A stretch of DNA of 64,000 nt from Desulfoplanes formicivorans (lineage in GTDB: Bacteria > Desulfobacterota > Desulfovibrionia > Desulfovibrionales > Desulfomicrobiaceae): contig NZ_BDFE01000020.1 in NCBI RefSeq assembly GCF_001748225.1, positions 62,001 to 126,000 of the forward strand, read 5' to 3'. This document shows positions 1 through 64,000 of this stretch, piece after piece. The notes under the pieces are model-generated. The model saw only the letters and a list, made by a program, of their open reading frames with translations. It did no database searches and was not told where the DNA came from. Position numbers and translations under genes: made by a program. Positions within the stretch are counted from its first letter, which is position 1, and each line of letters starts with the position of its first letter.

Positions 1-264
1 AACGGCCGGGGTGGTCCCTGGCGGGTTAAAAGGCCCATGGGTACGGGGGAGGTTGTGTACGACAAAAACATTGAACTCGTGCCGACCATTACCGAAGGTT
101 CACGGGTGTCCCTGGTGTTCGAGGGACCGACCATCCGTTTGGAGGTGCCGGCCGAGGCCCTTGAAGATGGACGCGTGGGTGCAAGCATCGCGGTTCGCAA
201 TTTGCAAAGTGACAAACAGGTCCTTGCGCGTGTCAAGGACAAGGATACGGTTGTGGTTCCATAG
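1..264 (+). CDS. flgA: Flagellar basal-body P-ring formation protein FlgA, C-terminal part (5' end outside window)
   Basis: The reading frame is open from the first base, so only the last 87 codons are present. The visible part resembles the C-terminal SAF/ChapFlgA domain: a VKRP-like segment followed by beta-rich sequence ending in ARVKDKDTVVVP. FlgA is the periplasmic chaperone that helps FlgI assemble into the P ring. flgH and flgI follow on the same strand, which supports the call. An ATG at 37 lies inside the domain and is not taken as the start. Confidence 0.8.
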   Translation, partial: NGRGGPWRVKRPMGTGEVVYDKNIELVPTITEGSRVSLVFEGPTIRLEVPAEALEDGRVGASIAVRNLQSDKQVLARVKDKDTVVVP

Positions 265-311
265 GCCCGGGGCCGAGCCACATTCCAGGAGATTTTACCC
301 AAGGGTTCACC

Positions 312-1049
312 ATGTCATCACCTCGACATTTTTATCCTCATCAATGGTTGGATACAGGTTCTTGGCCACGGCTTATGAGCCGCATTGCCCTTTTTTGCTT
401 TTTCGGTCTGCTTTTTGGCGGTTGCGCCACCACCCAGAAGCACGCTCTGCCCGAACCCGTGTACACCCCGGCCAATGAGTCCATCCCTCCCGAAGAAAAT
501 CCGGGTTCGCTATTCAAGCCCGATCAGGCCGATTATCTTTTTGCAGACAGCAGAGCGCGTCGTGTCGGGGATATCGTGACTATCAACATTGTTGAAAACA
601 CCGTTTCCAAGAACAAGGCCTCAACTGATGCCAGCAAGGATTCCAGTATCAACCTCGGTGTCCAGAATTTTATGGGAAATGGATATATCAAGGGCATTCC
701 TGTTGGAGCAACGCCAGCCATTGAGGCGGGTTCCTCCAGTGAATTTTCCGGTGACGGAGAGACTAAGCGCGAAAATTATCTGACAACCACGGTGTCCGTG
801 CGCGTCGTGCGGGTTCTGGCCAACGGTGTCCTCGAGGTCGAGGGAGGGCGTGAGGTTCGGGTCAACGACGAGACGCAGATCGTGGTTGTCAGGGGGATCA
901 TTCGGTCAAGGGACATTGGACCTGATAATTCCATTGCTTCCACGGCCATGGCAGACGCCCGCATTGAATTGTACGGCCGGGGAGTCCTGGCGGACAAACA
1001 GAAACCGGGCTGGCTGACCAGAATTCTGGATAACATGTGGCCCTTTTGA
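312..1049 (+). CDS. flgH: Flagellar L-ring lipoprotein FlgH
   Basis: The 245-residue product matches FlgH, the outer-membrane L-ring protein of the flagellar basal body. A hydrophobic stretch ending in LLFGGC (about residues 31-36) is a lipobox, so the mature protein should be lipid-anchored at that Cys. The FlgH-typical segment DSRARRVGDIVTINIVENT follows, and the C-terminal half is beta-rich (VSVRVVRVLANGVLEVEG). The ATG at 312 has AAGGG about 7 nt upstream; the ATG at 375 would give a shorter signal peptide but lacks a clear ribosome site. It lies between flgA and flgI. Confidence 0.95.
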   Translation: MSSPRHFYPHQWLDTGSWPRLMSRIALFCFFGLLFGGCATTQKHALPEPVYTPANESIPPEENPGSLFKPDQADYLFADSRARRVGDIVTINIVENTVSKNKASTDASKDSSINLGVQNFMGNGYIKGIPVGATPAIEAGSSSEFSGDGETKRENYLTTTVSVRVVRVLANGVLEVEGGREVRVNDETQIVVVRGIIRSRDIGPDNSIASTAMADARIELYGRGVLADKQKPGWLTRILDNMWPF

Positions 1050-1079
1050 GGCATGAGCATAAGGGGAAGGTGCAGGCAT

Positions 1080-2210
1080 ATGGCAAATAATGCCGAACAT
1101 GGGAAAATCCGTTGTACGCAATGGGCAGCCATGCTGATGGCGGTGGTGGGACTGGGGTTGTTTGTTCCCCGGGCAGATGCTGTCAGACTCAAGGACATGG
1201 CCACTTTCAGCGGGGTACGTACCAATCAGCTGGTGGGATATGGGTTGGTTGTGGGCCTTTCCGGGACCGGAGACGGGTCCGGTACCGAATTTACCATCCA
1301 ATCCATGGTCAACATGCTTGAGAAAATGGGTGTTCGCGTGGACAAGGATGATCTGAGTGTCGACAATGTGGCAGCGGTCATGGTCACGGCCAAAATGCCG
1401 GTATCGGCCCGTCCCGGGGCCAAGCTGGACGTGGTTGTCTCCTCTGTAGGTGATGCCTCGAGCCTTTATGGGGGGGTTCTTTTGATGACACCTCTCAAGG
1501 GCATTGACGGCAAGGTCTATGCCCTGGCCCAGGGATCGTTGGTCCTGGGCGGGTATTCTGCAGAAGGGCAGGCAGCCCAGGCCACCAAAAACGTTACAAC
1601 CGTGGGGCAGATTCCCGGAGGCGCTACTGTGGAACGGGGAACACCCTTTGCCTTTAATGAACAGGATTCCCTGCTCATTCATCTCAATGATCGTGATTTT
1701 TCAACGGCAGAACAGGTGGTCCAAAGCCTTAACCGGTCTCTGGGGGGCGATTACGCCCGTGCCGAGGATATTGCCACCATCCGATTGCAGATACCGCAGC
1801 GTTTCAAGAACAATCTTGTTCCTCTGATGGCTTCCCTTGAGAATATTCAATGTACTCCGGATACCAGGGCCAAGGTGGTCATTGACGAGCGCAGCGGCAC
1901 GGTAGTCCTTGGGAGCAATGTGACCCTGTCCCGGGTGGCCGTAACCCACGGCAATCTCAATGTGGTGATTAAGGAAAACGCTAATGTCTCCCAGCCCAAT
2001 GCCTTCAGTCAGGGGCAGACCGTTGTGACACCGGACACCCAACTCCAGACCCGGGAGCAGACCAATCGTCTGGTTCTCGTGGAGGGAGCCAATATTCAGG
2101 AACTGGTCAACGGTTTGAACGCCATTGGTGCAACCCCGAGAGACATCATGTCCATTCTGCGGACATTGAAAGCTGCCGGCGCGTTGCATGCTGATCTTGA
2201 GAGTATCTGA
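1080..2210 (+). CDS. flgI: Flagellar P-ring protein FlgI
   Basis: The 376-residue product is FlgI, which forms the periplasmic P ring around the flagellar rod. A Sec signal (hydrophobic [17 protein letters not shown]) precedes the mature start [20 protein letters not shown], followed by the conserved [13 protein letters not shown]. The C-terminus keeps the family pattern [20 protein letters not shown] use ATG 1080 because GGGGAAGG lies just upstream; ATG 1053 is also in frame. Length is as usual for FlgI (about 365-380). Confidence 0.96.
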
Positions 2211-2264
2211 TGCATCCAAGAGCGGGAGAGATGCGTCTATACAAAGGCCCGCACAACGAGGTGG

Positions 2265-2807
2265 ATGATGGGAATCAATGGTATGGCCTCCGTCCAGGCC
2301 CAGGATGTCGCTTCCGTGGACGAACAGTCAAAATTGAAGAAACTCGAACGCTTGGGTGATAATGCGGACAGTGAAAAGCAACTCAGGGAAGCTGCTCAGG
2401 GGTTTGAATCCATTTTCATAGGCAAGTTGTGGGAGCGCATGCGCGCCACCGTGCCCAAGGACAATTACTTGCACAGCAAGGAAGAGGAGTTCTATCTGTC
2501 CATGTTTGATCGGGAATTGTCCCGGAAAATGGCCGAGGCCGGTGGCCTGGGTCTGGGTAAAATGCTGTATGACAGCCTCAAAGACAAGCTTAATCAGGCC
2601 AGTCATGAGGCTGCTCCCGTAAAACCACTGGACACACCCCTCCCCACCCGTTCAGAGCCCATGGAGCATTCTGGAACATCGCCTTTGCTGTTTTCGTCGC
2701 CCACAAACGATGCCGGAACCATGCGTCAGCTTGAGCAGCTCATTCAGAAAATCGAGCAAGAACATGAGGCTGACGCATCGGATGCCAAGCTTGTCAAAGA
2801 CGTGTAG
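2265..2807 (+). CDS. flgJ: FlgJ-type rod-binding protein (no muramidase domain)
   Basis: The 180-residue product has the rod-binding domain found at the N-terminus of FlgJ: AAQGFESIFIGKLWERMRAT, then FYLSMFDRELSRKMAEAGGLGLGKMLYD (about residues 43-108). It stops after a Pro/Ser-rich tail and a short Gln/Glu-rich helix, so the peptidoglycan hydrolase domain of enterobacterial FlgJ is absent, as in many non-gamma proteobacteria. It should cap or scaffold rod assembly, with wall cleavage supplied by another enzyme. It follows flgI by 54 nt, with GAGGTGG before ATG 2265. Later in-frame starts (2268, 2283) are possible. Confidence 0.85.
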   Translation: MMGINGMASVQAQDVASVDEQSKLKKLERLGDNADSEKQLREAAQGFESIFIGKLWERMRATVPKDNYLHSKEEEFYLSMFDRELSRKMAEAGGLGLGKMLYDSLKDKLNQASHEAAPVKPLDTPLPTRSEPMEHSGTSPLLFSSPTNDAGTMRQLEQLIQKIEQEHEADASDAKLVKDV

Positions 2808-2905
2808 GCATTGACGGTTGTCAGCCTCCTGTCGGGATTTGTGGGACGAAAAGGGGGGGCAGCAGGACATGACAAGGGATCATGCATGTTCCTTAAGATT
2901 GATGG

Positions 2906-2952
2906 CCCCGCTTTTTCGGCTCTGCATGGAGCGTGGAAATGCGGGGTTTTTT
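2906..2952 (+). terminator. Probable intrinsic terminator after flgAHIJ
   Basis: CCCCGC (2906-2911) pairs with GCGGGG (2941-2946), with a smaller GCTC/GAGC stem inside the loop, followed at once by six T. The 344-base gap between flgJ and flgN otherwise holds no gene that I can support, only this hairpin and the promoter candidate near 3060. Confidence 0.6.
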
Positions 2953-3053
2953 GTGAGATTGTCCGCGGTTGTCTGTTTCCCAGGACTGTTTGCAGTGAGG
3001 ACGGGCCTAGGGTTGGCAGGGAAAAATATTTTTTGAACGGATGTTCAAGCTAA

Positions 3054-3070
3054 ATGGTAAAAACTTTGCA
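3054..3070 (+). promoter_or_regulatory. Candidate sigma54 (-24/-12) promoter for flgN-flgK-flgL
   Basis: TGGTAA, five bases, then TTGCA gives the GG and GC doublets at the exact 12-nt offset of sigma54 promoters (consensus TGGCAC-N5-TTGC, 8 of 10 matched). It lies about 80 bases before the flgN start. Sigma54 control of middle flagellar genes is common in polar flagellates; that this one is active is inference. Confidence 0.55.
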
Positions 3071-3151
3071 TGGAATATGACACCAGGATTTTTTTTCCTC
3101 CTTGCTGTGCGGGAAATCATGTTGTTCAGTCAATTCAGGGGATACAACGTT

Positions 3152-3631
3152 ATGCAAAAAGTCATTATCCAGAGTCTTGCAAGACAGGCCAAAGGGCTTG
3201 TGCTCTTGGGCTCGCTTCTGGATCAGGAACTGCGACTTTTAAAGACAAATGCCCCCCAGGCCGTTGCCGGGCTCGAATTTTCCATTCAGGAATTGTTGCG
3301 TCAGATAGCCTCCGAAAAGGCGTGGGTCGCATCCTGTATGCGAGCAATGGGGGTTGAGGCCGTACATCTGACAGATGTCATGGACCTGTTTGCTCATGAC
3401 GAACGGGTACGCTTGGAAGAACTTCTGGCCGCTATTGACAAGTATCAGCAGGAGTGCGCGCGCAAGGCGGCTATGAACGCAGACATTGCAAAGGCGTTGC
3501 AGGATCAGAGCAATTCCCTGCTTTCCTTTTTTCGCGACCAAGTTATGCCCACGAGCCAGCATACTTATTCCTCCCATGGACGTTGGTCGGCCAGAACCAG
3601 AACGGCCACACTCATAAGCGGGAGACTCTGA
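3152..3631 (+). CDS. flgN: FlgN-like flagellar export chaperone
   Basis: The 159-residue product is largely alpha-helical and is placed directly before flgK, where FlgN (the cytoplasmic chaperone for the hook-filament junction proteins FlgK and FlgL) normally sits. The N-terminal half has heptad-like leucines (LARQAKGLVLLGSLLDQELRL), as in FlgN helices, and the C-terminal tail is basic. ATG 3152 has AGGGGATA upstream. Its TGA shares bases with the flgK ATG (3629-3633), which suggests coupled translation. The assignment rests on context and helix pattern, not on a strong motif. Confidence 0.7.
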   Translation: MQKVIIQSLARQAKGLVLLGSLLDQELRLLKTNAPQAVAGLEFSIQELLRQIASEKAWVASCMRAMGVEAVHLTDVMDLFAHDERVRLEELLAAIDKYQQECARKAAMNADIAKALQDQSNSLLSFFRDQVMPTSQHTYSSHGRWSARTRTATLISGRL

Positions 3632-5757
3632 TGAGTAGCATTTTTGGGACCATGGACATTGCCAAGCAGGCCCTCAATCTGACTCAGACTCAGATTGAGG
3701 TGACCGGCAACAATATCGCCAATGCAGATACCCCGGGGTATAGTCGGCGCGCGGTCAATGTTGAAGAAAACCAGCCGATCAATACCGCTCCCGGACAGAT
3801 CGGTACGGGGGTCAACGGCACAGAAGTTGTCCGTATTTTTGATGAATTCGTGGAACGACAGTATATGCAAAAACTGTCCGACCAGGGGATGTGGAGCTCC
3901 CTTTCTTCACACCTGCAAAGTGTTGAGATGCTTTTCAATGAAAATCAGGAAGGGCGCCTCAACGATGTCATGGCCCAGTTTTTCAAGGACTGGCAGGATC
4001 TTTCCATCCGTCCTGACGATGCCAATGTCAGGAGTGCACTGCTTGGCAACACCCAGAGCCTGCTGGAGACATTGGGATTGCTGGCCGAGGATCTGCAGGA
4101 TCTTGCCGGCCGCATGGACGGGTATATTGAGCAGGAAGTCGAGGACATCAATACGATTGTCAAGCAGATAGCGGCATTGAACAATCAGATTGCGGTGAGC
4201 GAACAACCGGGGATCAATGCCAACGTGGCCAGGGATGAACGGGACCTGAAGATTCGTGAGCTTGCGGAAAAGCTGGACATTAATTGTATTGACAATGGTG
4301 GCGGCAAACTGACCATTACCACCGGGGGCGGTCAGACCCTTGTGGATGGTGATTCTTATTTTCTCCTGGATGTCCAGAATCCCAAGGCCACGACTTATCT
4401 GACGAATGGCTCTTCGTTCGGCACAGATGGCCAGATTTATTTCAGTGGTTCGTCGAGTTACGAGTACACTATCAAGATGGCAGATGCGGGTGCCGTGGAT
4501 GCCGTGGCTCCGGCAACGCAAGCCACTTTCAACGTTTCCCTGGACGGAGGACGAACCTGGCTCAAGAATGATGATGGCTCGGTCCGGGAATTCGAGGCCA
4601 CCAGTTATGACAATCGGATCAGTTTGCCGGGAGGCGAGCTGCAGGTCTGGTTCGGGACCAAGGATGACATTAACGGGGTTCCCACACATGACCTGGAGCA
4701 GGGGGACATGTTTACCATTGTGCCCAAAGATGGGGTGTACTGGTCAGGGGGCGATACCCTTTCCACGAATATCACCACCCAGATCTACGGCAATGGCGAG
4801 GCTAACCCCTCCCGGATCACCGGAGGAAGTCTTGGTGGCTATTTGGCTTTCAGGGACGAGTATGTGGGAGAATATCAGGAACGCCTTAACGCCCTGGCCC
4901 GGGGATTGGTCTGGGAGGTCAATGCCATCCACAGTCAGGGAAGCGGGCTCCAGGCTTTCACTGATGTTGTGGGGACCTATTCTGTGACCACGTCAGATGT
5001 TGCATTGGGCACGGCCGGGTCGGGCCTTGCATTTGCTGACAAACTTCAGGCAGGCAATCTTATGGTCAGCCTGCATGACGATATCTCCGGCGAGACATCC
5101 ACCACGGTGCTGTCTTTTGGAGGCGGGACCAATTTTGATCCGCAACAGCACTCCCTGGAAGATGTACAGGCGGCATTTAACGCCATAGACGGTCTGACCG
5201 CCACGATTCAGAACAATGCCTTGTATCTGCAGGTGGATCCCGGCACCTCCTTTTCTTCCTTTTCCTTTGGCCAGGATTCCACGGGATTGCTGGCAGCTCT
5301 CGGAATCAATACCTTTCTGGATGGTCAGGATGCCTCGTCCCTGGCGGTCAATTCCATGGTCGCGGGCAATCTTGATTATATCAATGCCGGTCAGCTGGAT
5401 GCCTCGGGAGTGATGGATTCCGGCAGCAATACCGTTGCGCAGGACATTGCCGCCTTGCAGTACACGGGAGTCGCCTTTTCTACCTTATCCAGCGAGACGA
5501 GCAATCAGACCCTGCAGGATTATTATACCGCATTGGTGAGTAAGGTTGGCGCGGATACGGCCCGGTCCACGTTCAATCTCGATTATCAGCAGAGTCTTGC
5601 CGAGGATCTCAGGGCCAGGCAGGACTCTATTTCCGCCGTCAATCTGGACGAGGAAATGAGCAATCTCATCAAGTTTCAGCAGTCCTATGCTGCAGCGGCC
5701 AAGTTGATTACCACGGCGAATCAGATGTTTGACACCTTGTTGGCCATGAAGAATTAA
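3631..5757 (+). CDS. flgK: Flagellar hook-associated protein 1, FlgK
   Basis: The 708-residue product is FlgK, the first hook-filament junction protein, exported by the flagellar type III system. The N-terminus has the axial-protein signature ALNLTQTQIEVTGNNIANADTPGYSRR, and the C-terminus ends in the conserved coiled coil NLDEEMSNLIKFQQSYAAAAKLI. The middle carries extra beta-rich sequence with a DGGRTW motif near residue 305 that recurs in FlgL. It is longer than the E. coli protein (about 547). The ATG overlaps the flgN stop. Confidence 0.96.
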   Translation: MSSIFGTMDIAKQALNLTQTQIEVTGNNIANADTPGYSRRAVNVEENQPINTAPGQIGTGVNGTEVVRIFDEFVERQYMQKLSDQGMWSSLSSHLQSVEMLFNENQEGRLNDVMAQFFKDWQDLSIRPDDANVRSALLGNTQSLLETLGLLAEDLQDLAGRMDGYIEQEVEDINTIVKQIAALNNQIAVSEQPGINANVARDERDLKIRELAEKLDINCIDNGGGKLTITTGGGQTLVDGDSYFLLDVQNPKATTYLTNGSSFGTDGQIYFSGSSSYEYTIKMADAGAVDAVAPATQATFNVSLDGGRTWLKNDDGSVREFEATSYDNRISLPGGELQVWFGTKDDINGVPTHDLEQGDMFTIVPKDGVYWSGGDTLSTNITTQIYGNGEANPSRITGGSLGGYLAFRDEYVGEYQERLNALARGLVWEVNAIHSQGSGLQAFTDVVGTYSVTTSDVALGTAGSGLAFADKLQAGNLMVSLHDDISGETSTTVLSFGGGTNFDPQQHSLEDVQAAFNAIDGLTATIQNNALYLQVDPGTSFSSFSFGQDSTGLLAALGINTFLDGQDASSLAVNSMVAGNLDYINAGQLDASGVMDSGSNTVAQDIAALQYTGVAFSTLSSETSNQTLQDYYTALVSKVGADTARSTFNLDYQQSLAEDLRARQDSISAVNLDEEMSNLIKFQQSYAAAAKLITTANQMFDTLLAMKN

Positions 5758-5767
5758 GGAGAATGCC

Positions 5768-7567
5768 ATGCGGGTTGCCCATCGTTCCATGTACGCCAAT
5801 TTTCTGACCAATATGAATATGGCCACGTCGGAACTGGTCGAATTAAATAACAAGGCTTCCAGTCAAAAAGACGTGAACAAGCCCTCGGATGATCCCTTGG
5901 GAACGGCCAGGATTTTGGCTTACAGGGATTCTTTGTCCGCCCTGGATCAATACCTCGAAAACATTGATACCGCTACGGGATGGCTCAGCCTGGCAGACGA
6001 AACCCTGGTGCAGGCCAGTGATCTGGTCACGCGGGCCAAGGAGATTGCCGAACAGGCGGCAACCGGGACCATGACAGCAGCCAACCGGGATATCCTGTCC
6101 TATGACATGCGTCAGGTTTTCGACCAGATGATCAGCCTGGCAAACACCAGCTTTGGGGGAAAAAGTATTTTTGCAGGCCAGGAGGTGAGCAAGGACGCCT
6201 ATGAAAGCGGATTGATGGTGTATGATAGGGATGGCGCTGTGGAGCCTTATGTGGAGAACATCTCCGGAACGAGTGATCGGTCCGTGAAGGTGCAGTTTCT
6301 TGAAGACGGTACAACGGGTACGGATGATATCGATTATCGGTATTCAAGGGATGGTGGCAAGACATGGGTGAATGGAGTGGTTTCAAGCGCCGACAGAAAG
6401 CTTGATCTGGGCGATGGCCTTTCCGTGACCCTGCGTGCCGGATTCCCGGTTACCGGGTCTCCGGCAGACAACGAAGACGTGAGTGTTGGCACCTGGCTGA
6501 CCGTTGCCCCCACGGCCGTTTATGTGGGAGGCAACGACCAACAGGCTGCGGTTACCCTCTCTTCGGAAGATTTTCAGGCCAGCACACAGGGGGCCTTTGA
6601 GCGCGATGTTACCGTTCAGATCGTGTCCGGCAATCTGACCACACCTGTGGATGTGACCTATCGGTACAGCTATGACGGGGGAGGTACGTGGATTCCCGGG
6701 CCGCCAGATACGTTCACGGCCAAGGAGACGGGCGCCGATTCCTGTACCCTGGAACTTCCGGGCGGTGAGATCACGGTCAATGGCAGCGGTGATGCCACGG
6801 GCCTGGAATTGACCGTGCAAGCGGATACCGCTTCTGTTTTGCAGATGGGCAGTAATGTCAACGCCTATGCCGAAGGTGGGTTTGATCGATCCATGATGGT
6901 CCGCATTGACAATGATCCCGGGATGTTTGGTACCGGCGATACCATTGAATATTCCTACAGCCTTGATGGCGGCCGATCCTGGGTCACAGGCAGGCAGGCC
7001 GACAACACCGCAGAGCCGGAGCTCTTTGTTCCCGGAGGAACCCTCAAGCTGTCAGCCAAGGGAGGCAACGATGATCTTGCGCAAGGCGACCAGTTCGTTA
7101 TCCAACCCCAACTTGCGGAACTGGCCGTGGATATTGCCGCAGATAACCGGGTGACCATCAATAACGTGGGATCGGATATTTTCGGAGGCTCCCTGGCCCA
7201 TGGAACCGGGCATTATGGCTCCATGGATGAAGACGGGTCCAACTTGTTCGTGACTATGGGCAAGCTTATTGCCGCCCTGGAAAACAACGATCAGGCAGGC
7301 ATTGCCCAGTCCCTCGACGATTTGAAAGTGGCTCAGAGCCAATTGCTGAACCAGGCCGCGGACGTCGGGTCCAGGGAAAATCGTCTTTCCGCCACAAAGA
7401 CCATTCTTTCGGGACTCAAGCTCAATCAGGAAGAACGGATGAGCACCATTGAGGATGTGGATATTGCCGAGCTGATGACGGATCTGAACAAGCAGGAGAT
7501 CATTTATCAGGCGGTATTGACTTCTTCCTCCAGGATCATGAAGATGAGTCTTCTCGATTACATCTAA
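5768..7567 (+). CDS. flgL: Flagellar hook-associated protein 3, FlgL, with large repeat insertion
   Basis: The 599-residue product is FlgL, the second junction protein between hook and filament. Flagellin-like ends are clear: N-terminal NKASSQKDVNKPSDDPLGTARI and C-terminal VDIAELMTDLNKQEIIYQAVL. E. coli FlgL has about 317 residues; the excess here is a central insertion with three copies of a Y-x-Y-S-x-D-G-G-x-x-W motif, beginning near residues 190, 298 and 395 and about 100 residues apart. The repeats probably form surface beta domains on the junction. It starts 10 nt after flgK with AAGGAG upstream. Confidence 0.94.
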   Translation: MRVAHRSMYANFLTNMNMATSELVELNNKASSQKDVNKPSDDPLGTARILAYRDSLSALDQYLENIDTATGWLSLADETLVQASDLVTRAKEIAEQAATGTMTAANRDILSYDMRQVFDQMISLANTSFGGKSIFAGQEVSKDAYESGLMVYDRDGAVEPYVENISGTSDRSVKVQFLEDGTTGTDDIDYRYSRDGGKTWVNGVVSSADRKLDLGDGLSVTLRAGFPVTGSPADNEDVSVGTWLTVAPTAVYVGGNDQQAAVTLSSEDFQASTQGAFERDVTVQIVSGNLTTPVDVTYRYSYDGGGTWIPGPPDTFTAKETGADSCTLELPGGEITVNGSGDATGLELTVQADTASVLQMGSNVNAYAEGGFDRSMMVRIDNDPGMFGTGDTIEYSYSLDGGRSWVTGRQADNTAEPELFVPGGTLKLSAKGGNDDLAQGDQFVIQPQLAELAVDIAADNRVTINNVGSDIFGGSLAHGTGHYGSMDEDGSNLFVTMGKLIAALENNDQAGIAQSLDDLKVAQSQLLNQAADVGSRENRLSATKTILSGLKLNQEERMSTIEDVDIAELMTDLNKQEIIYQAVLTSSSRIMKMSLLDYI

Positions 7568-7578
7568 CCACCCACAAT

Positions 7579-7818
7579 ATGCTCATTCTGTCCAGACGTC
7601 CGGGGGAGAGCCTTCACCTGGGAGATCACATCAAGATTACCGTGCTGTCCGCCAAGGGACAGCGGGTCAAGCTCGGGATCGACGTCCCTGACGGGATGCC
7701 GGTGTATCGTGAGGAAATATACGATAAAATCCAGGAGCAGAACACAATGGCCGCCCAAGCCTTGCAGGAAGACCTTCTTGCCGTAACCAAATTATGGAAA
7801 CCAAAACACAACAAATAA
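7579..7818 (+). CDS. csrA: Carbon storage regulator CsrA
   Basis: The 79-residue product starts MLILSRRPGESLHLGD and contains GQRVKLGIDVPDGMPVYREEIY, the full CsrA/RsmA fold with the RNA-binding Arg in the VYREEIY segment. CsrA binds GGA motifs in mRNA leaders and blocks translation, typically of flagellin and carbon genes. It sits 11 nt after flgL and overlaps fliW by 25 nt. FliW is the protein antagonist of CsrA, so the pair forms a flagellin-sensing switch. The C-terminal extension is longer than in E. coli CsrA (61 residues). No strong ribosome site is visible. Confidence 0.96.
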   Translation: MLILSRRPGESLHLGDHIKITVLSAKGQRVKLGIDVPDGMPVYREEIYDKIQEQNTMAAQALQEDLLAVTKLWKPKHNK

Positions 7819-8234
7819 TCCTTTCCCGGCTCGGGGAAAAACAGATTGATCTGAACAAGGTCATTGCCTTTCCCCGGGGGCTCTTCGGTTTTGAATCCAG
7901 CCGCAGGTTCATCCTGTGCAGGATAAGGCAGGACTCACCATTTCTCATGCTCCAGGATGTGGACAACAGCGCCCTTGGGCTGATTGTGACCGATCCCTTT
8001 GATTTTGTGCCCGATTATTCTTTGAAGGTGGAAGATTGCGATGCCGATGTCCTGGGCACCTCAAATGTTGACGAGATCTCAGTCATTGTTACGGTGAGCA
8101 TACCTCATGGCGAACCGGAGAAAACCAGTCTCAATCTGTGCGGGCCCATTCTGATCAATACCTCCACACGTGTGGGGGTTCAAGCTCCCCAGCTTGACCC
8201 GGCCTGTAAGTCTGTTCTGCTTCGGGATTTGTGA
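7794..8234 (+). CDS. fliW: Flagellar assembly factor FliW (CsrA antagonist)
   Basis: The 146-residue product has the FliW core: INKVIAFPRGLFGFE-like sequence (here DLNKVIAFPRGLFGFESS), FLMLQDVDNSALGLIVTDPF, and a C-terminal GPILINTSTRVGVQ. FliW binds either flagellin or CsrA; when flagellin is exported, freed FliW sequesters CsrA and flagellin translation resumes. The start codon lies inside the end of csrA, so the two are probably made in a fixed ratio. A 60-nt palindrome follows the stop. Confidence 0.95.
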   Translation: METKTQQIILSRLGEKQIDLNKVIAFPRGLFGFESSRRFILCRIRQDSPFLMLQDVDNSALGLIVTDPFDFVPDYSLKVEDCDADVLGTSNVDEISVIVTVSIPHGEPEKTSLNLCGPILINTSTRVGVQAPQLDPACKSVLLRDL

Positions 8235-8255
8235 TCATCGTCCGCATGCCGCTAT

Positions 8256-8315
8256 ACACAAAGCCAAGAGCCCGTCGGCCAGATGCATCTGGCCGACGGG
8301 CTCTTGGCTTTGTGT
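8256..8315. repeat. 60-nt perfect palindrome between fliW and flgM
   Basis: Bases 8256-8285 are the exact reverse complement of 8286-8315, giving a 30-bp arm with no spacer, centred on AGATG/CATCT. It sits between convergent fliW (+) and flgM (-) and could end transcription from both sides as a very strong hairpin, although neither side has a good T-run. The arm is GC-rich in the middle (GCCCGTCGGCC). Confidence 0.9.
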
Positions 8316-8329
8316 TGCAGAAGGGGGGG

Positions 8330-8629
8330 TTAGCCCATAATATCAAGCTCCTCCTGGAGCATGTTCCGGGCGATGTTCCCGGCATCAGTTGTATAGGTAC
8401 CCGATGCTACCTGGTCCTTCAGGATCTCCACTTTGTCCTCGCGAATACCCGGGGAAGCGTTTGCTGTTTCCTGGGCGGTCTGCAAAAGCTTCCCCTTGTT
8501 TGACAGGGATATGGTATCGGCTGCTGATTCCGCCTGTCCTTCTGGGGGCGAAGGTTTGGCCTTGTTGGCCTGGGTCAGGGAACTTGTCTTGTACTGGTCG
8601 ATTTGAGCTGTAATTGTTCGTATATTCAT
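8330..8629 (-). CDS. flgM: Anti-sigma28 factor FlgM
   Basis: The 99-residue product has the FlgM layout: a disordered, Ser/Lys/Pro-rich N-terminal half containing DTISLSNKGKLLQTA, then the helical sigma-binding region REDKVEILKDQVASGTYTTDAGNIARNML. FlgM holds FliA (sigma28) inactive until it is exported through the finished hook. ATG 8629 has GAGGTAG upstream; the longer frame to 8656 lacks a site. It is downstream of the DVU0524-like gene (37-nt gap). Confidence 0.9.
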   Translation of the reverse strand: MNIRTITAQIDQYKTSSLTQANKAKPSPPEGQAESAADTISLSNKGKLLQTAQETANASPGIREDKVEILKDQVASGTYTTDAGNIARNMLQEELDIMG

Positions 8630-8666
8630 GAAGGCTACCTCAAGGGTGGTTGGCATTCCAGGGGGA

Positions 8667-9095
8667 TCAGGGACAGATCAGGGTCCTGCTCACCTTGTCC
8701 CGGGTGATCTCCTCGATTCGGGTCATAACTTGGGCCCTGTCCTCGGGAGAGAGCACGGTCACTCCCTGTTCCGTGCTGCGCAGGATTTTCAGTTCCTTGT
8801 CTGATGCGCCATAGGAAAAAAAAAGTTTTTCCGGAAATTCACGGTCGAGTTCTTCCTTAATTTCCTGAACAATGGGGTTGGTGCTTCCCGATCCCAGCAG
8901 ATTGTCCATGATTTCCCGGGATATCTGTTGCACCAGTTGATCCCGCTTGGTCTGGCCATGATCATCTTCCTGATCGCCTTCCTGGGTGAGCAGAGGGGAA
9001 AGGTGTTTTTTGATGCGCTCCAGCCTTTGGCCATTGCCGAGCTGACGGTCATAACTGCGCATCATGTTCTTGAGCATGTAGGAATGGATAATCAT
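8667..9095 (-). CDS. DVU0524-type FlgM-associated protein
   Basis: This 142-residue, charged, soluble protein precedes flgM in the same operon. It resembles the protein next to FlgM in Desulfovibrio (DVU0524 type), for which no biochemical role is established. Visible traits are an N-terminal helix MIIHSYMLKNMMRSYDRQL, a Gln/Asp/Glu-rich middle, and a C-terminal part with EDRAQVMTRIEEITRDKVSR. No signal peptide or membrane segment is visible. By position it may take part in FlgM export or sigma28 control; that is inference. Confidence 0.75.
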   Translation of the reverse strand: MIIHSYMLKNMMRSYDRQLGNGQRLERIKKHLSPLLTQEGDQEDDHGQTKRDQLVQQISREIMDNLLGSGSTNPIVQEIKEELDREFPEKLFFSYGASDKELKILRSTEQGVTVLSPEDRAQVMTRIEEITRDKVSRTLICP

Positions 9096-9122
9096 GGTGT
9101 TTGTTCTATCCCCTCACATTCC

Positions 9123-9150
9123 ATATCGGCTGCTTACCGGAATATCTTTA
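9123..9150 (-). promoter_or_regulatory. Candidate sigma28 (FliA) promoter
   Basis: Read on the minus strand, TAAAG is followed after 15 bases by GCCGATAT, close to the FliA consensus TAAAG-(about 14)-GCCGATAA. The -10 element ends 28 nt before the start codon at 9095. It would place the DVU0524-like gene and flgM in the late flagellar class, as expected for a FlgM feedback loop. Confidence 0.6.
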
Positions 9151-9339
9151 GCTTTTTTCATGTCAGGTTGCATCGTCAGGGTCAAGATCCCGTCGAAAGG
9201 TGGTTGTTTGCGGGCGGAGTGCTGTCCCCCTGGCAATACGTCATGTTGTGTCCTTGTCCGGGTGTTGCCTGGGAAACGGCGTGTTCCCTTGCGGTATCTT
9301 TTCTTGAATCCCAACCCATATTTGGCTAGACAGGCGATC

Positions 9340-10197
9340 ATGAATGCCTTGATTCGACATATTACCCTGGTGGTCAAAGCCGGAAACAACAACGCCCGGA
9401 ACCTTGCCCGGAAAATCAGCACATGGATTGATGCGCGCAACGTTCATGTTCATATTGTGGAAAACACCATGGACTGCGAAGTCCTTGAGCTGGGTCGCGA
9501 AAAACCCGATTGCGTGATTGTGCTGGGCGGAGACGGCACCATGCTGTCTGTTGCCCGAAAAATCAATGGCCATGGCATTCCCCTGCTCGGAGTCAATCTG
9601 GGCAATGTGGGCTTTTTAACGGAAACCACGCCCTTGGCCTGGCAACAGACCCTTGAGGACCTGCTTGCCAACAGGTGTACGGTTTCTTCTCGGGTGGTCC
9701 TTGAATACACCCTTTACAAGCGCGGGCACAGCGAACCGTCGTGTTCGGGCAAGGCGTTCAACGATCTGGTCGTCAACCGGGGGTCTCTGGCCAGACTCAT
9801 CACCTTGCAGGTCTCGTATGGTGACCAGTGCCTGGGATGCGTACGGGCCGACGGCCTGATCATTTCCACACCCACGGGCTCCACGGGATACGGTGTTTCC
9901 GGCGGCGGTCCACTGGTTTACCCCGATCTCGACGTGTTCATCCTCACCCCCATCTGTCCCTTTTTAAACACCTTTGCTCCCCTTGTTCTTCCTTTTGATC
10001 AGACGCTTGCCATACGGGTTGAGCCGAACAACGGCGAGGTGTATCTCACCTTGGACGGACAAAAGGGATTTTGTCTTGAAGACGGGGATCGCGTTGAAAT
10101 CGGCAGAGCCAAAACACCCATCAAACTTATCCACTCGGCCGCTTCCTCGTACATTACCAAACTCAAAGCCAAGGGATTCATCAAGGAATACCCATGA
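9340..10197 (+). CDS. nadK: NAD kinase
   Basis: The 285-residue product phosphorylates NAD to NADP in the cytoplasm. The ATP/polyphosphate-binding motif VLGGDGTML (about residues 62-70), the NAD-site NLGNVGFLTE, and the glycine-rich STPTGSTGYGVSGGGP are all intact. ATG 9340 gives MNALIRHITLVVKAG, the usual NadK start; upstream in-frame sequence to 9094 does not look like the family. The last bases overlap the next gene (ATGA at 10194), so the two are co-translated. Confidence 0.94.
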   Translation: MNALIRHITLVVKAGNNNARNLARKISTWIDARNVHVHIVENTMDCEVLELGREKPDCVIVLGGDGTMLSVARKINGHGIPLLGVNLGNVGFLTETTPLAWQQTLEDLLANRCTVSSRVVLEYTLYKRGHSEPSCSGKAFNDLVVNRGSLARLITLQVSYGDQCLGCVRADGLIISTPTGSTGYGVSGGGPLVYPDLDVFILTPICPFLNTFAPLVLPFDQTLAIRVEPNNGEVYLTLDGQKGFCLEDGDRVEIGRAKTPIKLIHSAASSYITKLKAKGFIKEYP

Positions 10198-11948
10198 GCA
10201 CGCTACCTCCATTCGAATCCAGCACCGAACTCTACTACGGCAGGGACCCTCATCTTGATGCCTGGTTGCTTTATTTTTTTACGGAGAACAATATCGAGTA
10301 TGCGGTCAAGCCTGATCTGAACGCCTCGCCGGAGCAGATCAGGTTCATGGTTGATATCGGTCCTGATCAGGTTTTTGCGCCCTGCTCGGACTGGATGCTC
10401 AAGAATCTTCTGGGAACCCATCTCAGCGAGCCTCTCAAGGAAGAGTACAAGAATGAATGGCGGTTGCTTGTCCAACTCGTGTACGAGAATATCGAAGACC
10501 GGTATACACGGAAAAAGATCCTCTCCCTTTCCCGGCACAAGTTCAGGGCTGCCTTGAATTCGACCTTTCTCATTCCTTCACGGCTTTTGAAGCAACTGGT
10601 AACCATTTTTCTTTGCCAGTGCGCTGTGGAAGATCCCATGCGCGAGAAAAAGCGGCTCATGAACAAGCGGGCCAATGATTTTATCTATTCCCAGGCCTTT
10701 TCCAGCTACTTGAGCGCCTGTCCGTCTTCGACCCTTGGGTGCCAGCGCATTCAGGATCTTCGCTGGAAGCTTGATGTGCTCGAACTCAGACGTCTTTTCA
10801 GCCTGTCAACGTGCAACATGATCTGGGAAGAGGATATGGACATGTTGGACGTCCGCAGATTCTGTGAGGAAACCAACGGGTTTTCCACTGAGTTTGATTC
10901 CATTATGCGTCCGTTGATAGGCCCCCAGGCCCTGCACCCCCTGCGCATTCTGTTCCTCCCGGACACGAGCGGGGGGATCATGTTCGATCTGATGATCATC
11001 AAGTCGCTACTTCGGCAGGGGCACAAGGTCATATTGGCCCTCAAGGAAGGCTTTTATTTTGAGGCACCGACCTTCTGGGACAGGGAATTTGACCCCTTTT
11101 TTTCCATGGGCCTTGGCGATGCGGTGTTTCTGGCGGACAACGAAGTTTCCAAAAACAAGCTTCTCAAGACCTTGAGGGAAAATTCCTTTGTGGTCATCTC
11201 TGATGGCACCAGGGAACGGCTCAACCTGTACCGGACCAGTGTGACCTTTGCCCGGGCCTGGAAAGAGTCGGATCTTGTCATTGCCAAAGGAACCCGCAAT
11301 TACCGGCGTTTGATTCTGAATACCCACGCTTTCACGAGAAATATCATCTCCTATTTCCGTCAACCCGATGGCAGTCTTGAAATGCATTTCAAAAAGCGCT
11401 CACCCCGGGTGATCAAGATCACGGAAAAGCAGATTTTGAACAAGGCGGAAAAGATCATGAGCGCCATGCGCAGGAAGCGTTCCGAAGGGGAACTGGTCAT
11501 GTTTTACAGTGCCATCATCGGCAGCATTCCGGGACAGCTCAAGACCGCCAGACGTGTTTTGAACACCTTTGTGGGGTATTTGCGGAGCAAACTGGGAGGG
11601 GCCCTGATCATCAATCCGGCCGAGCACTTTGAGCAGGGCATGGATGGTGATGATCTCATGTACATGTGGGAAAAGGTCCAGCGGAGCGGGCTCATTGATG
11701 TCTGGAGGTTCCAGACGGTTACCGATATTGAAAAGAGTTTCGAGCTCATGGGTGAAAAGGTTCCTGCTGTTTGGCTCGGCAAGGATGCGACCTTTTCCAC
11801 CGGATGCACCAAGGAGATGCACATTGCCCTTGATGTGCAGAAAAAGCATCCTGAACTCCAGATCATAGGGCCAAGCCCGGAAAAGTTCTTCCGCCGCAGG
11901 GATTACGGGATCGGAAAATATTTCGACGCCTCCCTTGATAGGGCGTAG
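10194..11948 (+). CDS. DUF89/ARMT1-like protein (putative metal-dependent phosphatase fold)
   Basis: The 584-residue soluble protein begins within the nadK stop codon. Its central part has FLPDTSGGIMFDLMIIKSLL (about residues 262-281), then DAVFLADNE, VVISDGT and DLVIAKGTRNYR. These fit the pattern of DUF89 damage-control phosphatases (D-N-x-G-E-x-x-x-D, then D-x-V-x-x-K-G-x-x-N), with Asn-Gly-Glu replaced by Thr-Ser-Gly-Gly. The N-terminal 250 residues are helical and the C-terminus is family-specific. DUF89 enzymes hydrolyse damaged sugar-phosphate metabolites. The substrate is unknown, and the changed motif may alter activity. Confidence 0.55.
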   Translation: MSTLPPFESSTELYYGRDPHLDAWLLYFFTENNIEYAVKPDLNASPEQIRFMVDIGPDQVFAPCSDWMLKNLLGTHLSEPLKEEYKNEWRLLVQLVYENIEDRYTRKKILSLSRHKFRAALNSTFLIPSRLLKQLVTIFLCQCAVEDPMREKKRLMNKRANDFIYSQAFSSYLSACPSSTLGCQRIQDLRWKLDVLELRRLFSLSTCNMIWEEDMDMLDVRRFCEETNGFSTEFDSIMRPLIGPQALHPLRILFLPDTSGGIMFDLMIIKSLLRQGHKVILALKEGFYFEAPTFWDREFDPFFSMGLGDAVFLADNEVSKNKLLKTLRENSFVVISDGTRERLNLYRTSVTFARAWKESDLVIAKGTRNYRRLILNTHAFTRNIISYFRQPDGSLEMHFKKRSPRVIKITEKQILNKAEKIMSAMRRKRSEGELVMFYSAIIGSIPGQLKTARRVLNTFVGYLRSKLGGALIINPAEHFEQGMDGDDLMYMWEKVQRSGLIDVWRFQTVTDIEKSFELMGEKVPAVWLGKDATFSTGCTKEMHIALDVQKKHPELQIIGPSPEKFFRRRDYGIGKYFDASLDRA

Positions 11949-12097
11949 GCGCATTGGATACGACATGTCCCAGTGGGATGTTGTGGACAACAGGGAGTAG
12001 CATCCCTTGGTTGTGGCGGTCATTGGGTATGGGGAAATGATAATGGCGTTTCTTGTTTGAGCCAGGGAACACGAGGGAGTCAAAAGGAGGCTCAGCC

Positions 12098-13390
12098 ATG
12101 TATGCAAACAGGCTTTTTATGCTCCTTGCTGGACTTTTGCTGGCCGGGTGCGTGATTACCGGCTGCACCAAACCCTGTCCCCCTTGCCCGGATTCCGAGG
12201 CCCGGATCAGGGAACTGGTTCCCCAAGCCCCGCCCTCGTCGCCCGTACCGCCCCACAAGGCAGAAGATGCAACGCAAATTCCGCCTGCTGCGGGCTATGT
12301 GCTCCTTGGTCCCCGGGAAAAGCAAAAGATGCTGGAGAGGTTGAATCTGGAGCGGCAACGCATTGGATCATGGCAGGATCTTGGGCCCGCTCTGGCCAAA
12401 AGCCTTGCCTATCTGCGCACCAAACCGGATCAGGCACTGGCCATTGATGATGACAACCTGACCTGCACCTATGGCGATCTTCGCCGCACGGTGGAAGAGC
12501 TCATAACCCTTTTGCCGGAACTTGATGCCCATCCCGAATACCTGCTCAAGCGGTTCCACTGGTACAAACTCGAGCCCAATACCCTCATGACAGGGTACTA
12601 CGAGCCTCTTGTGCATGCGAGTCCTGCGCCGTGTCCGGAATATCCCTTTCCCCTGTACGGGGTTCCCAAGGACTTGAAAATGGCCGATCTGGGGGCGTTT
12701 CATCCCCGCTGGGCCGGTCAGAAACTCGTTTATCGCATCGAAAACGGGCAGATTGTGCCCTATTATGACAGAAAGGCCATTGATTCCGGTGATGTTTTGG
12801 CCGAGCAGGGAGTGGAGATCGCCTGGGTTCGCGATCTTGTGGACATCTTTTTCCTGCAGATTCAGGGCTCGGGCCGGCTGGTTTTTCCCGACGGTTCCAT
12901 CCGTCATGTCCTGTATGCCGGGAAAAACGGTCACAGATATGTTTCCCTGGGCAAGGTGCTCATTGAAAGTGGGTACATGAACCCCGAGGAAATGAGCATG
13001 CAGAACATCAGAACTTTTTTGAAGAATCGTCCGGACATGGTGGAGCCCTTGCTCAACACCAATCCCAGTTATGTGTTTTTCCGCCTGGCCGACAAGGGAC
13101 CCTACGGAGCCATGGGCCAGCCCCTGACGCCGCTTGTGAGTGTTGCTTCGGACCCTGACCGGATTCCTCTGGGATCAGTGCTTGTGCACCAGGTCAGTCT
13201 TCCCGACAGCAAAGCCCCCTCTCCCCCAGTGGTCATGCTGGGCCTTGCCCAGGACAGGGGAGGGGCCATCAAGGGGGATCGCCTGGATCTTTTTTGCGGT
13301 GCCGGGGACATGGCCGCTTTTCTGGCCGGCCACATGAAAGAGGAGGCAAGGGTTTGCCTCCTCATCAGTTCCAAATCGGATGATCATTAA
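12098..13390 (+). CDS. mltA: Membrane-bound lytic murein transglycosylase A (MltA), lipoprotein
   Basis: The 430-residue product cleaves peptidoglycan glycan strands to 1,6-anhydro ends. The signal peptide ends in LLLAGC, a lipobox. The MltA domain contains [14 protein letters not shown] and [19 protein letters not shown]; the C-terminal 3D domain holds [17 protein letters not shown], with the Asp of LDLF as the likely catalytic acid. ATG 12098 has AAAAGGAGG upstream. Between signal and domain is a Pro/Cys-rich linker. The 149-base gap before it shows nothing clear. Confidence 0.93.
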
Positions 13391-13430
13391 CCCAACAACA
13401 TCCGAACCCATGCTTCGGATACGGATACAC

Positions 13431-14054
13431 ATGGACACCATTGCAAGCGTTAATCAATTCAAAAAGGACATCAAGGCATGCTGGCAAGCGCAGCTGGAAA
13501 CCGTTTGCCAGTGGCATGAAACACTTCCCGAGACCATTACAGCACCAGGATTGATGGGGCTGGTTCTGGCTCAGCATCTGTGCAATTTCAAACTCTGGCA
13601 TGTTGAGGACCGGGCCCGGATGCTTCATGTGGACGGTGAGGTCATTGCCGGTTGCAAACGGGAGATTGACGGGCTCAATCAGCAGCGCAACGATTTCATC
13701 GAACAGATCGATGCCGAGATCATTGCCCGGGTGGACACCTTTTTGCCAGCCGACGCTGCGCACAGATACAATACCGAAACCCTGGGGAGCGTGCTTGATC
13801 GTCTCTCCATTCTGAGCCTCAAGATTTTTCACATGCGGGAACAGACATTGCGGGACGACGTGGACGAGAACCACAGGGTTTCCTGTGGGAAGAAACTGGC
13901 AACCCTTGAGGAACAGCATCATGATCTTGCCTCCAGTGCCCTGGAGCTTGTTGATGACTACGCCCAAGGGATAAAACGCCCCAAGGTCTATTTTCAGTTC
14001 AAAATGTACAATGATCCCCGTCTCAACCCGGCATTGTACGGCAAGGGAAAATGA
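13431..14054 (+). CDS. DUF4254 family protein
   Basis: The 207-residue helical protein resembles DUF4254: an N-terminal [20 protein letters not shown] with conserved N-x-x-L-W-x-x-E-D, a middle [15 protein letters not shown], and [18 protein letters not shown]4254 genes often lie near cell-envelope polysaccharide genes, but the activity is unknown. I start at ATG 13431 ([10 protein letters not shown]); the longer frame from 13380 overlaps the end of mltA and has no ribosome site. Confidence 0.7.
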
Positions 14055-14191
14055 TTCCCCCCGTCCTGGCCGCGGATCAGCACTTTGTCCCGCATCATGG
14101 TCATGCGGCAAAGAAACTCCATGTAGGAAGCAACCGGCAGGGGGATAGCCGCGGCCAGACCTGTCAGAAGTTTGCAACCAGTCTGTTTCGG

Positions 14192-14220
14192 ACAACCGGT
14201 CCACCGGTTGTCGTTTTTTT
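14192..14220 (+). terminator. Intrinsic terminator before gatB
   Basis: ACAACCGGT and ACCGGTTGT form a 9-bp stem with a 2-nt CC loop, followed by CG and seven T. It ends transcription from mltA and the DUF4254 gene. gatB begins 30 bases later. Confidence 0.85.
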
Positions 14221-14249
14221 GTTACGCCAATGTCTCCAAGGAGAAAAGG

Positions 14250-15680
14250 ATGAGCGCATACGAGACCGTCATTGGGCTTGAGGTTCATGCCCAGCTTAAG
14301 ACCAAATCCAAGATCTGGTGTTCCTGTTCCACCCGGTTCGGAGCCGAACCCAATGCCCATACCTGTCCGGTGTGCACCGGGATGCCGGGAACCCTGCCGG
14401 TTTTGAACAAGCGGGCCGTGGAGTACGCCGTCAAGATGTCCCTGGCTGTTGATTGTACCATCAACAAGCGTTCGGTCTTTGCGCGCAAGAATTATTTTTA
14501 TCCGGACCTGCCCATGGGCTATCAGATTTCCCAGTTCGAGCTTCCCGTGGCCGAACACGGGCATGTGGTCATCACCACCTCCAAGGGAGAAAAGACCATC
14601 GGGATTACCCGGATTCACATGGAAAACGATGCCGGCAAGAACATCCATTCCGATTCGGAAAATGTCAGTTTCGTGGATCTCAACCGGGCAGGTGTTCCGC
14701 TTATCGAAATTGTCAGCGAACCGGACATGCGCAGTCCCGAAGAAGCTGTGGCCTATCTCAAGGCCCTTCGAGCCATCCTGGTCTATCTTGAAATCTGTGA
14801 CGGGAACATGGAGGAAGGAAGTTTTCGCTGTGACGCCAATGTATCCCTCCGCCCCGTAGGACAGAAGGAACTGGGGACACGAACCGAGCTCAAGAACATG
14901 AATTCGTTCAGAAATGTGGAGAGAGCCCTCAAGTACGAGATCGAACGCCAGCGCGATATGCTTGATGACGGCGAAAAGGTGGTTCAGCAAACCCGGCTTT
15001 TTGACGTTTCCAAGGGCGTGACACGTTCCATGCGCGGCAAGGAAGAGGCCAATGACTACCGGTATTTTCCCGATCCCGATCTGGTCCCCCTGGTCTTTGA
15101 CGACCAGCAGCTTGAAGCCTGGAAAGAGGAGTTGCCTGAACTGCCACGTGCCAAGAAAGAACGGTTCATGAAGGAGTACGGGCTGTCCTTGTACGATGCC
15201 GAGACCCTGACCGCGGACAAGGGGTTGGCCGAGTATTTTGAACAGGCGGTTGCCGCCTACCCCCAGCCCAAGAAGATCGGCAACTGGATGATGACCGAGA
15301 TGCTCAAGGAATTGAACGACACGGGCCGGGATATCCGAGCATGTGTTTTTGAGCCCGTGCATCTGGCCAAACTGGTCAAGCTCATGGATGATGGTCTTAT
15401 CAGCGGCAAAATCGCCAAAAAGGTCTTTGGGGCTCTTTTTGAAGAGGGCGGAGATCCGGAAGCCTATGTCAAGGAAAAGGGCATGATTCAGATCTCCGAT
15501 ACCTCGGCCATTGAAGGATATGTGGACGAGGTCATAGCTGAAAATCCCGATGAGGTTGCCCGGTTCAAAGGCGGGGAAAAGAAGCTGACCGGTTTTTTTG
15601 TGGGTCAGGTGATGAAAAAGTCCAGGGGCAAGGCCAATCCCAAACTGGTGAACGAGCTTTTGGCCAGAAAGATGGGATGA
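14250..15680 (+). CDS. gatB: Asp/Glu-tRNA(Asn/Gln) amidotransferase subunit B
   Basis: The 476-residue product is GatB, the kinase/transferase subunit of GatCAB that converts Glu-tRNA(Gln) and/or Asp-tRNA(Asn) to the amide forms. The start [21 protein letters not shown], the zinc-type cysteines (CSCSTRF then CPVCTGMPG), and [15 protein letters not shown]-like sequence are typical. The C-terminal YqeY-like tail ends in [25 protein letters not shown] precedes ATG 14250. gatC and gatA are not adjacent. Confidence 0.97.
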
Positions 15681-15754
15681 TTTGGGGGACGTTGGGCAAC
15701 CCTGCAAGCCGTGTCGACCTGTTGGGCGACATGCATCAGCTATAAGGAATCTTT

Positions 15755-16804
15755 ATGGAAGACCATATCCGTTTTTCAGAGGAACAAGACGCTCTCATCC
15801 TTCTGGATCAACGCTATCTGCCCGTCAGGGAGGAGGCATTTGTCTGCTCCGGGGTCAAGGATATCATATACGCCCTGCAAACCATGGTTGTCAGGGGTGC
15901 TCCTGCCATTGGCGTGACCGCGGCCTATGGATGCTATCTGGCTGCCCGTGAAGTGGACCCGGCTGATCCCCATTGGTCCGAAGGGGTCATGTCCCGGCTG
16001 GACAAGCTGGCCCAGGCCCGGCCCACAGCAGTCAATCTCAAGTGGGCGGTGAACCGCATGCGTGCGGCCTGGCAGGATAATGAGGCCATCACCAACCTGG
16101 GGGAGCTTGCCGATTTCTGGCTCTCCCTTGCCCGACAGATCCAGGCCGAAGACATTGCCATGTGCAAGGCCATAGGCCGGTTTGGCGGAGAACTCCTCGA
16201 AGATGGAGACACGGTCATGACCCATTGCAATGCCGGAGCCCTGGCAACAGCCGGGTACGGGACCGCCCTGGGGGTCATCCGGGGCGGGGTGGATATGGGC
16301 AAACGCATCCAGGTCATTGCCAACGAGACTCGTCCCTTTCTCCAGGGAGCGCGGCTGACAGCCTACGAGCTTCACAAGGACAATATTCCCGTGAAAGTGG
16401 CCTGCGACAATGCCTGTTCCCTGCTCATGGCCAGAAAGCTCGTGCACAAGGTGGTGGTGGGTGCGGACCGCATTGCAGCCAACGGGGACGTGGCCAACAA
16501 GATCGGCACTTCGGGTGTTGCCATCCTGGCCCGGCATTACGGGATTCCCTTTTACGTGGCTGCGCCATCCTCCACCTTTGATCCGGACACCCCTGACGGC
16601 AACAGGATTCCCATTGAAGACCGGCCGCCCCGCGAGGTCACCCATGTGGGCGATGTCCAGATCACGCCGTCCGGGGTGGAGGTGTTCAATGTGGCCTTTG
16701 ATATCACCCCCAACGAGCTTATTACGGGGATCGTCACGGAACAGGGGGTGGTGTATCCGCCATATGGGGAAACCATTGCGTCCATGATATTTCACAACAG
16801 ATAA
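15755..16804 (+). CDS. mtnA: S-methyl-5-thioribose-1-phosphate isomerase
   Basis: The 349-residue product isomerises methylthioribose-1-phosphate to the ribulose form in methionine salvage. Family features are [18 protein letters not shown] near the N-terminus, the catalytic Cys segment [11 protein letters not shown], and the Asp segment [20 protein letters not shown]. It belongs to the eIF2B-alpha-like fold. The rest of the salvage pathway is not in the window. AAGGAAT precedes the ATG. Confidence 0.95.
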
Positions 16805-16912
16805 CGGCTTTGGTTCTCATGGCTCCGGTTTAATCGCACGGGATTGGGTGGGCATGGGCATGCCCGGATCCCGTGCCTGATGTGGCTTTAATCTTCCAAC
16901 CCGCGGGCAGGC

Positions 16913-17686
16913 ATGTTTCCACTTCGCGATGACACCCCCAATGTGCACAAACCGGTCATGGTGACCACCATCGTGGTCGTCAATGCGGTGTTGTTTCTTG
17001 GTGGGCTGCTCCTTTCCCCCCGGGGTCAGGCGTACGTCTTTCACGTCTTCGGGGTGGTACCCCTTCGACTGACCGATCCCATGTGGGCAACGGCCCACGG
17101 GTATCCGGGCGGAGTTCTGGTTTCCCTGGTCTCGCACATGTTTTTGCACAGCTCGTGGATGCACATCATCGGGAACATGTGGACCCTTTGGATCTTCGGG
17201 GACAACATCGAAGATGTCATGGGACCCTTCAGGTTTCTGCTTTTTTACCTGTGTTGCGGGTTTGCCGCTCTGCTGACCCATCTTGTTTTCAATTTTTCCT
17301 CACCCATCCCGGTTGTTGGCGCTTCAGGAGCCATTGCCGGGGTTATGGGCGCCTATCTTGTGCTTTATCCCCATGCCAAGGTGGTCACCCTGATCCCCAT
17401 CTTCATTTTCCCCTGGTTTGTGGATCTGCCGGCTGTTCTCTTTTTGGGCATCTGGTTTCTCTTGCAGTTTTTCAATGGAGCTGCTTCAGCAGCCGGAACC
17501 GGAGGGGTTGCATGGTGGGCCCATGTGGGCGGTTTTGTGGCGGGCATTGTCTTGCTTCGGTTGTTTGAAGACAAAAAGCGCTGTCAGAAATGCTATCTTT
17601 CCGGCAAGAACGTGACGCCCTTCTGGAATGCTGTGCCCAAGGGGCCACGACCCGATGACGATCCCTGGAAACATTTGCGGTCGTGA
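16913..17686 (+). CDS. Rhomboid family intramembrane serine protease
   Basis: The 257-residue membrane protein has the rhomboid core: H-x-x-x-N equivalent WMHIIGNMWTLWIFGDNIED, catalytic Ser in GASGAIAGVMGAY, and catalytic His in WWAHVGGFVAG. Six or more hydrophobic segments are visible. Rhomboids cleave transmembrane helices. A short Cys-containing cytosolic tail (RCQKCYLSGKN) follows the last helix. The substrate is unknown. The ATG at 16913 leads directly into FPLRDDTPNVHKP, a common rhomboid opening. Confidence 0.92.
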   Translation: MFPLRDDTPNVHKPVMVTTIVVVNAVLFLGGLLLSPRGQAYVFHVFGVVPLRLTDPMWATAHGYPGGVLVSLVSHMFLHSSWMHIIGNMWTLWIFGDNIEDVMGPFRFLLFYLCCGFAALLTHLVFNFSSPIPVVGASGAIAGVMGAYLVLYPHAKVVTLIPIFIFPWFVDLPAVLFLGIWFLLQFFNGAASAAGTGGVAWWAHVGGFVAGIVLLRLFEDKKRCQKCYLSGKNVTPFWNAVPKGPRPDDDPWKHLRS

Positions 17687-17772
17687 AAAGGGCAGGGCAA
17701 GGGCTCTGGTGAGCCTTGCTGATCGCCTTGGTGCCAATTGAGCAGGGTTGGCCCGGGATCATTCCTTTTTGC

Positions 17773-17801
17773 TTGACACCAGGGCCTCTCTTACATAGAA
17801 A
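17773..17801 (+). promoter_or_regulatory. Probable sigma70-type promoter for tRNA-Leu
   Basis: TTGACA (17773-17778) is followed after 17 bases by TAGAAA (17796-17801). The tRNA starts 17 bases further on. Confidence 0.5.
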
Positions 17802-17818
17802 CCCTCCATTCCACACAT

Positions 17819-17905
17819 GCCGGGGTGGTGAAACTGGTAGACGCACTGGACTCAAAATCCAGCGGTAGCAATACCATGCGAGTTCGATTCTCGCCCCCGG
17901 CACCA
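17819..17905 (+). tRNA. tRNA-Leu (anticodon CAA)
   Basis: The 87-nt sequence folds as a class II tRNA: acceptor GCCGGGG pairs with CCCCGGC, discriminator A, and encoded CCA. The anticodon arm is CTGGA-CTCAAAA-TCCAG, giving anticodon CAA, which reads UUG. A long variable arm (about GGTAGCAATACC) and the T-loop GTTCGATTC are present. A promoter precedes it and a terminator follows. Confidence 0.97.
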
Positions 17906-17912
17906 GACAGTG

Positions 17913-17949
17913 AAAAGGGCTTATGGATTTTCCATAAGCCCTTTTTTTA
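17913..17949 (+). terminator. Intrinsic terminator of tRNA-Leu
   Basis: AAAGGGCTTATGGA pairs with TCCATAAGCCCTTT around a 3-nt loop and runs into a T-rich tail. It lies directly after the tRNA 3' end. Confidence 0.92.
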
Positions 17950-18081
17950 TCGGGTGGACCTGGATGAAGGTTGCGATACGCAGTGGTCAGGGCAACTCGT
18001 TGCAGGCAACGACAAACGGCCCGGAAGACAGAATCTTCCGGGCCGTTTGCTCAGGAGAAGATGAAGCTGATGATGCTCTTG

Positions 18082-18669
18082 TTACTCTACGTTGGTTGGT
18101 TCGTAGCCGGATCCGTCCATCATACCGCGGCCAGATCCATGCATCATGCCGGAACCAGATCCGTTCATCATGCCGTGGCCAGATCCGCTCATCATGCCGC
18201 AACCGCCCATACCGTTGCCGCGCCTGGGGTGGTGAAAGCCGCCCCAGCCGACCTTGAGGCCGATTTCCTTTTCAAGACGATTTTTGAGGGCCTCATGCTC
18301 GGTACGCATCTGCGTGTGCAATGCACCGATTTCCTTGACAAGGGCCTTGATTTCTTCAGGCTTGGTGTTGGGATTGGGGGAAAGGGCCTTGAGTTCAAGA
18401 CGTTTTTGCCACATGGATTCGCGCAGCGGGGTCATCTTGGTGTGGAATGCATCCATGATCTTGCGGTAGGCTTCCTGTTTTTCCGGAGTCAATTGGGCGA
18501 TCTGGGCGGGGTTGTACCCCATTCTTGGTCCACAGTTGCCAGGACCCATGCTGCCATGGCCGCCGTTGCCAAATCCTGCCTGCCTGCCGGGTCCGGCAAT
18601 GGCAAAAGATGCCAGGCCGACCATGGCCACCAAGGCCAGGGTAATGATGAGAGTTTTGTTGCGTTCCAT
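18082..18669 (-). CDS. zraP: ZraP/Spy-like periplasmic heavy-metal resistance chaperone
   Basis: The 195-residue product has a cleavable signal (TLIITLALVAMVGLASFAIA) and a helical LTxxQ-like core (AQLTPEKQEAYRKIMDAFH, then MRTEHEALKNRLEKEIG). It matches ZraP/CpxP/Spy periplasmic chaperones that bind zinc and protect the envelope. The C-terminus has five GMM repeats spaced by Ser/Gly/His, a likely metal-binding tail. It is divergent from a sensor kinase and sigma54 activator, as zraP is from zraSR in E. coli. ACAGGAGGAC-like sequence precedes ATG 18669. Confidence 0.85.
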   Translation of the reverse strand: MERNKTLIITLALVAMVGLASFAIAGPGRQAGFGNGGHGSMGPGNCGPRMGYNPAQIAQLTPEKQEAYRKIMDAFHTKMTPLRESMWQKRLELKALSPNPNTKPEEIKALVKEIGALHTQMRTEHEALKNRLEKEIGLKVGWGGFHHPRRGNGMGGCGMMSGSGHGMMNGSGSGMMHGSGRGMMDGSGYEPTNVE

Positions 18670-18718
18670 AACAGTCCTCCTTTGCGGATTGAAATTTGCT
18701 AGATGTATTCCCCATAAA

Positions 18719-18734
18719 GCAATGGCGATGCCAA
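18719..18734 (-). promoter_or_regulatory. Sigma54 (-24/-12) promoter of zraP-like gene
   Basis: On the minus strand TTGGCAT, five bases CGCCA, then TTGC matches the sigma54 consensus with correct spacing. It lies 50 bases before the zraP-like start. The neighbouring response regulator has the GAFTGA motif needed to activate sigma54. Confidence 0.8.
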
Positions 18735-18826
18735 GTTGAAAAAATTTTTTTCAATATGCTGATATACCACGTATAAATTATTCAAGAGTGTGCGGCCGTT
18801 TCCAGCGTTGGCCAAAGCTGGATTCT

Positions 18827-18883
18827 GGTGTATAAAAAATGAGCATGTTTACACCCATCAGGTGTATAAAATATGAACACCTG
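18827..18883. promoter_or_regulatory. Paired upstream activator sites of the ZraR-like regulator (candidate)
   Basis: Two similar blocks occur 34 nt apart: GGTGTATAAAAAATGA (18827) and GGTGTATAAAATATGA (18861). The second is part of a perfect inverted repeat CAGGTGT-N11-ACACCTG (18859-18883), and the first has GGTGT-N19-ACACC. They lie about 95-165 bases upstream of the -24/-12 element, as enhancer sites for a sigma54 activator should. Confidence 0.65.
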
Positions 18884-18934
18884 GTTGTATTCTATCCACC
18901 CGGGATGCTCGTGCACGAGTGAGGACCATAGAGC

Positions 18935-20734
18935 ATGTTTGTCAGAAAAAAACACAGTGATCTACCAAGGATTTTTTCTCCCTGGGTGGTCATCGGATCG
19001 TCGCTGATCCTGTTTGTCATTGTCACCGTACTCACGGTCATGAATATCAACCGACAGCGAGCCGCTACCTCCACGGTGCTTCTGGAAAAAGGCCAGGCAC
19101 TCATCAAGGCCCTGGAGGCGGGCTCGCGCATAGGGATGCGCGGCCGGTTTGCCCAGGGTATCCGGCTGAGTCATCTTCTGGAAGAGACAGCCAAGCTGCC
19201 GGGAGTGGATTTCATTGTGGTCACCAATCCCGAAGGCGGGATCATTGCGAGCAATGATTTCGACAGGATAGGAGCAACCTTCCTCCCCGGTCACGGGGAC
19301 AGGGTTGTGCCGTCCGAGCATCCCCAATGGTTCATGGACAAGGGGGCGGATGGAGCCTCCCTGTTTGTGGTATACAGTGAATTCCGACCCATCATGAAGG
19401 CCGGATTTCGGGAACATGCCCAGACCATGCGGGAGCGCTTTTTGGCCTTTTGTCCGGCGCGGCCTTCCCCGCCCCCCATGCATGGCGGCGTTGTTCACCC
19501 GGAAAAGATGTTCATCTACCTGGGGCTCAAGGCCACTTCCATGGAGGACGCCCAGAAAAGCGATCTCATGCATTCTGTAGTCATGTCCTGCATCGTCCTG
19601 TTTGTCGGTCTGGCTGGATTCATTTCCCTGTTCTGGGCCCAGAACCTGCGCGTTTCCCAAAGGCTGTTGAGCGATTCCAGGGCCTTTGCTTCCGAAGTGG
19701 TTGCTAATCTTCCCGAAGGACTTGTGGTTATGGGGCCGGATGGGGAAGTTTCCTTTGGGAATGAATCAGCCGTTGCCTTGTGTGCTCCTGAAACGACCAC
19801 AAGTGGCAACGCGGCCCAGACCGATACCTTGATGATTCCCGAGGAGATCCGTCCGGTCATTGATCGCCTGGAAACGGAACGGGTGGTCACGGAACAGGAG
19901 ATTGTGTGTACGTTTGAACACGATCGGGAGATCCCCCTTGGGGTCAGCGGTGCCAGGATCATTACCGAGGACGGCAGGTTCCTTGGCAAGATCATCATTT
20001 TGCGTGATCTGCGAGAGGTTCGGCGGTTGCAGCAAGAGGTCAAGCGCAAGGAAAAGCTGGCCGCCATAGGCAGCCTTGCTGCCGGGGTGGCCCACGAGAT
20101 CCGCAATCCCCTGAGTTCCATCAAGGGGTTTGCCACCTTGTTTCGGGCCCGGTTCGAACCGGAAAGCACGGAACACGGTGCCGCGGAAATCATGATCCAC
20201 GAGGTGGACCGGCTGAACCGGGTGGTTACCGAGCTCATCGAATACGCTCGACCTTCTCGTATTGCTGCCAGGGACACGGATCTGGGTACCATGATCAACC
20301 ATTCCCTTTCTCTTATCCAGCAGGATGTGCAACGCGCAGGCGTGCGTGTGGAAACGGATATCCCCGAGGATATTTCCCCGGTGTTCCTCGATCCGGACAG
20401 GATGCAGCAGTGTCTTTTGAATGTTTATCTGAATGCCGTTCAGGCCATGCCCCAAGGGGGTATCCTGCGCGTGGAGGGATTTCGTGCTCCGGATGGTCGA
20501 TTCGGCATGCGCATCAGCGACACGGGCAAGGGTATTCCTGCCCAGGATCTGCCCAAGATTTTTGATCCCTATTATACGACCAAAAATCGGGGAACCGGGT
20601 TGGGTCTGGCCATGGTGCTCAAGATCGTTGAAGCCCATGACGGCGAGATAAAGGTTGTTTCAAAAGAAGGGGAGGGGACGGTGATTACGATTATACTGCC
20701 TCAAAAAGGGGGCAGCGCAAGGCAGGTCACCTAG
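18935..20734 (+). CDS. zraS: ZraS-like sensor histidine kinase
   Basis: The 599-residue kinase has two membrane segments (about residues 20-42 and 212-235) flanking a periplasmic sensor domain, then a PAS-like domain (about 250-360), the phospho-acceptor GVAHEIRNPLSSIKG with His387, and an ATPase domain with NAVQAM, DTGKGI and GTGLGLAMV. It should sense envelope or metal stress and phosphorylate the sigma54 activator encoded next. The periplasmic domain contains a Pro/His-rich loop (RPSPPPMHGGVVH). The start lies 265 nt from divergent zraP. Confidence 0.88.
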   Translation: MFVRKKHSDLPRIFSPWVVIGSSLILFVIVTVLTVMNINRQRAATSTVLLEKGQALIKALEAGSRIGMRGRFAQGIRLSHLLEETAKLPGVDFIVVTNPEGGIIASNDFDRIGATFLPGHGDRVVPSEHPQWFMDKGADGASLFVVYSEFRPIMKAGFREHAQTMRERFLAFCPARPSPPPMHGGVVHPEKMFIYLGLKATSMEDAQKSDLMHSVVMSCIVLFVGLAGFISLFWAQNLRVSQRLLSDSRAFASEVVANLPEGLVVMGPDGEVSFGNESAVALCAPETTTSGNAAQTDTLMIPEEIRPVIDRLETERVVTEQEIVCTFEHDREIPLGVSGARIITEDGRFLGKIIILRDLREVRRLQQEVKRKEKLAAIGSLAAGVAHEIRNPLSSIKGFATLFRARFEPESTEHGAAEIMIHEVDRLNRVVTELIEYARPSRIAARDTDLGTMINHSLSLIQQDVQRAGVRVETDIPEDISPVFLDPDRMQQCLLNVYLNAVQAMPQGGILRVEGFRAPDGRFGMRISDTGKGIPAQDLPKIFDPYYTTKNRGTGLGLAMVLKIVEAHDGEIKVVSKEGEGTVITIILPQKGGSARQVT

Positions 20735-20851
20735 AAACGCGTCTGCAAAAGGGTTGTTTGGAATGTCTTGCTGCAAATACATGTCTGCTGTCCGTCATGT
20801 TTGTACATGAAGAAATATGTCAGGATGCAACCAGACCACGGGAATGCAATC

Positions 20852-22204
20852 ATGAATCCATCCATTTTGATCGTTGACGATGATTTTGCCCACCTGACCA
20901 TGCTCAGAACCATGCTCAAGGGGTGGGGGTATGATGTGGACGAAGCCGAAGACGGGAGCGTGGCCGTGGACAAGGTGACCAGCCGTCCCTATGATGGCGT
21001 GCTCATGGATGTGCGTATGGCCCATGTGGGCGGGATCGAGGCCTTGAAGGAGATCATGAAATTCAATCCGGCCATTCCCGTACTCATCATGACCGCATAT
21101 TCATCCGTGGAAACGGCTGTGGAAGCCCTCAAGGCAGGAGCCTACGACTACCTGACCAAACCCCTTGATTTTGATGAATTAAGACTCACCCTGGAACGGG
21201 CCATGGATCACACCCGACTTGTTTCCGAAAACAGGGAACTGCGTAAAATGCTTCCGGACAAGGGCACCGGCATGGTGGGAACAAGCGCTCCCATGAAGGA
21301 ACTCATGGAGACCATCGCCACGGTGGCTCCGAGCGATGCGACCATCCTGATCCAGGGAGAAAGCGGCACGGGCAAGGAGCTTGTGGCCAGGGCCATCCAT
21401 CAGAACAGCCGCAGAAAGGCCAAGCCCCTGGTTACGGTCAATTGCGCGGCCCTGACCGAGTCCCTGCTTGAATCAGAACTTTTCGGCCATGAAAAAGGGG
21501 CCTTTACCGGAGCGGACAAACGCCGTGATGGCCGGTTTGTACAAGCCCACAAGGGAACCCTGTTTCTGGACGAGATAGGCGAGGTGGCTCCCGGCGTTCA
21601 GGCCAAGCTGCTTCGGGCCCTGCAGGAAGGGGAAATCCAGCGGGTGGGCAGCGACAAGCCCATCATGGTCGATGTCCGGGTCATTGCGGCAACCAACCGG
21701 AATCTGCTGGAGGAGGTTCGGGACAAGCGGTTCAGGGAGGATCTGTACTATCGGCTCAATGTCATTTCCCTGGCTGTGCCTGCCCTGCGCCACCGCCCCG
21801 AGGACATCCCCCTGCTGGCCCAGTTTTTTCTCAAGCGATTCATGGAAAAGAATCACAAGCGCATCCGAGGGTTTTCCTCCAGGCTCATGGACCGGATGAT
21901 CCGCTATGATTGGCCGGGCAATGTCCGGGAACTGGAAAACGCAGTGGAACGGGCCGTGATCATGAGTACGGGAGAATTTATCACGGAAAGGGACATGCCC
22001 CTTCTTGCCTCGGATGCATCGGCGGATCAGGAGCGCCCTGTGGACGCTGGCGTGGACCTGGCCGGTCATTCCTTGGAAGAGATCGAACGACAAGCCATCA
22101 TGGCCACCATTGAGGCCACCGGGGGCAACAAGAGCGAGGCCGCGCGTCAGCTGGGCATTACCAGGGCAACCCTGCACAACAAGATGAAGAAATACGGGGT
22201 ATGA
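20852..22204 (+). CDS. zraR: Sigma54-dependent response regulator, ZraR/NtrC type
   Basis: The 450-residue regulator has a receiver domain (residues 1-120, DDD near 9-11 and the phospho-Asp in VLMDVRM), an AAA+ domain with Walker A GESGTGKE and the sigma54-contact motif GAFTGA, and a C-terminal Fis-type HTH ([20 protein letters not shown]). All catalytic motifs are intact. It follows the kinase by 117 nt. It probably activates the divergent zraP-like gene through the repeats at 18827-18883. ATG 20852 ([11 protein letters not shown]) is chosen over 20825. Confidence 0.93.
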
Positions 22205-22310
22205 CGACCACAAGGCCGGCATCGGCTGGTGGCCCCGATCCCTTGGCGGTAAGGGAAAATCAAACCCCGATGGTTCAAATCGTCCTTAACCTGCAACCCG
22301 GGAGTATCCC

Positions 22311-22823
22311 ATGCATGGACCGGTCATGGCCTTTTGGGTGGTCTGTCTGGTTATTGTGGTTTTGATCGTTTTTGTTCGACCCAGGATGAAGCCGCGCGGC
22401 AAACTGGCCTTGCCCAAAACCGTGGGGCTGAAGGTGGGGATTGACGATCTCAAGGCCGATCATCAGGGGTACGACCTCTATTATTGCGGGCGCAAGGCTG
22501 TTCCTTCGGCCATTTTGTTCGTACCTCAAGCGAGTACGATCCAGTGGATTCTTGTTGCTGAGAAACCGGGCGGGTGGAAGAAGATTGTTGATGAAGCCAT
22601 GTTTGCCGATCTTGTCGCCCGTATGCAGGATACGGACATGGGATCACGCACGCAGTTGAAGATGGTGCTTCCCCCGGGAGATATGCGGGGCCAAACGCGG
22701 GATCTCTGTCTTATCTACACGGCCGGCTCAACAGCTTGCTATCGCCAGGGAGAGGAAGAAACTACCTATGTCCTGCCGCCTGTGCCCGAGAGGGGCAAAC
22801 GGGATTATGACCGCAACAAGTAG
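22311..22823 (+). CDS. Hypothetical membrane-anchored protein
   Basis: I do not recognise this 170-residue protein. One membrane segment (about residues 7-23, FWVVCLVIVVLIVFV) is followed by RPRMKPRGK (positive-inside) and a soluble alpha/beta domain with YDLYYCGRKAVPSAILFVP. Two further Cys (DLCLIYTAGSTACYRQG) may be structural. It stands alone between the ZraR-like gene and the terminator near 22985. The start at 22311 follows CGGGAG with suitable spacing. Confidence 0.65.
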   Translation: MHGPVMAFWVVCLVIVVLIVFVRPRMKPRGKLALPKTVGLKVGIDDLKADHQGYDLYYCGRKAVPSAILFVPQASTIQWILVAEKPGGWKKIVDEAMFADLVARMQDTDMGSRTQLKMVLPPGDMRGQTRDLCLIYTAGSTACYRQGEEETTYVLPPVPERGKRDYDRNK

Positions 22824-22968
22824 AATATGTCTGTTACAAGGCTTTTTTCAGAAGGAAGAAGGTGTCAGGTCCTGTCCTTTTTGCGTGACCACGTCTTTTC
22901 TCAGGGCCTGAAAGAAGGGCCTCATGACACGGACAAAAAGTTTCATGCAAAGGTTGTATCCCATCAAG

Positions 22969-23003
22969 AAAGGCCGCCTCACGGAGACGTGAGGCGGCCT
23001 TTT
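22969..23003. terminator. Bidirectional terminator between convergent 22311-22823 gene and fdhB
   Basis: AAAGGCCGCCTCACG, loop GAGA, and CGTGAGGCGGCCTTTT form a 15-bp stem with A-run on one side and T-run on the other, so it can work on both strands. It lies 20 bases past the fdhB stop. Confidence 0.88.
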
Positions 23004-23023
23004 CAGGTCGGTTCGGCAATCAT

Positions 23024-23764
23024 TCATGTTTTCTGAACCATGGCCTGGAAAGGAGCACCTATTTTGGCAAAGAACTCCTTCCTGTTGAGCGGTCCGGGGA
23101 GGTGTTGGGCGTCGGCCACCACCATCGCACCGTAGTTGCTGGGATCATCCGTGATCAGGTAGATGGCATTAACGGAATCTGCATCCACAAGCTGGGCCTT
23201 GGGGAATTCCTGCCTGACGGCGGTCAGCCGTTCCCGGGCCAGTTTGAGCATCTCTTCCCGTTCGCCGAAGTTCATGGTTCCTGTGGGGCAGGTGGCCACG
23301 CACATGGGCACAAGACCGTTGCGGACCCTGTCAAAGCACATGTCGCATTTGACAATGGCTCCGGTTCCCGCGTTGCGGCGGGGGATATCGTACGGGCAGG
23401 CTTCGCGGATTTCCTGAAACACCTCTTGGGAGAGCTGTTTGGTCAACTCCGTGTACAGGATGGCGCCAGTTGTTTCGTCCTGGATAATGGCTCCGGGCAG
23501 ATAGTCATCGGCCACATATTTACAGGGTGCGTCAATGCAGTGCCTGCACTGATCCGGAAAGAAATTCCAGACCACCCGGTCGCCTTGGAGGTATTCATGG
23601 AACCGGACGATTTTGTAGTTGAAGGGATTGAGATCCGGAGGATTCTGATGGGTCCCCTGTTGTTTGGTTTTGACTGCCGGGAGTTCGTGCCATTCCTTGC
23701 AGGCAACCTGGCATCCCCGACACGCGGTGCAGCGCGAGGTATCGATAAAGAATGCTTTGGGCAT
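23024..23764 (-). CDS. fdhB: Formate dehydrogenase iron-sulfur (beta) subunit
   Basis: The 246-residue product has the cysteine pattern of four [4Fe-4S] clusters: CTACRGCQVAC, CRHCIDAPC, CDMCFDR and CVATCPTGTM with CPYD. It resembles the periplasmic FdhB of Desulfovibrio, which relays electrons from the molybdo/tungsto-pterin subunit to a c-type cytochrome. It lacks a signal peptide and probably crosses the membrane folded with the TAT-tagged alpha subunit. No gamma (cytochrome b) gene follows. It is 61 nt downstream of fdhA. Confidence 0.92.
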   Translation of the reverse strand: MPKAFFIDTSRCTACRGCQVACKEWHELPAVKTKQQGTHQNPPDLNPFNYKIVRFHEYLQGDRVVWNFFPDQCRHCIDAPCKYVADDYLPGAIIQDETTGAILYTELTKQLSQEVFQEIREACPYDIPRRNAGTGAIVKCDMCFDRVRNGLVPMCVATCPTGTMNFGEREEMLKLARERLTAVRQEFPKAQLVDADSVNAIYLITDDPSNYGAMVVADAQHLPGPLNRKEFFAKIGAPFQAMVQKT

Positions 23765-23825
23765 TTTCTTACTCCTTGTTCATGAAACGGGCATTGCCTG
23801 TTTCGTCAGGGTATGTGTCTACGGG

Positions 23826-26800
23826 TTAGATATCCAGTTCCTTGATGGACTTGGCCTTTCTCACGTTGACAAGACATGCCTTGTACTCGGGAATGGTGGT
23901 GTTGGGATCACCTACCGACGGAGTCAGTCGGTTGGTGGAGTCGCCACATCCCGGAGTGGTCCAGCCGAAACAGAAGGGCATACCCACTTCGTGGACCGTT
24001 TTGCCCTGGATTGTAAGAGGACGCATGCGCACCGTGACCATGGCGATGGCCTCGACCCGCCCGCGAATGCTTTCAACAATAACGGGATCACCGTTCTTGA
24101 TCCCCTTTTCTTCAGCCAGTTGTGGGCTCATTTCCACATACAGCTGGGGTTCGGCCTCAAGCAGGACCGGGGTGTTTCTGGTTTCGCCCCCACCACACCA
24201 GTGTTCGGTCATGCTGTAGGTGGTCAGGACAATGGGGAACCGTTTATCACCGGGCGCGGCCAGTTTGTCCATTTCACCGTCAAAGATGACTGCGCAGGGA
24301 TTGTTGAGCTGGCGCGAAAAGGGATGCTTTTTGACCGGTGTTTCAACCGGCTCGTAATGCTCGGGAAAAGGACCTTCGACACGACCCGGACCAAAGAGTT
24401 GGCCGTGGCCTTCCTTGTGCATGATAAAGGGATATCTCCCCTTGCCCGTTGCCAGAGGCGGCCAGCCGCCATCAGGCACATCGCCGATCCACTTGGAGCC
24501 GTCCCAGCGTATGACCGCCTTGTCCGGTGCCCACGGCTGACCGTTTTTGTCCACAGAGGCCCTGTTGTACAGGATCCTTCGGTTGACGGGCCAGCACCAG
24601 GAGTAATTGGGGTAGAGACCGATGTTGGCCTGTTCCGGTGTCTGGGACCAGTCTCGCCGTTTGGATTTATTGTATTTTCTGCCGAGTTCTTCCTCGGTGT
24701 AGCCACCGGCATAGAGCCAGTTGAGGGAGACCGTTGACCCGTCGTCCTTCAAGGCCGTGAAACTGGGTACCTGCTGGCCTTTTTTATACAGTTTTCCATT
24801 GATCATGGTGTCCCTGGTGAACCAGCCGTTGCATTTCTGGGCGACCTTCTCGGGATCATAATAGGCCGGGAAGTCAAGATTGAGCAACGGCTCGGGATAG
24901 GTGCCACCTTCCTTGCGGTAGAGGTTTCTGACGGCATTGGTGATCTTGACGCACATGTCGCCCAGGGACAGGCATTGGCCCTGGGGTTTGGTGGCCTGGT
25001 AATGCCAGAGTTGCCAGCGCCCGCTGTTGGTGATGGACCCTGCCTTTTCCGCACGGTTTGCCGAAGGAAGCAGGAAACATTCGGTTTTGATGGTTGCCGG
25101 ATCGACTCCCGGGCGACGCCAGAAGTCGGTGGATTCGGTATGGTGGACTTCGGCAAAACAGGCCCAGTCGAGGTTTTCCAGTGCTTTGCGGACCTTGTTG
25201 GTGTTGGGAACACTCTGGGCCGGGTTGGTACCCCAGATGAAGCCGCCTTTTATTTTATTGTTGTACATGCGGTCAAAGATATACAGGTAGGAATAGTTCC
25301 CATCGTCATCGGCTTTAGGGATCCAGTTGTATCCGAAGCCGTTTTCTTTGGTTCCCTTGTCACCATACCATCCCTTGAGGAGGCTGACCATATAGGCTGG
25401 CCTGTGCTGCCACCAATTGGCACTCTGAGGATCGTTGCTCACGGGGGTACAGGCCTTGTTGTAGGCTTCCAGGGAATCCCACCTAGCCTTGGGCATGGGA
25501 AGGTAGCCCGGAAGGATATGCCAGAGAATACAATGGTCAGTGGAACCCTGGACGTTGGGTTCGCCGCGCAAGGCCTCAATGCCACCGCCAGCCACACCGA
25601 TGTTTCCGAGAAGAAGTTGGATCAGGGCGCTGGCACGGATGTTCTGGACTCCCACACTGTGCTGGGTCCAGCCCAATGCGTAGCAAATGGCGCCCGCCTT
25701 GCCCTTTTTGCCCGTTGCGCCAAATGTTTTCCAGACCTTGAGCAGGTTCTCCTGTGAAACTCCGGTGATGCTTGAAACCTTTTTCAGGGAGTACCTGGAG
25801 TAGTGGTCCTTCATCAGCTGGAAGACGCACCGTTTGTCCTGCAGGGTCCTGTCGCGCAGGGGAACGCCGTTTTCGTCCTTTTTGAACGCCCAGGTGGTCT
25901 TGTCGTAGATGCGTTTGTCGGCGTTGTACCCGGAGAACATGCCGTTTTTGAATTTGAAGCCGTCGTCAACAATAAAGGATGCGTTGGTGTACTCGGCAAC
26001 GTATTCCTTGAAATACAGGTTTTCTTCAATGATGTAATTGATGAAGCCACCAAGAAAGGCGAGGTCTGTGCCGGATCTCAGAGGTATATGAAAGTCGCAC
26101 CGTGCCGATGTTCGGGAAAATTTCGGGTCCACGTGGATGAGCTTGGCTCCCCTGTCCTTGGCGCGGAGGATCCACTTGAAACTCACGGGATGGTGCTCGG
26201 CAGCGTTGCTGCCCATGATGAAGATACAGTCAGAATTTTTGAGATCGATCCAGTGATTGGTCATTGCGCCACGTCCGAACGACTCTGCCAGAGCCGCAAC
26301 CGTTGCGCTGTGTCAGATGCGTGCCTGGTGGTCGAAGTGGACCAGACCAAGCCCCCGCACCGCCTGATGCACAAGGGCGCATTCCTCGTTGTCCATGATG
26401 GAACAACCGAGATGAAAAATGGATTCGACCCGGTTGACAGTCTGCCCCTTGGCATTGACTCGTTTGAAATCCCTGTCACGAGTGTCCTTGATCTTTCGGG
26501 CCAGCTTCTCCAGGATCCATTCCCAGCTTTTTTCTTCCCAATGGTCACTGTAAGGGGCGCGGTACATGGGTTTAAGTAATCTGTGGTGACTGTTGATCAT
26601 GGAAAGCTGGGCTGCGCCCTTGGCGCACAGGGAACCTTCGCTTATGGGGTAGTCCGGATCACCTTCGGTACTGACTATTCTGCCGTCCTTGACGTGGGCA
26701 ATGTAGTGGCAGGTGACAGCGCAGAAGGGGCAGATGGACACGACTTCTTTGGCTCCATCGATCTTCATCCCGGCGGCATAGGCCTTGATCGGTTTCAGGC

Positions 26801-26879
26801 TGATCCCCAACTGGCTCAAGGGAAGCATGGCCATGCCCATCCCCACCAGTTTCAAGAAACCTCGACGTGTACATACCAT
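23826..26879 (-). CDS. fdhA: Formate dehydrogenase alpha subunit, selenocysteine-containing, TAT-exported
   Basis: The 1017-residue enzyme is encoded across an in-frame TGA (26313-26315; residue 189) in the context HFDHQARI-Sec-HSATVAALAESFGRGAM, the standard Sec site of formate dehydrogenases. Upstream are a twin-arginine signal (CTRRGFLKLVG), the [4Fe-4S] motif CPFCAVTCHYIAHVKDG, and downstream the molybdopterin domains (IFIMGSNAAEHHPVSFKW). It oxidises formate or reduces CO2 in the periplasm with Mo or W bis-pterin. ATG 26879 has AGGAGGTC at 8 nt. Reading TGA as stop would split the gene into 188- and 812-residue frames, which is wrong. Confidence 0.96.
26279..26297 (-). promoter_or_regulatory. 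SECIS-like hairpin of fdhA
   Basis: Counting the first base after TGA as 1, bases 16-23 (GCGGCTCT) pair with 27-34 (AGAGTCGT) through eight pairs, two of them G-U, around a 3-nt loop GGC at 24-26. The position fits bacterial SECIS elements, which lie within the coding sequence just after UGA and present a G in the apical loop to SelB. The same geometry is found after the UGA at 40289. Confidence 0.7.
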
Positions 26880-27406
26880 TTGTTGTGACCTCCTGGAGCT
26901 TGTGTACATGATACAAAGGCCTGACAATCCTTGCTGGTTTGTCCGGCCATGTGCCGAACCATGGTCATTTTTATGATCTTAAATGGCATAAGAAAATGTT
27001 TTGTGTCAACTTTTTTTATGAAAAAAACAAGTAAAGTCGATATGTTATATCAAGCATACATAATGTCTTTTCTGGCAGAAAACTCTGGATAATATGTTTG
27101 AAATGATTTACATAATAGATTCTTTCTGCCTGAACCCACAACAGGTTGAGCCGGAGTTTGTTCCTGACCGACAATGCAGATGAAAATGGGAGCTTTTCCC
27201 AGCATGCAATGTCTTTGAACAGATTCGGGTTGGGGAAATCCAGACAGGCCAATACCGGGAGGTATCCGCGGCCCATTGGGTTGGATCAAATACTTTTGCA
27301 CCCAATGTTTTAACTACTTAAAAAGATAATTTAAATCGTTTTTTGTCAGTGCATGAAAAGGGGAAATCCGAGATTGTCTCGGGAACATGCAAGGAGGGGC
27401 GGAACA
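26880..27406. other. AT-rich divergent intergenic region, fdhA / fmdE-like gene
   Basis: This 527-base stretch between divergent fdhA and the FmdE-like gene holds no gene that I can support. It is much richer in A and T than its surroundings near 26980-27130. A short palindrome GATAT-GTT-ATATC (27039-27051) could be a regulator site. I find no -24/-12 element on either strand. Confidence 0.5.
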
Positions 27407-28060
27407 GTGGGCGCGCATTCTCATTCAGACTCTTTTTCGTATCGTCCCATCGGGAAGTACGATTTTGAGGAATTCATAGACATGGCCATCAGATTCCATA
27501 ATTACCCGGCCCCGGGTTTGCTGGTGGGCGGCTACATGGTGGAAGAGGCAAAACGGCAGATTCCCCGGGGAGTTCTCTACGAGGCCATCGCAGAAACCGG
27601 TTGGTGTCTGCCCGATGCTGTACAGATGCTTACTCCGTGCACCATTGGTAATGGTTGGCTGCGCGTCGTCCACCATGGGGTCTATGGCCTTGTTTTGTAT
27701 GACAAGTTCACGGGAGAAGGGATCAGGGTGTGGCTCGATATTGCCAAATTTCCCAAGGATTCCGAAATCAGAACCTGGTATCTGAAACTCAGGCCCAAAA
27801 TAGAACAGGATTCCGACAGGCTGCGCCATGAAATAGGCATGCTGGGTTCTGACATCCTGTCATCAGGCCCGGTGAAGGTTAGAAAGCAACATTTGGGAAA
27901 GCGCAGCAAGGGAAGAATTGTCATCTGTCCCGGTTGCGGCGAAGCTTATCCCGCCAAGGATGGTAATGTTTGCAAGATCTGCCAGGGAAATACCTTGTAT
28001 GAACCCATGCCCGGCATGCCCAAGGGTGGGTTCCTGACAGGCTCCCATCCGGAAGCCTGA
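27407..28060 (+). CDS. FmdE family protein with C-terminal zinc ribbon
   Basis: The 217-residue product has the FmdE domain (about residues 20-130): FHNYPAPGLLVGGYMVEEA, DAVQMLTPCTIGNGWLRVV and YGLVLYDKFTGEG, with the Cys and His usual for the metal site, then a zinc ribbon CPGCGEAYPAKDGNVCKIC. FmdE is named after formylmethanofuran dehydrogenase, but in non-methanogens its role is unknown; it is often near molybdenum/tungsten enzymes. The start is GTG 27407, with AAGGAGGGG at 7 nt; an ATG at 27353 is in frame but has no such site. It is divergent from the formate dehydrogenase. Confidence 0.82.
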   Translation: MGAHSHSDSFSYRPIGKYDFEEFIDMAIRFHNYPAPGLLVGGYMVEEAKRQIPRGVLYEAIAETGWCLPDAVQMLTPCTIGNGWLRVVHHGVYGLVLYDKFTGEGIRVWLDIAKFPKDSEIRTWYLKLRPKIEQDSDRLRHEIGMLGSDILSSGPVKVRKQHLGKRSKGRIVICPGCGEAYPAKDGNVCKICQGNTLYEPMPGMPKGGFLTGSHPEA

Positions 28061-28085
28061 TACAGCCTGCAAGGCCCCTTTGACC

Positions 28086-28124
28086 AAAAAAACCGTGCCC
28101 GGAAAAATCCGCGCACGGTTTTTG
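28086..28124 (+). terminator. Intrinsic terminator after FmdE-like gene
   Basis: AAAAACCGTGC pairs with GCACGGTTTTT; the loop CCGGAAAAATCCGC itself has a CGG/CCG stem. A T-run follows. It lies 25 bases past the stop. Confidence 0.85.
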
Positions 28125-28218
28125 TTTGAAAAACTTTTTGCCCTGTGATTTTGGGTGATCCGGGATCCACCTAAAAAACTCTGTTTGTGGCACATATATC
28201 CTTGGCGTTCCCAACAAG

Positions 28219-28262
28219 ACTCCTCAGGCTTTTTTCTCCAACAAGGAGGTGCCCTCTGGAGT
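28219..28262 (+). other. Possible structured leader of NifX-permease mRNA
   Basis: The nested arms ACTCC/GGAGT, AGGC/GCCCT and CTCC-AACAA-GGAG form a 3-part hairpin about 120 bases before the start codon. The 322-base gap (28061-28382) otherwise holds only the terminator at 28086. I know no riboswitch class with this layout. Confidence 0.3.
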
Positions 28263-28382
28263 TCAAACGGAGAATCGAAAGCCCCCATTGCATACTCTTT
28301 GCTTGCTGTTGTTTCTGTCTGGGGATAATTGTTCAATAAAGCGCAGTGGTTCGCGTGACACAAGCAGAGACCCGAGGTTTTC

Positions 28383-29195
28383 ATGAAAATAGCTGTTCCA
28401 AGTACCCGGCCTGATCTGACGGGGGCGGTGGCTTCAAAGATTGGTACTGCCCGTTATCTTCTGGTGATCGAGACCGACGACATGTCGTTTGAAGTCTTGG
28501 ACGGACCTCAACATGATTCCGGTCCCGGGGCCGGAATCACGGCCATTTCCCTGGTGGTGAATCGGAGTGCTCGGGTTATTCTGGTGGGGCACGTTGCCCC
28601 GCATATTGTTGATGCCCTGAAAAAACAGGGGATTCAGGTTGTCACGCAGATTACGGGAAACGTGGCCGAAGCTGTAAACAAGTATCTGGGTGCTTGTCTG
28701 GTACAGCATGAACCAGGAGAGCATGATGGTGTGGGGGTGGAACCTGCGGTCCGGGATACCTCCTCTTCAAAAAAATCCCTATGGGCCCATGCCCTGAAAA
28801 AAGGGGGACGCCAGTTTTATGCCCTGCTGCCAAGGCTTGTGGGAGTGATCCTTGTTCTTGGGCTGGTGCGCGGATGCGTGTCCGAGGAAGTCCTTTTTTC
28901 CCTGTTTCCGGGCAAGGTGGTTCTGGATTCCCTGTGGGGAGCTTTTTTGGGCAGTGTCCTGGCAGGCAATGCTGTCAACAGTTACGTCATTGCCAAGGGG
29001 CTTCTTGGTGCGGGAGTGGGTCTGTCTGCTGTCACGGCCATGATGCTTGCCTGGGTGGGGGTCGGGGTTATCCAGTTGCCTGCGGAATCTGCGGCCATGG
29101 GAATGCGTTTTGCCGTGGTGCGCAATTTTGCAGGATTTGTCATGGCTGTTGTTTTGTCCTTTGCGGTCATTTTCTGGCCGGGAGGAGGGATATGA
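28383..29195 (+). CDS. NifX/NifB-type metal-cluster domain fused to N-terminal half of a permease
   Basis: The 270-residue product joins two modules. Residues 1-105 (MKIAVPSTRPDLTGAVASKI, then VILVGHVAPHIVDALKKQGI) fit the dinitrogenase FeMo-co/NifX fold. After a linker, residues 140-268 contain about four membrane segments, including SLWGAFLGSVLAGNAVNSYV and MMLAWVGVGVIQLPAESAA, like one half of a COG0701/ArsP-type permease. The second half is the next gene, whose ATG overlaps this stop (ATGA). The complex may move a metal, oxyanion or thiolate while the soluble domain senses it; the substrate is unknown. Confidence 0.6.
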   Translation: MKIAVPSTRPDLTGAVASKIGTARYLLVIETDDMSFEVLDGPQHDSGPGAGITAISLVVNRSARVILVGHVAPHIVDALKKQGIQVVTQITGNVAEAVNKYLGACLVQHEPGEHDGVGVEPAVRDTSSSKKSLWAHALKKGGRQFYALLPRLVGVILVLGLVRGCVSEEVLFSLFPGKVVLDSLWGAFLGSVLAGNAVNSYVIAKGLLGAGVGLSAVTAMMLAWVGVGVIQLPAESAAMGMRFAVVRNFAGFVMAVVLSFAVIFWPGGGI

Positions 29196-29752
29196 AGCCG
29201 TCCCAAAAGGCAACACCCTCTTTGAAACCATGGTTGCGGTGTGTTCGCCCCTGGGTGTTTCCCCTCGGGGTGGCCGGCATCTACGGCCTTGGTTTTTTTG
29301 TTGCACCGGAAAAGGTCATTGCCTCGGCAAGGCTGTGCATATCCATGGGCAAACACCTGGCAGGGCCCATCTGTCTGGCCCTTGGGGTCATGGTGGTGTT
29401 CAACCGGTTCCTGTCCCCCGCCCTGGTGACCAGGTTTCTGGGACATGGTGCCGGACTGAAGGGGGTCGTCTTTTCATCAATGGCAGGCATCTTGTCCATG
29501 GGCCCCATTTATGCCTGGTATCCCCTGTTCAACAATCTCAGGGACAAGGGAGCATCGGTCTTTCATGTGGCCAATTTCATGGGGTGCCGGGCCGTCAAAC
29601 CAGCATTACTGCCGGTGATGGTGGTTTATTTTGGTTGGGGATTCACCCTGTTGTTCATGGGCATGAGTCTTGTGGGCGCCTTATGCGTGGCTTGTGTTGT
29701 CCACATGATCTGTTCGGGTGCCACCGGGCAGAGGGAGGAAGGTGTGCAATAA
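29192..29752 (+). CDS. Permease, C-terminal half (partner of 28383-29195)
   Basis: The 186-residue membrane protein has about five hydrophobic segments. The stretch GVVFSSMAGILSMGPIYAWY, then NNLRDKGASVFHVANFMG resembles the repeat unit of COG0701/ArsP-type permeases (short Gly-rich helix, Tyr, then an L-R-x-K-G-A turn). It starts at ATG 29192 inside the preceding stop, with GGAGGAGGG upstream, so it is translationally coupled. Alone it is too short for the family (usually about 300-350 residues), which supports a two-subunit permease. Confidence 0.6.
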   Translation: MKPSQKATPSLKPWLRCVRPWVFPLGVAGIYGLGFFVAPEKVIASARLCISMGKHLAGPICLALGVMVVFNRFLSPALVTRFLGHGAGLKGVVFSSMAGILSMGPIYAWYPLFNNLRDKGASVFHVANFMGCRAVKPALLPVMVVYFGWGFTLLFMGMSLVGALCVACVVHMICSGATGQREEGVQ

Positions 29753-29785
29753 AGGCGTGACTGGCAAAGGAGCTTTTTTTCGGCA

Positions 29786-30700
29786 TCATGTGTTCCTGCC
29801 CATGGCTTTGCCGGTGTGCATGATCCCTTCTACCGTATATGTTCCCACGGCAATCCAGATGAGGATAAAGGTGATTAGATAGTTGATGGAAAAGGGCTCC
29901 TTGTACACAAAGGCCCCGAGCATAAAGGCCAGGCTGGGGGAGAGGTATTGCAGCATGCCTATTTGGATGAGGCTCAGGCGTCTGGCGCCAAAGGCAAAAC
30001 CGAGCAGGGGCAGTGAGGTAACCACGCCGGCTCCCATAAGCAGAAAATCCGTTTGAAGGTTCAGGTGGCCGAAAGCTCCTTTGCCAGTAACTGCCAGGAA
30101 TATGAGATATCCTGCAGCAAACACTCCCAGCAGGGCTGTTTCACAGAAAAGACCGGGCAGGGATTCGGCTTTGACCAGTTTGCGCATGAGCCCGTACAAG
30201 CCAAAGCTTATGGCCAGAGTCAGGGCGATGAGAGGGACGTGGCCGAAATGCCAGATGCGGTTGATCACCCCCATGACGGCCAGGGTCAGGGCTGCAATCT
30301 GCAAGGGGCGCAGACGTTCCCGGAAGACCGCAAAGGCGAGACATACATTGACCAGGGGGTTGATGAAATATCCCAGGCTGGTTTCCAGTACATGACCGTT
30401 ATTGACGGCCCAGATATAGATGAACCAGTTTCCTCCAATGAGCAGGCTGGAAAGCAAAAGATGCCATATGGCTTGGGGAGAGGCAAAAACATTTCTGACC
30501 TCTTGCCATCGGCCCTGGATCCCGATGATTATGCCGGAAAAAAGCAGGCTCCATACTATGCGATGGCAGAGGACCTCAAAGGCCGGAACATGGTCCAGGG
30601 TTTTCCAGTAGATGGGCAAAAGTCCCCAGGCTGCAAAGGCAGCCAGGGCGGCCATGAATCCTGTTGCGGCCGGGGTTTTGGGGCATGGTGGTAACGTCAT
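29786..30700 (-). CDS. rarD: RarD-type EamA/DMT transporter
   Basis: The 304-residue protein has ten hydrophobic segments and the RarD features: GLLPIYWKTLDHVPAFEVLCHR near the start, NWFIYIWAVNNGHVLETSLGYF, and AFVYKEPFSINYLITFILIW near the end. RarD proteins are drug/metabolite-type inner-membrane carriers (named for chloramphenicol sensitivity) with poorly known substrates. It is divergent from uvrC with a 73-base gap. Confidence 0.9.
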   Translation of the reverse strand: MTLPPCPKTPAATGFMAALAAFAAWGLLPIYWKTLDHVPAFEVLCHRIVWSLLFSGIIIGIQGRWQEVRNVFASPQAIWHLLLSSLLIGGNWFIYIWAVNNGHVLETSLGYFINPLVNVCLAFAVFRERLRPLQIAALTLAVMGVINRIWHFGHVPLIALTLAISFGLYGLMRKLVKAESLPGLFCETALLGVFAAGYLIFLAVTGKGAFGHLNLQTDFLLMGAGVVTSLPLLGFAFGARRLSLIQIGMLQYLSPSLAFMLGAFVYKEPFSINYLITFILIWIAVGTYTVEGIMHTGKAMGRNT

Positions 30701-30773
30701 GTCTGTTTTCTTATCCGGTTTGTTCCGGATGGTTTGTCACGCATGGAATCAAAAAACGTATGAAGGAGTGCAC

Positions 30774-32594
30774 GTGATCGGCTTCAAGGCTGACAGGTTT
30801 CCGGAAACCCCTGGTGTCTATCTCATGAAGGATGAGACCGGGAAAATCATTTATGTGGGCAAGGCCAAGAATCTCAGGAAAAGGGTGTCCTCGTATTTCC
30901 GACCCAAGGATCAGCTCCCTCTGAAAACCCAGGCCCAGATGAGCAAGGTTGAGGCCATTGATACCCTGCAGACCCGGACGGAAAAAGAGGCCCTGCTCCT
31001 TGAGGCCAGCCTCATCAAGAAGCACAGGCCCCGGTACAATATTGTCCTTCGGGATGACAAACAATATTTGCTGTTCAAACTGGACAGGCGGTCCGCATAT
31101 CCGCGACTGACCATCACCCGGAAAATGGTCCGGGACGGGTCCGTGTATTTCGGTCCTTTCACCTCGGCCCTGGCGGCTCGTCAAACCCTCAAAACTCTCA
31201 ACCGGGTGTTTGCGCTTCGAAAATGCAATGACCATGTGTTCAGAAACCGGGTTCGGCCCTGTTTGCAGTATGATATGGGTCGCTGCCTGGGACCGTGCGT
31301 TCATGAGGTGGCCAGGGATGAGTATGCCGGCATGGTCAGGCAGGTGGAGCTTTTCCTGTCCGGAAAATCCAAGGAACTCCTGAGTGATCTGCGTACAAGG
31401 ATGCACAAGGCTGCTGATGAACTGGCCTTTGAACGGGCTGCGCAGTTGCGGGATCAGATCCGGGCCATTGAAAAGACGGTGGAGCCCCAGGCGGCCGTGC
31501 TTGCGACGGATAAGGATCTGGATGTGTTTGCCGTGACAGGCGGCCACAACGATCTGGTTATTTCCGTGGTTTTTGTCCGGGGTGGCAAGGTTGTGGATGG
31601 GAACCAGTTTTACTGGAACAACATGAAGATCAAGGGGGGTGATCAGCAGACCATGCTGGTGTCCTTTTTGGGTCAGTTCTACGGTCCGGAAAAATCCATT
31701 CCCGAGAGGATCGTCCTTCCCTTTGCCCTTGACGATCCCGCCCTGGAGGAGGCCCTTTCGGATTTTCGCAAGGGCAGGGTGCATATTGCCAAGGCCTGGG
31801 GGCCTGCCGAGCGCCGTCTGGTAACCATGGCCAAGGCCAATGGCGGGGAATTCATGCGCAGAAAACAGCAGACCCGGAAAACCCTTGATCTGGCCCGGGC
31901 GCTTAAACTGCCCGGAGAACCACAACGTATCGAGTGCATTGATGCCTCGCATCTGTCGGGCCAGGGGATGCTGGTGGGCATGGTTGTTTTTGAAAACGGC
32001 AGACCCGTGAAAAACGATTACCGTATTTATGGATTCCCGGAACTCGAAGGTGCGGGGGATGACTACAAAGCCCTGGCCGGCTTTCTTGTTCGCCGCCTTG
32101 AAGCGGGTCCTCCCTGGCCGGATCTTTTGCTGGTTGATGGCGGCAAGGGTCAGTTGCGTATTCTGGAACGTGTTTTTGAGGAGCAGAACCAGCAAGGGCT
32201 GTTTCCCATGGCCTCCATTACCAAGGGGGAGACTCGCCGGGCCGGAGAACTTGAAGACCGTATTTTTCTGCCCGGACGCAAGAACCCCCTGCCCCTCAAA
32301 CCGGGAAGTCCCGAATTGCTCTATCTGCAACAGATCAGGGATAACGCCCATCGCTTTGTCATCTCCAGGCAGCGTCGATCCAGGAAAAAAACAACTCTTG
32401 ATTCCACTCTGGAATCCCTGCCCGGAATCGGTCCCAAGATGGCCCGTTTGCTGTGGGAACATTTTGGTTCTCTGGAAGCCATGAAAAAGGCCGATGTGGA
32501 GGCTATTCAGGTCATCAAGGGAATCGGAAAGAAAAAGGCCTTCATGCTGGCAAATGCCCTTGCAGGTTTGAACCGCCCGTCCGGAAAAACGTGA
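30774..32594 (+). CDS. uvrC: UvrABC nuclease subunit C
   Basis: The 606-residue product makes the two cuts in nucleotide excision repair. The N-terminal GIY-YIG domain is clear (TPGVYLMKDETGKIIYVGKA), followed by the Cys cluster around RPCLQYDMGRCLGPC, a UVR motif (ADELAFERAAQLRDQIRAIE), the RNase H-like domain with DASHLSGQ and LLVDGGKGQL, and a C-terminal HhH2 domain (SLPGIGPKMARLL). The start is taken as GTG 30774 with GAAGGAG upstream; GTG 30768 is too close to the site. The operon is single-gene. Confidence 0.96.
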   Translation: MIGFKADRFPETPGVYLMKDETGKIIYVGKAKNLRKRVSSYFRPKDQLPLKTQAQMSKVEAIDTLQTRTEKEALLLEASLIKKHRPRYNIVLRDDKQYLLFKLDRRSAYPRLTITRKMVRDGSVYFGPFTSALAARQTLKTLNRVFALRKCNDHVFRNRVRPCLQYDMGRCLGPCVHEVARDEYAGMVRQVELFLSGKSKELLSDLRTRMHKAADELAFERAAQLRDQIRAIEKTVEPQAAVLATDKDLDVFAVTGGHNDLVISVVFVRGGKVVDGNQFYWNNMKIKGGDQQTMLVSFLGQFYGPEKSIPERIVLPFALDDPALEEALSDFRKGRVHIAKAWGPAERRLVTMAKANGGEFMRRKQQTRKTLDLARALKLPGEPQRIECIDASHLSGQGMLVGMVVFENGRPVKNDYRIYGFPELEGAGDDYKALAGFLVRRLEAGPPWPDLLLVDGGKGQLRILERVFEEQNQQGLFPMASITKGETRRAGELEDRIFLPGRKNPLPLKPGSPELLYLQQIRDNAHRFVISRQRRSRKKTTLDSTLESLPGIGPKMARLLWEHFGSLEAMKKADVEAIQVIKGIGKKKAFMLANALAGLNRPSGKT

Positions 32595-32768
32595 GCTGGA
32601 TAAGGGGGATGCGGTTCTCGGGAGGCCTGCCCGGGCGACATGGACGGTTGCCGGTTTCATGTTCGGCAGGATGTACAATGCGTTTTATGGGCGCAAAGTG
32701 CGTCTTGGCGAGCGTGGTGTAGGCATTGCCTCATGCTCATGTTGTTGCAATGCATGTATTTGATTGAC

Positions 32769-32785
32769 TTGGAACTGCTCTTGCT
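32769..32785 (+). promoter_or_regulatory. Sigma54 (-24/-12) promoter of NifX-like gene 32888
   Basis: TTGGAAC, five bases TGCTC, then TTGCT matches the consensus at 9 of 10 core positions with correct spacing. The predicted start of transcription is near 32796, about 90 bases before the gene. The rest of the 293-base gap holds TGCATGTATT twice (32751 and 32819), which may be a regulator site, and no other gene. Confidence 0.72.
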
Positions 32786-32887
32786 TCTCTTGAAGCAGGT
32801 AGGAAGAGTGATGTTGATTGCATGTATTGTTGACAAGGTTTGCAGGCTTCACGCCATGATTATCAGGCAGGCCAGGAGGTTACACCC

Positions 32888-33400
32888 ATGAAGATCGCTA
32901 TCAGCGCGCAGCAGAACAGTTTGACCAGTCCCCTTGATCCCCGGTTTGGCCGGGCCCAGGGGTTTATCATCTACGATACGGAGTTGAACACGCATCAATG
33001 GCTGGACAACCAGAACATGGATCTTGCCCAGAGTGCGGGCATTCAGACGGCCCAGATGGTTGTGCAGGCCGGGGCCCAGGCCGTGATCACCGGCCAGGTC
33101 GGTCCCAAGGCCCGGGCAGCTCTGGAACAGGGCAGCATCAGAATCGTGAGCACCGGGGCTGCAACCGTTCAGCAGGCCATTGAGGAATTTGTTGGTGGTG
33201 GGGCACCGGCACCCACGCAGGGTCAGGATATGCCACAGACCGGTCCAGGCACGGGACGCGGTATGGGACAGGGTGGCGGCATGGGCTCGGGAATGGGCCG
33301 AGGCATGGGTCGCGGTATGGGCGGTGGCCGTTGTGGCCAGGGCCGCGGATCCGGCGGCATGGGCCCCGGCGGTGGTCAGGGAAGAGGCCGGAATAGATAA
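32888..33400 (+). CDS. NifX/NifB-domain protein with Gly/Met/Arg-rich tail
   Basis: The 170-residue product has an N-terminal NifX/NifB-type domain (about residues 1-105): SPLDPRFGRAQGFIIYDTE, QMVVQAGAQAVITGQVGPKA, and a STGAATVQQAIEEF end. It is the same fold as the orange protein of Desulfovibrio. From about residue 120 the chain is a low-complexity repeat of Gly, Met, Arg and Gln (GMGRGMGRGMGGGRCGQGRG). ATG 32888 has CAGGAGG upstream. It is convergent with the Mrp-containing ORP-type operon and probably works with it. Confidence 0.85.
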   Translation: MKIAISAQQNSLTSPLDPRFGRAQGFIIYDTELNTHQWLDNQNMDLAQSAGIQTAQMVVQAGAQAVITGQVGPKARAALEQGSIRIVSTGAATVQQAIEEFVGGGAPAPTQGQDMPQTGPGTGRGMGQGGGMGSGMGRGMGRGMGGGRCGQGRGSGGMGPGGGQGRGRNR

Positions 33401-33479
33401 GAGACAGAGACGGTGGAGGTCAAAGGTCGGAAGACACTTCCCCCTCAATGAGTACCGCTGTTTTCAAGGATACACCATG

Positions 33480-33523
33480 AAAAGGCCGGAACCCGGGATA
33501 TTGTCCCGGGTTCCGGCCTCTTT
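33480..33523. terminator. Terminator between NifX-like gene and mrp
   Basis: AGGCCGGAACCCGGGA pairs with TCCCGGGTTCCGGCCT around a 5-nt loop, flanked by A-run and CTTT. It separates two convergent genes and can serve both. Confidence 0.85.
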
Positions 33524-33562
33524 ATGTACCAGCGTTCAAGCTTGTGAGCCTATCTTTTGCAG

Positions 33563-34819
33563 CTAGTGATCACAGATGTTTTGTCCGGTCTTCAGGGTGC
33601 CGTTCATGAAGGCCGTGGCCAGTTCTTCGGGAGAACCGCCCTGGGCGCCTACAAGAACCTTGACCCCGGCCTCGGTGAACAAACTCTGGGCCCTGGCTCC
33701 CATGCCGCCGGTGATGACCAGATCGGCTCCCTGCTCGGCAACCCATTTGGGCAGAACACCGGGCTCATGGGGCGGAGGATTGAGAAATTCGGTCCCGAGA
33801 ACCTTCTTGGTGGTTTCGTCAACGCTGACCATGGCGAATTGTTCGCAGTGACCGAAATGCATACACAAAAGACCATTGGCAATAGGTATGGCAATTTTCA
33901 TAGTAGATGCCTCTCCTTGGGGTTTGACAGGTGCTTGGGAATTGGAGGCCGTGGGCGGCTGGGTGCCGTCCTGAAGGCTGCCTGCCATGGCCAGAATGGG
34001 TTTGATGATGCGGCCCATGGCCTTGGCGGCTTCGCTTTCGTGGTGAACCTTGACGTAGACGTATCCTTCGTCACCGGCTCGAACAACTTCGGGATCAATG
34101 GGGATGCGGCCGAGAAAGTTGACATTCATCTCTCTAGCCAGGTCTTCGCCACCGCCCGGAGGAAAGATGTCCACCACTTCACCACATTTGGGGCAGACAA
34201 ATCCGCCCATGTTTTCAACGATTCCCAAAATGGGGTTGCCCAGCTGGTGGCAGAAGGTCACGGAACGACGAACATCGTCAACAGCCACACCCTGGGGGGT
34301 GGTTACGATGACTGCCTGGGCATCCTTTCCCAGAAGCTGCATGGCAGACATGGGTTCGTCACCGGTTCCCGGAGGGCAGTCAACCACCAGAAAGTCCAGA
34401 TCGCCCCAGGCCACATCTTCGATGAACTGTCTGATCAGACCCATCTTGACAGGGCCGCGCCAGATGACCGCATCCTTGTCACTGGGGATCATGAACCCGA
34501 GGGACATGACCCACAGATTGGGACTCCATTGAATCGGCTCCATGTAATCCTTTTCAACATGGGGATGTTCTCCCTTGAGACTCAGCAGACGAGGCACGCT
34601 GGGGCCGTGTACATCCACGTCCAGCAGCCCGACTTTTTTTCCGGCCAGGGACAGGGAAACAGCAATGTTGGTGGCCACGGTGCTTTTGCCAACGCCTCCC
34701 TTGCCCGAGAGAACCACCAGTTTATGTTTGATCTTGCTGAGCGTGTTTTTCAGTTTTTCATCTTTGCTCCCGCAATTTTCACAGCTTCCGCCGGCGCAGG
34801 ATGAACAGTGTTCAGACAT
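33563..34819 (-). CDS. mrp: Mrp/NBP35-type ATPase fused to a C-terminal NifX-type domain
   Basis: The 418-residue product has a short Cys-rich N-terminus (HCSSCAGGSCENCGS), an Mrp ATPase with deviant Walker A GKGGVGKST (about residues 39-47), the A' segment LLDVDVHGPSVPRL, LVVDCPPGTGDEP, and the CPKCG pair. A linker then leads to a second domain starting MKIAIPIANGLLCMHFGHCEQF (about 307-418), which is a NifX/NifB-type fold. Mrp proteins carry and transfer Fe-S clusters. In Desulfovibrio a similar protein is part of the ORP complex. It is the last gene of the operon read from 38270. Confidence 0.9.
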   Translation of the reverse strand: MSEHCSSCAGGSCENCGSKDEKLKNTLSKIKHKLVVLSGKGGVGKSTVATNIAVSLSLAGKKVGLLDVDVHGPSVPRLLSLKGEHPHVEKDYMEPIQWSPNLWVMSLGFMIPSDKDAVIWRGPVKMGLIRQFIEDVAWGDLDFLVVDCPPGTGDEPMSAMQLLGKDAQAVIVTTPQGVAVDDVRRSVTFCHQLGNPILGIVENMGGFVCPKCGEVVDIFPPGGGEDLAREMNVNFLGRIPIDPEVVRAGDEGYVYVKVHHESEAAKAMGRIIKPILAMAGSLQDGTQPPTASNSQAPVKPQGEASTMKIAIPIANGLLCMHFGHCEQFAMVSVDETTKKVLGTEFLNPPPHEPGVLPKWVAEQGADLVITGGMGARAQSLFTEAGVKVLVGAQGGSPEELATAFMNGTLKTGQNICDH

Positions 34820-34899
34820 GGGTGCCTCCCGTCATGAAACTAGGGTTGATATGCAAAAAAGTGGGTACAAGGCTGTTTCTTCCATTACGGCCGTGTACC

Positions 34900-35772
34900 T
34901 CAATCACTGGTTGTTTTGGCATGCCGGAGCATGGTTTGCCACATGGGAGGGAATAACTGGCCGATTCCCTCGGGATCATATTCCACAATGCTTTGTCTCC
35001 GGACCTGAGCCTCGGTGAATGCGGCATCATAGGGCAATGTGCCTAGTAGTGGAATCTTTTTGGTCTGGCAATATGCTTTCATTTTATCCACGAGTTCGTG
35101 GTTGATGTCCGCCTTATTGATGAGCACCATGGCCGGGATGTTGAAATGGGTGGTCAGCTGGTAGACCCGTTCCATGTCGTGCACGGCCGAGATGGTGGGC
35201 TCGGCAACAATAACCGCCAGGCCTGCATTGCTCAGGGATGCGATGACCGGACAGCCTATCCCGGGGGATCCGTCGATCAGAACCGTGTCAAGCCCCTGCT
35301 GGACCGCCATGTCATGGGCTTTGACACGGACAAGGGAAACGAGCTTGCCGGAGTTTTCCTCGCCGATTCCCAGTTCCGCATGGACCATGCTTCCGTAACG
35401 GGTTGTTGATTGGTACCATTCTCCGCAATGCCTGGGAACCATGTGGGCGGCCTTTTCCGGACAGACATATTCGCACACCCCGCAACCCTCGCAGTGTTCC
35501 TGCACGACCTCAAAGGTATCGGAAATGGCGTGGAACCGGCAATGTTCCTGGCAGATGCCACAGCCGATGCAGGTGTCCGGATCAATGGTGGCCAGTTCTC
35601 CGCTCCAGAATGCATGGGTTTTCTGGATTTCGGGATCAAGGATGAGATGAAGGTCGGCCGCGTCCACATCGCAGTCGGCAAGTACTTTTCTGGGTCCGCA
35701 ACTGGCAAGGGCAGCAACCGTGCTTGTTTTGCCCGTTCCTCCCTTGCCGCTTATGACAACGATCTCTTTCAT
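34900..35772 (-). CDS. MinD-type ATPase with inserted ferredoxin domain (ORP cluster, second)
   Basis: The 290-residue protein begins MKEIVVISGKGGTGKTS (deviant Walker A) and carries two [4Fe-4S] motifs inserted after the first strands: CIGCGICQEHC and CEGCGVCEYVC (about residues 61-105). LIDGSPGIGCPVIASL is the Walker B region. It is a MinD-superfamily ATPase of the ORP-complex type; in Desulfovibrio such a pair interacts with the orange protein and is linked to cell division. Its ATG overlaps the stop of the first copy (ATGA at 35769-35772). The RBS lies inside the preceding gene. Confidence 0.88.
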   Translation of the reverse strand: MKEIVVISGKGGTGKTSTVAALASCGPRKVLADCDVDAADLHLILDPEIQKTHAFWSGELATIDPDTCIGCGICQEHCRFHAISDTFEVVQEHCEGCGVCEYVCPEKAAHMVPRHCGEWYQSTTRYGSMVHAELGIGEENSGKLVSLVRVKAHDMAVQQGLDTVLIDGSPGIGCPVIASLSNAGLAVIVAEPTISAVHDMERVYQLTTHFNIPAMVLINKADINHELVDKMKAYCQTKKIPLLGTLPYDAAFTEAQVRRQSIVEYDPEGIGQLFPPMWQTMLRHAKTTSD

Positions 35773-36635
35773 GACATTCTCCCTTCCGGCATGAGGCGTG
35801 TGATCTGGTTCCACAATCCCTGATAGATCTCCCGAAAGTCCGCAATGGCATTGATGAGCAATTCACCCTTGGAGTAGGCGGTTGCGGCTTCCTGGGTGTG
35901 GGGAATGGAGGCAAGGAGCGGGATGGACTCCTCTTCAATGTATGTTTCCACACAGTTGTTGCCCATGCCGGCCCGGTTGATAACAACTCCAAAAGGATAG
36001 CCAAGCTTGCGCAATAGTCCCACGGCCAGGCGGAGATCATTGAGTCCGAACGGGGTGGGTTCGGTGACCAGAACGACAAAATCCGCGCCCTGCAGGGATT
36101 CGATGACCGGGCAGGATGTACCGGGAGGGCAGTCCAGAAGCTGGATGTCGTTATGGGATGCTTCTTCCTTGACCCTGGCAATGAGCGGTGGGGCCATGGC
36201 CTCGCCGATACGCAACAATCCGCCATACAGATCAATGCCTTTTCCCTGACCATGGCGGAGTGCGCCTACTTCACGTACCGTGTCGGAAATGGCATCGGCC
36301 GGACAGACCAGGTTGCACAGGCCGCAGCTGTGGCAGAGCTCCGGGAAGACCATGATGGCATTGACCATCCAGATCATGGCTTTGAACTTACAGGCCTGAG
36401 AGCATTTTTGGCAGGTTTCTCCCAGACATTTGGTTGCGTCGATTTGGGGGACCGGAACATATGCTGTTTGTTCGTCCTGCCATGTGGTGGCGAGGAAAAA
36501 ATGGGAATTGGGTTCCTCCACATCGCAATCAACCAGGGTCACTTTGTGACCCGTCTGTTGTAACAAGGCGGCGAGATTGACGGAAATGGTGGTTTTCCCT
36601 GTTCCGCCCTTCCCGCTGGCAATGGCGATTTTCAT
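35769..36635 (-). CDS. MinD-type ATPase with inserted ferredoxin domain (ORP cluster, first)
   Basis: The 288-residue protein starts MKIAIASGKGGTGKTT, then LVDCDVEEPNSHFFL. Its iron-sulfur insert has CLGETCQKCSQACKF and CHSCGLCNLVCP; the first cluster motif is non-standard, with extra spacing. QLLDCPPGTSCPVIESLQGA is the Walker B region. It forms a coupled pair with the next gene. ATG 36635 is preceded by TAGGAGCC; the upstream gene ends 8 bases before. The pair probably forms a heterodimer, as inferred for ORP-complex ATPases. Confidence 0.88.
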   Translation of the reverse strand: MKIAIASGKGGTGKTTISVNLAALLQQTGHKVTLVDCDVEEPNSHFFLATTWQDEQTAYVPVPQIDATKCLGETCQKCSQACKFKAMIWMVNAIMVFPELCHSCGLCNLVCPADAISDTVREVGALRHGQGKGIDLYGGLLRIGEAMAPPLIARVKEEASHNDIQLLDCPPGTSCPVIESLQGADFVVLVTEPTPFGLNDLRLAVGLLRKLGYPFGVVINRAGMGNNCVETYIEEESIPLLASIPHTQEAATAYSKGELLINAIADFREIYQGLWNQITRLMPEGRMS

Positions 36636-36643
36636 GCTGGCTC

Positions 36644-36841
36644 CTAGAATTTTCGGGTCATGGGTGCCCCGCAACAGGGGCAAGGGATGGATTCGCAAGG
36701 TTTCCCCTTCTGGTGGGGTGAGGATGCACCGCATTGTCGGCAAAAGCACAGTGATCCGGGTTCGCTGTCCTCGACATGGGGTGTCGGGGAAGTTGAGGAC
36801 GTTTGAGGGTCTTTCCGGGTATGAGAAAAAGATGGGGGCAT
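36644..36841 (-). CDS. Small Cys-rich zinc-ribbon peptide in ORP-type operon
   Basis: This 65-residue peptide has a Ser/Thr/Pro-rich N-terminal half and a Cys-rich C-terminal half: CFCRQCG, then CESIPCPCCGAPMTR. The two C-x-x-C pairs suggest a zinc ribbon or a small metal site. It lies in the operon between the DUF5320 gene and the first MinD-like ATPase and ends 8 bases before the latter. AGGAAA precedes ATG 36841. I know no named family; it may be a small metal-transfer partner of the ATPases. Confidence 0.6.
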   Translation of the reverse strand: MPPSFSHTRKDPQTSSTSPTPHVEDSEPGSLCFCRQCGASSPHQKGKPCESIPCPCCGAPMTRKF

Positions 36842-36970
36842 GATGGTTTCCTGATGGTGCATGAGGGGGTTTGTGTCACAAGCAAACAGACCGTGCGGCC
36901 TGCACACGGCCTGTTGCCTGGTTGGTGAAACAATGTTTGTGGGTCTGTTCCCAATGAGACGGATTGGGAA

Positions 36971-37249
36971 TCAGTCAAGGTTCTGACGTTGTTTCCTGAG
37001 TTGTTCCAATTCCCGGGTCAGCGTGGCGATCCTGTTGTCGAGCGTGGCCGCGTCAAGGGTTTCGTCCATGGGCTGCATGGGTGCGTCAACTCGCCTGCCG
37101 GCAGGAGTCAACCGGCTCCATGCCCTGGCCCGGTTGCCACCCCGGCCAAAGCCGGGCCGCATGCCGTATCCTGTGCCCGAACAGCGGCCGAAACCACCGC
37201 CTGTCATGGGGCCCTGACCCCTGGGTCCTGTTCCGTCAAATCCTGGCAT
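36971..37249 (-). CDS. DUF5320-type small Gly-rich protein
   Basis: The 92-residue product starts MPGFDGTGPRGQGPMTGGGF, the signature of DUF5320-type proteins that accompany NifX/NifB-domain genes in anaerobes. The first half is Gly/Arg/Met-rich and the last 30 residues form a coiled coil (NRIATLTRELEQLRKQRQN). AAGGAGG lies just before ATG 37249. The function is unknown. The Gly-rich half recalls the tail of the protein at 32888. Confidence 0.8.
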   Translation of the reverse strand: MPGFDGTGPRGQGPMTGGGFGRCSGTGYGMRPGFGRGGNRARAWSRLTPAGRRVDAPMQPMDETLDAATLDNRIATLTRELEQLRKQRQNLD

Positions 37250-37463
37250 GATCCATTCCTCCTTGTTGCGTTGTGGTCGTTCCCCTGGTGGCCTCACAAG
37301 TAGTGCATCGTGGGCAGCAACACCGTAAGGGGACCAGGAAAAAAGATCGTTGCCGCAAAGTGTTTGCAAAAAAAGTCCAACTTACGCGGGTTGAGCCATG
37401 GAAACACGGGAAGCATGGTTTGCTGGCAGCATCCCGGATGGTTCCATGCAATGGTTTGAAAAC

Positions 37464-37823
37464 TTACCAATGCCCCGGCTTGTTGGCATCGGTTGCAGGC
37501 GTGAGATCACCTTTCTTGTAGGCCTCAATGGCCTCGCCTACGGTGCCGCTCGTGAACAGGTACATGGTGATGTCGCCCTGCTTGAGGGCAGTAAAGGCCT
37601 TGGGGCCGATATTGCCGGTGATGACCGCCTGGGCTCCGGTCTTGGCCACGTTTTGTGCCGTCTGGATACCTGCACCCTGGGCAATGTTCAGGTTCTGGTC
37701 GTTGGATGCGTATGCCGTGGATCCGGTTTCCAGATCATAGACCACAAATCCCTTGGCGCGACCGAATCGGGGATCAACCTTGCTGTTCAGAGTCTTTCCC
37801 TGGGAACTGATAGCGATTTTCAT
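37464..37823 (-). CDS. Orange-protein-like NifX/NifB-domain protein
   Basis: The 119-residue protein is a single NifX/NifB-type domain: MKIAISSQGKTLNSKVDPRF, GRAKGFVVYDLETG, TAQNVAKTGAQAVITGNIGP and TVGEAIEAYKKG. It fits the orange protein (ORP) of Desulfovibrio, which holds a mixed Mo-Cu sulfide cluster, in size and gene company. It has no Cys, consistent with non-covalent cluster binding in ORP. It is closely similar to the N-terminal domain at 32888, so the two look like paralogs. The preceding gene ends 3 bases upstream. A 214-base gap to the next gene (37250-37463) holds nothing that I can identify. Confidence 0.82.
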   Translation of the reverse strand: MKIAISSQGKTLNSKVDPRFGRAKGFVVYDLETGSTAYASNDQNLNIAQGAGIQTAQNVAKTGAQAVITGNIGPKAFTALKQGDITMYLFTSGTVGEAIEAYKKGDLTPATDANKPGHW

Positions 37824-37826
37824 GCT

Positions 37827-38270
37827 TCATCCTTCTTCTTGATGGTGGTTGGTAGGTTTGCCCAAAGGGGTTACCTTGTATTGCTGGGCGTGGCCGCATC
37901 TTCGGCCTTGGCCCTGACCCCGTCCGCCGTTTCTGCATGTACCCCTGCATCCGGGCATGGTCAGATCGTCAAGGGTATTGCGCTGCCAGGCGGCAAGAAC
38001 CCCGTCGATTTCCCCGCAGATCCAGGGAATGACTTCAAGCTGGGCGCCCGTGATCAGTCGCAGGGTGCAGCCGGAAATGCCCCCGCAGATAAGGGTGTTC
38101 ACCCCGCAGGACATGATGGATGCGACCTTGGAAGGGAGGTCAGCGAACGGGAGGGAAATGTGCCCTGCGGGGCAAATATGTTCATCTTCAACATCATAGA
38201 TGCGAAAGGTTGTGGCGTTGTCAAAAAGAACCGCCAGACGGTTTCCATAGCAGGCCAGACAAAGGCGCAT
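37827..38270 (-). CDS. NifX/NifB-type protein, first gene of ORP-type operon
   Basis: The 147-residue product has a divergent NifX-type domain: MRLCLACYGNRLAVLFDNAT, IYDVEDEHICPAGHISLPF, and SCGVNTLICGGISGCTLRLI. Eleven Cys, many in the pattern C-G-G-x-x-G-C, and a His/Cys-rich end (RCGHAQQY) suggest metal binding. It resembles the orp-associated genes of Desulfovibrio that accompany the orange protein. It is the promoter-proximal gene of the operon. Only a weak ribosome site precedes ATG 38270. Confidence 0.7.
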   Translation of the reverse strand: MRLCLACYGNRLAVLFDNATTFRIYDVEDEHICPAGHISLPFADLPSKVASIMSCGVNTLICGGISGCTLRLITGAQLEVIPWICGEIDGVLAAWQRNTLDDLTMPGCRGTCRNGGRGQGQGRRCGHAQQYKVTPLGKPTNHHQEEG

Positions 38271-38337
38271 ATGAGATCCGGATTCCAGGGTTGAAAAAAG
38301 GCATTGGCAAGCGAACTTGATTCTCGTGTTGTCTAAT

Positions 38338-38352
38338 GCATGAACGGTGCCT
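38338..38352 (-). promoter_or_regulatory. Candidate sigma54 promoter of ORP-type operon
   Basis: On the minus strand AGGCAC, five bases CGTTC, then ATGC places the GG and GC doublets exactly 12 nt apart. It lies 68 bases before the first gene. The orp operons of D. vulgaris are known to depend on sigma54, which fits. Confidence 0.6.
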
Positions 38353-38404
38353 GATTTTATATATTATTATTTCAATTGGTTGTAAATTTCGCGAAAGATA
38401 GTGG

Positions 38405-38456
38405 GCGAAAAATAAGCCTTTTTGAAGGTGATATGCGCAAAATAAGCCCATTTTGC
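38405..38456. promoter_or_regulatory. Twin palindromes upstream of ORP-type operon (candidate enhancer sites)
   Basis: GCAAAAT-AAGCCC-ATTTTGC (38437-38456) is a perfect 7-bp inverted repeat; GCGAAAAATAAGCCTTTTTG (38405-38424) is a close copy, 32 nt away centre to centre, about three helical turns. They lie 53-105 bases upstream of the sigma54-type element. The gap 38271-38582 holds these sites and no gene. Confidence 0.65.
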
Positions 38457-38582
38457 AGGGGAGGCAAACAGACTGGCTAACCTGAGGGAAATAGGCTAAA
38501 GAGCCCCGCGTCAACGGGTTTTCAAGACGGCTTGTCCCATCAGAATGTTGCAGCGCCAATACGGCCAGGGAGGGGAACGTTC

Positions 38583-38957
38583 ATGCCATTACGCCATCAT
38601 GCAGAAAGAATCAGGATTTATGTCGGGGAAAACGATAAGTACGAAGGCATTCCGGTATATGAGCGGCTTCTTGCAACGGCTCAGTCCCTGGGCATGCCCG
38701 GCGGGACGGTAACCCGTGCCATTGCCGGGTTCGGGGTCCGCGGGGTTCGGACCAACAAGATCCTCCGCATTGCCGAAAACATGCCCCTGGTCGTGGAAAT
38801 GGTTGCCAACAGCGAGCATGTCCGTCCCTTTCTGGAGAGCATCCAACCCATGATTTCCGGGGGGCTGGTAACCCGTGAACCCGTGGAAGTGGTTTTCTAT
38901 CACCATGAGTCCCTGAAGGATGAGTCAACAACCACAAGCAAGGCGAGCACATCATGA
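38583..38957 (+). CDS. DUF190 family PII-like protein
   Basis: The 124-residue product has the DUF190 core: [31 protein letters not shown], then [15 protein letters not shown] and a [16 protein letters not shown] segment. DUF190 proteins share the fold of PII signal proteins and are often next to fluoride or ion channels; no channel is present here. It overlaps purT (ATGA at 38954), so the two are co-translated. AGGGGAACG precedes ATG 38583. Confidence 0.88.
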
Positions 38958-40135
38958 CTACCATTGGAACCCCCCTCTCACCCACGGCCACCAAGGTCCT
39001 TCTTCTCGGTTCCGGAGAACTGGGCAAGGAAGTGGTCATTGAACTCCAGCGACTCGGTGTGGAGGTCATTGCTGTTGACCGGTATGCAAACGGGCCGGCC
39101 ATGCAGGTCGCCCATCGTTCCTATACCCTGTCCATGCTGGACGGCACAAGGCTTCGCGAGATCGTGGAGCAGGAAAAGCCGGATTATATCGTCCCGGAGA
39201 TTGAAGCCATTGCCACGGATACCCTGCAGGAATTGGAGGACGAGGGCTTTACGGTCATTCCCACGGCCCGGGCCACCCGGCTGACCATGAATCGGGAGGG
39301 GATCAGACGGTTGGCGGCCGAAGAGCTTGGCATCAAGACGTCACCCTACAGGTTTGCCGCCACCAAAGAGGAATTTGTGCAGGCCGTCGAAGAGATCGGC
39401 ATCCCCTGCGTGGTCAAGCCCATCATGAGCTCGTCAGGCCACGGCCAATCGGCCGTGCGAAGCGAGGATCAGATAGAGGCTGCCTGGGAGTTGTCCCAGA
39501 GTGAGGGCAGGACCGGTGCGGGCGAGGTCATTGTCGAAGGCCTGGTGGATTTTGATTACGAGATTACCTTGCTCACGGTTCGCCATGTGGGCGGAACCTC
39601 CTTTTGTCGACCCATTGGTCACCGTCAGGAGAACGGGGATTATCAGGAATCCTGGCAGCCGCAACCCATGTCCCAGAACGCCCTCAGGGAAGCTGAACGT
39701 ATCGCCCGGACCGTGACCACGGCCCTGGGGGGATACGGCATTTTCGGGGTTGAATTGTTCGTCAAGGGGGATGAGGTCCTGTTCAGCGAGGTTTCTCCCC
39801 GGCCTCATGATACCGGCATGGTGACCATGATTTCCCAGGATCTTTCGGAATTCGCCCTGCATGCCCGGGCCATTCTCGGTCTTCCCATTCCGTCGATTGC
39901 CTTTCACGGTCCGTCAGCCTCAAGCGTCATCATTGCCCGCGGGGCATCGACTTCCACCACCTACGGGAATCTGAACAAGGCTCTGGAAGAACCCGATACC
40001 CAGATTCGTCTTTTTGGCAAACCCGAGGTCAAGGGACACCGCCGCATGGGTGTGGCCCTGGCCCGGAGCACTTCTGTTGAACAGGCCCGCGCAAAGGCCA
40101 ACAGGGCGTCTTGCGCCGTAACCATTACGTTGTAG
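38954..40135 (+). CDS. purT: Formate-dependent phosphoribosylglycinamide formyltransferase
   Basis: The 393-residue ATP-grasp enzyme makes formyl-GAR from GAR, ATP and free formate in purine synthesis. Typical segments are [57 protein letters not shown], and [15 protein letters not shown]. It does not need formyl-folate, which suits an organism that makes or uses formate. It is co-translated with the DUF190 gene and followed after 12 bases by the small selenoprotein. Confidence 0.96.
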
Positions 40136-40147
40136 GAAACACGGATT

Positions 40148-40411
40148 ATGATTATTGGACCAAAGAACGACCCCAACGATTCGAGCCATCATCTCAAGGA
40201 CAGGTCGCCCGGGCAAGGGACCGGCCGGAGCGGCCATGCCCGGTTTTTTTGCCTGCGCTGCTACGAGCCCCTTCAAACCGTCAGGACCTGACGCAACGTG
40301 GTGTTGCACTGCACGGCGTGCGGTGCTCAATATCAGTTGAGTCAATACGGACGGATGATCGAGGAGGATATGGAAGATTTTCTCGGCGACGTGCCGTGTG
40401 ACAGGTTGTAG
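40148..40411 (+). CDS. Small dual-CxxC selenoprotein (in-frame UGA read as Sec)
   Basis: The frame from ATG 40148 to TAG 40409-40411 is interrupted only by TGA at 40289-40291 (residue 48 of 87). Before it is F-C35-L-R-C38; after it, H-C55-T-A-C58-G. The two pairs form a zinc-ribbon-like layout, and Sec lies between them in VRT-Sec-RNVVLH. The frame after TGA ends in a coherent acidic helix (GRMIEEDMEDFLGDV). AGGAAA lies 8 nt before the ATG. Small dual-CxxC (seleno)proteins are annotated in related bacteria, with unknown function. A one-base frameshift is not needed, since both halves share one frame. Confidence 0.8.
40307..40325 (+). promoter_or_regulatory. SECIS-like hairpin of the small selenoprotein
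   Basis: Bases 16-23 after TGA (CACTGCAC) pair with 27-34 (GTGCGGTG), seven Watson-Crick pairs and one G-U, around loop GGC at 24-26. Stem length, loop sequence and distance from UGA are identical to the hairpin in fdhA, while the stem sequences differ, which argues for a shared SelB-binding element. Confidence 0.7.
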
Positions 40412-40452
40412 CCAGGGGGCGTGTATCCGGTACGGGTCGATCAGCAGCATGT

Positions 40453-40496
40453 ACAATGGGCAGGAAGGGAACCCCCTTTTTGCCCATTGTTTTTTG
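40453..40496 (+). terminator. Intrinsic terminator after the selenoprotein gene
   Basis: ACAATGGGCA pairs with TGCCCATTGT, with an inner GGAAGGG/CCCCCTTTT arm, followed by TTTTTGT. It closes the DUF190-purT-selenoprotein unit. Confidence 0.88.
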
Positions 40497-40576
40497 TCTC
40501 ATGGACACGTAAAGATCCTGGTGGACACGAAGAATCTCGCTCAACGGGTGAGCGTGACCGAGCAAGGAGACGGTTT

Positions 40577-40777
40577 ATGGACGATCAGCTTGAAAAACTT
40601 CAGACCCAGATTGCCTTTCAGGAAAGAAGCATTGAAAAACTCAATCAGGCCCTGATTTCCCAGCAGTGCCAGATTGACGAGCTGGAGCGACAGATACGTA
40701 TCCTGGCTGAAAAACTGCTGGAGGTGCGTGCCGTGGATGACAACAATGTGCCTGAGCCACCGCCTCCCCATTATTGA
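40577..40777 (+). CDS. slyX: SlyX family protein
   Basis: The 66-residue coiled-coil protein has the SlyX pattern: N-terminal LEKLQTQIAFQERSIEKLNQ and C-terminal Pro-rich EPPPPHY. SlyX function is unknown. GCAAGGAGA precedes ATG 40577. It stands just before sdaA (33-base gap) and may share its mRNA. Confidence 0.88.
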   Translation: MDDQLEKLQTQIAFQERSIEKLNQALISQQCQIDELERQIRILAEKLLEVRAVDDNNVPEPPPPHY

Positions 40778-40810
40778 GGGGAATCAAGCCCGTATGCAGA
40801 GGTGCCACCC

Positions 40811-42178
40811 ATGAAGCCCATAACCACTTCCCTTTTCGAGCTGTTCAAGATTGGCCCCGGACCTTCCAGTTCCCATACCATCGGCCCCATGAAGGCCGGG
40901 TATGATTTCATCACCACGGTTCGGACCCTTCCCGAGGATATTCTTGCCAGGGCCGTGTCCATCAAGGTCCATCTCTACGGGAGCCTGAGCGCCACAGGAC
41001 GGGGACATGGTACGGATCGGGCCGTGTTGGCCGGTCTTCTGGGAGCCAATCCCAGGACCTGCTCGGCGGAGTTCATGGATGGTCTCGACAGGGACAATAC
41101 CGATGGATACCGGGTTGCCATCGGATCCAACGAATGTGTCCTTACCTGGGATGACATTGTGTTCGATGCCTTTGAAAGGGATTCCTGCTTCAGCAACACT
41201 CTGAGCATTCGGCTCTTCGGGGATGACCAGACCCTCCTTTTTGAGCGGGAATACTATTCCGTTGGGGGCGGATTCATCCAGTGGAAAGGGCAGAAGGAAG
41301 AGGTCCGGGGTATGCCTGCGTATCCCTATGCCACCATGGAGGGCCTCAAGAAGATCCTTCGCACGGAAAAACTCCGCTTGCACGAGGTCATCCTGGCCAA
41401 CGAGAAGGCCCTTACCGGGGCCTCCGAAGGGGAGATCTCGGCAGGGCTCGATCACATCATCACGACCATGGAAGAGGCCGTGGATACGGGGATCGGTTCC
41501 GAAGGCATTCTTCCCGGCCCCATCGGGTTGCACCGCAAGGCGCCGGTTTTGTACAGGCGGGCCTGCAAAATGACCCACTCAACCGATCATCTCATGGTCG
41601 CATTGAGCGCCTACGCTTTTGGGGCCTCCGAGGAGAACGCAGCCGGTCACCGCATTGTTACGGCGCCCACGGCCGGTTCCAGCGGGGTCATGCCCGCGGT
41701 GGTCTATGTCCTCAAAAATCACAGAAACATTGCTCCCCATGCACTGCGCGAAGGGCTCATGGCTGCGGCTGCAGTGGGATTTCTGGCCAGACATAATGCC
41801 TCCATTGCCGGGGCGGATGTGGGGTGCCAGGGAGAGATCGGTGTGGCATCGGCCATGGCCGCATCCTTTCTGGCCTATGCCCTGGGGTACCGGTTCCAGG
41901 TCACGGAAAACGCGGCCGAGATCGCCCTGGAACATCACCTCGGGCTGACCTGCGATCCGGTATTGGGCTATGTGCAGATCCCCTGCATCGAGCGCAATGC
42001 CATGGGTGCGCTCAAGGCATATACCGCGTTTCTGATCGCTTCGGCCGAGATCCCGGGCAATCACAAGGTTGATCTTGACCAGGTCATCCGGGCCATGGCC
42101 GAAACCGGCCGTGACATGTGCACCAAATACAAGGAAACATCCCTGGGCGGCCTGGCCCAGAGTGTGGTGCAGTGTTGA
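40811..42178 (+). CDS. sdaA: L-serine ammonia-lyase, iron-sulfur type
   Basis: The 455-residue enzyme converts L-serine to pyruvate and ammonia. The beta domain starts SLFELFKIGPGPSSSHTIGPM; the alpha domain has TAPTAGSSGVMPAV, ADVGCQGEIGVASAMAA, and LTCDPVLGYVQIPCIERN, with the cysteines for the [4Fe-4S] cluster. It is the single-chain (E. coli SdaA-like) form. I begin at ATG 40811; ATG 40802 is in frame. Confidence 0.96.
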   Translation: MKPITTSLFELFKIGPGPSSSHTIGPMKAGYDFITTVRTLPEDILARAVSIKVHLYGSLSATGRGHGTDRAVLAGLLGANPRTCSAEFMDGLDRDNTDGYRVAIGSNECVLTWDDIVFDAFERDSCFSNTLSIRLFGDDQTLLFEREYYSVGGGFIQWKGQKEEVRGMPAYPYATMEGLKKILRTEKLRLHEVILANEKALTGASEGEISAGLDHIITTMEEAVDTGIGSEGILPGPIGLHRKAPVLYRRACKMTHSTDHLMVALSAYAFGASEENAAGHRIVTAPTAGSSGVMPAVVYVLKNHRNIAPHALREGLMAAAAVGFLARHNASIAGADVGCQGEIGVASAMAASFLAYALGYRFQVTENAAEIALEHHLGLTCDPVLGYVQIPCIERNAMGALKAYTAFLIASAEIPGNHKVDLDQVIRAMAETGRDMCTKYKETSLGGLAQSVVQC

Positions 42179-42377
42179 TGATGGGAGTGCGCAGCAAGGG
42201 TACGCGTGAAAGTGGGGGAGCCTGGTGGGAGACGGGCGACCGGGATCCCGCCTCTGCCATCTGAACCCTGAGTGTCAGGTGCCCGCACAGGGCTACGCCT
42301 GAACATCTCGCACACCAAAGGCCTTTTTTGCATGGAATTCGGACCGAAATCACCACTCCAACCAATGGATACATGTC

Positions 42378-43556
42378 TTGGAAGCATTACATCTCAGGGG
42401 AAAGAGACATATCCTTTTGCCTCTGCTTGCTCTGACCGGTATTTTCTGGATCAATTTCTTTTCCAGGATCATTCTCAGTCCCCTGATCGTACCGGTTCAG
42501 GAGGCCTTTTCCCTGTCCATATCCCGGACGGGATGGCTGTTTCTGGCCACTTCTATCGGCTACAGCGTTGCCCTGTTTTGCTCGGGTTTTGTTTCCTGCC
42601 GGCTGACCCATCATAAAACCGTTGTGCTGTCTTTGTTCACCCTGGGCGCGGCCCTGGGAATGACCGGCATGTCCACCTGCGTGTGGGGGATGATGGCCGG
42701 ACTCTTTCTCATCGGGATCGGCGGAGGACTGTATCTGGGATCAGGAGCGGCCAGCATTACCGAGGTGGTGCCGGTGAAGCATTGGGGCAAGGCCTTTGCC
42801 CTGCACGAAACCGCTCCCAGCGTGGCCTTTTTGGCCGCCCCCCTGGTGGTAGAGGGGGTCTTTTTGTTTGGAACCTGGAGAACGGTCTTTTATCTTTTTG
42901 CCGGTGTATGTTTTCTCGTGGGGCTTGCCTACCTGAGCATGGGACGTGCAGGCAGGTTTGCCGGTCAAATGCCGAGCCTTGGCAATATCAAGGTTATTGT
43001 CAGAAATCCCGCCTTCTGGATCTTGACGGTGGGTTTCGGCCTGTCCATTGCCATGGAAATCGGGGTGTACAACCTGCTTCCCCTGTATCTGGTGCATGAT
43101 TTCGAATTGGCCCGTGAGAGCGCCAACATGCTTTTGTCCCTGAGTCGGGTTCTGGGGCTGATCATGCTTGTGGGGGCGGGGTGGCTCACGGATCGTCTGG
43201 GGGTCAAAGCCGCCCTGATTCTGTTTGTGGGGAGCGCGGGTCTTTCCACCATTGCCCTTGGCTGGGGGCCCCTTGGCTGGGTTGTTGCCATGCTTTTTGT
43301 GCAGCCGGTTTTCGTGGTCTGCTTTTTCCCGGCAGGATTCGCAGCCCTTTCAACCATAGCTCCTGCGGGGATGAATGATCTGGCCGTGTCCCTGTGCGTG
43401 ACCATTGGCGGGATTGCGGGCAGCGGCCTGTTGCCCCTGTGCATGGCCGCCATTGCTGACGGGATCGGGTTCAGCTACGCGTTTTCCCTGCTGGGAGGAG
43501 TCATGCTCCTGTGCCTTCCTTTTTTTTTCCGTCTCCGCGTTGCCAGGGAATCGTAG
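42378..43556 (+). CDS. Major facilitator superfamily transporter
   Basis: The 392-residue protein has about 12 membrane segments and MFS features: INFFSRIILSPLIVPVQEAF in helix 1 and GIGGGLYLGSGAASITEVVP in helices 4-5. The substrate cannot be named. The start is uncertain: TTG 42378 is the first in-frame start that keeps helix 1, but no strong ribosome site is seen. The 199-base gap before it (42179-42377) is GC-rich and could fold. Confidence 0.82.
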   Translation: MEALHLRGKRHILLPLLALTGIFWINFFSRIILSPLIVPVQEAFSLSISRTGWLFLATSIGYSVALFCSGFVSCRLTHHKTVVLSLFTLGAALGMTGMSTCVWGMMAGLFLIGIGGGLYLGSGAASITEVVPVKHWGKAFALHETAPSVAFLAAPLVVEGVFLFGTWRTVFYLFAGVCFLVGLAYLSMGRAGRFAGQMPSLGNIKVIVRNPAFWILTVGFGLSIAMEIGVYNLLPLYLVHDFELARESANMLLSLSRVLGLIMLVGAGWLTDRLGVKAALILFVGSAGLSTIALGWGPLGWVVAMLFVQPVFVVCFFPAGFAALSTIAPAGMNDLAVSLCVTIGGIAGSGLLPLCMAAIADGIGFSYAFSLLGGVMLLCLPFFFRLRVARES

Positions 43557-43565
43557 GAACATCCA

Positions 43566-43594
43566 AAAAAAAGGCGGGCATGAAGCCCGCCTTG
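43566..43594 (-). terminator. Intrinsic terminator of CBS-ACT gene
   Basis: On the minus strand AAGGCGGGC and GCCCGCCTT form a 9-bp stem, followed by a T-run. It may also serve the convergent MFS gene. Confidence 0.85.
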
Positions 43595-43619
43595 AAGATG
43601 TGGTGCATGTTTCAGGAGT

Positions 43620-44297
43620 CTACAACGCCGTCGGGTGGACGGTATCCCGGACCCAGTACATGAGATTGTATTTTTCCTGCAGGGATTTTTGAAGCTGTTT
43701 TTCTTCGGACTTGTCCATGTCCGCAATACGGATGTATACGTGCCTGGTGTCAGGCCCCCCCTGTTCATAGGACGTCAGAATGCTGATGATCCTGGCCTTG
43801 GAGGCCCGCAGGTCACTCAGAATTTCTTTCAGGGAACCTGGGGTGTTGGGTAGTTTGAAACCCATTTGCAGGGCACCGTGATACACGCCGGTGATATCGA
43901 TCATGACGTTGAAGATATCCGTTTCCGTGATGATCCCCACAACCTTTTCGTCATCGTCGACCACGGGAAGTCCCTCGACCTTTTTCTCGCGCATGACAAC
44001 GGCGGCCTTTTCAACCGTGCCTTTTTCGTTCACGCAGAACGGATTTTTGGTCATGATATCCTTGATCTTGATCTCCGACAGCAGGTAGTAGAGCTCATGG
44101 ACGTCCAGTGTGGTGGCCTTGGAAGGGGAGGCTTCCTTGATGTCCCTGTCGGTGACAATGCCAACCATCTTGCCGTTATCATCCACCACGGGAAGCCTGC
44201 GGATGTTTTTTTCCTTGAGTATCTTGGACGCCTTCATCATCGATGTTTCCGGGGTCACGGTGATCACGTCACGGGTCATCCATTCGCTGATCAGCAT
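43620..44297 (-). CDS. CBS-pair and ACT domain protein (AcuB-like)
   Basis: The 225-residue protein has two CBS domains (MTRDVITVTPETSMMKASKI and KDIMTKNPFCVNEKGTVEKA; each ends in VVDDxxKxVGIxT) and a C-terminal ACT domain (GFKLPNTPGSLKEILSDLR, from about residue 145). CBS pairs bind adenosyl ligands and ACT binds amino acids, so a regulatory role is likely. The target is unknown; acetoin regulator AcuB is the closest named relative. The 167-base gap to the divergent MATE gene shows no clear promoter. Confidence 0.87.
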   Translation of the reverse strand: MLISEWMTRDVITVTPETSMMKASKILKEKNIRRLPVVDDNGKMVGIVTDRDIKEASPSKATTLDVHELYYLLSEIKIKDIMTKNPFCVNEKGTVEKAAVVMREKKVEGLPVVDDDEKVVGIITETDIFNVMIDITGVYHGALQMGFKLPNTPGSLKEILSDLRASKARIISILTSYEQGGPDTRHVYIRIADMDKSEEKQLQKSLQEKYNLMYWVRDTVHPTAL

Positions 44298-44464
44298 GGT
44301 TGCCTCCTTGGTAAGCTGCTGGTTGATTTCGATGTTCGAGTATATGAGTAGGAATTTTGTATCGTTTGGTGATTACTAGGCCTTTTTTCCGTTTTCGTCA
44401 AAACGCTTTCTTCTTTACACCGGATTTTCCCTTGTAGGGATTGCAGTCATTCCAGGGAGTACTT

Positions 44465-45871
44465 GTGAACACATCATCTTCGCACATGGCCATCATCAAA
44501 TCGCCGTACCGGAATATCTGGAAACTTTCATGGCCTCAGGTGGTGATGATGTTTTTTCATTTTGCCATCGGGTTTGTGGATGTCTGGGTAGCCGGAAGAC
44601 TGGGCCGCAACGTGCAGGCCTGCATGGGAATCATCACCCAGGCCCAGTTTTTTTTCCTGGTTGTTGCCATGGCCTTTGCCAACGGGAGTGTGGCGGCCAT
44701 CAGCCAGTCCGCAGGAGCCGGACTGTTTCGGCGGGTGCAACGCTATGTGGGGTTGGGTCTTGAAGCCGGTGCGGTTCTCGGGATCGTTCTCTTTGTGGGG
44801 GGACTTGCGGCACGGCCCCTGCTTTTCGGCGTGCTTCAAATCCCCGCAGGCGTGGAGGATGTGGCCCGGTACTTGTTCAACGTGTATTTGTTCATTCTTC
44901 CGGCCTATTATCTGTTCATCATCAGCAACGCCATTTTCAGGGCCAGAAAGCAGGTTATGTGCCCGCTGTATTCCATCATTCTCGTGACCACCGTGAATAC
45001 GCTGGGAGATCTCGGGTTCGGACTCGGCTATTTTGGCCTGCCCAACCTGGGCTACAAGGGATTGGCCTGGGCCACCTTTGCTTCGGTGCTTATGGGTACG
45101 CTTTTCAATCTCCTGGTTCTGGCAAGAACAGGAGCCCTGGCCCGCAAGAGCTTTGCTCCGTGGAAGTGGGTCAGGTGCGCGCTGCCCTATCTGTTCAAGG
45201 TGGCCTGGCCAGCCGGACTCATGCAGCTCATTTGGCATTCCGCCTATCTGCTGCTGTTTTCCATCACCGCCTCTCTGCCCAGTGGAGAAGTGGTGGCCCT
45301 GGCCGGGATGAGCGCCGGGCTTCGGGTGGAATCCTTGTTTTTTTTGCCCGGGTTTGCTTTCAATTTTACGGCAGCCATTTTGGTCGGTCATTATCTTGGA
45401 GCTGGAGAACCCCAGGAAGCCAAGCGTTTCGGGTATCGAATCCTCGGTTTGGGTCTGGTTGTGGTGTCCGTGGTCACGGCCCTGGCCTGGACCTGGCTGG
45501 ATGATATCGCCCTTTTTGTGGCCCCTGATCCTGCGGTGCACGCCGTGGCTGTGAGCTATCTCTATTATAATCTGGCCGCCTTGCCCTTTGTGGTCGTGTC
45601 CATGGTTCTGGGTGGTGCCCTGTCCGGGGCGGGGGCGACCATGTATCAGATGGGGGTCACGGGCACCTCGTCATGGCTCATCCGCCTTCCCCTTGCCTGG
45701 TATCTCGGACATGTGTTCTTTGCCGATGCCGAAGGCATCTGGATCGCCATGTTCATCTCCATGGTCATCCAGTCCATGGCCATGCTTGCGGTCTATCAGT
45801 TCGCTCCCTGGCAGCGGTTTGCCATGCGGGGTAGTACGCGGAAAAAAACAACAGGAAATCCGGTGCATTGA
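44465..45871 (+). CDS. MATE family efflux transporter
   Basis: The 468-residue membrane protein has 12 hydrophobic segments in two halves, as MATE carriers do; the two halves begin SWPQVVMMFFHFAIGFVDVW and AWPAGLMQLIWHSAYLLLFS. MATE proteins export drugs or metabolites using H+ or Na+. I choose GTG 44465 with AGGGAG upstream; a TTG at 44441 and an ATG at 44486 are in frame. The substrate is unknown. Confidence 0.88.
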   Translation: MNTSSSHMAIIKSPYRNIWKLSWPQVVMMFFHFAIGFVDVWVAGRLGRNVQACMGIITQAQFFFLVVAMAFANGSVAAISQSAGAGLFRRVQRYVGLGLEAGAVLGIVLFVGGLAARPLLFGVLQIPAGVEDVARYLFNVYLFILPAYYLFIISNAIFRARKQVMCPLYSIILVTTVNTLGDLGFGLGYFGLPNLGYKGLAWATFASVLMGTLFNLLVLARTGALARKSFAPWKWVRCALPYLFKVAWPAGLMQLIWHSAYLLLFSITASLPSGEVVALAGMSAGLRVESLFFLPGFAFNFTAAILVGHYLGAGEPQEAKRFGYRILGLGLVVVSVVTALAWTWLDDIALFVAPDPAVHAVAVSYLYYNLAALPFVVVSMVLGGALSGAGATMYQMGVTGTSSWLIRLPLAWYLGHVFFADAEGIWIAMFISMVIQSMAMLAVYQFAPWQRFAMRGSTRKKTTGNPVH

Positions 45872-45973
45872 CGCAGACATGATGGTACCGGCCTGGCCAT
45901 GTATGTGCGGACAGGGGGATGCGATGCTGTTGTCCGGCTGAGGACAGGCACTCCCCGTTGTGATGTGGCTCTC

Positions 45974-46020
45974 ATCAGAAAATCCCGGCAGGATACGTGT
46001 CCTGTCGGGATTTTCTGATA
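45974..46020. terminator. Bidirectional terminator between MATE gene and yhhQ-like gene
   Basis: ATCAGAAAATCCCGGCAGGA pairs with TCCTGTCGGGATTTTCTGAT through a 20-bp stem with one G-U pair. It separates two convergent genes. Confidence 0.85.
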
Positions 46021-46043
46021 GAGCAAAGGTCTGGCGGAACGGA

Positions 46044-46748
46044 TCAGGCCGATGCCTGCTTCTCCGTTTCCGGGCGTCCCTTGTGGATGTGTCGCGCCAG
46101 GTAAATGAACGGGGTGTCCAGAATGCCCATGATGGTTTTCATCAGATAGGTGGACAGGACAATCTGTACCCAGACGGATGTTTCAAAGACTCCCCAGAAG
46201 GCAATGGTGCAAAAGACCAGGGTATCCAATGCCTGGCTGATCAAGGTGGATCCGTTGTTCCTGATCCACAGGTATTTGCCGCGGGTCCATGACTTGAGCA
46301 GGTGGAAGGCCCACACATCATGCCATTGGGAAACCAGATAGGCCAGCATGCTGCCCAGGGCGATGCGGGGCATGAACCCGAAGATGGCCTGCAGGTGGGG
46401 CTGGGCAAAGTCGTTGGCCGCCGGCGTGAAGTACAGGGCAATGTGCATGTACACGGTTACCAGGATCAGCGCTGTGAATCCCAGCAGGACTCCTTGTTGG
46501 GCAGCCTTTTTGCCGTAAAATTCGCCCAGGATGTCGGTGGACAGAAAGACACTGGCGTACAGGACATTGCCAAGGGTGGTGGTGATACCGAACAGCTGGA
46601 CAGTCTTGATGACCTGGATGTTGCATGTCAGCAGGCTGAAGACGATCATGGCCAGAAGACCTGCCCGACCAAAGAAGCGGAAAACGGCAAGGACCGCCGC
46701 AAGGTCCAGCAGGGCAAATCCGGTCCACAGGATTTCATTACCGATCAT
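46044..46748 (-). CDS. yhhQ: VUT/YhhQ-type queuosine precursor transporter
   Basis: The 234-residue protein has about six hydrophobic segments and the VUT family features: FGITTTLGNVLYASVFLSTDILGEFYGKKAA and LVSQWHDVWAFHLLKSWTRGKYLWIRNNGSTL. YhhQ imports 7-cyano-7-deazaguanine for queuosine synthesis. No preQ1 riboswitch pattern is seen in the 120 bases before it. It could import another base, but the motif set is typical of YhhQ. Confidence 0.87.
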   Translation of the reverse strand: MIGNEILWTGFALLDLAAVLAVFRFFGRAGLLAMIVFSLLTCNIQVIKTVQLFGITTTLGNVLYASVFLSTDILGEFYGKKAAQQGVLLGFTALILVTVYMHIALYFTPAANDFAQPHLQAIFGFMPRIALGSMLAYLVSQWHDVWAFHLLKSWTRGKYLWIRNNGSTLISQALDTLVFCTIAFWGVFETSVWVQIVLSTYLMKTIMGILDTPFIYLARHIHKGRPETEKQASA

Positions 46749-47332
46749 GCCAGGAGTACTCTCTTGGTTGCATGATGTGCCTGCAGGTATGCCTTGGGCA
46801 GAGACACATCGTATGGGTTGAAAAACAATACCTCTCCAGGCTACCTGCAGCAGGAGAGGGACTCAATTCATGGCTCGCCAGCCAGAAAACAAGGGGGCGG
46901 GCAGGGGCAGGGAATGGTTGGCAAGGGACAGACCACGGCAAGGATCGAGAGATCGTGCCGGAAAAGGGACCATGTGGTCATTGGCAAAGAGGGGGATCCT
47001 GCCGTTCCCGGTGACGCCCCACGATTACCCCAAGGTCCCTTGGCTTGGCAACCGGTTACCCCCGGGTTTTCCCGCGGAGGTGTCTTGGGACAACCCCTGG
47101 AAGGTATTACCAGTCTGTACGATAGGGTGCTGTGCCCAGGTGGTCCTGGTCGATGTTCCTGGCCGTTTTTCCCGTTTACATCTTCCGGACAAAGGGTTTA
47201 CGAGCATTGTGGCTTGGAGTTCGTGTCCCAGGACAGGGCATGAACGGGCGAGCAATGCGATGTTGCGAATTCCGGGAACAAGTGGGCTTTCTTGCGTGTT
47301 TCCGCATCGTTGAAACAATGGGGATGTTTGTC
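46749..47332. other. 584-base gap between yhhQ-like gene and speA
   Basis: I find no convincing gene here. Several short frames exist but have no recognisable domain and poor codon pattern. The minus-strand leader of the yhhQ-like gene contains CCTCTCC/GGAGAGG, a possible hairpin near 46830-46860 followed by ATTGTTTTT. A small RNA or long leader for speA is possible. Confidence 0.4.
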
Positions 47333-49252
47333 ATGATCAAGAAACAGGCATTGGAACGCTGGTCCGTTCAGGATGCTGCGGATCTGTACAATATCCAGAG
47401 CTGGGGGATCGGATACTTTGATATCTCTCCCAAGGGGAACGTGGTGGTGACCCCTTTTCCCAACAATCGGGACGTGGCCGTGGATCTGACCGAGGTCATT
47501 GCCGGTATCCGGGATCGGGGATATGAAATGCCCGTGCTCCTGCGTATCGAAAACATTCTTGATTCCCAGATACGCACCATGCACGAAACGTTCAGGGCCA
47601 AAATGAAGGAGTTCGAGTACAAGGGCGCCTTCAGGGGAGTCTTTCCCATCAAGGTCAACCAGCAGCAGCAGGTAGTGGAGGAAATAGCCCGGTTTGGGGA
47701 ACAGTACCATCACGGGCTTGAGGCCGGAAGCAAGGCCGAGCTCATTGCGGCCCTGTCGCTTCTCAGGGATCGTGAGGCCTGTTTGATCTGCAACGGTTAC
47801 AAGGATGAGGAATTCGTGGATCTCGGGCTGTACGCCACCAAGATGGGGGTCAAATGTTTCTTTGTTCTGGAGATGCCCAGCGAACTGTCGCTGGTCCTTG
47901 AACGATCCAGGGTTTTGGGCATTCAGCCCCTCATTGGCGTGCGCATCAAGCTCTCCACCCAGGCCGGGGGGCATTGGACGGATTCCGGTGGGGACCGCTC
48001 CATTTTCGGACTTTCGGCAACCCAGGTGGTCGAGGTTGTGGATACCCTCAAGGAGCACAACATGCTCCATTGCCTCCAGTTGCTGCATTATCATCTTGGC
48101 TCCCAGATCCCCAATATCCGGGATCTCAGGTTTGCCGTACTCGAGGCCTGCCGGGTTTATGCCGGTCTGGTGACCGAGGGCGCGCCCATGGGCTATCTGG
48201 ATCTTGGGGGGGGGCTGGCCGTGGACTATGACGGATCGCACACCAATTACACCAACAGCCGCAACTATACCCTTGACGAGTACTGCGCGGACATCATCGA
48301 TACCATCATGACCACACTGGATGATGACGCCATCGCCCATCCCGTGATCATTACCGAATCGGGCCGGGCCACGGTGGCCTATTATTCCATCCTGCTGTTC
48401 AATGTTCTGGATGTCAGCCGTTTTGAAGCCCCTGAACTCCCGGATGGGCCGGACAAAGATGATCCCGAGATCATTGCCAATCTGTTCGAAGTCCGGGATG
48501 TGCTGTCCCTGAAGAATCTCCAGGAATGCTACAACGACGCCATGTATTATCGCGACGAGGCCAGACAGTTGTTCAAGCACGGGCAGCTTACTCTCCGGCA
48601 GCGGTCTCTGGCGGAGAAGATCTTCTGGCACATCATTCTGCGTGTGGCCAGAGAGCTCAAGAACCTGAAGTTCGTGCCCAAGGATCTCAAACACCTTCCC
48701 GAGGCCCTGGCTGATATTTATTATTGCAATTTCAGTGTATTTCAGTCCCTCCCCGATGCCTGGGCCATTGATCATCTTTTTCCCATCATGCCCATTCATC
48801 GACTGGACGAAATGCCCGTGAAACAGGCCACCCTGGCGGATATCACCTGTGACTGCGACGGCAAGATCGACCGGTTCATCGATATCCACGGGGTTAAGCG
48901 AACCCTGCCCCTGCATGAGCTTCGAGATGACGAGGAGTACTATCTGGGCGCTTTTTTGGTGGGTGCCTATCAGGAAACCCTGGGCGACCTGCACAATCTG
49001 CTGGGAGATACCAACGTGGTCAGTATCCGCATTTCCGAAGACGGGGACTTTTCCTTTGTTCGAGAAGTGGACGGGGATTCGGTGGCCGACGTGCTTTCCT
49101 ATGTTGAGTACGTGCCCAAGAACATGCTCGAGGATTTCCGCAAAATGGCTGAACAGGCCGTGCGGGACAAACGCATCACCCCCCAGGAGCGGGGCCGTAT
49201 CGTCAGTGCCTATGCGGACGGATTGCGTGGATATACGTATTTTGAAAGATAA
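47333..49252 (+). CDS. speA: Biosynthetic arginine decarboxylase
   Basis: The 639-residue PLP enzyme makes agmatine from arginine, the first step of one putrescine/spermidine route. Typical sequence: DAADLYNIQSWGIGYFDISP, the PLP-lysine region FRGVFPIKVNQQ, YLDLGGGLAVDYDGS, and VITESGRATVAYY. Length matches SpeA (about 630-660). ATG 47333 has GGGGATG upstream; ATG 47324 and 47318 are in frame and would add 3-5 residues. Agmatinase is not in the window. Confidence 0.95.
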   Translation: MIKKQALERWSVQDAADLYNIQSWGIGYFDISPKGNVVVTPFPNNRDVAVDLTEVIAGIRDRGYEMPVLLRIENILDSQIRTMHETFRAKMKEFEYKGAFRGVFPIKVNQQQQVVEEIARFGEQYHHGLEAGSKAELIAALSLLRDREACLICNGYKDEEFVDLGLYATKMGVKCFFVLEMPSELSLVLERSRVLGIQPLIGVRIKLSTQAGGHWTDSGGDRSIFGLSATQVVEVVDTLKEHNMLHCLQLLHYHLGSQIPNIRDLRFAVLEACRVYAGLVTEGAPMGYLDLGGGLAVDYDGSHTNYTNSRNYTLDEYCADIIDTIMTTLDDDAIAHPVIITESGRATVAYYSILLFNVLDVSRFEAPELPDGPDKDDPEIIANLFEVRDVLSLKNLQECYNDAMYYRDEARQLFKHGQLTLRQRSLAEKIFWHIILRVARELKNLKFVPKDLKHLPEALADIYYCNFSVFQSLPDAWAIDHLFPIMPIHRLDEMPVKQATLADITCDCDGKIDRFIDIHGVKRTLPLHELRDDEEYYLGAFLVGAYQETLGDLHNLLGDTNVVSIRISEDGDFSFVREVDGDSVADVLSYVEYVPKNMLEDFRKMAEQAVRDKRITPQERGRIVSAYADGLRGYTYFER

Positions 49253-49296
49253 ACCAGAGCAGCAAGACCGGTCCCGGCACCTTTGAGGGAAATACA

Positions 49297-49340
49297 CAAG
49301 CGAGCCCCTGATGTGCATGCGTATATCAGGGGCTCGCTTG
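49297..49340. terminator. Hairpin between convergent speA and menA
   Basis: CAAGCGAGCCCCTGAT pairs with ATCAGGGGCTCGCTTG through 16 bp around a 12-nt loop. It lacks a good T-run on either side, so it may act as a strong pause or mRNA end. Confidence 0.6.
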
Positions 49341-49405
49341 TACCTGGGCCGTGCCATTGATGTGGGCTGTACCGTAATGGTCTTCCACGGCCTGCAGGTT
49401 CGGGT

Positions 49406-50290
49406 TCAGCAGACCAGACCAAGAGCCAAAAGCAGACTGAAGATTAGGGAGAGTTTGGCGGTTTGGGCCAGGGTCTGGTTCAGGGGAGTGCCTGTCAGCG
49501 AATTCATCTGCCGGATACAGGAAAGGGCCAGGGGCAGGGAGAGCAGGGGGAGCAGCGCCGCCCACACGGAAATCTGGCGCACTGCTGCCAGGATAATGGG
49601 TGTCGCATAGGTCAGACCCAGGAGAAGCATGAATTGGATCCGGGTCAGGGAGGGGCCGATGATCACGGCCAGGGAGCGTTTGCCTACAGCCGCGTCGGTT
49701 TTTATGTCCCGGTAGTTGTTGACCACCAGAATGGCCGTGATCACGAACCCCACGGGAACAGCAAGAAGGACTACCGTCCAGGTCAGGGTCAGGGCCTGGA
49801 CGTAATAGGTACCGCATACGGCCACGAGGCCGAAAAAGACAAACACGAAGAAATCGGCCAGGCCGTGGGAGGCCATGGGAAAGGGCCCGCCGCTGTAGGT
49901 CAAAGCGCCCAGGATGGAGGCCACAGCAATCCAGAAGATGGGCCATCCTCCCACATGCATGAGATACAGGGCGATGAGCCCTGCCAGACCAAGGACAAGA
50001 ATCATGGCCTTTTTCACGGTTCCGGGTTCCATGAGACCGCTTTGGGTAACCCTGACCGGGCCGAGCCGGTCGTTTTGGTCAATACCCTTGATGCCATCGA
50101 AATAGTCGTTGGCCAGGTTGACCGCGATTTGGAGCAGGAGACAGCCAAGCAGGGCCGCCAGAGCGGGAATCAGAGAGAAGGCGTGATCGGCAAAGGCCAC
50201 TGCCGTCCCCACGATGACCGGGCCGCCTGCTGCCGGCAGGGTTTTGGGACGGATGGCCAGTATCCAGGTTTTGAGGGTGATGTCAGACAT
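49406..50290 (-). CDS. menA: 1,4-dihydroxy-2-naphthoate polyprenyltransferase (MenA)
   Basis: The 294-residue UbiA-type membrane enzyme attaches the polyprenyl tail in menaquinone synthesis. The two Asp-rich motifs are present: NLANDYFDGIKGIDQNDR and NNYRDIKTDAAVGKRSL. It has about nine membrane segments. ATG 50290 has AAGGATG upstream; the frame to 50329 is not needed. Other men genes are not in the window. It lies 57 bases after the mocR stop and may be in its operon. Confidence 0.93.
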   Translation of the reverse strand: MSDITLKTWILAIRPKTLPAAGGPVIVGTAVAFADHAFSLIPALAALLGCLLLQIAVNLANDYFDGIKGIDQNDRLGPVRVTQSGLMEPGTVKKAMILVLGLAGLIALYLMHVGGWPIFWIAVASILGALTYSGGPFPMASHGLADFFVFVFFGLVAVCGTYYVQALTLTWTVVLLAVPVGFVITAILVVNNYRDIKTDAAVGKRSLAVIIGPSLTRIQFMLLLGLTYATPIILAAVRQISVWAALLPLLSLPLALSCIRQMNSLTGTPLNQTLAQTAKLSLIFSLLLALGLVC

Positions 50291-50347
50291 TGATGCATCC
50301 TTGTTGTCATGAGTTATGGTGATTGTCATATCCTGCCGTTTGCCCGC

Positions 50348-51814
50348 CTATCCCTGCCGACCAGCGATTCCTCTCTTTTCCCCGGCCATGTCTGCAGCTA
50401 TGCTGCCCAGCTTTGCGATGCCTTCCTGCATGGCCGCATTCCAGATCCCGTCACAGCTGAGCCGGATGAACGAATTGTAATTCTCCTGGGTGGAAAAGAT
50501 GGTCCCCGGGGCGATGCCGATGCCTGCCTTTTTGGCCCGGAAGAAGTAATCCACAGCATCGATGTCCCCGGGCAGCTCGACCCAGAGTACGGCGCCTCCT
50601 GTGGGGCGTGTGGCACGGGTCCCTTGGGGAAAGTGTTCCGTGATGGCCATCTGCAATGTTTTCATCTGTTTGGCAATCGCCTGCCTGAGCCGTCGCAGAT
50701 GGCGGTCGTACTGCCCTGATTCCAGATAGGCGGCCACGACCATCTGGGTGGGGGTGGCCGAGCACACGCTGGACGTGGCCTTGATTTCCAGTGCCTGATC
50801 GTAGCGTTTTCCCGGTATCATCCATCCCACCCGGTACCCCGGAGCGAGGGTTTTGGAAAAGGAGGAGCAGTAGATCACGTTCCCGGTATGGTCATGCTGT
50901 TTGTATGTTCCCGGTCGGGTATCCTCGAAATGCAACTCGCCCGAGACATCGTCCTCAATGAGGGGGATCGACCGTTCCTCGAAAAGGTGGGCAATGGCTT
51001 TTTTGGCCGGTTCAGGAGTCAGACTGCCGTCGGGGTTGTTGAAGTTGGAGGACAGAATGCCGGCTTTGATGTCAAAGGTGTCCAGGGCTGTTGCAATATC
51101 CTCGGGATCAACACCAGTTCTGGGGTCCGATCCTATTTCAATGGCTCGCAGTCCGCAATTCTCCAGAAGCTGAAGAAAACAGAAATAGGTGGGAGACTGG
51201 ACAAGGACGGTGTCTCCCGGTCGGGTAACGGTGCGCAGACTGATGTTCAGGGCCTCCATGGCCCCGAAGGTGACCAAGATATCCTGAGGCAGGACGGATA
51301 TGCCCGCGTCAATGGACCTGAAGCAGATCTGGCGGCGGAGTCTCAAATCTCCTTCACAGGGCGCATAGCTCAGGGACGTGCCATCATCCCGTGCAACAAC
51401 CTGGCGCATGAATTTCGAAAGGGCCTTGTGCGGGAGAAGCTCCTTGGCCGGAGAAATAATGGCAAAAGGCACAAGGGATGTGTCTCCCACCGCCTCGAGC
51501 ACAGTCCTTATGAGTTGGTTCCTGTTCACTGTTGTGGGTTCGAGGGCCGGTCGCGGATTGCCCGCAAAGGGAGGAAGTTTGCGTGTCCTGTGGGCTACGA
51601 AAAAACCCGATCTGGGCCTGGCCGTGATCACTCCCTGTTCCTCGAGCCTCACATAGGCCTGGGAGACCGTGGAGATGCTCACTTGCATGTGCGTGCTCAG
51701 GGAGCGCAGAGACGGAAGTCGGTCACCCGGAGTAAGGGTTCCCGAGGTTATGAGTCCCTGGATGTGCTCCTCCACGTCCTGATAACGAAATTGGGAAGAA
51801 GATGGCTCGTTCAT
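50348..51814 (-). CDS. MocR-type GntR/aminotransferase regulator
   Basis: The 488-residue protein joins an N-terminal GntR winged helix (LTPGDRLPSLRSLSTHMQVSIST, about residues 29-51) to a fold-type I aminotransferase domain, with the PLP lysine in CSSFSKTLAPGYRVGW. MocR proteins use PLP or an amino-acid adduct as ligand. It is divergent from azlCD, its likely target, and a palindromic site lies in the gap. ATG 51814 starts MNEPSSSQFRYQDVEEHIQG. DNA and ligand are not known. Confidence 0.92.
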   Translation of the reverse strand: MNEPSSSQFRYQDVEEHIQGLITSGTLTPGDRLPSLRSLSTHMQVSISTVSQAYVRLEEQGVITARPRSGFFVAHRTRKLPPFAGNPRPALEPTTVNRNQLIRTVLEAVGDTSLVPFAIISPAKELLPHKALSKFMRQVVARDDGTSLSYAPCEGDLRLRRQICFRSIDAGISVLPQDILVTFGAMEALNISLRTVTRPGDTVLVQSPTYFCFLQLLENCGLRAIEIGSDPRTGVDPEDIATALDTFDIKAGILSSNFNNPDGSLTPEPAKKAIAHLFEERSIPLIEDDVSGELHFEDTRPGTYKQHDHTGNVIYCSSFSKTLAPGYRVGWMIPGKRYDQALEIKATSSVCSATPTQMVVAAYLESGQYDRHLRRLRQAIAKQMKTLQMAITEHFPQGTRATRPTGGAVLWVELPGDIDAVDYFFRAKKAGIGIAPGTIFSTQENYNSFIRLSCDGIWNAAMQEGIAKLGSIAADMAGEKRGIAGRQG

Positions 51815-51823
51815 GGCGGTTTT

Positions 51824-51882
51824 ATCTGTTATGGTCGGTTTTGGGAGAATCTGTATCTGTACTGCAAACAGATTATCTGTTT
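51824..51882. promoter_or_regulatory. MocR operator candidates: ATCTGT repeats and a 17-nt palindrome
   Basis: ATCTGT occurs at 51824, 51849, 51855 and 51875. The last is part of AAACAGAT-T-ATCTGTTT (51866-51882), an exact palindrome. The set lies in the mocR/azlC divergent gap. Related motifs are found before the aminotransferase at 53145. Confidence 0.6.
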
Positions 51883-51959
51883 TACCATCGTCCAGCAACA
51901 GCTAATCTGCACAAACGAACACGGCCAGGGTCGTGGCAGGATACTGGGAGGCATTGATC

Positions 51960-52673
51960 ATGGAACAAACCATGGAGGTCGGACAGGGGGAATCCATGCG
52001 GATTTTCATTAACGCATTCAAACAGACCGCGCCCATTGTCATGGGATACATCCCGGTTGGGTTTGCCTACGGGGTGCTGGCCCAGAAGGTGGGATTATCA
52101 CCGCTGAACACACTGCTCATGTCCGTCATGGTCTTTGCCGGATCGGCCCAACTTATTGCCGTGGGCCTCATGGCCGCAGGCGTTCCCCCTCTGTCGGTCA
52201 TTGTGACCACCTTTGTGGTCAATCTGCGCCATCTGCTCATGTCCGCATCCCTGTCTCCGCACCTCAGATCCTGGAAAAAATGGCAGCTGGCCCTGTTTGC
52301 CTTTGAGCTCACAGATGAAACCTTTGCCCTGCACTCCACGCGATATTTCCAGGGCAAGCAGCTCAAAAGCGAAACCTTCTGCATCAACGTGATCGCCCAG
52401 CTGGCCTGGGTCTTGGGAACCTGGTTGGGTATGGTGGCCAGCACGCTCATCACGGATGTAAAGCCCATCGGGCTGGATTATGCGCTGCCCGCCATGTTCA
52501 TTGCCCTGCTGGTGGCCCAGATCAAGGAGCCCATGCATGTGCTGGTGGCCCTGATCGCCGGTATCCTGTCCGTGGTCCTGGCTCTGGTCGGCCTTGATCA
52601 TTTTCATGTCATTCTGGCGACGGTTGTCGCCGCAACCCTGGGACTGGGGGTGGAAACGTGGATCAGAAAATAA
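51960..52673 (+). CDS. azlC: AzlC-type branched-chain amino-acid exporter, large subunit
   Basis: The 237-residue membrane protein has the AzlC motifs: PIVMGYIPVGFAYGVLAQKVGLS and MVFAGSAQLIAVGLMAAG. With AzlD it exports branched-chain amino acids or analogues. ATG 51960 has GGGAGG at 7 nt; ATG 51996 is a later alternative. It overlaps azlD by 16 bases. Likely regulated by the divergent MocR protein. Confidence 0.92.
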   Translation: MEQTMEVGQGESMRIFINAFKQTAPIVMGYIPVGFAYGVLAQKVGLSPLNTLLMSVMVFAGSAQLIAVGLMAAGVPPLSVIVTTFVVNLRHLLMSASLSPHLRSWKKWQLALFAFELTDETFALHSTRYFQGKQLKSETFCINVIAQLAWVLGTWLGMVASTLITDVKPIGLDYALPAMFIALLVAQIKEPMHVLVALIAGILSVVLALVGLDHFHVILATVVAATLGLGVETWIRK

Positions 52674-52987
52674 TGTTCATGACCATTTGCGGGATGCTGG
52701 TGGTCACGTATATCCCGAGGATGCTCCCCGTAGTCGCGCTGGCGTCCAGAAACATGCCGCCAGCCCTGATCCGGTGGCTTGGATTTATCCCCACGACCGT
52801 GCTTTCGGCCCTGCTCGTTCCCGATCTGGTACTGCGGGACGGGAATCTTCATTTCGGCATGGACAACCTCTTCCTGTGGGTCGCCCTGCCCACGTTCCTG
52901 GTTGCCTGGAGGACAAGGAGTTTTTTCGGGGCCATTTTCACGGGCATGTTTCTGGTTGCCGTGGCTAGGTGGATGATCGGCTCCTGA
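52658..52987 (+). CDS. azlD: AzlD-type branched-chain amino-acid exporter, small subunit
   Basis: The 109-residue membrane protein has the AzlD pattern: MFMTICGMLVVTYIPRMLPVVALAS, then RWLGFIPTTVLSALLVPDLV. Four hydrophobic segments are visible. It starts at GTG 52658 within azlC, with GGGGGTGG upstream; ATG 52673 is an alternative. It is the small partner of AzlC in the exporter. Confidence 0.9.
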   Translation: MDQKIMFMTICGMLVVTYIPRMLPVVALASRNMPPALIRWLGFIPTTVLSALLVPDLVLRDGNLHFGMDNLFLWVALPTFLVAWRTRSFFGAIFTGMFLVAVARWMIGS

Positions 52988-53071
52988 ACCCTGCACAAGG
53001 TTTTCACCTTCAGAGAGAAGGGCCTGATGGCAATCAATGCTGCCAGGTTTCAAATGCCCCTTTTTGTTAAT

Positions 53072-53121
53072 GTAAACAGATTTTGCATCTTGAATGATAA
53101 AACCCCATCATAATGGTTTAC
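53072..53121. promoter_or_regulatory. MocR-like motif before the aminotransferase gene
   Basis: GTAAACAGAT (53072-53081) is the reverse complement of ATCTGTTTAC, almost the half-site seen at 51875, and GGTTTAC (53115-53121) may be a second, inverted half-site. Together they lie 24-73 bases before the start codon. This suggests control by the same MocR regulator. Confidence 0.45.
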
Positions 53122-53144
53122 TTTTAAACAAGGATGTCAGTTGC

Positions 53145-54350
53145 ATGATACAAGAACGGTTTTCACAGCGGATTCAATCGGTTCCCAGGTCGTTTATTCG
53201 GGAGATTCTCAAGGTTACGGCTGATCCGTCCATCATTTCCTTTGCCGGCGGGCTGCCCAATCCCGAGCTTTTTCCGGTCCAGGAGATGAGTAGGGCTGCC
53301 CGGGATGTGCTTGACGAAGTGGGGCCTGCAGCCCTGCAGTATTCCACCACCGAGGGGTTTCCCCCCTTGCGCGAGGCCATTGCCGCCCGATATGTGGCCA
53401 AGGGTGTGCAGGTGGATCCCGATCATATCATTGTGACCACGGGATCCCAGCAATGTCTGGACATTCTGGGCAAGATCCTCGTCAATCCCGGGGATACCGT
53501 GGTCATGGAGCGCCCCGGATATCTCGGAGCCATCCAGTCCTTTGGCCTGTTTGAACCCGTGTTTCAGACCGTATCCCTGCAAAACGGCGGACCTGATCTG
53601 GACGAACTCGAACGGATCTTCGAGACCGCGCATCCCAAGATTTTCTATGCGGTTCCCAATTTTCAGAATCCCTCGGGCATGACCTATGATCATGCGGCCC
53701 GTCAGGCATTGGCCGATCTTTTGAAACGCTATCCGGACGTTCTGTTCGTGGAGGACGATCCCTATGGCGAACTGCGGTTTGCAGGCAGTCCGCAACCCTT
53801 GCTGTTTTCCTTGACAAGGGGCCGTTCGGTCCTGTTGGGATCCTTTTCCAAGATCGCTTCTCCGGGCATGCGTCTGGGATGGATGGTGGTGACCGACGAT
53901 GCTCTCCGGGATATGGCCGTTCGGGCCAAACAGGCATCCGACCTGCACACCAGCACCTTTACCCAGCAGGTCATGGCCAGGTATCTTGCGGACAATGACA
54001 TGACCCGTCATATCGCCCGCATCTGCCAGCGCTATGGGGAGCAGTGCGAGGTGATGTGCGAGGCCCTTGACGTTTCAATGCCCGACGGGTTGCGGTATAT
54101 AAGGCCTGAAGGGGGGATGTTCGTGTGGATCGAACTGCCTGAAGGGTACAGGGCCATGGAGCTTTTTGACCTGGCCATTGCGGCCAAGGTGGCTTTTGTT
54201 CCGGGAACCCCGTTTTATGTGGATGGCTCGGGGGAACATACCCTGCGACTCAATTTTTCCAATTCCGATCCCAAGCGGATCCGTGAAGGGATCGACCGCT
54301 TGGCCGGATGCATGCAGACTTTTCTTGAGGCTAGCTCGCCTTCCAGGTGA
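53145..54350 (+). CDS. PLP-dependent class I/II aminotransferase (LysN/2-aminoadipate type)
   Basis: The 401-residue enzyme has the fold-type I motifs: SIISFAGGLPNPELFP, ILVNPGDTVVMERPGYLGA, YAVPNFQNPSGMT, and the PLP lysine in LGSFSKIASPGMRLGW. It is of the 2-aminoadipate/valine-pyruvate type, acting on hydrophobic or alpha-aminoadipate amino acids. With azlCD and MocR it suggests a branched-chain or related amino-acid module. ATG 53145 is preceded by AAGGATG. Confidence 0.88.
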   Translation: MIQERFSQRIQSVPRSFIREILKVTADPSIISFAGGLPNPELFPVQEMSRAARDVLDEVGPAALQYSTTEGFPPLREAIAARYVAKGVQVDPDHIIVTTGSQQCLDILGKILVNPGDTVVMERPGYLGAIQSFGLFEPVFQTVSLQNGGPDLDELERIFETAHPKIFYAVPNFQNPSGMTYDHAARQALADLLKRYPDVLFVEDDPYGELRFAGSPQPLLFSLTRGRSVLLGSFSKIASPGMRLGWMVVTDDALRDMAVRAKQASDLHTSTFTQQVMARYLADNDMTRHIARICQRYGEQCEVMCEALDVSMPDGLRYIRPEGGMFVWIELPEGYRAMELFDLAIAAKVAFVPGTPFYVDGSGEHTLRLNFSNSDPKRIREGIDRLAGCMQTFLEASSPSR

Positions 54351-54371
54351 GGGAGGTTTGCCAGGGAGTAG

Positions 54372-54408
54372 AAAGGGCATTGCCGGCTTGATGCGGCAAT
54401 GCCCTTTT
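54372..54408. terminator. Bidirectional terminator after the aminotransferase
   Basis: AAAGGGCATTGCCG and CGGCAATGCCCTTT form a 14-bp stem with TTTT following. It separates the aminotransferase (+) and the FmdB-type gene (-). Confidence 0.88.
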
Positions 54409-54472
54409 CTGATGATGTCCGACAATGACAACCATGCGTGTACCACCCCGCACGGGGGCAGGTTCAGCCGGC

Positions 54473-54673
54473 TCAGGAAAAACCGCCTGAACCACCGCAG
54501 GAGCCTCCCCCGGTCAACGATGACCCCTTGCGGGTCATGACCGTGGCAGAAACCAGTTTCTGCACATCGTGTGACCCGCACTTGGGGCAGGTGATGGTTT
54601 TGCGGGAGGTCGAAGAGGTGATTTCCTCGAAGGTCTCATGGCATGCTTTGCAGGTAAATTCAAAAAGAGGCAT
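54473..54673 (-). CDS. FmdB-type zinc-ribbon protein
   Basis: The 66-residue product has the FmdB/CxxC_CxxC_SSSS pattern: MPLFEFTCKACHETFEE, then TCPKCGSHDVQKL, and a Gly/Ser-rich end (TGGGSCGGSGGFS). It is probably a regulatory or metal-handling zinc ribbon. CCAAGGAG precedes ATG 54673. The function is unknown; it is divergent from uspA. The gap of 251 bases holds no other gene. Confidence 0.85.
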   Translation of the reverse strand: MPLFEFTCKACHETFEEITSSTSRKTITCPKCGSHDVQKLVSATVMTRKGSSLTGGGSCGGSGGFS

Positions 54674-54924
54674 ATATAACTCCTTGGGAAGAAATGGTAA
54701 GAGAGTTGTAAGGCACAACGCCATACCGTGTTGCCCGGATGGAAACTCTTCGTATAATCAGCGTCTGCATATTGTCCATGCCAAGGCGCTTTCCTTTAAT
54801 TTTTGCTTGTTTGAGGAAGGCTTTTAGGCTATTTGCCAAGGAAAATGGGTAATGGATCAATGGCTGATTGACGTTTGCACGACATCTCATAGACGATTTT
54901 GCTTGTACACAACAAGGAGGAAGT

Positions 54925-55368
54925 ATGGCACAGATCAAAACAATTCTTTGTGCGGTTGATTTTTCCGAACACAGCGCCGAAGTGGCTGATTATTCGCAAA
55001 CCATGGCCAATGCCCTCGGGGCCAAGGTCAAGGTGCTGTACGTGGCCCCATCCCTGACCCAGTATGTGGGTTTTCATGTCCCGCCGACTTCCATTGAAAG
55101 TTTTGTGGGAGAAATTGTTTCCGGTGCGGAAAAGACCATGGACGCTTTTCTGGAAGAACGCTTTGACAAGTGCGATGCCGAAGGCGCTGTTGTTACCGGA
55201 TATGCGGCAGAAGAAATCCTTGATTACGCCCAGGAACACAAGGTGGACATGATCATCATGGGAACTCACGGACGCAAGGGCATTGACCGGATTCTCTTTG
55301 GCTCCGTAGCCGAAAAGGTTGTCCAGACGTCCTCGGTGCCTGTTTTGACAATCAGGCCTTCTGCCTAG
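54925..55368 (+). CDS. Universal stress protein (UspA family)
   Basis: The 147-residue protein has the Usp fold: IKTILCAVDFSEHSAEVADYSQ at the start, and the ATP-binding glycines in IIMGTHGRKGIDRILFGSVA. It is probably an ATP-binding type. AAGGAGGAAG precedes ATG 54925. Usp proteins act in stress survival; the signal is unknown here. The operon is single-gene; the pil operon starts about 110 bases later. Confidence 0.92.
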   Translation: MAQIKTILCAVDFSEHSAEVADYSQTMANALGAKVKVLYVAPSLTQYVGFHVPPTSIESFVGEIVSGAEKTMDAFLEERFDKCDAEGAVVTGYAAEEILDYAQEHKVDMIIMGTHGRKGIDRILFGSVAEKVVQTSSVPVLTIRPSA

Positions 55369-55478
55369 TAGGGGGATGTCATACATGTGTTGATTGAAGA
55401 TACTGATCCGTCTCGAAGTCCCGTTCCGCCTTGCTGGACGGGACCTCGAGACTGGAGCAACCACCGGGAAGGTCGGCC

Positions 55479-56522
55479 TTGATTCCTTTTTTGCACAAGA
55501 AGACCACTGCATGCGGCCTGGATTTGGGCACCTCGTGGCTCAAAATGATATGTCTGCGCAAGGGACGGCAGGGGGTCCGGCTGGAACGGGTGGGACACAT
55601 GAACCTGCCTCTCCAGAGCAAGGGGGACGCCAAGGCCGTTGGTGCTGCGGCCAAGGCCCTGCATACCTCCATGGCCTTCAAGGACAAGGTCGTGATTTCC
55701 TCCCTGCGGGGGCACGAGATCATTGTCAAACACATGCAGCTGCCTCTTGCCAAGGATATGCGGGCTGTTGTTGAAAAAGAGGCCCGTGAACAGATTCCCT
55801 TTGATTTGGCTGACTTGTATCTCGATTTTCATTGCATTGACCCCCCGGACAAAAAAGCGAAAAAGGCCGACGTGATGGTGGTGGCCACCAAGAAGAAAGT
55901 GGTCATGGATCTTGAGGCGACTCTTGAGGTTGGCGGCCTCTCTCTTTCGGTGGTTGATGTGGATGCTTTTGCCTTGAGCAATTGTTTTGAATTCAACTAT
56001 CCCGAACAGACTCAGCCTGCCTATCTGCTGGATATCGGGGCCACCCAAAGCATCCTCGGGGTATATGAGCCCCATCGCCCCTTTTATTTCCGGGAACTCG
56101 GGTTCGGGGGGCAGCAGATCACCCAAACTCTCGCCAGGCAACTCGATATTCCCCTTGGTGAAGCCGAGGCCCTCAAACTGGAGGGGCCAGAAAGCCTTTC
56201 TTCCGCACAGCGTGAACAGATAACCCGGGCCATCAGGGAGAGATGTCGGGACTGGTGCCGTGAAATCAAGCGGGTCGAGCAGTTTTTCCAAACCTCGACC
56301 TCCATCACGTCCCTGCCCAAGACCCTCCATGTTTCCGGAGGGGGGAGCCTGCTTGCGGGATTGCTTCCCCTGCTTGCCCATGAGCTGGACATGGAGGTGA
56401 GCGCGTTTGACCCCTGGCGCACGATCCATGTGGACTCGAATCAGTTTGATAGCCGGTACATCAGAACGGTTGGACCTCAATTTGCCATTCCCACGGGTTT
56501 GGCCTTGCGGGGTTGCCAATGA
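55479..56522 (+). CDS. pilM: Type IV pilus assembly protein PilM
   Basis: The 347-residue actin-like protein has CGLDLGTSWLKMICLRKG near the start, YLLDIGATQSILGVYE, RELGFGGQQITQTLA, and the C-terminal SGGGSLLAGLLPLLA. It binds PilN's cytoplasmic tail. No ATG fits; TTG 55479 with GGGAAGG upstream is the best start, with TTG 55431 as a longer alternative. pilNOPQ follow in order. PilM, N, O and P form the inner-membrane alignment complex. Confidence 0.88.
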   Translation: MIPFLHKKTTACGLDLGTSWLKMICLRKGRQGVRLERVGHMNLPLQSKGDAKAVGAAAKALHTSMAFKDKVVISSLRGHEIIVKHMQLPLAKDMRAVVEKEAREQIPFDLADLYLDFHCIDPPDKKAKKADVMVVATKKKVVMDLEATLEVGGLSLSVVDVDAFALSNCFEFNYPEQTQPAYLLDIGATQSILGVYEPHRPFYFRELGFGGQQITQTLARQLDIPLGEAEALKLEGPESLSSAQREQITRAIRERCRDWCREIKRVEQFFQTSTSITSLPKTLHVSGGGSLLAGLLPLLAHELDMEVSAFDPWRTIHVDSNQFDSRYIRTVGPQFAIPTGLALRGCQ

Positions 56523-57094
56523 TTACCATCAATCTTTTGCCCCAGAAGCGCCGGGCCCGCATATCGCACATTCATCTGGAACTTTTCTGGGCAGGTGTGT
56601 TTCTTGGTGTGCTGCTGGTGGGCATGGGAATCGGATATTATTTTGTCCATTCCCGCATAACGACTCTGGAGGCGACCCTCAAGCAGCGGCAGGCCGTGAA
56701 AAGCGCCTTGCTGGTTCAAGTGGGCAAGGTGAACAAGCTCAAAAGGGAACTTGAGGGGTTGGAGGCCCAAATCGCCGCCATCCGGACCATTCGGGTCCGT
56801 CAGGGATTGCCGGTTCGCTATCTGGATGCCATTGTCTCCCGCATGCCCGGAGAAAAAATCTGGCTCGAAACCTTGTCCCTGAACGGCCAAAACACCATCG
56901 AAATGAAGGGTGTAGCCCTTGATAACCAGGTTTTTGCTCGCTATGTTGAAGGGTTGCGTGACTCTCCATTCATTGCCAAGGTGATTACCCGAAGAACCCA
57001 GCTGCGTTCCATTCAGGATCTCGGGCTTGTGGAGTTTCAATGTTCCGTGACAGCCGTTCCTCCTGGGAACAAGGAGGAGGGCGATAATGAGTAG
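56519..57094 (+). CDS. pilN: Type IV pilus assembly protein PilN
   Basis: The 191-residue protein begins MITINLLPQKRRARI, the PilN start that binds PilM, followed by one membrane segment (about residues 24-47) and a coiled coil, then a beta domain (EKIWLETLSLNGQNTIEMKG). The ATG overlaps the pilM stop (ATGA at 56519-56522). It is co-translated with pilM and pilO. Confidence 0.9.
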   Translation: MITINLLPQKRRARISHIHLELFWAGVFLGVLLVGMGIGYYFVHSRITTLEATLKQRQAVKSALLVQVGKVNKLKRELEGLEAQIAAIRTIRVRQGLPVRYLDAIVSRMPGEKIWLETLSLNGQNTIEMKGVALDNQVFARYVEGLRDSPFIAKVITRRTQLRSIQDLGLVEFQCSVTAVPPGNKEEGDNE

Positions 57095-57710
57095 ACAGGA
57101 TCTGACCCGGACATTGGAACAGCTGACCATCTGGCACAAGATCCTGATCATGCTTGGCCTTCTGGTGGTGGTGGGCGGTTGTTACTGGTATTTTTTTCTG
57201 AGCCCCCAGCTTGAAACCATGATCAAGCTGCACAAGAGTATTTCCAAGGTCAATAGCGACATCAAGCGGTTTACAACTATTTCCCTGCAGCTTCCCGCTC
57301 TCGAGAAAAAGGTCAACGCCAAACAATCCGAGTTCCTTTTTGCCCAGACCTTGCTTCCCAAGGATACCCAGGCATTGGAACGTCTGCTGGCCTCCTTTGA
57401 GATGCTGGCCCAGGAGATGGGTGTGAGCTTCATGTCCTTTACCCCGGGCAGGGAAACCGTGGGCGAACTGTATGCTTCAAGAAACGTGAGTCTGCGTCTT
57501 CGGGGGAGCTTTCACAATCTGATGCGCTTTTTCGACAAATTGTCCCGATTGGATCGTCTGGTTCAGCTTCAATCCCTGCGGCTGCAACCTGCGGGACAGC
57601 AGCCAGGCAGACAGGGGGCCCTGCTGGGGGCGGACAGCACTCTGATCGTTTTTAGGGCATTGACCCACGAGGAACGAGCCGCCAAGCAGGCAAAGAAATC
57701 CAAGAAATAG
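57087..57710 (+). CDS. pilO: Type IV pilus assembly protein PilO
   Basis: The 207-residue protein has one membrane segment (about residues 18-39), a coiled coil (LHKSISKVNSDIKRF, then PALEKKVNAKQ), and the PilO end domain (LRLRGSFHNLMRFFDKLSRL). Pairs with PilN in the periplasm. It overlaps pilN by 8 bases with AAGGAGGAGGGC upstream. Confidence 0.9.
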   Translation: MSRQDLTRTLEQLTIWHKILIMLGLLVVVGGCYWYFFLSPQLETMIKLHKSISKVNSDIKRFTTISLQLPALEKKVNAKQSEFLFAQTLLPKDTQALERLLASFEMLAQEMGVSFMSFTPGRETVGELYASRNVSLRLRGSFHNLMRFFDKLSRLDRLVQLQSLRLQPAGQQPGRQGALLGADSTLIVFRALTHEERAAKQAKKSKK

Positions 57711-57747
57711 GTCCTTGTGAACGTGATTCCGGAGAGCAGATCCTGCC

Positions 57748-58299
57748 ATGACTAGAATGATGCGAGTGCGCCATGTTGTTTGGGGAATGATCGTCCTCTG
57801 GGGTCTTGGGCATGGAGGTCCGTCCATGTTCGTGCATGCCGAAGGACAGGTTCCCGGGCACGAGGAAGCGCCGTCCCTTTCCGGGGAAATGCCTGCATGG
57901 ATGCAGCCTTCATCGTATCGATACGATCCCCTGGTCACCACCGACCCTTTTGTCCCCTTTATCCGCAAGGAAGAACCTCCTGCGCTGCAGGCCGAAGAGG
58001 TCCCCTTGTCCCGTCCCCTGACGCCCTTGGAAAAGATTGACGTTACCCAGCTCACGGCCGTGGGCATCGTGTGGTATCCCGCAGGGAACAAGCAATCCAT
58101 GGCCATGGTTCAGCTTCCGGATGGCAAGGGGTTTGTTTTACGCAAGGGAATGCGCGTGGGCAGGCATAATGGGGTCGTGGATACGATTACTCCGGAGGCG
58201 ATCATTGTTCGGGAACAGGGCCGTGATATTTTTGGCAAGCAAATAACCAGGGATGTGCTCATCAAACTGCACAGGAAACAAGGGGTTCAACATGATTGA
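57748..58299 (+). CDS. pilP: Type IV pilus assembly protein PilP
   Basis: The 183-residue protein has an N-terminal hydrophobic segment (VVWGMIVLWGLGHGG) and the PilP domain: YDPLVTTDPFVPFIR, PLEKIDVTQLTAVGIVWY, and a GKGFVLRKGMRVGRHNG beta domain. It links PilNO to PilQ. Unlike many PilP proteins it has no Cys lipobox. The ATG 57748 and 57757/57760 are all in frame. It overlaps pilQ by 8 bases. Confidence 0.87.
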   Translation: MTRMMRVRHVVWGMIVLWGLGHGGPSMFVHAEGQVPGHEEAPSLSGEMPAWMQPSSYRYDPLVTTDPFVPFIRKEEPPALQAEEVPLSRPLTPLEKIDVTQLTAVGIVWYPAGNKQSMAMVQLPDGKGFVLRKGMRVGRHNGVVDTITPEAIIVREQGRDIFGKQITRDVLIKLHRKQGVQHD

Positions 58300-60442
58300 C
58301 ATGCATTGGATGAGGCGGATTGCTCTGGTTGGATGCCTGGTATGGGCCAGCATGATCTGTCTTGCGGGGTGTACTCCCGCTGGCAGGACCAAGCCTGTTG
58401 CAGCGACCGGTCCTGCCTCGTCGCAATCGTCCTCCCACCCCGGGATTCTTGCCAAGGATCCATCCAGCAACGTTGTTGCGGCCTGGGTAGCGGACGGTAA
58501 AACCTATGTGCGCATTCCCATGGATGCGAAAACAGATGTGGTGCCGGCAATGGATGGGCAACGCTTTTCATTGACCTTTTCTCCGCCCCTAAAGCCGGTG
58601 GCCCTTCCACGCGAGGGCGTGGGCGTGGTCTCCAGGTGGACGTCCAGCCCGAATCCTGGCGGCCAATGGGACCGGATAGAGCTGGAACTTGCCCGCAAGG
58701 CCCAGTTCTTGGTGTCCCGTCCCTCCTCGTCCCTTTTGCAGCTCATGCTCGTTCCACCGAACGGCAAGGTTGCCGGACAGGCGCGCAAACAGGATGCATC
58801 CCATGCCTTCCGGGGCATTGATTTTTCTCGCAACAAGGCCGGCAATCTCTTCGTCACCCTGCATGTGGGGCCGGATGTCCGGTTGATGCCCCAGAACGGG
58901 GAAGAGGGGAAGATGACCTTTCTTTTTGAAAATGCGCATATTCCCCAGCGCTTGGCGCGGCTGTACAGGCTGGAAGAATTTGCAACGGTCATTGATTCGG
59001 CCCTGTTCCGCAACGTGCAGGACGGCGTGCTGTTGACCATGCTCACTGCCCAGAGGGTCCCCTTTCATGTGGAGACCAAGCCGGATGGGCTTGTGCTTCA
59101 ATTTCTGACCCAGGAGATTGACCGCAGCGAGCGCGATGCCAGACGACGTCAGGCGGCCAGGCCCTCGACCGTTTCGGTGCAGGAGGCGGTGAAGACCAGG
59201 GATCAGGCGGAACTTCTGGAAATGAACACCCTGTTTCCAGGCATGAAAAGGGAATATTCCGGGCAGAAGATTTCCATTGACCTGCAGGATGCTGACGTGG
59301 AACTTGTCCTGCGTCTCATTGCCGAGGTGAGCCGACACAATCTGATCATCGACGAAAATGTCAAGGGCAAGATCTCCCTGAAACTTCAGGATATTCCCTG
59401 GGATCAGGCCCTGGATCTGGTGCTGCTTCAAAAGGGCCTCGGGATGGTCGTCAAGGGCAACATCATGCGCATTGCCACGACCAAGCAGCTGGAAAGCGAA
59501 CGGGATCAACTGCGCCGGGCCAGGGAAGCGGCCTTGCAGGCCAGGGAAAGCTTGAGCAGCCTGGAACCGCTGCAGACCAGGTACATGCAGATCAATTACA
59601 GTACGGCCGCGGAAATCGAACCCAAGGTTCGGGAATTCCTCTCCCCCAGGGGCAAGATCAGCCAGGACGCCCGAACCAATATGCTCATCATCCGGGATGC
59701 CGGATCCCAGCTGGACAAGATAGCGGCCGTGATCAACAAACTGGATCGGCCTGAACGTCAGGTGCTCATCGAGGCCAGGATCGTCTACGCCACGGATGAT
59801 TTTCAGCGCAGTCTGGGCATCAACTGGTCGGGTTCCTATGATCACAATGATGCCAATTCCCGGTATACCCGGACGTTCAATGTCAACGGCGTGACCTTGC
59901 CTTCAAGTGTGGGCGGCATGGACGCCGGGGTGAATTTTGCCAAGATTGCCGGGCTGGATCTCTTTACCCTGGACGCCCAGCTCAGGCTCGGAGAGCTCAA
60001 GAATATCGCCAAGACCATTTCCTCCCCGCGCGTGGTTACCCTGAACAACAACCGGGCCGAGATCAAGCAGGGGACCAAGGTCGCCTCTCAGGCGGAATCC
60101 GAAAGCGGCGGGACCACCACCGAGTACAATGACGCCATTTTGTCCCTGTCGGTGCAGCCACAGATCACTCCTGACGACAAGCTCATCTTGGATCTGGATA
60201 TCAGTGATGACGCGCCGGCTGGCGATGATATCTCCACCCGTTCCACCAAGACCAAGATGATTGTCAGCAATAACGAGACGATTGTCATCGGTGGGGTTCA
60301 GAAGTCCACGGAAACCAACATCGAGGACCGGGTGCCGGGCCTGGCTTCCATTCCCGGCATGGGCTGGCTGTTCAAGAATGAAAGCACTTCCTACCAGAAG
60401 GAAGAACTGCTCATCTTCATCAGGCCCAGGATTCTTGATTGA
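58292..60442 (+). CDS. pilQ: Type IV pilus secretin PilQ
   Basis: The 716-residue protein forms the outer-membrane pore for the pilus. It has a lipobox-like signal (MICLAGC), an AMIN-like beta domain (about residues 55-270), an STN domain (ISIDLQDADVELVLRLIAEV), the N1 domain, and the secretin domain ending in VPGLASIPGMGWLFKNESTS and LLIFIRPRIL. Usual length. ATG 58292 lies in pilP, with AAGGGG upstream. The lipobox is less usual for PilQ, and a lipid anchor is possible. Confidence 0.95.
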   Translation: MIDMHWMRRIALVGCLVWASMICLAGCTPAGRTKPVAATGPASSQSSSHPGILAKDPSSNVVAAWVADGKTYVRIPMDAKTDVVPAMDGQRFSLTFSPPLKPVALPREGVGVVSRWTSSPNPGGQWDRIELELARKAQFLVSRPSSSLLQLMLVPPNGKVAGQARKQDASHAFRGIDFSRNKAGNLFVTLHVGPDVRLMPQNGEEGKMTFLFENAHIPQRLARLYRLEEFATVIDSALFRNVQDGVLLTMLTAQRVPFHVETKPDGLVLQFLTQEIDRSERDARRRQAARPSTVSVQEAVKTRDQAELLEMNTLFPGMKREYSGQKISIDLQDADVELVLRLIAEVSRHNLIIDENVKGKISLKLQDIPWDQALDLVLLQKGLGMVVKGNIMRIATTKQLESERDQLRRAREAALQARESLSSLEPLQTRYMQINYSTAAEIEPKVREFLSPRGKISQDARTNMLIIRDAGSQLDKIAAVINKLDRPERQVLIEARIVYATDDFQRSLGINWSGSYDHNDANSRYTRTFNVNGVTLPSSVGGMDAGVNFAKIAGLDLFTLDAQLRLGELKNIAKTISSPRVVTLNNNRAEIKQGTKVASQAESESGGTTTEYNDAILSLSVQPQITPDDKLILDLDISDDAPAGDDISTRSTKTKMIVSNNETIVIGGVQKSTETNIEDRVPGLASIPGMGWLFKNESTSYQKEELLIFIRPRILD

Positions 60443-60477
60443 ACCACCTTGCGGAACGGGGGACAACGTATTCGGCC

Positions 60478-60759
60478 ATGCAACTCAAATGTAACGCACT
60501 CAAGGATTTTTCCTCCATCTGGAAGAGTGATTTTCTGGGCCAGAAGGGATTTCTGCTGCCCGGTACCCGGTCCTATGTCATGGGTGAAACCTTGCAGGTG
60601 GATGTGTTCGTTATGAACGAACATTGGGGACGTGTCGAAGTCGTGCCTGTGTGGCACAATCTGTACGGTGTTGTCTCCGAACTGACTCCCAGGGGCATTT
60701 TCCTGCGTCTGATCAAAAGTGATCAAACCTTTGACCGGAAACTGGCTTCCCTGGGATAG
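60478..60759 (+). CDS. PilZ-like small protein after pilQ
   Basis: The 93-residue beta-rich protein ends in GVVSELTPRGIFLRL, which resembles the second PilZ motif (D-x-S-x-x-G) with Glu and Thr in place of Asp and Ser. The Arg-rich first motif (RxxxR) is absent, so c-di-GMP binding is doubtful. It is just after pilQ. A TTG at 60439, overlapping the pilQ stop (TTGA), is an alternative start that would add 13 residues. Confidence 0.5.
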   Translation: MQLKCNALKDFSSIWKSDFLGQKGFLLPGTRSYVMGETLQVDVFVMNEHWGRVEVVPVWHNLYGVVSELTPRGIFLRLIKSDQTFDRKLASLG

Positions 60760-60788
60760 GATGCAGCACGTTTGGTCCTTGCAGCGAT

Positions 60789-60830
60789 CACCCATACCCG
60801 TTTGCGCGGGTATGGGTGTACCTTTTCTGT
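60789..60830 (+). terminator. Terminator of the pil operon
   Basis: CACCCATACCCG and CGGGTATGGGTG form a 12-bp stem with a 6-nt loop, followed by TACCTTTTCT. hisC begins 40 bases later. Confidence 0.8.
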
Positions 60831-60869
60831 TCTTTGTCCAACCCTATTGCATCAAGGAAAACCAGAACC

Positions 60870-61973
60870 ATGAGCAATACGCGTATTCGTCCCGATATAC
60901 GGGACTTTGAACCCTATGTGGCCGGTCGGTCCATTGACGAGATCAAGGCGGCCTACCAGCTGACTTCGGTCATCAAGCTGGCCAGCAATGAGAATCCCCT
61001 TGGAACCTCACCCGTTGTCCAGGATGTCATCTGCAAGAACGCTTCTCTGGCCTTTCGCTATGCCCAGGCCGGAAATCCGGTTTTGCGCAAGGCCCTGGCC
61101 GAGCATCTCGGCATTGCTGATACGTGTATTGTGTGCGGTAATGGCTCCGACGAGATCATTGATCTGCTCATCCGGGTCATGGCCCGGCCCGGAGTGGACA
61201 ATGTGGTTGCCTTTGATCCCTGCTTCAGTATGTACAAGGTCCAGTCGAAGCTGTGCGGCGTGGCATTCAGACAGGCTCCCCTGAACCGGGATTTTTCCTT
61301 TTCCTGGGACGGATTGCTTCAGATCATGGATGAAAGGACAAGGATTGTCTTTGTCACCAATCCGGACAACCCTTCGGGCTATGCTGCCCCGGCCTCGGAG
61401 ATTCTGGACCTGGCCAGGCGCATTCCCGAGCAGGCGACCCTGGTGGTGGACGAGGCTTATATCGATTTCAGTGATCCCCTGGAAACCTATTCCATGCTGC
61501 GGTTGTTTGAAAATGCGTCCAATATTGTCCTTTTGCGTACCTTTTCCAAATTGTTCGGCCTGGCAGGATTGCGCCTGGGATATGGCATCATGCCGCCGGA
61601 TCTGGCCGATTACCTCATGCGTACCCGCCCCCCCTTCAGCGTGAATATTCTGGCGGAAAAGGCCGGGATAGCGGCCATCAACGATACGCCCTTTATCGAG
61701 GCCACGCGCACCACCGTGCTTAAGGGCAAAGAGCAACTGGTCCGGGGAATGGAGGCGTGCGGCTGCAAGGTGTATCCTTCCCAGGCCAACTTCCTGCTTG
61801 TAAAACCTCCCGTGGACCCGGCTCGGGTGTGCGATGCCCTGCTCAGAAAGGGGATCATTGTCCGACCTCTTGGCAGTTATGGGCTGGATGACTGCTTTCG
61901 GGTTTCCGTGGGCAATGCCGAGGAAAATGAACGTTTTCTCCATGCCCTGGGGGAGGTGGTCCATGGGAGCTGA
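60870..61973 (+). CDS. hisC: Histidinol-phosphate aminotransferase
   Basis: The 367-residue PLP enzyme of histidine synthesis has VIKLASNENPLGTSP, the NGSDEIIDLLIR segment, TNPDNPSGY, and the PLP lysine in LRTFSKLFGLAGLRLGYG. AAGGAAA lies before ATG 60870. It overlaps cmk by 11 bases (operon). Other his genes are absent from the window. Confidence 0.94.
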   Translation: MSNTRIRPDIRDFEPYVAGRSIDEIKAAYQLTSVIKLASNENPLGTSPVVQDVICKNASLAFRYAQAGNPVLRKALAEHLGIADTCIVCGNGSDEIIDLLIRVMARPGVDNVVAFDPCFSMYKVQSKLCGVAFRQAPLNRDFSFSWDGLLQIMDERTRIVFVTNPDNPSGYAAPASEILDLARRIPEQATLVVDEAYIDFSDPLETYSMLRLFENASNIVLLRTFSKLFGLAGLRLGYGIMPPDLADYLMRTRPPFSVNILAEKAGIAAINDTPFIEATRTTVLKGKEQLVRGMEACGCKVYPSQANFLLVKPPVDPARVCDALLRKGIIVRPLGSYGLDDCFRVSVGNAEENERFLHALGEVVHGS

Positions 61974-62649
61974 AAGAGGAAAGCCCCTTTTTGTCGTCAC
62001 CATTGACGGACCCGCTGGGGTGGGCAAGACCACCCTTGCCCGGGCCGTGGCTGAAAAATTGGGCGTTGCCTACCTGGATACCGGCGCCATGTACCGCAGT
62101 GTTGCCTGGATGCTGGGCAAGGGTTCCTGGGAGTGGTCGGAAGAGAAACTGGACCGGGGCCTCGACAAGCTGGCGTTCTCCATCCAGGGGGCCGGCGAGG
62201 CGACAATCCTGCTTGTCAACGGCCATGAAACCGGCTCAAAAATCCGCACGGAAACCGTGGGATTGTGGGCCTCCCATGTGGCAAAGATTCCTCAGGTTCG
62301 TCGCAGACTGACCGAGATACAGCGATCCCTGGGCCAGAGCGTTTCCCTGGTTGCCGAAGGCAGGGATATGGGCACGGTGGTCTTTCCCAAGGCCTTGTTC
62401 AAGTTTTTTCTGGATGCTTCCCCCGAGGTCCGGGCCCGGCGCAGGTGGCTTCAGCTTAGGGATGCGGGCAGTACCGAGGATCTTGAGGGTCTGACCCGGC
62501 AGATGCGCATCAGGGACGAACAGGACCGCAATCGGGCCATTGCCCCCCTTAGGCCGGCCGAAGATGCGGTTTGCATTGATACCGGGATGCTTGATCCCGC
62601 TCAGGTCCTTGAACAGATCATCAGACGCATTGCCTCGCAAATGCCGTGA
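61963..62649 (+). CDS. cmk: Cytidylate kinase
   Basis: The 228-residue enzyme phosphorylates CMP and dCMP. Motifs: IDGPAGVGKTTLARAVAEKL (P-loop), YLDTGAMYRSVAWML, and LVAEGRDMGTVVFPKA. ATG 61963 is inside hisC, with GGGGGAGG upstream. Operon partner of hisC. Confidence 0.95.
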   Translation: MGAERGKPLFVVTIDGPAGVGKTTLARAVAEKLGVAYLDTGAMYRSVAWMLGKGSWEWSEEKLDRGLDKLAFSIQGAGEATILLVNGHETGSKIRTETVGLWASHVAKIPQVRRRLTEIQRSLGQSVSLVAEGRDMGTVVFPKALFKFFLDASPEVRARRRWLQLRDAGSTEDLEGLTRQMRIRDEQDRNRAIAPLRPAEDAVCIDTGMLDPAQVLEQIIRRIASQMP

Positions 62650-62721
62650 GCCTGGCTGGTCCCGGAGGAATAGAAAATGTCCACGGGCAGCTGCAGGACG
62701 GGGGGGCAGGCACGTATAAGC

Positions 62722-62768
62722 AAAAGGCCGCATTGCCTGGAAGATGTTTCCAGGCAATGCGGCCTTTT
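62722..62768. terminator. Bidirectional terminator between cmk and the 62793 gene
   Basis: AAAAGGCCGCATTGCCTGGAA pairs with its complement at 62748-62768 with a very long stem, A-run at left and TTTT at right. It can end cmk on the plus strand and the unknown gene on the minus strand. Confidence 0.9.
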
Positions 62769-62792
62769 GGGGTTCAACACGGTACGCGGGAA

Positions 62793-63296
62793 CTACTCGT
62801 TGCTGTCTGTTTTTGCTTCCACCAGGGGTTTGTGGCGACTCAGATCATACAGTCCCCTGACGGGAAAGGGGAGGGAGTAGTTGGGAATCTTGTCCAGCTT
62901 GATGGTCCCGATGGTCTTGCCCTCGGGAAAGGAGGAGAGGGGGACCAGACCCTGGGGGATGGGAAATCCAAGAGGGGCAGCGGTTATCTTGGTCAATCTG
63001 GAAGCGTACCGCTGAGAAAGATAGTCGATGATCTGGTCCCGTTCTTCTCGGGTAAACGCCTCCAGAAGAACCTTTTTGCTGCTGTCCGGGTCAGCGGATT
63101 GCCCTTCCTTGCGTTGGATGGTTCCTCCGAGAAGATGTCCCCAGTCGTAGGTATCCATTTCGGCCTCGTCCCAGGCCGAGCGGTACAGATGGACTTCGAC
63201 ATCCCTGCGTCCCTTGAAGGTACGGATGACCATGGAAAGGACGTAGCCACGATCAACGGGCAGGGCTTGGTTGGGTTCGATCGTATCTATGTGCAT
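62793..63296 (-). CDS. Conserved hypothetical protein (partner of glycosidase-like gene)
   Basis: I do not recognise this 167-residue soluble protein. It has no signal peptide; the sequence is alpha/beta with GYVLSMVIRTFKGRRDVEVH, DTYDWGHLLGGTIQRK, and a C-terminal LPFPVRGLYDLSRHKPLV. ACAGGAGA lies before ATG 63296. It begins 2 bases after the stop of the gene upstream, so the two form an operon. Confidence 0.7.
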   Translation of the reverse strand: MHIDTIEPNQALPVDRGYVLSMVIRTFKGRRDVEVHLYRSAWDEAEMDTYDWGHLLGGTIQRKEGQSADPDSSKKVLLEAFTREERDQIIDYLSQRYASRLTKITAAPLGFPIPQGLVPLSSFPEGKTIGTIKLDKIPNYSLPFPVRGLYDLSRHKPLVEAKTDSNE

Positions 63297-63298
63297 GA

Positions 63299-64000
63299 TT
63301 ATTCTCCTGTAGCGTTGGTCTCGACGGCTTGTTGGCAGGACCTGACTGGTTCGATGCCGATGACATTGGGAATGGGCCACAAACGTTCATGGATGGTGCC
63401 AAGCAATGGATGTTCATACTGTCCCATCCATGACCGGCGATTGTCCTGAAGGTTCAGATGCATGGCGGCTTCCGGACCTCCTTCCACATACATAGCGGTC
63501 TTCAGGTTGACAGGCAAGTGGAGCAGGGCCTGGTTGAAGGCGTAAACGCTCATGGGGGTTTGGCAATGGATGAACAGAACCCTGCCGTCCGTGGTCATGC
63601 CTATGGCGGCGATGCTGTGTTTTTTGTTGCTGGGGGGCCAGAGATTCTTGCCTGTTGCGCTGATCAGCCTGAAATTCTGGATGACCGTGTCGTACTTGGT
63701 GACAAGACGGCGCCAGTCATCGTTTTTCCGATCAAGAATGGCGACCTTGGGCAGGGAGCGGACTTTGGGATCAAAAACAAAGAAGGCCCCGAACCGCGGA
63801 TTGATATACCCATTGTTCACGAGCCCCCGTGTTTTCATATAGCCCGTGCTCTGCTGCCTGTCTTCCCGGTACATGCTCGCGTTGATGGCCGCCACAAGGT
63901 GCTTTTCCTCGCACCATTGTTCAAGAGTGGCAATTCTGGTCAGTGACGTGCCCTGGGCGATCAGTTTGAAGCAGAACCGGTCTGGATCGATCCGGAGAAA
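63299..64000 (-). CDS. Phosphodiester glycosidase (NAGPA)-like protein, N-terminus outside window
   Basis: The visible 233 residues run to the window edge without a start, so the gene continues past 64000. VAAINASMYREDRQQSTGYMKTRG and DGRVLFIHCQTPMSVYAFNQ, then YVEGGPEAAMHL match the phosphodiester glycosidase (NAGPA) domain. Such proteins are usually exported and act on phosphodiester-linked sugars or wall polymers. The substrate is unknown. The start should include a signal peptide outside the window. Confidence 0.7.
   Translation of the reverse strand, partial: FLRIDPDRFCFKLIAQGTSLTRIATLEQWCEEKHLVAAINASMYREDRQQSTGYMKTRGLVNNGYINPRFGAFFVFDPKVRSLPKVAILDRKNDDWRRLVTKYDTVIQNFRLISATGKNLWPPSNKKHSIAAIGMTTDGRVLFIHCQTPMSVYAFNQALLHLPVNLKTAMYVEGGPEAAMHLNLQDNRRSWMGQYEHPLLGTIHERLWPIPNVIGIEPVRSCQQAVETNATGE

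Follow-up and report, generated by a model that had tools for sequence, protein, structure and literature searches.

The closest described relatives of the protein discussed here are small selenoproteins with two CxxC pairs. A 2026 review (PMC13188914) lists the "Dual CXXC motif small protein (hypothetical protein OS_HP3), NF041197, RxU", and traces it to Zhang and Gladyshev 2007, the Olavius-symbiont study. In the deep-Sep work of 2025 (PMC12013277), OS_HP3 was missed in one genome by deep-Sep, and a "hypothetical protein DW" is listed as GxU together with NF041197. The curated cut-off of the NF041197 model is 40 bits. The existence of this model bears out the sequence-only reading of the DNA, which held that annotations in the lineage include related dual-CxxC (seleno)proteins.

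The window, the whole stretch of Desulfoplanes formicivorans DNA that was analyzed, is 64,000 nucleotides long, and the positions of its relevant features are given in Table 1. The gene extends over 88 codons from ATG 40148 to TAG 40409–40411 with a TGA as the sole interruption, exactly where the sequence-only reading had placed it. Translation with the TGA as U gives an 87-residue product, MIIGPKNDPNDSSHHLKDRSPGQGTGRSGHARFFCLRCYEPLQTVRTURNVVLHCTACGAQYQLSQYGRMIEEDMEDFLGDVPCDRL, in which U is residue 48 and the Cys pairs are C35/C38 and C55/C58, again as claimed. The nearest upstream in-frame stop codon is the TAG of purT (40133–40135). As for the two signals supposed to frame the gene, a strong terminator-like hairpin is found downstream, whereas the ribosome site is present but weak (AGGA/GGAAA approximately 10 nt 5′ of the ATG). 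The prediction that gene callers would cut or miss the gene holds for plain ORF callers, and the plain ORF list of the window contains no ORF matching the 88-codon frame; NCBI, though, maintains a model dedicated to this family. The protein is probably cytosolic.

Table 1. Positions of the gene, its parts, and the adjoining features in the window
Feature	Position	Strand	Basis or remark
DUF190 gene, upstream	38532–38957		Pfam
purT, preceding gene	38954..40135	+	Pfam ATP-grasp and PurT_C; order kept in the same-genus genome G299
Dual-CXXC small selenoprotein gene, NF041197 member	40148..40411	+	87 aa + stop; translation with TGA as U, profile score, relatives
Codons 1–34, N-terminal extension	40148..40249	+	Unconserved in alignments; low confidence in the model
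First CxxC, C35-L-R-C38	40250..40261	+	Invariant in alignment
UGA, predicted Sec48, motif R-T-U-R	40289..40291	+	TGA or Cys codon in this column among relatives; flanking basic residues
Putative SECIS hairpin core	40306..40326	+	9 pairs, GGC apical loop (MFE); positions 17–25 pair with 29–37, T of TGA = 0
Second CxxC, C55-T-A-C58	40310..40321	+	Invariant in alignment
C-terminal tail, C84-D-R-L	40397..40408	+	DR/NR conserved; Cys in most Sec members
Intrinsic-terminator-like hairpin, 3′ of the gene	40453..40490	+	17 pairs + T-run

The window gene is a genuine member of the known, catalogued NF041197 (OS_HP3) family, which occurs in sulfate reducers and related bacteria, and not a new kind of gene; the locus itself is an addition to the family, or in any case a member not remarked on before. 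Residues 35–87 of the product match profile positions 1–53 of 53 with a score of 66.6 bits, well above the cut-off, and the protein shares with the family the fixed spacing CxxC-x9-U-x6-CxxC, the RxU motif (R46-T-U48), and the DR-type tail. It differs in having a longer and unconserved N-terminal extension, with 34 residues before the first Cys compared with approximately 0–25 in most relatives in the alignments. C35, C38, residue 48, C55, and C58 are invariant in 46 aligned relatives, residue 48 being either Sec or Cys. Searches recovered the family from 253 of 297 genomes of the class and from 81 of 297 of the phylum; the 14 control genomes all lacked it. It is absent from several genomes of the class of 1.4–1.7 Mb in size, most of which are also without tRNA-Sec. 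The lone match of a scan of the whole collection with P0001, in Tabrizicola, is located inside another gene and was judged to be due to chance.

The UGA is almost certainly decoded as Sec48, judging from the relatives and from the decoding apparatus of the genome. Among the distinct copies in the set read out, the residue-48 column is occupied by TGA in 36 and by a Cys codon in 55. One in-frame TGA is present in 17 of the 20 above-cut-off copies in the taxonomic family of the window and none in the other 3, and the TGA form occurs at 48 of 65 places in the phylum sample. In the relatives, the reading frame continues across the UGA without a frameshift, and the alignment is unbroken beyond residue 48 up to the conserved tail, mostly (C)-D-R-(I/L/V); none of the refuting conditions named in the sequence-only reading therefore holds. 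The ortholog in the same genus (G299), located directly after purT, retains the TGA. Its differences from the window gene 3′ of the TGA number 9, 7, and 25 at codon positions 1, 2, and 3, respectively, a pattern characteristic of protein-coding selection past the "stop". With the frame retained 5′ and 3′ of the TGA within the genus, and with relatives from across the phylum aligned past it, the gene is far beyond chance. The genome possesses tRNA-Sec (C6:90470–90559, 82.4 bits) and SelB (409.7 bits), and a SECIS-like hairpin follows the UGA, all of which supports the selenoprotein proposed in the sequence-only reading. A plain ORF caller stops at the TGA, as would be expected if it terminated a 47-residue protein or if the downstream half were a separate gene or a pseudogene. 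Such an interpretation is hardly credible, being already contradicted, at the level of sequence, by the coding-type conservation past the TGA within the genus, by Cys at the residue-48 column in 55 relatives, and by the presence of the hairpin, tRNA-Sec, and SelB together.

The distribution of tRNA-Sec was compared with that of the two forms. A tRNA-Sec is present in each of the 34 good-quality genomes tested that carry the TGA form, while 4 of 35 good Cys-form genomes are without one; 19 of the 31 genomes without a family match also have it. At least five switches between Sec and Cys are required by the best tree, two of which are forced by well-supported branches. Within one genus, a copy with a Cys codon and a CTGTCC loop (L038, genome G125) is found along with a copy with TGA and an AGGTCC loop (L042, genome G263); the pair represents a recent switch between Sec and Cys, accompanied by a difference in the SECIS loop.

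The hairpin in the window, GCACUGCAC-GGC-GUGCGGUGC, is formed by the second-CxxC codons; its loop falls within ACGGCG, the six nucleotides that separate the two TGC codons (C55 and C58). The distance from the UGA to the loop region, taken as these six bases, is 21 nt, and the folding energy of 40286–40336 is −18.8 kcal/mol. Hairpins of TGA members are more stable than those of Cys members (Mann-Whitney p 2e-8, with sequences counted regardless of relatedness), and pairs in the expected register average 6.9 of 8 in Sec and 4.7 of 8 in Cys members. A G occupies the third loop position in all 36 TGA members versus 28 of 55 Cys members (Fisher 4.7e-8), and a CCN (Pro) codon follows C55 in 1 of 36 versus 34 of 55 (2e-9), relatedness being ignored in both tests. 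At the protein level, the residue after C55 is Arg or Lys in Sec forms and Pro in many Cys forms. A phylogeny-corrected test has no power, with just two supported independent Sec/Cys pairs. In many TGA relatives, the loop is TGC-AGGTCT-TGC or a close variant, which presumably resembles the SECIS loop of Escherichia coli fdhF.

A second dual-CxxC paralog is encoded in the genome (contig C4, + strand, from ATG 140771 to approximately 141000; approximately 7772–8000 in L081, also L033), after a Tim44-like gene. Its sequence, MAELTCIFCGGPAEIQGTUARGRVVCRSCHMDVPMAMYRDEIEAYKEAMC..., has the TGA at the same place as the window gene and a GxU motif, and its SECIS loop is AGGTCC. This paralog scores 27–36 bits against NF041197, below the cut-off, and automatic annotation by this model would therefore not name it. 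The phylum sample contains approximately 40 such sub-threshold copies, with TGA in every case except one. The dual CxxC with GxU fits the description of hypothetical protein DW, to which the second paralog may correspond, judging from the motif and the model listing; the window protein has RxU instead. In six genomes, the GxU gene lies within a few kilobases of dsrAB and/or dsrOP, and in three it lies a few tens of bases after topA, these neighbors being recognized by eye.

The surroundings of the window gene were also compared among the relatives. DUF190 and purT precede it, as the sequence-only reading had stated and Pfam matches confirm, and SlyX and serine dehydratase genes follow it. The implied link to purT and formate is not supported, since purT adjoins the gene solely in the genus of the window among the loci examined. 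A recurring neighbor family was sought upstream and downstream, and any one family occurs at no more than 4 of approximately 38 loci, in local clusters. No family recurs between lineages, and the neighborhood was rejected as a functional clue; in its behavior, the gene resembles a housekeeping gene that stands alone. One local cluster comprises six loci with Cys-form members that have an IIYD tail; pyrE precedes them, and their start either coincides with its stop codon or lies a few tens of nucleotides past it. Elsewhere in the window (36644–36907, − strand), a small ORF with two CxxC pairs (CRQCG...CPCCG) and no Pfam match is located beside genes of Mrp/NBP35-type ATPases.

An AlphaFold2 model was built on the alignment of 46 relatives. 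In the core, residues 31–60, the pLDDT values are 83–90, whereas the N-terminal 30 residues are unreliable and the pTM of the whole chain is 0.46. Strands 41–46 and 51–55 are modeled with U48 in the turn between them, followed by a short strand 61–63 and helices at 64–79. The best matches among solved structures in a Foldseek search are zinc ribbons, none at E ≤ 0.001. Pol III/Pol II ribbon subunits superimpose with rmsd of 1.2–1.9 over 31–35 residues (E > 0.001), and ZifS gives a probability of 0.97 but an rmsd of 12.8 and a TM of 0.34. A profile search of the PDB also gives zinc ribbons, namely YfgJ, HypA, eIF2 beta, and RPB12. ZifS of Thermus thermophilus (8yoz), the RPC10/RPB9-type subunits, and YfgJ have in common with the model a zinc-ribbon fold with two knuckles and a central hairpin; unlike the window protein, they have no Sec, and the resemblance is one of fold alone, no common sequence family being detected. 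The predicted strands and the Foldseek and profile matches agree on a zinc-ribbon fold, which is likely. By analogy with these structures, the hairpin tip with U48 would lie away from the zinc knuckles.

Taken as a whole, the observations are probably best explained by an 87-residue zinc-ribbon selenoprotein in which Sec48 is a redox nucleophile. SelB and tRNA-Sec would read the UGA as Sec under the guidance of the hairpin formed by the second-CxxC codons. As the fold and the motif suggest, the most likely task of C35, C38, C55, and C58 is to bind a single zinc ion, and this would provide the structural scaffold. Sec48, replaced by Cys48 in many relatives, would be placed at the tip of the central β-hairpin between Arg46 and Arg49, whose charges should favor an ionized, reactive selenolate, and would attack a thiol, a persulfide, or a similar substrate. 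Arg is found at position U−2 in 29 of 36 Sec and all 55 Cys members, and a basic residue at U+1 in 33 of 36 and 49 of 55, respectively. Both the position of the selenolate between two positive charges and the interchange of Sec and Cys suggest that the residue acts in redox chemistry or as a nucleophile, a role which we consider plausible, if slightly short of an even chance. C84 may resolve a selenenyl-sulfide, as a possible rather than universal partner, and this assignment is doubtful. Cys occupies tail position −4 in 28 of 36 Sec and 31 of 55 Cys members; its lack in several Sec members (about a fifth) led us to reject C84 as an obligatory partner.

The five invariant Cys/Sec positions in such a tiny protein would also suit joint binding of a metal or metalloid by Sec48 and the zinc ribbon, that is, a buffer or chaperone of zinc, selenium, or a heavy metal in which the selenolate is an extra soft ligand and not a redox catalyst. 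A stand-alone gene with no recurring neighbor is in line with such a function, and the GxU paralog is similar to the model of the "metal-binding double selenoprotein MbdU". However, the similarity to MbdU is weak, with an E of 0.005 and a score far below the cut-off, and the conserved basic pair around Sec suits binding of an anion or a substrate better than that of a cation, so that a metal buffer seems rather unlikely. The same Arg-rich tip could instead contact RNA or a polymerase, with Sec as a redox switch of the contact, in a zinc ribbon associated with nucleic acids, the ribosome, or a polymerase. The closest solved folds do include the Pol III/Pol II zinc ribbons and ribosomal eL43, and eIF2 beta and RPB12 are among the profile matches. 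These matches are, however, generic to zinc ribbons, those of the fold search all stay above E 0.001, and neighbor genes of this kind do not recur, which leaves this role quite improbable.

Returning to the zinc-ribbon selenoprotein with a nucleophilic Sec48, we suggest, tentatively and as one of the less likely parts of the proposal, that the zinc ribbon serves as a rigid arm presenting the selenolate at the hairpin tip. The reaction would be one of general housekeeping, shared by Desulfovibrionia-like classes and others in the phylum, and many cells would have both paralogous forms, RxU and GxU. If true, such a rigid-arm zinc ribbon would be a Sec architecture unlike those of thioredoxin-fold or metal-center selenoproteins. 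The switches between Sec and Cys, together with the codon choice linked to the hairpin, make the family a tidy case of an RNA structure shaping a protein sequence.
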